Assembly: GCA_028404615.1 (NCBI GenBank)
Contig: JAOOBT010000004.1
Location: forward strand, 1-15,000
Direction of reading: 5' to 3'
DNA length: 15,000 nucleotides
Source of the DNA: Candidatus Pelagibacter sp.
GTDB lineage: Bacteria; Pseudomonadota; Alphaproteobacteria; Pelagibacterales; Pelagibacteraceae
Shown here: piece by piece, positions 1 through 15,000 of the stretch
How positions within the stretch are numbered: position 1 is the first letter of the stretch
Layout of the letters: each line of letters opens with the position of its first letter
The notes under the pieces: model-generated
Told to the model about the DNA's origin: nothing
The model's database searches: none
What the model saw: the letters and a program-made list of their open reading frames with translations, nothing else
Made by a program: the position numbers and the translations under genes

Positions 1-113
1 ATAACATTTTCTATGTCGTTCTTATTCATAAATTTTTTTACAGGAGAATAGCAACCATTAATTAGATTTAATATTTCGAAATATTGTAATGAATCTATCT
101 TTAGACTTAACAC
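1..113 (-). CDS. ATP-sulfurylase-like protein, N-terminal fragment (runs off left edge)
   Basis: A minus-strand frame stays open from a GTG at 111-113 to the left edge of the window, 37 codons and part of one more. It reads ...QYFEILNLINGCYSPVKKFMNKNDIENV. This resembles the N-terminal PUA-like domain of sulfate adenylyltransferases (Sat), where a conserved Leu/Glu stretch is followed by G-x-[FY]-SP-L-x-GF-M and an acidic Asp/Tyr/Val patch. The frame begins just 10 bases after the HIT gene stops. An in-frame TAA lies at 129-131 and there is no ATG, so GTG is the only good start codon. ATP sulfurylase would make adenylylsulfate from ATP and sulfate, either for sulfating a glycan or for assimilation. 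The match rests on about 25 residues, the usual GF of the motif is KF here, and the catalytic HxGH region lies outside the window. The family call is therefore tentative. Another nucleotidyltransferase is possible. Confidence 0.5.
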   Translation of the reverse strand, partial: MLSLKIDSLQYFEILNLINGCYSPVKKFMNKNDIENV

Positions 114-123
114 TTTTAAATTT

Positions 124-1044
124 CTACTTTATAACATGACTAATAAATTTATATTTAACTGCTTCTTCTTTATCAAAAAATTTTTCTTCATTTTCAGAAA
201 AGTCTCTCATTGTTTTTATAATATTATCTTCAAACATATAGTCTTGCCAACGCCAAATTAATTTTCCCGGGTTGCTTCTAGAGAGTTGGTTAAATATATC
301 TTTAGTTTTTTCATCTGATTGTAAATAAAACTCGTAAACCATTTCTCTCCCGAACTGAGTTCCAAGATAATGATCGGTGCAGAAACCTAAATTTTTACCA
401 TATAAATTAAAATTAATATATTGTTGTTTTAGAAGAAGTTCATTTCTGTTATCTTTAAAACTAATTTTACTACTCTCTAAATTCTCTATTTTTAGTAAAG
501 ATCCATCAATAACTTTATAATCATCATTAAAGTTGATGATTGTAGAAATATCGTGAACATTATTAAAAGTATGATTTTTAAATTCAATTTTATTAATACC
601 TGCTGCTCTTTTCCTTAGAACATTATTAACACTACTATTAAAAATCTTTTCAATTCCATTGTTAGGTGCAGGCATTACATGTACATGAGCATGATCAAGA
701 CCACCTGCGCAAGCACACATACCATGTTCAAAAATCGCAGTATTTTTTTTATAAAAAAACTCAATTTTATTACTTAGTTTGTTTACCAGCCAATTATATT
801 CTTCAAATTCAATGTCATCGAGTTGAGCAAACGAAGTGTAAGGGGACTTTGTTATAATTAAATAGTATCCAGGGATAAAACATCCGAGCCCAGCTACTAC
901 GAACAGGTTTTTGGTCTCAAAAACTAATCTATTATCTAGAGTGGAAATCTTAGGAACTTTCTTATTTCTTTTTTTTGAACCTTCATTAAATAAATCCCAT
1001 GCTAAGACGTCTTCATTGCTATTTATTTTAGATGTATTGCTCAT
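124..1044 (-). CDS. HIT-family nucleotide hydrolase/transferase-like protein
   Basis: The 306-residue protein carries a histidine-triad motif, DHAHVHVMPAP at residues 117-127, with His118, His120 and His122. The fold upstream also fits the family (FIPGYYLIITKSPYTSF at 57-72, then a helical segment). HIT proteins act on the alpha-phosphate of nucleotides (AMP-lysine, Ap4A, ADP-sugar or adenylylsulfate substrates). The HIT domain ends near residue 130. Roughly 175 residues follow that I do not recognise; they contain GFCTDHYLGTQFGREMVYEF and WRWQDYMFED. Typical stand-alone HIT proteins are only about 110-150 residues. The ATG start overlaps the TGA of the upstream FAD gene as ATGA, suggesting translational coupling, and an ATP-sulfurylase-like frame follows 10 bases downstream. 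This neighbour makes adenylylsulfate a reasonable substrate guess, but that is inference. A galT/Ap4A-phosphorylase-like role cannot be excluded. Confidence 0.8.
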   Translation of the reverse strand: MSNTSKINSNEDVLAWDLFNEGSKKRNKKVPKISTLDNRLVFETKNLFVVAGLGCFIPGYYLIITKSPYTSFAQLDDIEFEEYNWLVNKLSNKIEFFYKKNTAIFEHGMCACAGGLDHAHVHVMPAPNNGIEKIFNSSVNNVLRKRAAGINKIEFKNHTFNNVHDISTIINFNDDYKVIDGSLLKIENLESSKISFKDNRNELLLKQQYINFNLYGKNLGFCTDHYLGTQFGREMVYEFYLQSDEKTKDIFNQLSRSNPGKLIWRWQDYMFEDNIIKTMRDFSENEEKFFDKEEAVKYKFISHVIK

Positions 1045-2624
1045 ATTTTACTATAAAACGATTTAGAAATTCTATTTGAAACTTTAATTGCATTATTATT
1101 TATAGCTTTAACTATAGTCTCCCTTCTAGCATTATAACCTGAGGAAACAAATCCAATTAAAAAAATATTTTTACAATTTTTTAACTCAAAATCGGAGGTT
1201 GTGGCAAACCCATCATCGTAAACAAGACCATTATTCATTTTATAAAGACAATTATATAATGGATTAAATTTAACCAGCTCTCTAATAGTTTGAGGTCCTT
1301 TAACGGAAATTACAATATCAGAAAAAAATTCTCTCTTTTTTGACGATGAGCTTAATGTGGTAACTTTAAATTTTCTATTAACCTTTTTTATATTAAGAAC
1401 TTTAGCTTTATTCATTTTTATATATTTTTTTTTCTTTAAATAATCATATGAAAATACAGTTTCTGGAAAAGTGAATCTTGTTAACTGACGAATTTTTTTA
1501 AAATATTTTTCATTATAAATTATTTTATCTTTTGATGAAAAATTTTTAATTATCTTATTTAGTATTTTTTTTTGTAAAACTTTTGTCCAAACATCATATT
1601 TAAAATAATTGCTCTTTTTAGCTAAATTAAACTCTTTTTTAAGACAAATATAAAGTTTTAAGGGATTTTTAATTTTTGAAATATTTGACGAAGTAAATAT
1701 CTTGAACTTATAATTTTTAAAATTTTGACTTTTGATTGCAGGTTGAAGCACTGTTGCATTTCTAGAGGTCGATATAATACTTATATCTAAGTTTTTTTTT
1801 ACAATCGTACCTTTTAATTCTGGAAGACATTCTAGGAAACCTGCTTTTGACCCAAGAAAGTGTAAAACTATTTTTTTTCTTACTTTAATTTTTGAATTAA
1901 TTAAGTTTATTAATTGTTTTGTTCCTCCACCACTATATAAGTCTTTTATAAAATTTTTATCTTTTAAAACTTTTTCATTATAAGGATTATTTGGGGAAGG
2001 CAAACCTAGAGAAATTATAAGTTTTTTTCCAAAAACCTGATTTTGATTATTTAAAATAGGTAAATTTCTTTTTTTTATAAAACAATCTTTTTTAATATTT
2101 TTCCCTTTCAATATTGAAATCTTAAAACCTGGTTTGAAACTTCTGACTGATGTTATTTTTCCACTTATAAAAAATACTTTTATATTACTTTTTTTCAAAT
2201 TTAACTCCTTTGATAAAATATCCTCAAGCCAATAAGAGAGGTAAAATCTTGGAAAATAAATTTCTGAAATAGATTTTATACTTTTTGTTTTTTTAAAAAT
2301 ATCTTTGTTTTTGGTAATCCAACTATTAAACGATATACTTTTTGAGCTATTCAAGCTTTTAAAAAGTTTGTTTTTATTCTCTTTCTTAATAGACCAAGAA
2401 ACAAATTCCTTGGGAGATAATCGACATGGATTATTAAAAAAACCATGGGTAGACATGTCTTTACTGTAAGCTATACCACCAGGTATGTTATTTAAATTTT
2501 CATCAATGATACCAATGTTGATTTCTTGTTTTGTTTTGTTTTTTCTTAATTCAAAAAGCAAGTTAGTTAAACCTCTAGAAGATCCAAGTCCTCCACCAAA
2601 AAAAATTAAGTCTAAAATTTTCAT
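1041..2624 (-). CDS. FAD/NAD(P)-binding oxidoreductase-like protein (COG4529/NAD_binding_9 type)
   Basis: The 527-residue protein opens with a dinucleotide-binding fold: IFFGGGLGSSRG at 7-18, an acidic residue ending beta-2 (GIIDEN, Asp41) and then PGGIAYS (49-54) and GFFNNPCRLS (61-70). That order matches the N-terminal FAD/NAD(P)-binding domain of the COG4529 family, which is distantly related to ornithine/lysine N-hydroxylases. A second glycine-containing strand, ISLGLPSP (204-211), and a C-terminal strand-turn-helix, NIFLIGFVSSGYNARRE, complete the flavoprotein outline. The usual GxGxxG is GGGLGS here. The substrate is unknown; such proteins sit in several polysaccharide and siderophore-like clusters. 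The gene is the first of a minus-strand block with the HIT gene (ATGA overlap) and the ATP-sulfurylase-like frame. It is divergent from pseF, with a palindrome midway between the two starts. The ATG at 2622-2624 is the only clear start. Confidence 0.7.
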   Translation of the reverse strand: MKILDLIFFGGGLGSSRGLTNLLFELRKNKTKQEINIGIIDENLNNIPGGIAYSKDMSTHGFFNNPCRLSPKEFVSWSIKKENKNKLFKSLNSSKSISFNSWITKNKDIFKKTKSIKSISEIYFPRFYLSYWLEDILSKELNLKKSNIKVFFISGKITSVRSFKPGFKISILKGKNIKKDCFIKKRNLPILNNQNQVFGKKLIISLGLPSPNNPYNEKVLKDKNFIKDLYSGGGTKQLINLINSKIKVRKKIVLHFLGSKAGFLECLPELKGTIVKKNLDISIISTSRNATVLQPAIKSQNFKNYKFKIFTSSNISKIKNPLKLYICLKKEFNLAKKSNYFKYDVWTKVLQKKILNKIIKNFSSKDKIIYNEKYFKKIRQLTRFTFPETVFSYDYLKKKKYIKMNKAKVLNIKKVNRKFKVTTLSSSSKKREFFSDIVISVKGPQTIRELVKFNPLYNCLYKMNNGLVYDDGFATTSDFELKNCKNIFLIGFVSSGYNARRETIVKAINNNAIKVSNRISKSFYSKI

Positions 2625-2629
2625 CTATT

Positions 2630-2635
2630 ATTATA
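2630..2635 (-). promoter_or_regulatory. possible -10 element for the FAD gene
   Basis: The minus strand reads TATAAT here, 6 bases upstream of the ATG at 2624. If used, the transcript would start at or within a base or two of the start codon, so it would be leaderless or nearly so. No convincing -35 sits at the normal distance. In DNA this AT-rich such hexamers arise by chance, so the call is weak. Confidence 0.25.
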
Positions 2636-2666
2636 TAATCAAAGGGTGCTTTAATTAATCTTTACG

Positions 2667-2683
2667 TGTTCAACTCTTGAACA
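2667..2683. promoter_or_regulatory. palindromic operator-like site ahead of pseF (copy 1)
   Basis: A perfect 7-base inverted repeat, TGTTCAA then CTC then TTGAACA, lies in the 102-base gap between the divergent FAD gene and pseF. Its centre is about 51 bases from both start codons. The same arms with the same 3-base spacing recur at 5455-5477 ahead of pseI, and I found no third full copy in the window. A C- and G-containing palindrome in such AT-rich DNA, repeated at the equivalent place of a functionally linked gene, is best read as a binding site for a dimeric regulator. The regulator is not encoded in this window. Confidence 0.65.
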
Positions 2684-2697
2684 AATAAATATATAGT
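2669..2697 (+). promoter_or_regulatory. putative pseF promoter
   Basis: TTCAAC at 2669-2674 and TATAGT at 2692-2697 are separated by 17 bases, a reasonable -35/-10 pair. A short purine-rich GAAAG at 2710-2714 could be the ribosome site for the ATG at 2727. The -35 lies inside the palindrome 2667-2683, so a protein bound there would block or modulate polymerase. An alternative pairing is TTGAAC 2677-2682 with TATTTT 2699-2704 (16 bases), which also overlaps the palindrome. Confidence 0.35.
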
Positions 2698-2726
2698 GTA
2701 TTTTAATTTGAAAGTAAAATAATTAA

Positions 2727-3428
2727 ATGACAAAAAAAATCAAAAATATTTGTATAATTCCAGCTAGAGGTGGTAGCAAAAGAATACCTGGGAAAAACAT
2801 TAAAAAATTTTGGGGTAAACCATTAATTTTTTATTCGATAAATGTAGCAAAAAAATCAAAATTGTTTGATAAAATTTTTGTTTCTACAGATAGCAAAAAA
2901 ATAAAAAAAATCTCTGAAAAATACGGTGCAAAAGTTCCTTTTTTAAGAGAAAAAAAATATTCTAAAGATGGTGTAGGAACTGAGTTTGTGACAAAAAATT
3001 TTTTACAAAAGATTAATTATAAATCGTATGATTATTGTGTTTGTCTTTATCCAACTTCACCTTTTTTAAAAACTATTGATTTACATTTATCTTTAAAAAA
3101 ACTCAAAAAAAATAACTTTGATAAACTTACTTCTGTTGGGAGATATAACTTTTCACCTATGCGGGCTTTTAAAGAGAAGAACGATAAAATAAGTTTCTTA
3201 AATAAAAAATACAAGAATATTAGATCACAGAAACTACCAAACATTTTTCATGACGCGGGTAACTTTTATATTTATAAAATTAAAAGTTTCATCAAATCCA
3301 AAAAGGCTTTAAAAAGACATACTTATTTTGAGTTAAACTCAAATAGAGTTTTAGATATTAATACCCCGGAAGATTTTAAAATGGCTGAGATTCAGTATGA
3401 AGTTTTAAAGAAAAAAAAATTAATTTGA
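2727..3428 (+). CDS. pseF: pseudaminic acid cytidylyltransferase (CMP-Pse synthetase)
   Basis: The 233-residue product couples CTP to a nonulosonic acid, giving the CMP-activated donor for surface glycosylation; it should act in the cytoplasm. The family signature IPARGGSKRIPGKN is at residues 11-24, the STD strand at 53-55, YPTSPF at 108-113, and the PseF-like HDAGNFYIY at 175-183. PseF proteins are about 230 residues and carry a DAGxFY motif, while sialic acid NeuA enzymes usually differ there, so I favour PseF. Its partner pseI lies 2.1 kb downstream on the same strand. One oddity: the metal-binding strand near the C-terminus reads LDINTPEDF (209-217), so the second Asp of the usual DxD is Asn212. 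The 3' end overlaps the convergent 63-residue gene by 9 bases. Legionaminic or another nonulosonic acid remains a possible substrate. Confidence 0.88.
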   Translation: MTKKIKNICIIPARGGSKRIPGKNIKKFWGKPLIFYSINVAKKSKLFDKIFVSTDSKKIKKISEKYGAKVPFLREKKYSKDGVGTEFVTKNFLQKINYKSYDYCVCLYPTSPFLKTIDLHLSLKKLKKNNFDKLTSVGRYNFSPMRAFKEKNDKISFLNKKYKNIRSQKLPNIFHDAGNFYIYKIKSFIKSKKALKRHTYFELNSNRVLDINTPEDFKMAEIQYEVLKKKKLI

Positions 3429-3611
3429 CAGCTTCTTTACAAGCTTGCTAATCCTGTTATCTTCCAAGTAAATTTCACTCATTATTTTTGCAGCTTTTTT
3501 TGGAGAATGTTTAAACGCCAGCCTCAAAACATTCATCCAGTTTTTGTTGTTTTTTTTTCTTATGTTTTCTATTTGATTAATAACTGAAAGATATTTTTTT
3601 TTTCTTTTCAT
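3420..3611 (-). CDS. small conserved-looking helical protein
   Basis: This is a 63-residue, highly basic, predominantly helical protein (INQIENIRKKNNKNWMNVLRLAF at 11-33, then HSPKKAAKIMSEIYLEDNRISKL). The centre has an NNxNWMxxLRLAF pattern followed by a Ser-Pro-capped helix. I have an impression of similar short proteins beside nonulosonic acid synthesis genes in other low-GC bacteria, but cannot name a family. It has no signal peptide, membrane segment or cysteine. It starts with ATG 17 bases after the glycosyltransferase stop, so it is probably co-transcribed with that gene. Its last 9 bases overlap the convergent pseF end. Coding is supported by the patterned alternation of hydrophobic and charged residues and by the tight spacing. 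Function is unknown; a small accessory subunit of a neighbouring enzyme is one guess. Confidence 0.65.
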   Translation of the reverse strand: MKRKKKYLSVINQIENIRKKNNKNWMNVLRLAFKHSPKKAAKIMSEIYLEDNRISKLVKKLSN

Positions 3612-3628
3612 AATCTCATATTGCCTAA

Positions 3629-5440
3629 TTAGTTTATCAGGTTCAACCTTAATTTTAGATATTTGTAAAAAGTATCAATTTCAAATTTTGAGTAAAAATG
3701 ATTTCTCATTTTATTTAATTCAAAGTTAAACTTGTTAAAGTTTTTATCCAGCAACTTAATCTTAAGATCTAATTCATTTATGTTGTTCGCAACCATTTTT
3801 TTGTTATATTTTATATATGGGGTGATGAATTTAAAATTTTCATAAATTATAGCTGGTTTATTTAAACATAAAAAATCATCAATCATAGATGTATATTTTC
3901 CAATTATAAAATCAAACTTCTTAGAAATTTGATAGTTATCAAGAATTAAATTTCTATCAAAAATAACAATATTTTTTGTCTTGTTTATCTCTTTCACAAT
4001 AGGTTTGAAAAAATCATATTTCATCCAGTCAAAATTTTTACTTTTAATTGTAAACTTTATATTTGAATTTAGTTTTGCAATTTCAATTATATCGAGCAAA
4101 AATTTGGAATTAACGTTCCAATTTATAATGGGGTGTACACCTGCTTCATACCAATCTTTTATTGCGTAATCGACTACTAAACAATTTTTTTTGTAGTTTT
4201 GTTTTATTTTTTTATATTCATTATTTTTTTGTCTTAAAATTAATGGACCAACTTTTGAAGTATTTGTTTTTTTATAAATTTGATTTTTCAAATCTTTCTT
4301 AGTTTTATTTCCGATGATAAGATATTCATCTATTAAAAACTGGAATTTTGCGGCAGGCCACTGCAATCTAGTTTGAATACAAATAGTTTTTTTTTTTTCA
4401 AGTTTAAAGGCAATTAAAATTTCCTTATAGAAATTTAATTCTTGAAAAAAAATTATATTTCTAAGTTTTTTAAACTTCCTAATTTTAATTTTGTTAATAT
4501 ATATTTTTAATGCCCCTATAATTAGAATATTTGAAATTCTTAAATTACTTTTCCATAATAAAAATAGATAAGTTAGGAGTAAATTAATCACTAGACCTAA
4601 AGAAAGAAAATCAGAGCTAATCCTTTTCCAAATGAAAAAATTAGGAGCGGTTTTTTTATAAAAATTTTTGCTTTCTTTACTTATCTTTATGTTTTCCTCC
4701 AATTCACAAAATAAAAAGTCTTTTTTGTTTAGTTGTCCATTTTTCTCTTTAAGAAAAATCCAGGTTAAATCAGAAAAATATGTTTTAGATTTTTTATACA
4801 AGCCTCCCACAGGGAAAACTATTGTTTTAAGTTCCATGATCAAATTTTTTTTATTTTTTCTTATTTTATTCTTTATTCTAAAAATTCTAAGTAATTTAAA
4901 AAAAATAAAAAATAAAATTTTGAAAAAAATAGGAATAAGATTTAAAACTTCTAGAAATCCTGGTTTTAAATTAAAAAAACCTTTTTCATCTTTTATGCAA
5001 ATTTTTGAAAAAAAATTATTCTCGAACCATAGATAAATCTTTTCATCTTTTATTCTTTTTTTCTTGATAAGAGATATGAAAAGTAAATATCTATAAGTGT
5101 TTTTTTTCAAATAATCATAAAGATAAATTTGTAAATAACGTTTTTCGCCAAAAAATAGAATCAATTTTTCGTTCCATATTTTATTAGCTATTAATAAAGA
5201 AAACTTTTTTGCGATTTTTATTGATTTTTCAATGGTATTAAATCTTCTGTCTGCTATATAATTTTTTTCTTCATTGAAACTTATCCAAAAAATACTGAAA
5301 CGTCCTAAAAACGCTACTATTTTTTTTTTTCTCAATACTTTAGTTAATTCAAAATAGCTTACATCATTACCAAGTAACCTAAGCAGAAGTACTAATAAAA
5401 TATTTGAAAATGTGATTTTTTCAAAAAAAAATTTATACAT
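3629..5440 (-). CDS. putative membrane-associated surface-glycan glycosyltransferase (GT-B, TagF-like C-terminus)
   Basis: The roughly 603-residue protein has a long N-terminal region without a recognised domain, a strongly hydrophobic segment near residues 164-190 (PIFFKILFFIFFKLLRIF), another near 278-298, and a C-terminal half resembling a GT-B fold. The key motif is FDFIIGKYTSMIDDFLCLNKPAIIY near residues 510-534. It parallels the ADxxITDYSSxxxDFxxxxKPxxxY stretch of CDP-glycerol glycerophosphotransferase-like (TagB/TagF) and related capsule transferases. It may transfer a CMP-activated sugar or a phospho-alditol to a membrane acceptor. Standing between pseF and pseI, it is a candidate nonulosonic acid transferase, though this is inference. 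An in-frame TTG at 5441-5443 directly precedes the ATG at 5438-5440; I chose the ATG. The gene contains A12 and A11 homopolymer tracts on its coding strand. The 63-residue gene follows after 17 bases. Confidence 0.6.
   Translation of the reverse strand: MYKFFFEKITFSNILLVLLLRLLGNDVSYFELTKVLRKKKIVAFLGRFSIFWISFNEEKNYIADRRFNTIEKSIKIAKKFSLLIANKIWNEKLILFFGEKRYLQIYLYDYLKKNTYRYLLFISLIKKKRIKDEKIYLWFENNFFSKICIKDEKGFFNLKPGFLEVLNLIPIFFKILFFIFFKLLRIFRIKNKIRKNKKNLIMELKTIVFPVGGLYKKSKTYFSDLTWIFLKEKNGQLNKKDFLFCELEENIKISKESKNFYKKTAPNFFIWKRISSDFLSLGLVINLLLTYLFLLWKSNLRISNILIIGALKIYINKIKIRKFKKLRNIIFFQELNFYKEILIAFKLEKKKTICIQTRLQWPAAKFQFLIDEYLIIGNKTKKDLKNQIYKKTNTSKVGPLILRQKNNEYKKIKQNYKKNCLVVDYAIKDWYEAGVHPIINWNVNSKFLLDIIEIAKLNSNIKFTIKSKNFDWMKYDFFKPIVKEINKTKNIVIFDRNLILDNYQISKKFDFIIGKYTSMIDDFLCLNKPAIIYENFKFITPYIKYNKKMVANNINELDLKIKLLDKNFNKFNFELNKMRNHFYSKFEIDTFYKYLKLRLNLIN
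4387..4398 (-). repeat. A12 homopolymer tract inside the glycosyltransferase gene
   Basis: Twelve consecutive T on the plus strand (A12 in the coding strand) encode the lysines of the EKKKT stretch near residue 350. The tract could slip during replication or transcription and switch the frame. Lysine AAA codons are common here, so chance is an adequate explanation unless length variation is observed. Confidence 0.6.
5320..5330 (-). repeat. A11 homopolymer tract inside the glycosyltransferase gene
   Basis: Eleven consecutive T on the plus strand encode the RKKKI segment near residues 38-42. Slippage this early in the gene would abolish nearly the whole protein, the position expected of an on/off switch. 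It is only one base shorter than the second tract in the same gene. Confidence 0.6.
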
Positions 5441-5454
5441 CAATTACCGTAATT

Positions 5455-5477
5455 TTATGTTCAATTATTGAACATAA
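5455..5477. promoter_or_regulatory. palindromic operator-like site ahead of pseI (copy 2)
   Basis: A perfect 10-base inverted repeat, left arm TTATGTTCAA and right arm TTGAACATAA around a TTA spacer, sits in the 88-base divergent gap between the glycosyltransferase and pseI. The central core TGTTCAA-N3-TTGAACA (5458-5474) is identical in arms and spacing to the site ahead of pseF. The centre is about 26 bases from the glycosyltransferase ATG and 63 from the pseI start, so it is placed to affect both directions. It is not a terminator: it is followed by no T-run adjacent to the stem and lies between divergent starts. Confidence 0.68.
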
Positions 5478-5499
5478 CATAAAAATTTTATTTTATAAA
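5468..5499 (+). promoter_or_regulatory. putative pseI promoter
   Basis: TTGAAC at 5468-5473, the right arm of the palindrome, could be the -35. Candidate -10 hexamers follow: TATTTT at 5489-5494 (15-base spacing) and TATAAA at 5494-5499 (20-base spacing). Neither spacing is ideal. As at pseF, the palindrome would overlap the -35. No clear Shine-Dalgarno sequence precedes the ATG at 5529. Confidence 0.3.
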
Positions 5500-5528
5500 T
5501 AAAAAAACTGATAGTTTTATTAAAATAA

Positions 5529-6569
5529 ATGTGCAATACCTTTAAAATGAAAAAATTTTTCGACGCAAAAAAACCAGTATTCATTGCTGAAATTTCCTGT
5601 AATCATAATGGTAAGTTAGCTAATGCCAAAAAGCTAATAGCGTTAGCTAAAAAATGTGGTGCTGATCTTGTTAAGTTGCAGACTTATACCCCTGACACAA
5701 TGACTATAGATGTAAAAAATAAGTTTTTTAGAATAAAAGATGGATTATGGAAGGGTAAAAATTTATGGTCGTTGTATTCTAAATCTCAAACACCTTTTAG
5801 TTGGCAGAAAACTTTATTTAACTACGCTAAGAAAGTTGGCATCACCTGTTTTAGCACACCATTCGATGAGAGTGCTGTAGACTTACTTGAAAGTTTAAAA
5901 TGCCCTTTTTATAAAATATCATCTTTTGAAATGACTGATGTAAGATTAATTAAAAAGATAGCTCAAACAAAAAAGCCGCTAATAATTTCAACTGGAACAT
6001 CATCTTTAAAAGAAATTTCTTTAGCTTATAGAACAGCACAAAAAAATGGAGCAAAAAAAATTGTATTACTTTATTGTGTAAGCAATTACCCAGCTAAAAT
6101 TGATGATTTCAATTTAAATAATATAAAAATTCTACAAAAAAAGTTTAAATGTAAAGTTGGTTTATCTGATCATTCTACTGACTCATCTGTGATGATTGGA
6201 GCCATCGCGCTAGGTGCAGTTTTTGTGGAAAAACATATCGCTTTACCTGGTCAAAAAACTGGTTTTGATATCCAGTTTTCCTTAAGAGGGAATGAGATTA
6301 AAAACTTTATAAACTTAATGCATAATACACATCAATTAATTTCAAACAAAAAATTTGTACGAAATGAGTCCGAAAAAGCAAATAAGTTTTTTAGAAAATC
6401 AATTTTTGTTACTAAAAATATAAAAAAAAATGAAAAATTTAATGAACATAACATAAGAATAATCAGACCAGGAATAGGATTAGAACCTATCTACTTTGAT
6501 AAAATACTAGGTAAAAAAAGTAAAAAAAATTTAAAAAGAGGAACGCCGTTTAAGAGAGATTTTTATTAG
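5529..6569 (+). CDS. pseI: pseudaminic acid synthase
   Basis: PseI condenses the 2,4-diacetamido-altropyranose precursor with phosphoenolpyruvate to form pseudaminic acid. The 346-residue protein has the NeuB-family TIM barrel: FIAEISCNHNG (18-28), ADLVKLQTYTPDTMT (45-59), STPFDESAVDLLE (109-121), ISTGTSSL (153-160), and the metal-binding GLSDHS (His215) and EKHI (His236). A SAF (antifreeze-like) domain follows from about residue 288 to the end. The stretch GLWKGKNLWSLYSKSQTPFSW is typical of PseI rather than NeuB or LegI. The annotated ATG gives MCNTFKMKKFF...; an alternative ATG six codons in (5547-5549) would fit the family's short N-terminus equally well. The 3' end overlaps the convergent DUF4910-formyltransferase gene by 20 bases. 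PseB, PseC, PseH and PseG, which make the precursor, are not in this window. Confidence 0.9.
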   Translation: MCNTFKMKKFFDAKKPVFIAEISCNHNGKLANAKKLIALAKKCGADLVKLQTYTPDTMTIDVKNKFFRIKDGLWKGKNLWSLYSKSQTPFSWQKTLFNYAKKVGITCFSTPFDESAVDLLESLKCPFYKISSFEMTDVRLIKKIAQTKKPLIISTGTSSLKEISLAYRTAQKNGAKKIVLLYCVSNYPAKIDDFNLNNIKILQKKFKCKVGLSDHSTDSSVMIGAIALGAVFVEKHIALPGQKTGFDIQFSLRGNEIKNFINLMHNTHQLISNKKFVRNESEKANKFFRKSIFVTKNIKKNEKFNEHNIRIIRPGIGLEPIYFDKILGKKSKKNLKRGTPFKRDFY

Positions 6570-8478
6570 ACTTTTTTTTTGCTAAACTAATTTTCATGTT
6601 CCAATTTTTTAAGTATTTTGGTAAATCTTTTTTTTTGTGATAAGAACCTTTTCTATTTTTGCGGGAAGTCTTGTAATTTTTATTTACCAATTCGTTAAAT
6701 TTTTTCTTAAATAATTTTTCTAATTCAAATCTTAAAATTTCATAAGTTTTAGAAAATGTTTCATGTTTTTTTTTATTAATATCAAATAATATTTTTTTTT
6801 GAAAAATAATTGGTCCACTATCAATTTTAGAATTTATTTCATGAATAGTCACGCCAGATGGAGTTCCGTCAATGAAAGACCAAAAATTTGGGTTGGCACC
6901 TCTATTAAATGGTAAATAAGAAATATGTAAATTAATTATTGGATCTTTGATTCTTTTTAAAATTTTTTTATTTATTATATGTCTATATCCATAAGAAACG
7001 ATTAAATCGTAGGAATTAATATTTTCTAAATCATATTCGGTAATTTTGTCTTTTTTATTAAATACATGCCAACCTTTTTTTTTAAAAAAACTTATTAAAG
7101 ATGTTTCTTTCTCTGAATAACCAAGAAATAAACAATTTTTTTTCTTTTTTTTTGTAAAATTAATTAATTTGTTTTTATCTAATAAGTTAAATATTTTTTT
7201 AGTCTTTTTTAGATTCAAATTAATGTATGCGGAAATATTTTTTAGATCATTTGTTCCATCAGCGTACTGCAAAAAATTCAGTAAATTCTTAGGCTGAATA
7301 TAATTATTTTCTTTCCGACTTAATTTAGGATAAAGATCTCTTTTTCCCAAATTTGGCTCACAGAATATTTTGGTTATTATTTTTTTATTTGAAACTTGTC
7401 TAGGTAATTTTAAATTTATTTTTTGAGTCAATAACAAATTTTCAATTGCTTTTTTTGAAACCTTGAAACCTCCTAGAAGACCTTTTTCTGATATAATTTT
7501 AAAATTATCTAATGAAGTATGATACTCTTTATATGTGTCATATTTAGATCTCATAATTGAACCAATACCAAGATCTATAAAGGGAGAATTAAATTGTCTT
7601 TCATCCGAGCCTCTTTCTAAGAAACTATAAGTTTTAAATTTATAACCAAGATCATTTAATGCTTTAAGAGCGCATCTATCACTTAATGAATTTTGATACT
7701 TTGAAAACAAATATGAATAATTTTTTTCATCTCCTATACAGGTTAAAACATAACCTCCAATTACATTTTTTTTTAATTTTGTAAAATTTTTATTTATGTA
7801 AGCAATTGAGCCTATTGTTTCGGGAATGAGGAGAAACCTGATGCTTTTGTTCAATTTTTTTTTCTTGGAATAATAATTTGCTAAAGCAGTAAGCACTAAA
7901 GGACCGGATAACTCATTGTTCGCCATAGATGGATGACATATATAAGATGAAATTAAAACTTCGCTTTTACTTTCACCTTTTAAGTATAATTCTCCATAAG
8001 TTAGCGAACCAGATTTATTAAAACTAGAGTTAATATTTATAAAAAATTTATCGTTTTTTTTATATTTTTTTTTTAATTTTTTGTATTGTTCAAAAGAGAC
8101 ACAAAATCCCCAATACTTTTTGTAGTATGATGTGATGTATGGAATCGCCTTTTTTTGTTTTTTTGAGTAATGAAGCCTATCAAATAATTCGTTTCTGGAA
8201 ATTAATTTCTTTGTAGGTTGTGAATATGAAACTAAATGAAGGTTATTGTTTTTAATATCTATGATTTTATTTCCAAATTTATCTTGTACATATGCCTCCT
8301 TGATATTCCATTCAGGTGGAACCTTCCAATCATAAACTTTTGAACCAGAGTTTATTTTTTTAATTTTTAAATTTTTAATTTCTTTTTTTAATATTTTTAA
8401 TGTTTTCTCAACACCTTTGCCTGTAATACTTCTAAATATCGGAAATAACTTTTTACCGATTTTAAAATATTTTTTCAT
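6550..8478 (-). CDS. DUF4910/M28-like aminopeptidase-type domain fused to a formyltransferase domain
   Basis: Two domains are visible in 642 residues. Residues 1 to about 350 match the DUF4910/DUF2172 family: VPPEWNIKEAYV (54-64), PYITSYYKKYWGFC (113-126), CHPSMANNELSGP (181-193), IPETIGSIAY (218-227), GSDERQFNSP (290-299) and YKEYHTS (316-322). Putative zinc ligands are His182, Glu220 and His320. A wHTH-like linker follows at roughly 390-440. Residues 448 to about 600 are a formyltransferase domain with DLIVSYGYRHII, NLHISYLPFNRGANP (catalytic Asn516 and His518) and IDSGPIIF (Asp553), so the Asn-His-Asp set of folate-dependent formyltransferases is intact. It likely N-formylates an amino sugar using N10-formyl-tetrahydrofolate. 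The DUF4910 part is peptidase-like, but in glycan clusters its role is unsettled; the related C. jejuni Cj1295 is linked to decoration of pseudaminic acid. It is the last gene of the long operon, 3 bases after the methyltransferase. Confidence 0.82.
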   Translation of the reverse strand: MKKYFKIGKKLFPIFRSITGKGVEKTLKILKKEIKNLKIKKINSGSKVYDWKVPPEWNIKEAYVQDKFGNKIIDIKNNNLHLVSYSQPTKKLISRNELFDRLHYSKKQKKAIPYITSYYKKYWGFCVSFEQYKKLKKKYKKNDKFFININSSFNKSGSLTYGELYLKGESKSEVLISSYICHPSMANNELSGPLVLTALANYYSKKKKLNKSIRFLLIPETIGSIAYINKNFTKLKKNVIGGYVLTCIGDEKNYSYLFSKYQNSLSDRCALKALNDLGYKFKTYSFLERGSDERQFNSPFIDLGIGSIMRSKYDTYKEYHTSLDNFKIISEKGLLGGFKVSKKAIENLLLTQKINLKLPRQVSNKKIITKIFCEPNLGKRDLYPKLSRKENNYIQPKNLLNFLQYADGTNDLKNISAYINLNLKKTKKIFNLLDKNKLINFTKKKKKNCLFLGYSEKETSLISFFKKKGWHVFNKKDKITEYDLENINSYDLIVSYGYRHIINKKILKRIKDPIINLHISYLPFNRGANPNFWSFIDGTPSGVTIHEINSKIDSGPIIFQKKILFDINKKKHETFSKTYEILRFELEKLFKKKFNELVNKNYKTSRKNRKGSYHKKKDLPKYLKNWNMKISLAKKKSNKNLS

Positions 8479-8481
8479 TTT

Positions 8482-10014
8482 TCAATTATTTTTTTTGCTC
8501 AATTTTATATAGTAACTATAATCTTTATTTTTAACTCTCGATCTAAAATCTTTTTTGATATAATAACCTAAAATTATTCTTACGAATTTGGTATTAATTG
8601 GGTACGCTTCAATTGTTTTTGGTTTAAGATTATTGTTGGTCATACAATAAAATTGCATCTTTGCCTTGCAAAGATTTTGCCTTGATAAAGATTGTATAAA
8701 ATCAAAGTGAACCCCCTCGTTAAGATCTAAATTATTTTTCATCTCATTCAAACTTTGTTTATGTACCTCAAGATTAATAATTCCAAATCTTCCAATAAAG
8801 TTTGACCATTTTTTGTAGTAAATATTCAATGTTTGATTTATTAACTTTGAAGTGTACAACTCTCCTTTTTTTCCAATACCAATTACATCTTTATCATTTG
8901 TATTAATAAATTTGTCTTTTGAAAAAAATTTGCTATGTTCTTTTAGTATTTCTCTCTCGTGATCTACAAATGATCTTATTTGTAAAATTTGATTTTTAAA
9001 AATTTTTTTTGAATTAAGTAATCTAAAAATTTTTTTAGGATTGTCAATTGATTCTTTAATCAAAATTGTTTTTGATTTCGGTAAATTATTTTTAGCAGCA
9101 TTAATTGAAATTTTATTCAAATCTACACCTATTAATTTTATTTCTTTGAAAATTTTTTCTTTCATAATTTTTTTTAAATGAGAATATATTTTTTTTAAAA
9201 GTAAACCGTCTCCGCATCCTATATCCATTATATATTTAGGTGTTTCTTTTTCTTTAAATATTTTTTCTATAATTTTAATTATTCTATTAAAATATTTTTC
9301 ATGTTGCCTTGAACTAGACTCTATATTTAAACTTCTATCAATATGAGTTTCGGTATTGTCTTTGATTTTAAAGATTTTTTCTGGGTTACTAGTAAGTAAG
9401 TTTTCAAAATTTAAAAGCATATTTCTATATGATGCAGCTACACCTATAATTTTGATGTTATTAATTAGATATGATCCTGGTGATGAATAAACAAAATTTT
9501 TTCCATCAAATTTAACCAATTTTTTTTTATTCAGTAAACTAGTTATCATAATAAATTTTTTATCATTTAAAATATTCAATTTTCTATTAAGGTTTAAAGA
9601 AAAAAATAACGGTATTAAAAAACATCCATCGATAATCTGGTTATCTATCCCTTTTATACTCCATCCATGAATTAATTTTTTTGAATAATGCTGAAAAATT
9701 TTTTGATTTTTTTTATCAAAAATAATTCTTTTAAAATCTTGGTTATAAAAAAAAGTGAATTTTTTGTTAATAATCGTTACTAAAGGGTGTTTTTTTTTAT
9801 AATGGTAGACATTTGCTCTTCTAGTAACAATTGAAAAAATACTTAATAAGTTAAGCCCTGCTATAAGATATCCAGAATTTAGCTTAGTTAATTTTAAAAG
9901 CTGTTTAATAGATTTAGGTTTTTTTAATAGATTAAATATTTTTTGATTTTTGAATGCTAAAATTGTAGGGACTAAAACAAAACCGTGAGCGAGTTTAATT
10001 ATGTAGCTGTACAA
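8482..10014 (-). CDS. PKS-type SAM-dependent methyltransferase
   Basis: The 510-residue protein has an N-terminal helical region like the dimerisation domain of O-methyltransferases (residues 1-70, with IFNLLKKPKSIKQLLKL) and a class I methyltransferase core. Motif I is IMDIGCGDG (262-270), and LIGVDLN (294-300) places the acidic ribose ligand at Asp298. LQIRSFVDHERE (344-355) and a C-terminal HFDFIQSLSRQ resemble methyltransferases found in polyketide pathways, which work on carrier-bound acyl groups. This fits the ACP gene ending only 5 bases upstream. The start is unusual: TTG at 10012-10014 follows an in-frame TAA at 10024-10026 with only AAA and ATA codons between, so no ATG is available near the N-terminus. 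No strong ribosome site is visible; coupling to the ACP stop may deliver ribosomes. C- versus O-methylation cannot be told from sequence by eye. Confidence 0.78.
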   Translation of the reverse strand: MYSYIIKLAHGFVLVPTILAFKNQKIFNLLKKPKSIKQLLKLTKLNSGYLIAGLNLLSIFSIVTRRANVYHYKKKHPLVTIINKKFTFFYNQDFKRIIFDKKNQKIFQHYSKKLIHGWSIKGIDNQIIDGCFLIPLFFSLNLNRKLNILNDKKFIMITSLLNKKKLVKFDGKNFVYSSPGSYLINNIKIIGVAASYRNMLLNFENLLTSNPEKIFKIKDNTETHIDRSLNIESSSRQHEKYFNRIIKIIEKIFKEKETPKYIMDIGCGDGLLLKKIYSHLKKIMKEKIFKEIKLIGVDLNKISINAAKNNLPKSKTILIKESIDNPKKIFRLLNSKKIFKNQILQIRSFVDHEREILKEHSKFFSKDKFINTNDKDVIGIGKKGELYTSKLINQTLNIYYKKWSNFIGRFGIINLEVHKQSLNEMKNNLDLNEGVHFDFIQSLSRQNLCKAKMQFYCMTNNNLKPKTIEAYPINTKFVRIILGYYIKKDFRSRVKNKDYSYYIKLSKKNN

Positions 10015-10019
10015 TTTTA

Positions 10020-10268
10020 TTATTTAATTTTTAATTTTTTTTGAACAAACGTTACCAATTGTTTAAAATTGTTAAAGGCATCAATTCCTTCTTCAGCTGA
10101 AATCTTAATTTTAAATTTTTTTTCTAAAGCTGATACAAGTTGTACATGTGTGAGGGAGTCCCAATTCTCAACGTTTTCAGCGCTTGATTTATCATTTATT
10201 TTCTTAATTGGAAAAGACATGACTTTTGAAAAAACTTTTTTACAGTCTTCATTTATTTTTATCTTCAT
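10020..10268 (-). CDS. acyl carrier protein
   Basis: This 82-residue protein is a free-standing acyl carrier protein. The phosphopantetheine attachment site is WDSLTHVQLV (36-45) with Ser38, preceded by an Asn/Glu-rich turn and followed by the second helix ALEKKFKIKIS. The length is normal for the family. It is more basic at the N-terminus than fatty-acid AcpP, as is common for dedicated carriers in secondary or glycan pathways. Methyltransferase genes flank it on both sides (2 and 5 bases away) and luxE- and luxC-like genes lie upstream in the same operon. That context suggests it carries a small acyl intermediate while it is methylated and transferred, rather than serving bulk lipid synthesis. 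A 4'-phosphopantetheinyl transferase would have to be supplied from elsewhere. Confidence 0.9.
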   Translation of the reverse strand: MKIKINEDCKKVFSKVMSFPIKKINDKSSAENVENWDSLTHVQLVSALEKKFKIKISAEEGIDAFNNFKQLVTFVQKKLKIK

Positions 10269-10270
10269 AA

Positions 10271-11227
10271 TTAATTCCTTTTTAGGATAGCGCAGTAATT
10301 TATAACTTTACTATTTTTTTCGGCAAAGTCAATTGACATACCTTTTAGTGTAATTGGAGACTCTTTGATAATTTTCCAAGAACATTCTTTAATAAATTTT
10401 CTAATTTGATTAACTTTTGTAAAAAGTAAAATGTGATCTTCTGCTGGGCCGTTAGCGGGAGTTGAAAAATAGCAAAGACCATTTTTTTTCATTTTTTTAC
10501 TTAAAGTTTTCATCACTTTTTTTCCTTTTGCTAAATGCTCAATTATTTCCCCAAGAAGTAATACATCCAATGAATTGTCAGCAATAGGCACTTTTTTTTG
10601 AATATCCACTTTACTTATTTTAATATTTTTAGCATCTGCACCAGAAGCAATTGACATTTTTTTTGCAAAATTTAGGCACATATTACTCACATCAAACATT
10701 AATGAATTTGTTTTCGAATATTTTTTAAAAATTTCAGCAGTAAACAAACCGTGGCCCATACCAACTTCCGCTATTAAAGAATCTTTTTTTACTTTCTTTA
10801 CTAAATTTTTTTGATAAAATTGAAACACTTTTAAATGATTTTCCCAAAATAATTGTGATACACCCAATCCTATAGCGTAATTAAACATGTAATTAGGCCT
10901 ATTGTAAACTTGCTCAAAAACTTTTTTATAATTTTTATGTCTGTAATTTTTTTTTTTTTCAAAATATAATTCCTCTTTTTTCAAAAGATCCGTATACCAA
11001 AGATAAATATTAGCAATTTTTTCTAAATTAATCTTTTTATCAATTGACCTAGAAACCTTTAAAAGTCTATTTGTTATACTTTCGGCTTCTTGAAAATGTT
11101 TTCTATCTTTGCTCAAAATAGTTTTATAAATAGATTTTTTCTGGAAAATATTTTTTTTAGATATAAAACTTACCAAGGAGCTATAATTTTTATATTTTGA
11201 AATTTTTTTTTTTATGTTAATTTTCAT
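10271..11227 (-). CDS. class I SAM-dependent methyltransferase
   Basis: The 318-residue protein has a helical N-terminal half without a recognised domain, followed by a class I methyltransferase core: AEVGMGHGLF (153-162) as motif I, SLMFDVS (175-181) with the acidic loop residue Asp179, VDIQKKVPIADNSLDVLLLGEIIEHL (207-232) covering motifs II-III, and NGLCYFSTPANGP. The long N-terminal extension (about 145 residues) is larger than in simple UbiE-type enzymes and may be a substrate or carrier-binding cap. Its ATG overlaps the luxE stop by 11 bases (ATGAAAATTAA), and the ACP gene starts 2 bases after its stop. An A13 tract lies in the coding strand near codons 90-94. Substrate unknown; a carrier-bound hydroxyacyl group or a sugar hydroxyl are both possible. 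Confidence 0.8.
   Translation of the reverse strand: MKINIKKKISKYKNYSSLVSFISKKNIFQKKSIYKTILSKDRKHFQEAESITNRLLKVSRSIDKKINLEKIANIYLWYTDLLKKEELYFEKKKNYRHKNYKKVFEQVYNRPNYMFNYAIGLGVSQLFWENHLKVFQFYQKNLVKKVKKDSLIAEVGMGHGLFTAEIFKKYSKTNSLMFDVSNMCLNFAKKMSIASGADAKNIKISKVDIQKKVPIADNSLDVLLLGEIIEHLAKGKKVMKTLSKKMKKNGLCYFSTPANGPAEDHILLFTKVNQIRKFIKECSWKIIKESPITLKGMSIDFAEKNSKVINYCAILKRN
10947..10959 (-). repeat. A13 homopolymer tract inside a methyltransferase gene
   Basis: Thirteen consecutive T on the plus strand, the longest mononucleotide run I found in the window. It encodes the FEKKKNY stretch at about residues 89-95 of the methyltransferase. A gain or loss of one base would remove the catalytic domain. 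It is a candidate slippage (phase-variation or transcriptional realignment) site. Confidence 0.65.
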
Positions 11228-12356
11228 AAAATTGTTTCGCCATTATATCTCCGCAACCTCTTATTTCTGTTTCATGCTTATATCTGCCAATAACTTTAAA
11301 GTAAATACCGTTACGACCACACTTACAATCATCTATACCTTCTATTCTTCCAACATCTTCTGTTAAAAAACTATTGCCTGGGTAAGATAATTGTATTGGA
11401 GTAATAAATTGAAGGAATCCAATTTTCTTAATTTTTTCAATAACCTTAAAGTTTTTAAAATCCCTTACGATCAAAGTAGAATAGTTAGTGCAATGTCTAA
11501 AACCTTTTTCACATGTAGGATATAATAATCCCCCTTGCTCTGAAAAGCCATAAATATCAATAATATTATCAGTTTTGATTTTTAAGAATTTTTGAATTAA
11601 AGAATTGAGTTTTTTTCTAGATACTTTTTCTTTTTCAAGTTTTTTCCAGCCCCCAGCATGAACTAATAACGCATTGTTTAAATTATAATTTTTTTTAAGT
11701 CTCATAATTTCCCTCAAGAAATATTTGTAAATCACGTAGGTAAAACCAAATATCATTACTTTTTCATGCTTTTTGATTGATTTAAAAAAATTATTTAAAG
11801 CCTTTTTATCTAATTCTAATTGACCTTTTCGTAATTTCAAACAAGTTGAGTATGACTTTGACACAAACAAAAAAGATTTTAGCATTGAAGATCTAGCGCT
11901 TAAAACTGATGTTTTTTTTAAATTTTCTTTTGTGTCCAAAAATAAAATTTTATATTTTTCATTTCCAACTCTATCTAAAAACATTTTTTGGAGGGACAAA
12001 GACCAACGATAATTATTATCTTTATCCAAAACTATTTTGGAATAATTGTCTGATGTCGTCGCGCTTGAGTTAATTTGTCTAAAAATTTTAGACTTTGGAA
12101 TAGAAGAGATCAAATTTTCTTTAAAAACTGTAGAGGTTAAATATGGAATTTCAGAAAAGTTATTAAGTTTTTGAGGTTTAAATTTAAAATATTTACAAAT
12201 ATTTTTGTATTCTTTGCAATTTTCATACTGATACAGAAGAACAGTTTTAAGTAATTTAATTAATTTCTTTCTTTTAAGATTTTCTCTTTCATTATAAAGA
12301 GGTTTTAAAATTATATTCTTTAAACTATTGTTTAAATATTTTTTATTAACTTGCAT
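11217..12356 (-). CDS. LuxE-like acyl-protein synthetase
   Basis: LuxE-family enzymes adenylate a carboxylic acid with ATP, move the acyl group to their own cysteine, and hand it to a partner such as LuxC. The 379 residues fit the family length. Recognisable parts are the ATP-site-like QINSSATTSDNYSKIVLD (94-111), LLVHAGGWKKL (230-240), DIYGFSEQGG (267-276), LTEDVGRIEG (331-340) and VIGRYK (355-360). Cys368 in EIRGCGD, eleven residues from the C-terminus, sits where Photobacterium LuxE carries its acylated cysteine near the C-terminal end. A CKCG pair at 344-347 is another cysteine feature. With an ACP three genes down the operon and a luxC-like gene upstream but no luciferase, it probably feeds a biosynthetic acid into a carrier-bound pathway. 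Its start overlaps the upstream gene by 11 bases and its stop overlaps the methyltransferase by 11 bases. Confidence 0.82.
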   Translation of the reverse strand: MQVNKKYLNNSLKNIILKPLYNERENLKRKKLIKLLKTVLLYQYENCKEYKNICKYFKFKPQKLNNFSEIPYLTSTVFKENLISSIPKSKIFRQINSSATTSDNYSKIVLDKDNNYRWSLSLQKMFLDRVGNEKYKILFLDTKENLKKTSVLSARSSMLKSFLFVSKSYSTCLKLRKGQLELDKKALNNFFKSIKKHEKVMIFGFTYVIYKYFLREIMRLKKNYNLNNALLVHAGGWKKLEKEKVSRKKLNSLIQKFLKIKTDNIIDIYGFSEQGGLLYPTCEKGFRHCTNYSTLIVRDFKNFKVIEKIKKIGFLQFITPIQLSYPGNSFLTEDVGRIEGIDDCKCGRNGIYFKVIGRYKHETEIRGCGDIMAKQFYEN

Positions 12357-13053
12357 AAAAACAAAATGTTGGTTTAGGTTTAATATTTATTTTATAAAAA
12401 TCAACCGACCTAATGTCAAATTCTGATTTAGCTGTCTTAAAAACTTTTTTATTAAAAAATTTTATTTTTTTAATTTTTCTTAATTTTTTTTTATCAACTA
12501 GTAAATTTGTTAAGTAACACCATCTTATCTTTGTATAGTGAGTTTTATCGCTTTTAATAATGTCTCTATGGCATTCCTCTATGGCTCTTATTAAATCGAT
12601 TATACTAAAAATTTTTTTAATTTTGCAATCAACAAATTTTTTATTTTTTTTAATGTTTACTATATGTCTTCCATAAATATCTTTTTTTTCCCTAAATCTA
12701 TTATCTATCTTTTTAGAATTTTTATACAGGTCACAGACTAAATTTTTTGAATTATGACGTATTTTTAAAATTGCAATTTTATTTTTATTCTCCTTGCATT
12801 TTTTTTTTGAAAAATATGCAATCGCCTTTGTATTGAAATTTATTTTTGAATTTATTTTAGCCTCAACGATTTTAAAATTATTTTTTTTTATGCTAGGTAA
12901 TAGTTTTTCACAACATTTAAGCATCCCATCGACAACAACAACACCTTGGATATAATCTCTCTCTTCCAGATATTTATAAGATAATTCAGCCGTGACTTTT
13001 TCTTTACTAAATTTCATTTTTGAAATTGATAAATTTGTTGAATTATTTTGCAT
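12346..13053 (-). CDS. unrecognised protein, possibly a hotdog-fold acyl-thioester enzyme
   Basis: I do not recognise this roughly 235-residue protein with certainty. The first half (SYKYLEERDYIQGVVVVDGMLKCCEKLLPSIKKNN, then a beta-rich stretch KIVEAKINSKINFNTKAIAYF) resembles the layout of hotdog dehydratases or thioesterases: a D-x-QG turn, a long central helix, then antiparallel strands. The second half has a helical LIRAIEECHRDII followed by strands ending TFCFYAS, so a double hotdog is conceivable. His and Asp/Glu residues are present, but no catalytic motif is certain. It lies between the AAC(3)-like and luxE genes, which fits acyl-thioester chemistry. An earlier in-frame ATG at 13087-13089 adds 12 residues and a 47-base overlap. 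I prefer the ATG at 13051-13053 because it gives an 11-base ATGN5TAA overlap like the next two junctions in the operon. Confidence 0.7.
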   Translation of the reverse strand: MQNNSTNLSISKMKFSKEKVTAELSYKYLEERDYIQGVVVVDGMLKCCEKLLPSIKKNNFKIVEAKINSKINFNTKAIAYFSKKKCKENKNKIAILKIRHNSKNLVCDLYKNSKKIDNRFREKKDIYGRHIVNIKKNKKFVDCKIKKIFSIIDLIRAIEECHRDIIKSDKTHYTKIRWCYLTNLLVDKKKLRKIKKIKFFNKKVFKTAKSEFDIRSVDFYKINIKPKPTFCFYAS

Positions 13054-13837
13054 ATGGTCTTTTCTTTGGAATTTTATCAAGCCATCCATAGATATTGTCT
13101 CTTAGATATAATTTTGATTTATTTACAAAGTCATTACAGTCATAGAGATATATTTTTCCCTCGCCTAATTTAGTAGAGTTTATTTTTAATTTTTTTTTTC
13201 TTAAATAATTAAAAAGTTTAATATTTAAATTTCTTTTAATATCTGCATTTCTGTAACATACAAACATATAAAATAATTCTTTTTTTGTTATTTTATTTCT
13301 TTTGATTGGATGGTAAAATTCTTTTGTATATCTATAAGGTACGCCCATCAATAATTCTACATGATGAATATATGAACAGGTAAGCCTCGGTGGGAGTCCT
13401 ACAGAAAGATACTTCGTATTAATTTTCAACATTCTATCCTTTGGTGTTTCAGCTCCAAAACTATTTTTTGAGTTATCAAGACAGATATATTTAGAGTGTG
13501 CACCAACACTACTATGAGAGTTAAATGGGTGCATACTTCTTATTGAGTTTTTTTGTTTTCTTACAAATTCAGAAAAAGCTCCTCTTTCTGATTTTGTATT
13601 TTTTATATCGAATGGAATATTAGTATTGCACAAAGACTCCGACGCTGTAGAAACAATAATTGTGCCTTTTTTCAAATCAATAATACTGGATAAGGCTTCA
13701 AAATGTGATTGAGCTATTTTTTGATTATCTGTAAATTTACCAAGATATCTTAGATCGCCTTTTACTAAAATGTTGTCTCCTTTTTTAATACCTACCTTTC
13801 TAAAAGCAATTAATAATTCTTCAAAATTATAGCTCAT
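13043..13837 (-). CDS. AAC(3)-family N-acyltransferase, probably acting on an amino sugar
   Basis: The 264-residue protein has the AAC(3) (Antibiotic_NAT) layout: GIKKGDNILVKGDLRYLG (16-33), KKGTIIVST (56-64), PFDIKNTKSERGAFSE (75-90), RSMHPFNSHSSVGAHS (100-115) and a strand followed by YIHHVE (156-161), where the family's conserved histidine and acidic residue lie. Family members transfer an acetyl or other acyl group from a thioester to an amine. Relatives such as WbdR acylate amino sugars in O-antigen synthesis, so inside a glycan operon this should not be read as antibiotic resistance. Candidate acceptors are amino groups of pseudaminic acid or its precursors, and the donor could be the operon's acyl-ACP. 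Its ATG overlaps the luxC-like stop as ATGA. The His-x-x-Glu pattern at the expected place is intact, so the enzyme is probably active. Confidence 0.8.
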   Translation of the reverse strand: MSYNFEELLIAFRKVGIKKGDNILVKGDLRYLGKFTDNQKIAQSHFEALSSIIDLKKGTIIVSTASESLCNTNIPFDIKNTKSERGAFSEFVRKQKNSIRSMHPFNSHSSVGAHSKYICLDNSKNSFGAETPKDRMLKINTKYLSVGLPPRLTCSYIHHVELLMGVPYRYTKEFYHPIKRNKITKKELFYMFVCYRNADIKRNLNIKLFNYLRKKKLKINSTKLGEGKIYLYDCNDFVNKSKLYLRDNIYGWLDKIPKKRPYAK

Positions 13838-15000
13838 TTTTTTGCTCTTGGTAGGGTTGAATATTTAGTCAGTTTAAGTGGAATATTTAATCCATCCCAA
13901 GTGCTATCAAAATTTGTCATTTGTCCTACTACTTTTACCCGTGCCAATCCAATTTTTTGAAGTTCATTTATATATGGCTCTAAATTTTTCGTAATTTTTG
14001 TTACTCCTAGAGTTTGGATATTTTTTGGAAAGTTAGTTTTAATATAAATTAATTTTGGTAATTTTCTAATAAATATAGTTCCATTCTCAATAACAGGACC
14101 AATAGTACTCTTATCATCGTATAAAACTGTTGAATTTAAATCATCATGATCTGAAAAAACTTTGTGTCTTAAAGAGTACTTGAGTCTTAAGTTCAAAATT
14201 CTTATTTTCTTTTGATTTGTAATTGGGGAAAATTGATATTTTTTATAAGTCTCTTTTAAATTTCTTGATAATTTTTTTGAAAAAGAAAATATCTGTTTTT
14301 CAGTAGCACCCTGAAGAAATATTGTGTGAGGAGAAGCACATGCTTTTTGATCAAATATAAGGATATCTCTTGTAATTTTTTTTATGAAAAGATTAGTATT
14401 TTTTTTTAAAGAATCTTTATCAACGATAATAAAAGAAATCTTATTTGAGAAAATTAGATTATCACAATCTAATTTAGTTGGTAAATTTTTTAAAGTTTCA
14501 CAAACCTCATCACCTCCCCAAATAACCTTAGTATCTGCAATTTTTGATAGTTTTTCTGAAATTTTGACATCTTTTTTATCATATTTTAAAATCAAAATAT
14601 TATTTACTATCTTCTGAGCTACGTTATCTATTTTTTTGAATTCTTTAAGTAGGTCTACGAGAACATTTTTAGAAAATGATGGTAATCGTACAATATTTTT
14701 ATTTTTTGTAATTATGCCCAATATTAAAGATAAAAAACCTAATGTAGGCACATTTCCGGCTATCCAGTGCACCGCCAGACCTTTTGGTAAAATTTTAAAT
14801 TTTAACCTATTTTTGACACTAAACTTATTTAATGACTCCAATGAACCAAAAGAGTCATAAAGAATTTTTTCCAAATTGCTTCTTGAACACCAATCAGCGA
14901 TAAATGGAAGGCCATACCCTCTATATCTATTGTTTAGAAAATTTTTACTAGAAAGAATTTTCTTAGAGAATTTATTTAAAGATTTTAAAATCTTTTCGAT
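13834..15000 (-). CDS. LuxC-like acyl-CoA/acyl-ACP reductase, C-terminal part (runs off right edge)
   Basis: LuxC-family enzymes reduce an acyl thioester to an aldehyde with NADPH. Visible motifs are the ALDH-like VHWIAGNVPTLGFLSL, NKNIVRLPSFSKNV and IWGGDEV segments, and FDQKACASPHTIF. The cysteine in the last (codon 14338-14340) is the expected acyl-accepting residue; LuxC relatives have a similar Q-x-C-[ST]-SP pattern. A TTG at 14872-14874 could be mistaken for the start, but the frame stays open to position 15000 and the extra 42 codons read like protein (RGYGLPFIADWCSRSN). The usual family length is near 480, so about 90 N-terminal residues should lie beyond the edge. It is the most upstream gene seen in the operon. 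Its promoter is not in this window. Whether the thioester is on CoA, on the ACP or on LuxE is unknown. Confidence 0.82.
   Translation of the reverse strand: MEKILKSLNKFSKKILSSKNFLNNRYRGYGLPFIADWCSRSNLEKILYDSFGSLESLNKFSVKNRLKFKILPKGLAVHWIAGNVPTLGFLSLILGIITKNKNIVRLPSFSKNVLVDLLKEFKKIDNVAQKIVNNILILKYDKKDVKISEKLSKIADTKVIWGGDEVCETLKNLPTKLDCDNLIFSNKISFIIVDKDSLKKNTNLFIKKITRDILIFDQKACASPHTIFLQGATEKQIFSFSKKLSRNLKETYKKYQFSPITNQKKIRILNLRLKYSLRHKVFSDHDDLNSTVLYDDKSTIGPVIENGTIFIRKLPKLIYIKTNFPKNIQTLGVTKITKNLEPYINELQKIGLARVKVVGQMTNFDSTWDGLNIPLKLTKYSTLPRAKK

Follow-up and report, generated by a model that had tools for sequence, protein, structure and literature searches.

What does an operon encoding an acyl carrier protein (ACP), LuxE- and LuxC-like enzymes and two methyltransferases contribute to the pseudaminic acid genes against which it ends? 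The window analyzed here, a stretch of 15,000 nucleotides from Candidatus Pelagibacter sp. with a GC content of about 24%, raises this question through the following features.

2727..3428, + strand: pseF, CMP-pseudaminic acid synthetase (TIGR03584, 242.9 bits against a cut-off of 205.7)
3629..5443, − strand: 604-aa protein between pseF and pseI, family unassigned (no Pfam, NCBIfam or PDB match)
5529..6569, + strand: pseI, pseudaminic acid synthase with NeuB and SAF domains (TIGR03586, 422.8 bits against a cut-off of 340.25; PF03102, PF08666)
6550..8478, − strand: 642-aa protein combining DUF2172/DUF4910 (M28-peptidase-like, Cj1295 type), HTH_47 and a PseJ-like formyltransferase (Pfam and PDB matches)
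8482..10014, − strand: stand-alone methyltransferase of AprA-MT1 type, 510 aa (PF23526, PF23589, PF23525)
10020..10268, − strand: ACP with a DSL serine motif (PF00550, marginal at 21.0 bits against a cut-off of 20.8; several NCBIfam ACP models below cut-off)
10271..11227, − strand: class I SAM methyltransferase with a helical N-terminal part of its own (Pfam; AlphaFold2 pLDDT 93.8)
11217..12356, − strand: LuxE-like acyl-AMP ligase/acyl-protein synthetase (PF04443, 1.7e-53)
12346..13089, − strand: orphan, a putative double-hotdog acyl-thioester protein of a new sequence family (predicted fold)
13043..13837, − strand: AAC(3)-family N-acyltransferase (PF02522, 9e-22)
13834..15000, − strand: LuxC-like acyl reductase, 5′ end outside the window (PF05893, 4e-56)

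Both PseF and PseI exceed curated equivalog cut-offs, placing the window within pseudaminic acid biosynthesis; the protein encoded between them might, at a guess, be a glycosyltransferase. The eight minus-strand ORFs that run in the order LuxC, AAC(3), orphan, LuxE, methyltransferase, ACP, second methyltransferase and DUF4910 overlap their neighbors by 4–47 nt or sit 2–5 nt apart, as expected of one operon. The end of this series abuts pseI, and its beginning extends past the window edge. Scans of the window for promoters and terminators gave no signal above shuffles, those for tRNAs and Rfam families gave no match, and no flagellin gene was seen. Every gene named in an earlier, sequence-only reading was recovered in its place by Pfam and NCBIfam scans. 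That reading had missed the formyltransferase fused to DUF4910, the AprA-MT1 type of the 510-aa methyltransferase and the orphan double hotdog.

We consider it probable that the window encodes part of a pathway for pseudaminic (or a related nonulosonic) acid that carries an N-formyl group as well as an N-acyl group built on the ACP. Gene identities, operon layout, domain fusions and the recurrence of the module in or near nonulosonate loci are observed, and the fold of the orphan is predicted; each reaction, the structure of the acyl group, the positions and the LuxE/LuxC step are inferred. A short acyl group would be carried on the dedicated ACP, where the AprA-MT1-type enzyme may C-methylate it, most likely as malonyl-ACP, and where the ACP-linked methyltransferase and the double-hotdog protein may tailor it further. 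LuxE, by way of acyl-AMP and then acyl-Cys, and LuxC, by way of acyl-Cys and NADPH, would activate or reduce an acyl carboxyl. The AAC(3)-like enzyme is proposed to stand in for PseH by moving the finished acyl from the ACP onto an amino group of the sugar; the likeliest acceptor is the 4-amine on the product of PseC, the later N7. The DUF4910 domain would strip the N-acetyl group at N5, in keeping with the working hypothesis published for Cj1295, leaving an amine for the fused PseJ-like domain to formylate. The product would be Pse5Fo7Acyl or, with positions exchanged, Pse5Acyl7Fo.

The case for an N-formyl group begins with the fusion at 6550..8478. Its DUF4910 part matches PDB 3k9t over residues 5–432 (E 3e-87), and its formyltransferase domain, not a stand-alone enzyme but the C-terminal part of the 642-aa protein, matches PseJ 6ci4 over residues 472–624 (E 7e-33), PseJ entries being the closest PDB sequences. 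Such formyltransferases use an N-H-D catalytic triad, and in the window NLHISYLP and a later Asp align with PseJ. Together with HTH_47 and the pse/NeuB neighborhood, DUF2172 and DUF4910 make this a Cj1295-type protein, whose HPSMANNE motif is common to four relatives from pse/NeuB loci. The M28-like metal-ligand motifs HPS, PET and YHTS are kept relative to 3k9t, and ND reads NN in this DUF4910 subgroup; the metal-binding Asp of M28-type motifs is Asn here, and hydrolase activity is therefore not assured. We propose that the fusion acts as an N-deacylase plus N-formyltransferase. No second fusion of this kind occurs in the genomes compared, so we can argue its logic only by analogy, from the AAC(3)-DUF4910 single ORFs of three loci (L004, L056 and L195), which suggest a remove-and-replace swap of acyl groups. 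Among alphaproteobacterial genomes, NeuB/PseI is found in 21 of 23 with strong DUF4910 and in 7 of 8 with the PseJ-like formyltransferase, against 134 of 385 overall (DUF4910 counted at E 1e-60 or better and formyltransferase at 1e-20 or better, weaker rows left out; the Fisher tests assume, from overlapping genome handles, that the NeuB and DUF4910/formyltransferase scans cover the same 385 genomes). For instance, Agrobacterium has DUF4910 together with pseBCFGIH and AAC(3), and Maritalea has it with pseB and NeuB.

The same pathway could place its groups the other way round, a strong contender to which we give somewhat less than an even chance: AAC(3) would re-acylate the N5 freed by DUF4910, while the PseJ-like domain would take over from PseH and formylate the 4-amine (N7), yielding Pse5Acyl7Fo. 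PseJ is a stand-in for PseH, and likeness to PseJ alone would suggest N7 formylation, in conflict with the favored N5 position. The working hypothesis for Cj1295, acyl exchange on the Pse amine at C5 (PMC3068675), likewise points to this arrangement, as do the three AAC(3)-DUF4910 fusions. Against it, the window AAC(3) is of the module type—it shares 53% identity with its counterpart in the Desulfospira module (L001) and, by tblastn, 43% with the copy beside the L004 module—and only 23–29% like the other AAC(3) enzymes compared, DUF4910-fused ones included; moreover, the partner fused to DUF4910 in the window is the formyltransferase. A drug-resistance role for this AAC(3) was rejected (59.2 of 270 bits for the NCBIfam AAC_3 equivalog).

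Comparison across genomes bears on whether Pse5Fo7Acyl, or any acylated nonulosonate, is the right kind of product. A contig scan with a single LuxE query returned nothing, while a scan with a LuxE alignment returned 80 loci, in five of which (L001–L005) the orphan hotdog, methyltransferase, ACP, LuxE and LuxC recur together. The hotdog and methyltransferase families occur in exactly the same five loci, which are those with the closest LuxE, and all five have ACP and LuxC; the LuxE proteins of the window and of L001–L005 lie on one side of a 100/100 branch in the LuxE tree, a side that comprises 15 of the 91 rows, five of them without known context. In four of the five module genomes, the contig bearing the module also has a strong NeuB match no more than about 24 kb away; PseH exceeds its cut-off in none of the five, and an N-acyltransferase sits beside the module in all of them: AAC(3) in L001 and L004, an LpxD-like enzyme in L002, L003 and L005. 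In L001 the order hotdog-LuxE-MT-ACP-MT1 is kept as in the window, and LegC, NeuB and NeuC, of legionaminate/sialate type, lie upstream, some 20–24 kb away. The sequence-only reading had named, as an outcome contrary to it, an operon found mainly in genomes without nonulosonate genes; among the five module genomes the reverse holds, four having the module inside or near clusters of such genes, once in an operon with pseB, pseC, pseF and pseG. The general idea of that reading, an ACP-built acyl group on pseudaminic acid, is well supported by this comparison, although its details change. In a second low-GC order, LuxE matches occur in 26 of 397 genomes, all at 31–40% identity and none of the window's type.

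An unlikely alternative is that the ACP/Lux module serves another amino sugar or a lipid of the same surface polysaccharide, adding an acyl or LuxC aldehyde-derived group, with only the DUF4910-formyltransferase acting on pseudaminic acid and a shared glycan island accounting for the proximity to pseF and pseI. The operon does lie on the strand opposite to these genes, and pseB, pseC, pseG and pseH are absent among the scanned window ORFs. Nor is LuxE as a whole firmly tied to NeuB, which accompanies it in 6 of 10 genomes of the alphaproteobacterial sample (Fisher, p 0.09); a pseI- or pseF-like match occurs in 23 of the 80 LuxE loci within the stored flanks. L005 has its module beside a DesI-like aminotransferase and the LpxD-like acyltransferase, its best NeuB match reaching only 28.4 bits; this and the legionaminate/sialate genes of L001 indicate that the module is not restricted to pseudaminic acid. 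Two observations speak against separate products. In L003, PseB, PseC, PseF and PseG, all over cut-off, are followed by hotdog-MT-ACP-LuxE-LuxC, the LpxD-like hexapeptide acyltransferase and NeuB, so that the module sits inside a pseB-C-F-G...neuB operon, and in L002 PseC and PseG over cut-off and a cytidylyltransferase precede the module, the LpxD-like enzyme and NeuB. Furthermore, the last gene of the window operon is the DUF4910-PseJ fusion, each half of which is tied to NeuB/PseI.

The sequence-only reading had connected both methyltransferases with O-methylation; the 510-aa enzyme departs from this, its domains being AprA_N, WH_AprA and Methyltransf_36, as in the C-methyltransferase AprA-MT1 and in SxtA. 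Its best PDB sequence is AprA Methyltransferase 1 (6b39, E 2.6e-58 over 490 residues), and several His, Asp, Glu and Gln columns, candidate metal ligands, are kept, although the His of EVH is Phe in three relatives. Malonyl-ACP is the substrate of AprA-MT1-type methyltransferases, and by homology we propose C-methylation of malonyl-ACP here. No C-terminal GNAT-type domain is present, nor is any PKS domain in the operon, as a loading module of AprA/SxtA kind would have; nor do we claim a terminal GNAT domain for the Desulfospira MT1, where the match ends at residue 511 of 639 (at 525 with the second chain). MT1 occurs in only one of the 80 LuxE loci, in no viral contig searched with the alignment, in none of six genomes of a small low-GC order and in only three plasmid records, the top match being a Janthinobacterium type I polyketide synthase. 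The other methyltransferase, whose model matches only methyltransferase folds in the PDB, does belong to a family that occurs beside ACP and FkbH genes of glyceryl-ACP type, as in L195, where a distant family adjoins FkbH and ACP. In L113, AAC(3) and FkbH form a single ORF.

LuxE enzymes form acyl-AMP and acyl-Cys. The window LuxE resembles PDB LuxE 7xc6_E (E 4e-10) and has Cys368, invariant in 21 aligned sequences; LuxC resembles 7xc6_A (E 3e-16) and keeps its catalytic Cys (QKACASPH). A bioluminescence function was rejected, since LuxE and LuxC score 57.6 of 550 and 87.5 of 750 bits, far under the NCBIfam equivalog cut-offs. The orphan, which has no Pfam or NCBIfam match, is a double hotdog by structure prediction and likely starts at 13053, judging from homologues and an in-frame ATG. 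A plain FabZ-like dehydratase was rejected, catalytic residues being missing: no His occupies the expected dehydratase site, and Asp165 is Ser in L002, L003 and L005. With the window's own hotdog as query, plain tblastn recovers L001 alone, and a search of plasmids gave no match; confinement to the window's lineage was nonetheless rejected, given its presence in L001–L005.

It is improbable that LuxE merely loads a scavenged free acid onto the ACP, with LuxC an acyl-transfer partner or relic, no reduction and methyltransferases acting on the sugar: LuxE chemistry would allow it, and no ketosynthase, FabG or AMP-ligase gene was recognized by Pfam or NCBIfam in the window part of the operon, but LuxC, unlike a relic, is present beside LuxE in 79 of 80 loci and, in the 79 relatives aligned, retains its Cys in 77 (the other two are gaps), and both methyltransferases come from families tied to ACP by company or homology.

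An acyl group built on the ACP could take a specific form, which we regard as a long shot: malonyl-ACP would be C-methylated by the AprA-MT1-type enzyme, LuxE would then activate its free carboxylate for reduction by LuxC, and the ACP-linked methyltransferase would O-methylate the resulting 3-hydroxy acyl, leaving a 3-methoxy-2-methyl- or 3-methoxy-2,2-dimethylpropanoyl amide on N-formyl-bearing pseudaminic acid. The computed oxonium ions are 361.16 or 375.18, respectively.

More broadly, LuxE/LuxC/ACP sets span glycan loci of many phyla, as in the 80 loci here, and have been described in print as a possible lipid component, their product unnamed. The window and its five relatives represent a compact version that lacks ketosynthase and ligase genes; since nonulosonate genes go with it in four of the five and an N-acyltransferase in all five, a single sugar amine is the place to look for its product. 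Should the proposal hold, surface-sugar decoration has recruited a C-methyltransferase type known from polyketide starters, and the partner of a DUF4910 protein can be either an N-acyl or an N-formyl transferase, the two being interchangeable; the long-standing hypothesis that Cj1295 is a deacylase could then be tested on one fused enzyme.

Each component is known by itself, but the combination looks new in the open-licence literature. In Campylobacter jejuni NCTC 11168, flagellar pseudaminic acid carries 2,3-di-O-methylglyceroyl, a form removed by loss of Cj1295, which adjoins the N-acetyltransferase gene Cj1296/7 (PMC3068675); the likeness lies in a DUF2172/DUF4910 protein with pse genes. 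That locus has an fkbH gene, cj1302 (PMC7099621), whereas the window has no FkbH-type glyceryl-ACP enzyme (the operon continues beyond it), so a di-O-methylglyceroyl product is not supported; it has instead LuxE, LuxC, the predicted hotdog, the AprA-type methyltransferase and a DUF4910 fused to formyltransferase. LuxE and LuxC, earlier taken as a peculiar difference, are already in print: Aeromonas Group II flagellar glycosylation islands hold pse genes with ACP, LuxE and LuxC, and A. piscicola AH-3, with such an island, makes a 376.14 Da Pse derivative (PMC7874193), by our computation 60.01 above Pse5Ac7Ac. The published passages on that flagella-linked island describe a 3-oxoacyl-ACP reductase and an AMP-dependent synthetase, and in them no MT1, hotdog or DUF4910-formyltransferase (PMC7874193); conversely, the Group II markers FabG, AMP-synthetase and Fgi-1 are all absent from the window. 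Enterobacterial flagellin glycosylation islands also have ACP, LuxE and LuxC, but, unlike the window, fatty acid CoA ligases and FabG, and are called a possible liposugar component (PMC4875605).

Further afield, the loading modules of AprA MT1 and SxtA are homologous to the window methyltransferase over about 490 residues and three AprA domains, yet the latter stands alone, as a 510-aa protein encoded in a sugar operon, lacking the C-terminal part of the matched chains (652 and 713 aa). PseJ (6ci2, 6ci4) provides a homologous formyltransferase domain from a pse locus, fused in the window behind DUF4910/HTH_47. Finally, the luxCDE fatty acid reductase (PDB 7xc6) has homologous LuxE and LuxC, with Cys kept; the window is without LuxA/B, and, by analogy, its hotdog may stand in the place of LuxD.

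Two pse genes scoring above their NCBIfam equivalog cut-offs lie in the window, whose GC content is 24%:
2727-3428, + strand, pseF
5529-6569, + strand, pseI
Between them is a 604-aa protein (3629-5443) with no match in Pfam, NCBIfam or the PDB; the 124-2624 region adjoining pseF encodes two further proteins, each matched at 22.9 bits: one HIT-domain-like (PF01230), the other FAD/NAD(P)-binding (PF13454). A run of eight minus-strand ORFs, neighbours overlapping by 4-47 nt or standing 2-5 nt apart, abuts pseI in the order LuxC-like (running past the window edge), AAC(3)-like, 247-aa orphan, LuxE-like, methyltransferase (MT), ACP, second methyltransferase (MT1) and DUF4910. All the genes that the sequence-only reading named are present, but its list was incomplete: the 247-aa orphan, a predicted double hotdog (12346-13089, - strand), also belongs to the run.

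Searching with an alignment of 21 LuxE sequences recovered 80 LuxE loci from many phyla. LuxC accompanies LuxE in 79, and in the remaining locus LuxE lies at a contig end. Cys368 is invariant across the LuxE alignment, and the LuxC Cys is kept in 77 of the 79 aligned sequences, the other two being gaps. Among these 80, the hotdog and MT families occur in the same five loci (L001-L005), which hold the five closest LuxE and, in every case, an ACP match. In a tree of 91 LuxE sequences a branch with 100/100 support sets apart a side of 15 rows that includes these five and the window, and in which five rows have unknown context. For LuxE P0011, hotdog P0131 and MT1 P0147 alike, the longest contig measures 29,433 bases; given the equal length we took this to be a single further contig with three members of the set.

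The commoner LuxE loci (L006-L080) have recurrent neighbours, which we name here by reading their sequences: a 480-aa family presumed ligase-like (66 of 80 loci), FabG-like (32) and ketosynthase-like (26) proteins, transketolase-like pairs (27), and a 376-aa family (32) that we read as iron-type alcohol dehydrogenases. On an archaeal Nitrosopumilus contig (L049), weak MT and weak formyltransferase matches lie near LuxE and LuxC.

The hotdog-MT-ACP-LuxE-LuxC module is accompanied by nonulosonate genes in four of its five loci, and an N-acyltransferase from one of two families adjoins it in all five. In an Olavius symbiont (L003), PseB, PseC, PseF and PseG above cut-off precede hotdog, MT, ACP, LuxE and LuxC, followed by an LpxD-like hexapeptide acyltransferase and a NeuB that scores under both the NeuB and PseI cut-offs. 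L002 has PseC and PseG above cut-off, a cytidylyltransferase, the module, an LpxD-like protein and NeuB. In Desulfospira joergensenii (L001), an AAC(3) with 53% identity to that of the window is followed by LuxC, a presumed transposase-like ORF (7561-8286), an alpha/beta hydrolase and hotdog-LuxE-MT-ACP-MT1, the last an order common to L001 and the window; LegC, NeuB and NeuC above cut-off lie ~20-24 kb upstream. L004 carries an AAC(3) match, the module and an AAC(3)-DUF4910 fusion, with a NeuB match (316.9 bits) on the same contig ~13 kb before the hotdog. The fifth locus, L005, lacks a strong NeuB (28.4 bits); its aminotransferase is DesI-like and its acyltransferase LpxD-like. No PseH match in these five genomes reached the cut-off of 93.1 bits, the highest score being 42.

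The MT family was also sought in 395 genomes from the phylum group to which Desulfospira belongs: 87 gave matches at E 1e-3 and five gave strong ones (E 1e-18 or better). L001 and L004 account for two of the five. An ACP gene is likewise present in the remaining three loci. L194 adds FkbH and a hexapeptide protein; L196 adds part of a NeuB and a MaoC hotdog; in L195 the further genes are FkbH, AAC(3)-DUF4910, DUF4910, Maf, flagellins and a radical SAM/B12 protein. FkbH proteins supply glyceryl-ACP. This MT type is thus accompanied by ACP in 8/8 loci seen, which speaks for an ACP-bound substrate. Its high-confidence model (pLDDT 93.8) has general methyltransferases as fold neighbours.

Across 385 alphaproteobacterial genomes, taken as the same set for all three families, NeuB/PseI is present in 134. 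It is found in 21 of the 23 genomes with strong DUF4910 (Fisher 1e-8) and in 7/8 of those with a PseJ-like formyltransferase (p 0.003), so both halves of the window's DUF4910-formyltransferase fusion are tied to nonulosonates; for LuxE the figure is 6/10 (p 0.09), and LuxE as a class is therefore not specific to them. The fusion itself is rare: among the matches listed no alphaproteobacterial one spans both halves, and 0/125 plasmid records cover 80% of it. Other joinings occur. AAC(3) and DUF4910 form a single ORF in L056, L004 and L195; an 829-aa ORF on a Maritalea plasmid (L113:7898-10384) joins AAC(3) and FkbH domains beside DUF4910 and a NeuB-family gene; and an Agrobacterium plasmid holds pseBCFGIH, AAC(3) and DUF4910 together. 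In L122 (G677:C97), a DUF4910 match ~2 kb from the LuxE match sits in a 663-aa open frame, possibly another AAC(3)-DUF4910 fusion. The motif HPSMANNE, present in DUF4910 proteins of pse/NeuB loci (window 6550-8478, L040, L056, L112, L113) and represented by an ND pair in 3k9t and the L004 protein, could mark a sugar-specific subgroup.

We propose that the fused protein would strip one N-acetyl and formylate the freed amine, with AAC(3) transferring an ACP-built acyl to the other. We favour the version with formyl on N5 and the acyl on N7, for two reasons: the window AAC(3) belongs to the module type and is no close relative of the DUF4910-fused one (22.6% and 25.8% identity by BLASTP), and PseH is under cut-off where the module occurs. 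The reverse, acyl at N5 and formyl at N7, is nearly as likely. We expect a short acyl group bearing C-methylation. Least certain is the step in which LuxE and LuxC may reduce a carboxyl on this acyl.

C. jejuni Cj1295 is proposed to cleave the C5 acetamido group and so let methylglyceroyl replace it (PMC3068675), and a correlation of cj1295 with pse genes is described for 16,130 genomes (PMC13130089). In a Desulfobacterota-group genome, the stretch L195:7392-17766 brings together flagellins, AAC(3)-DUF4910, ACP, FkbH, MT, DUF4910, Maf and a radical SAM/B12 protein; it resembles a non-Campylobacter version of the C. jejuni di-O-methylglyceroyl set. A. piscicola AH-3 belongs to the Aeromonas group whose gene set comprises pse, ACP, LuxE, LuxC, FabG and AMP-synthetase, and its glycan includes a Pse derivative of 376.14 Da as well as an unassigned terminal group of 102 Da (PMC7874193). 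By our computation the derivative is +60.01 relative to Pse5Ac7Ac, near C2H4O2 (60.02), as expected if acetyl were exchanged for a C4H6O3 acyl (102.03); its mass would be compatible with an acyl from such genes. The terminal group has the nominal mass of C4H6O3, the same formula. ACP, LuxE and LuxC alongside pse genes are already published. In the open-licence literature searched, no paper joins LuxE/LuxC or ACP with DUF4910, or names PseJ with pseudaminic acid and a formyltransferase; as far as we have seen, the hotdog-MT-ACP-LuxE-LuxC module, the AprA-MT1-type enzyme within it and the DUF4910-PseJ fusion are new.
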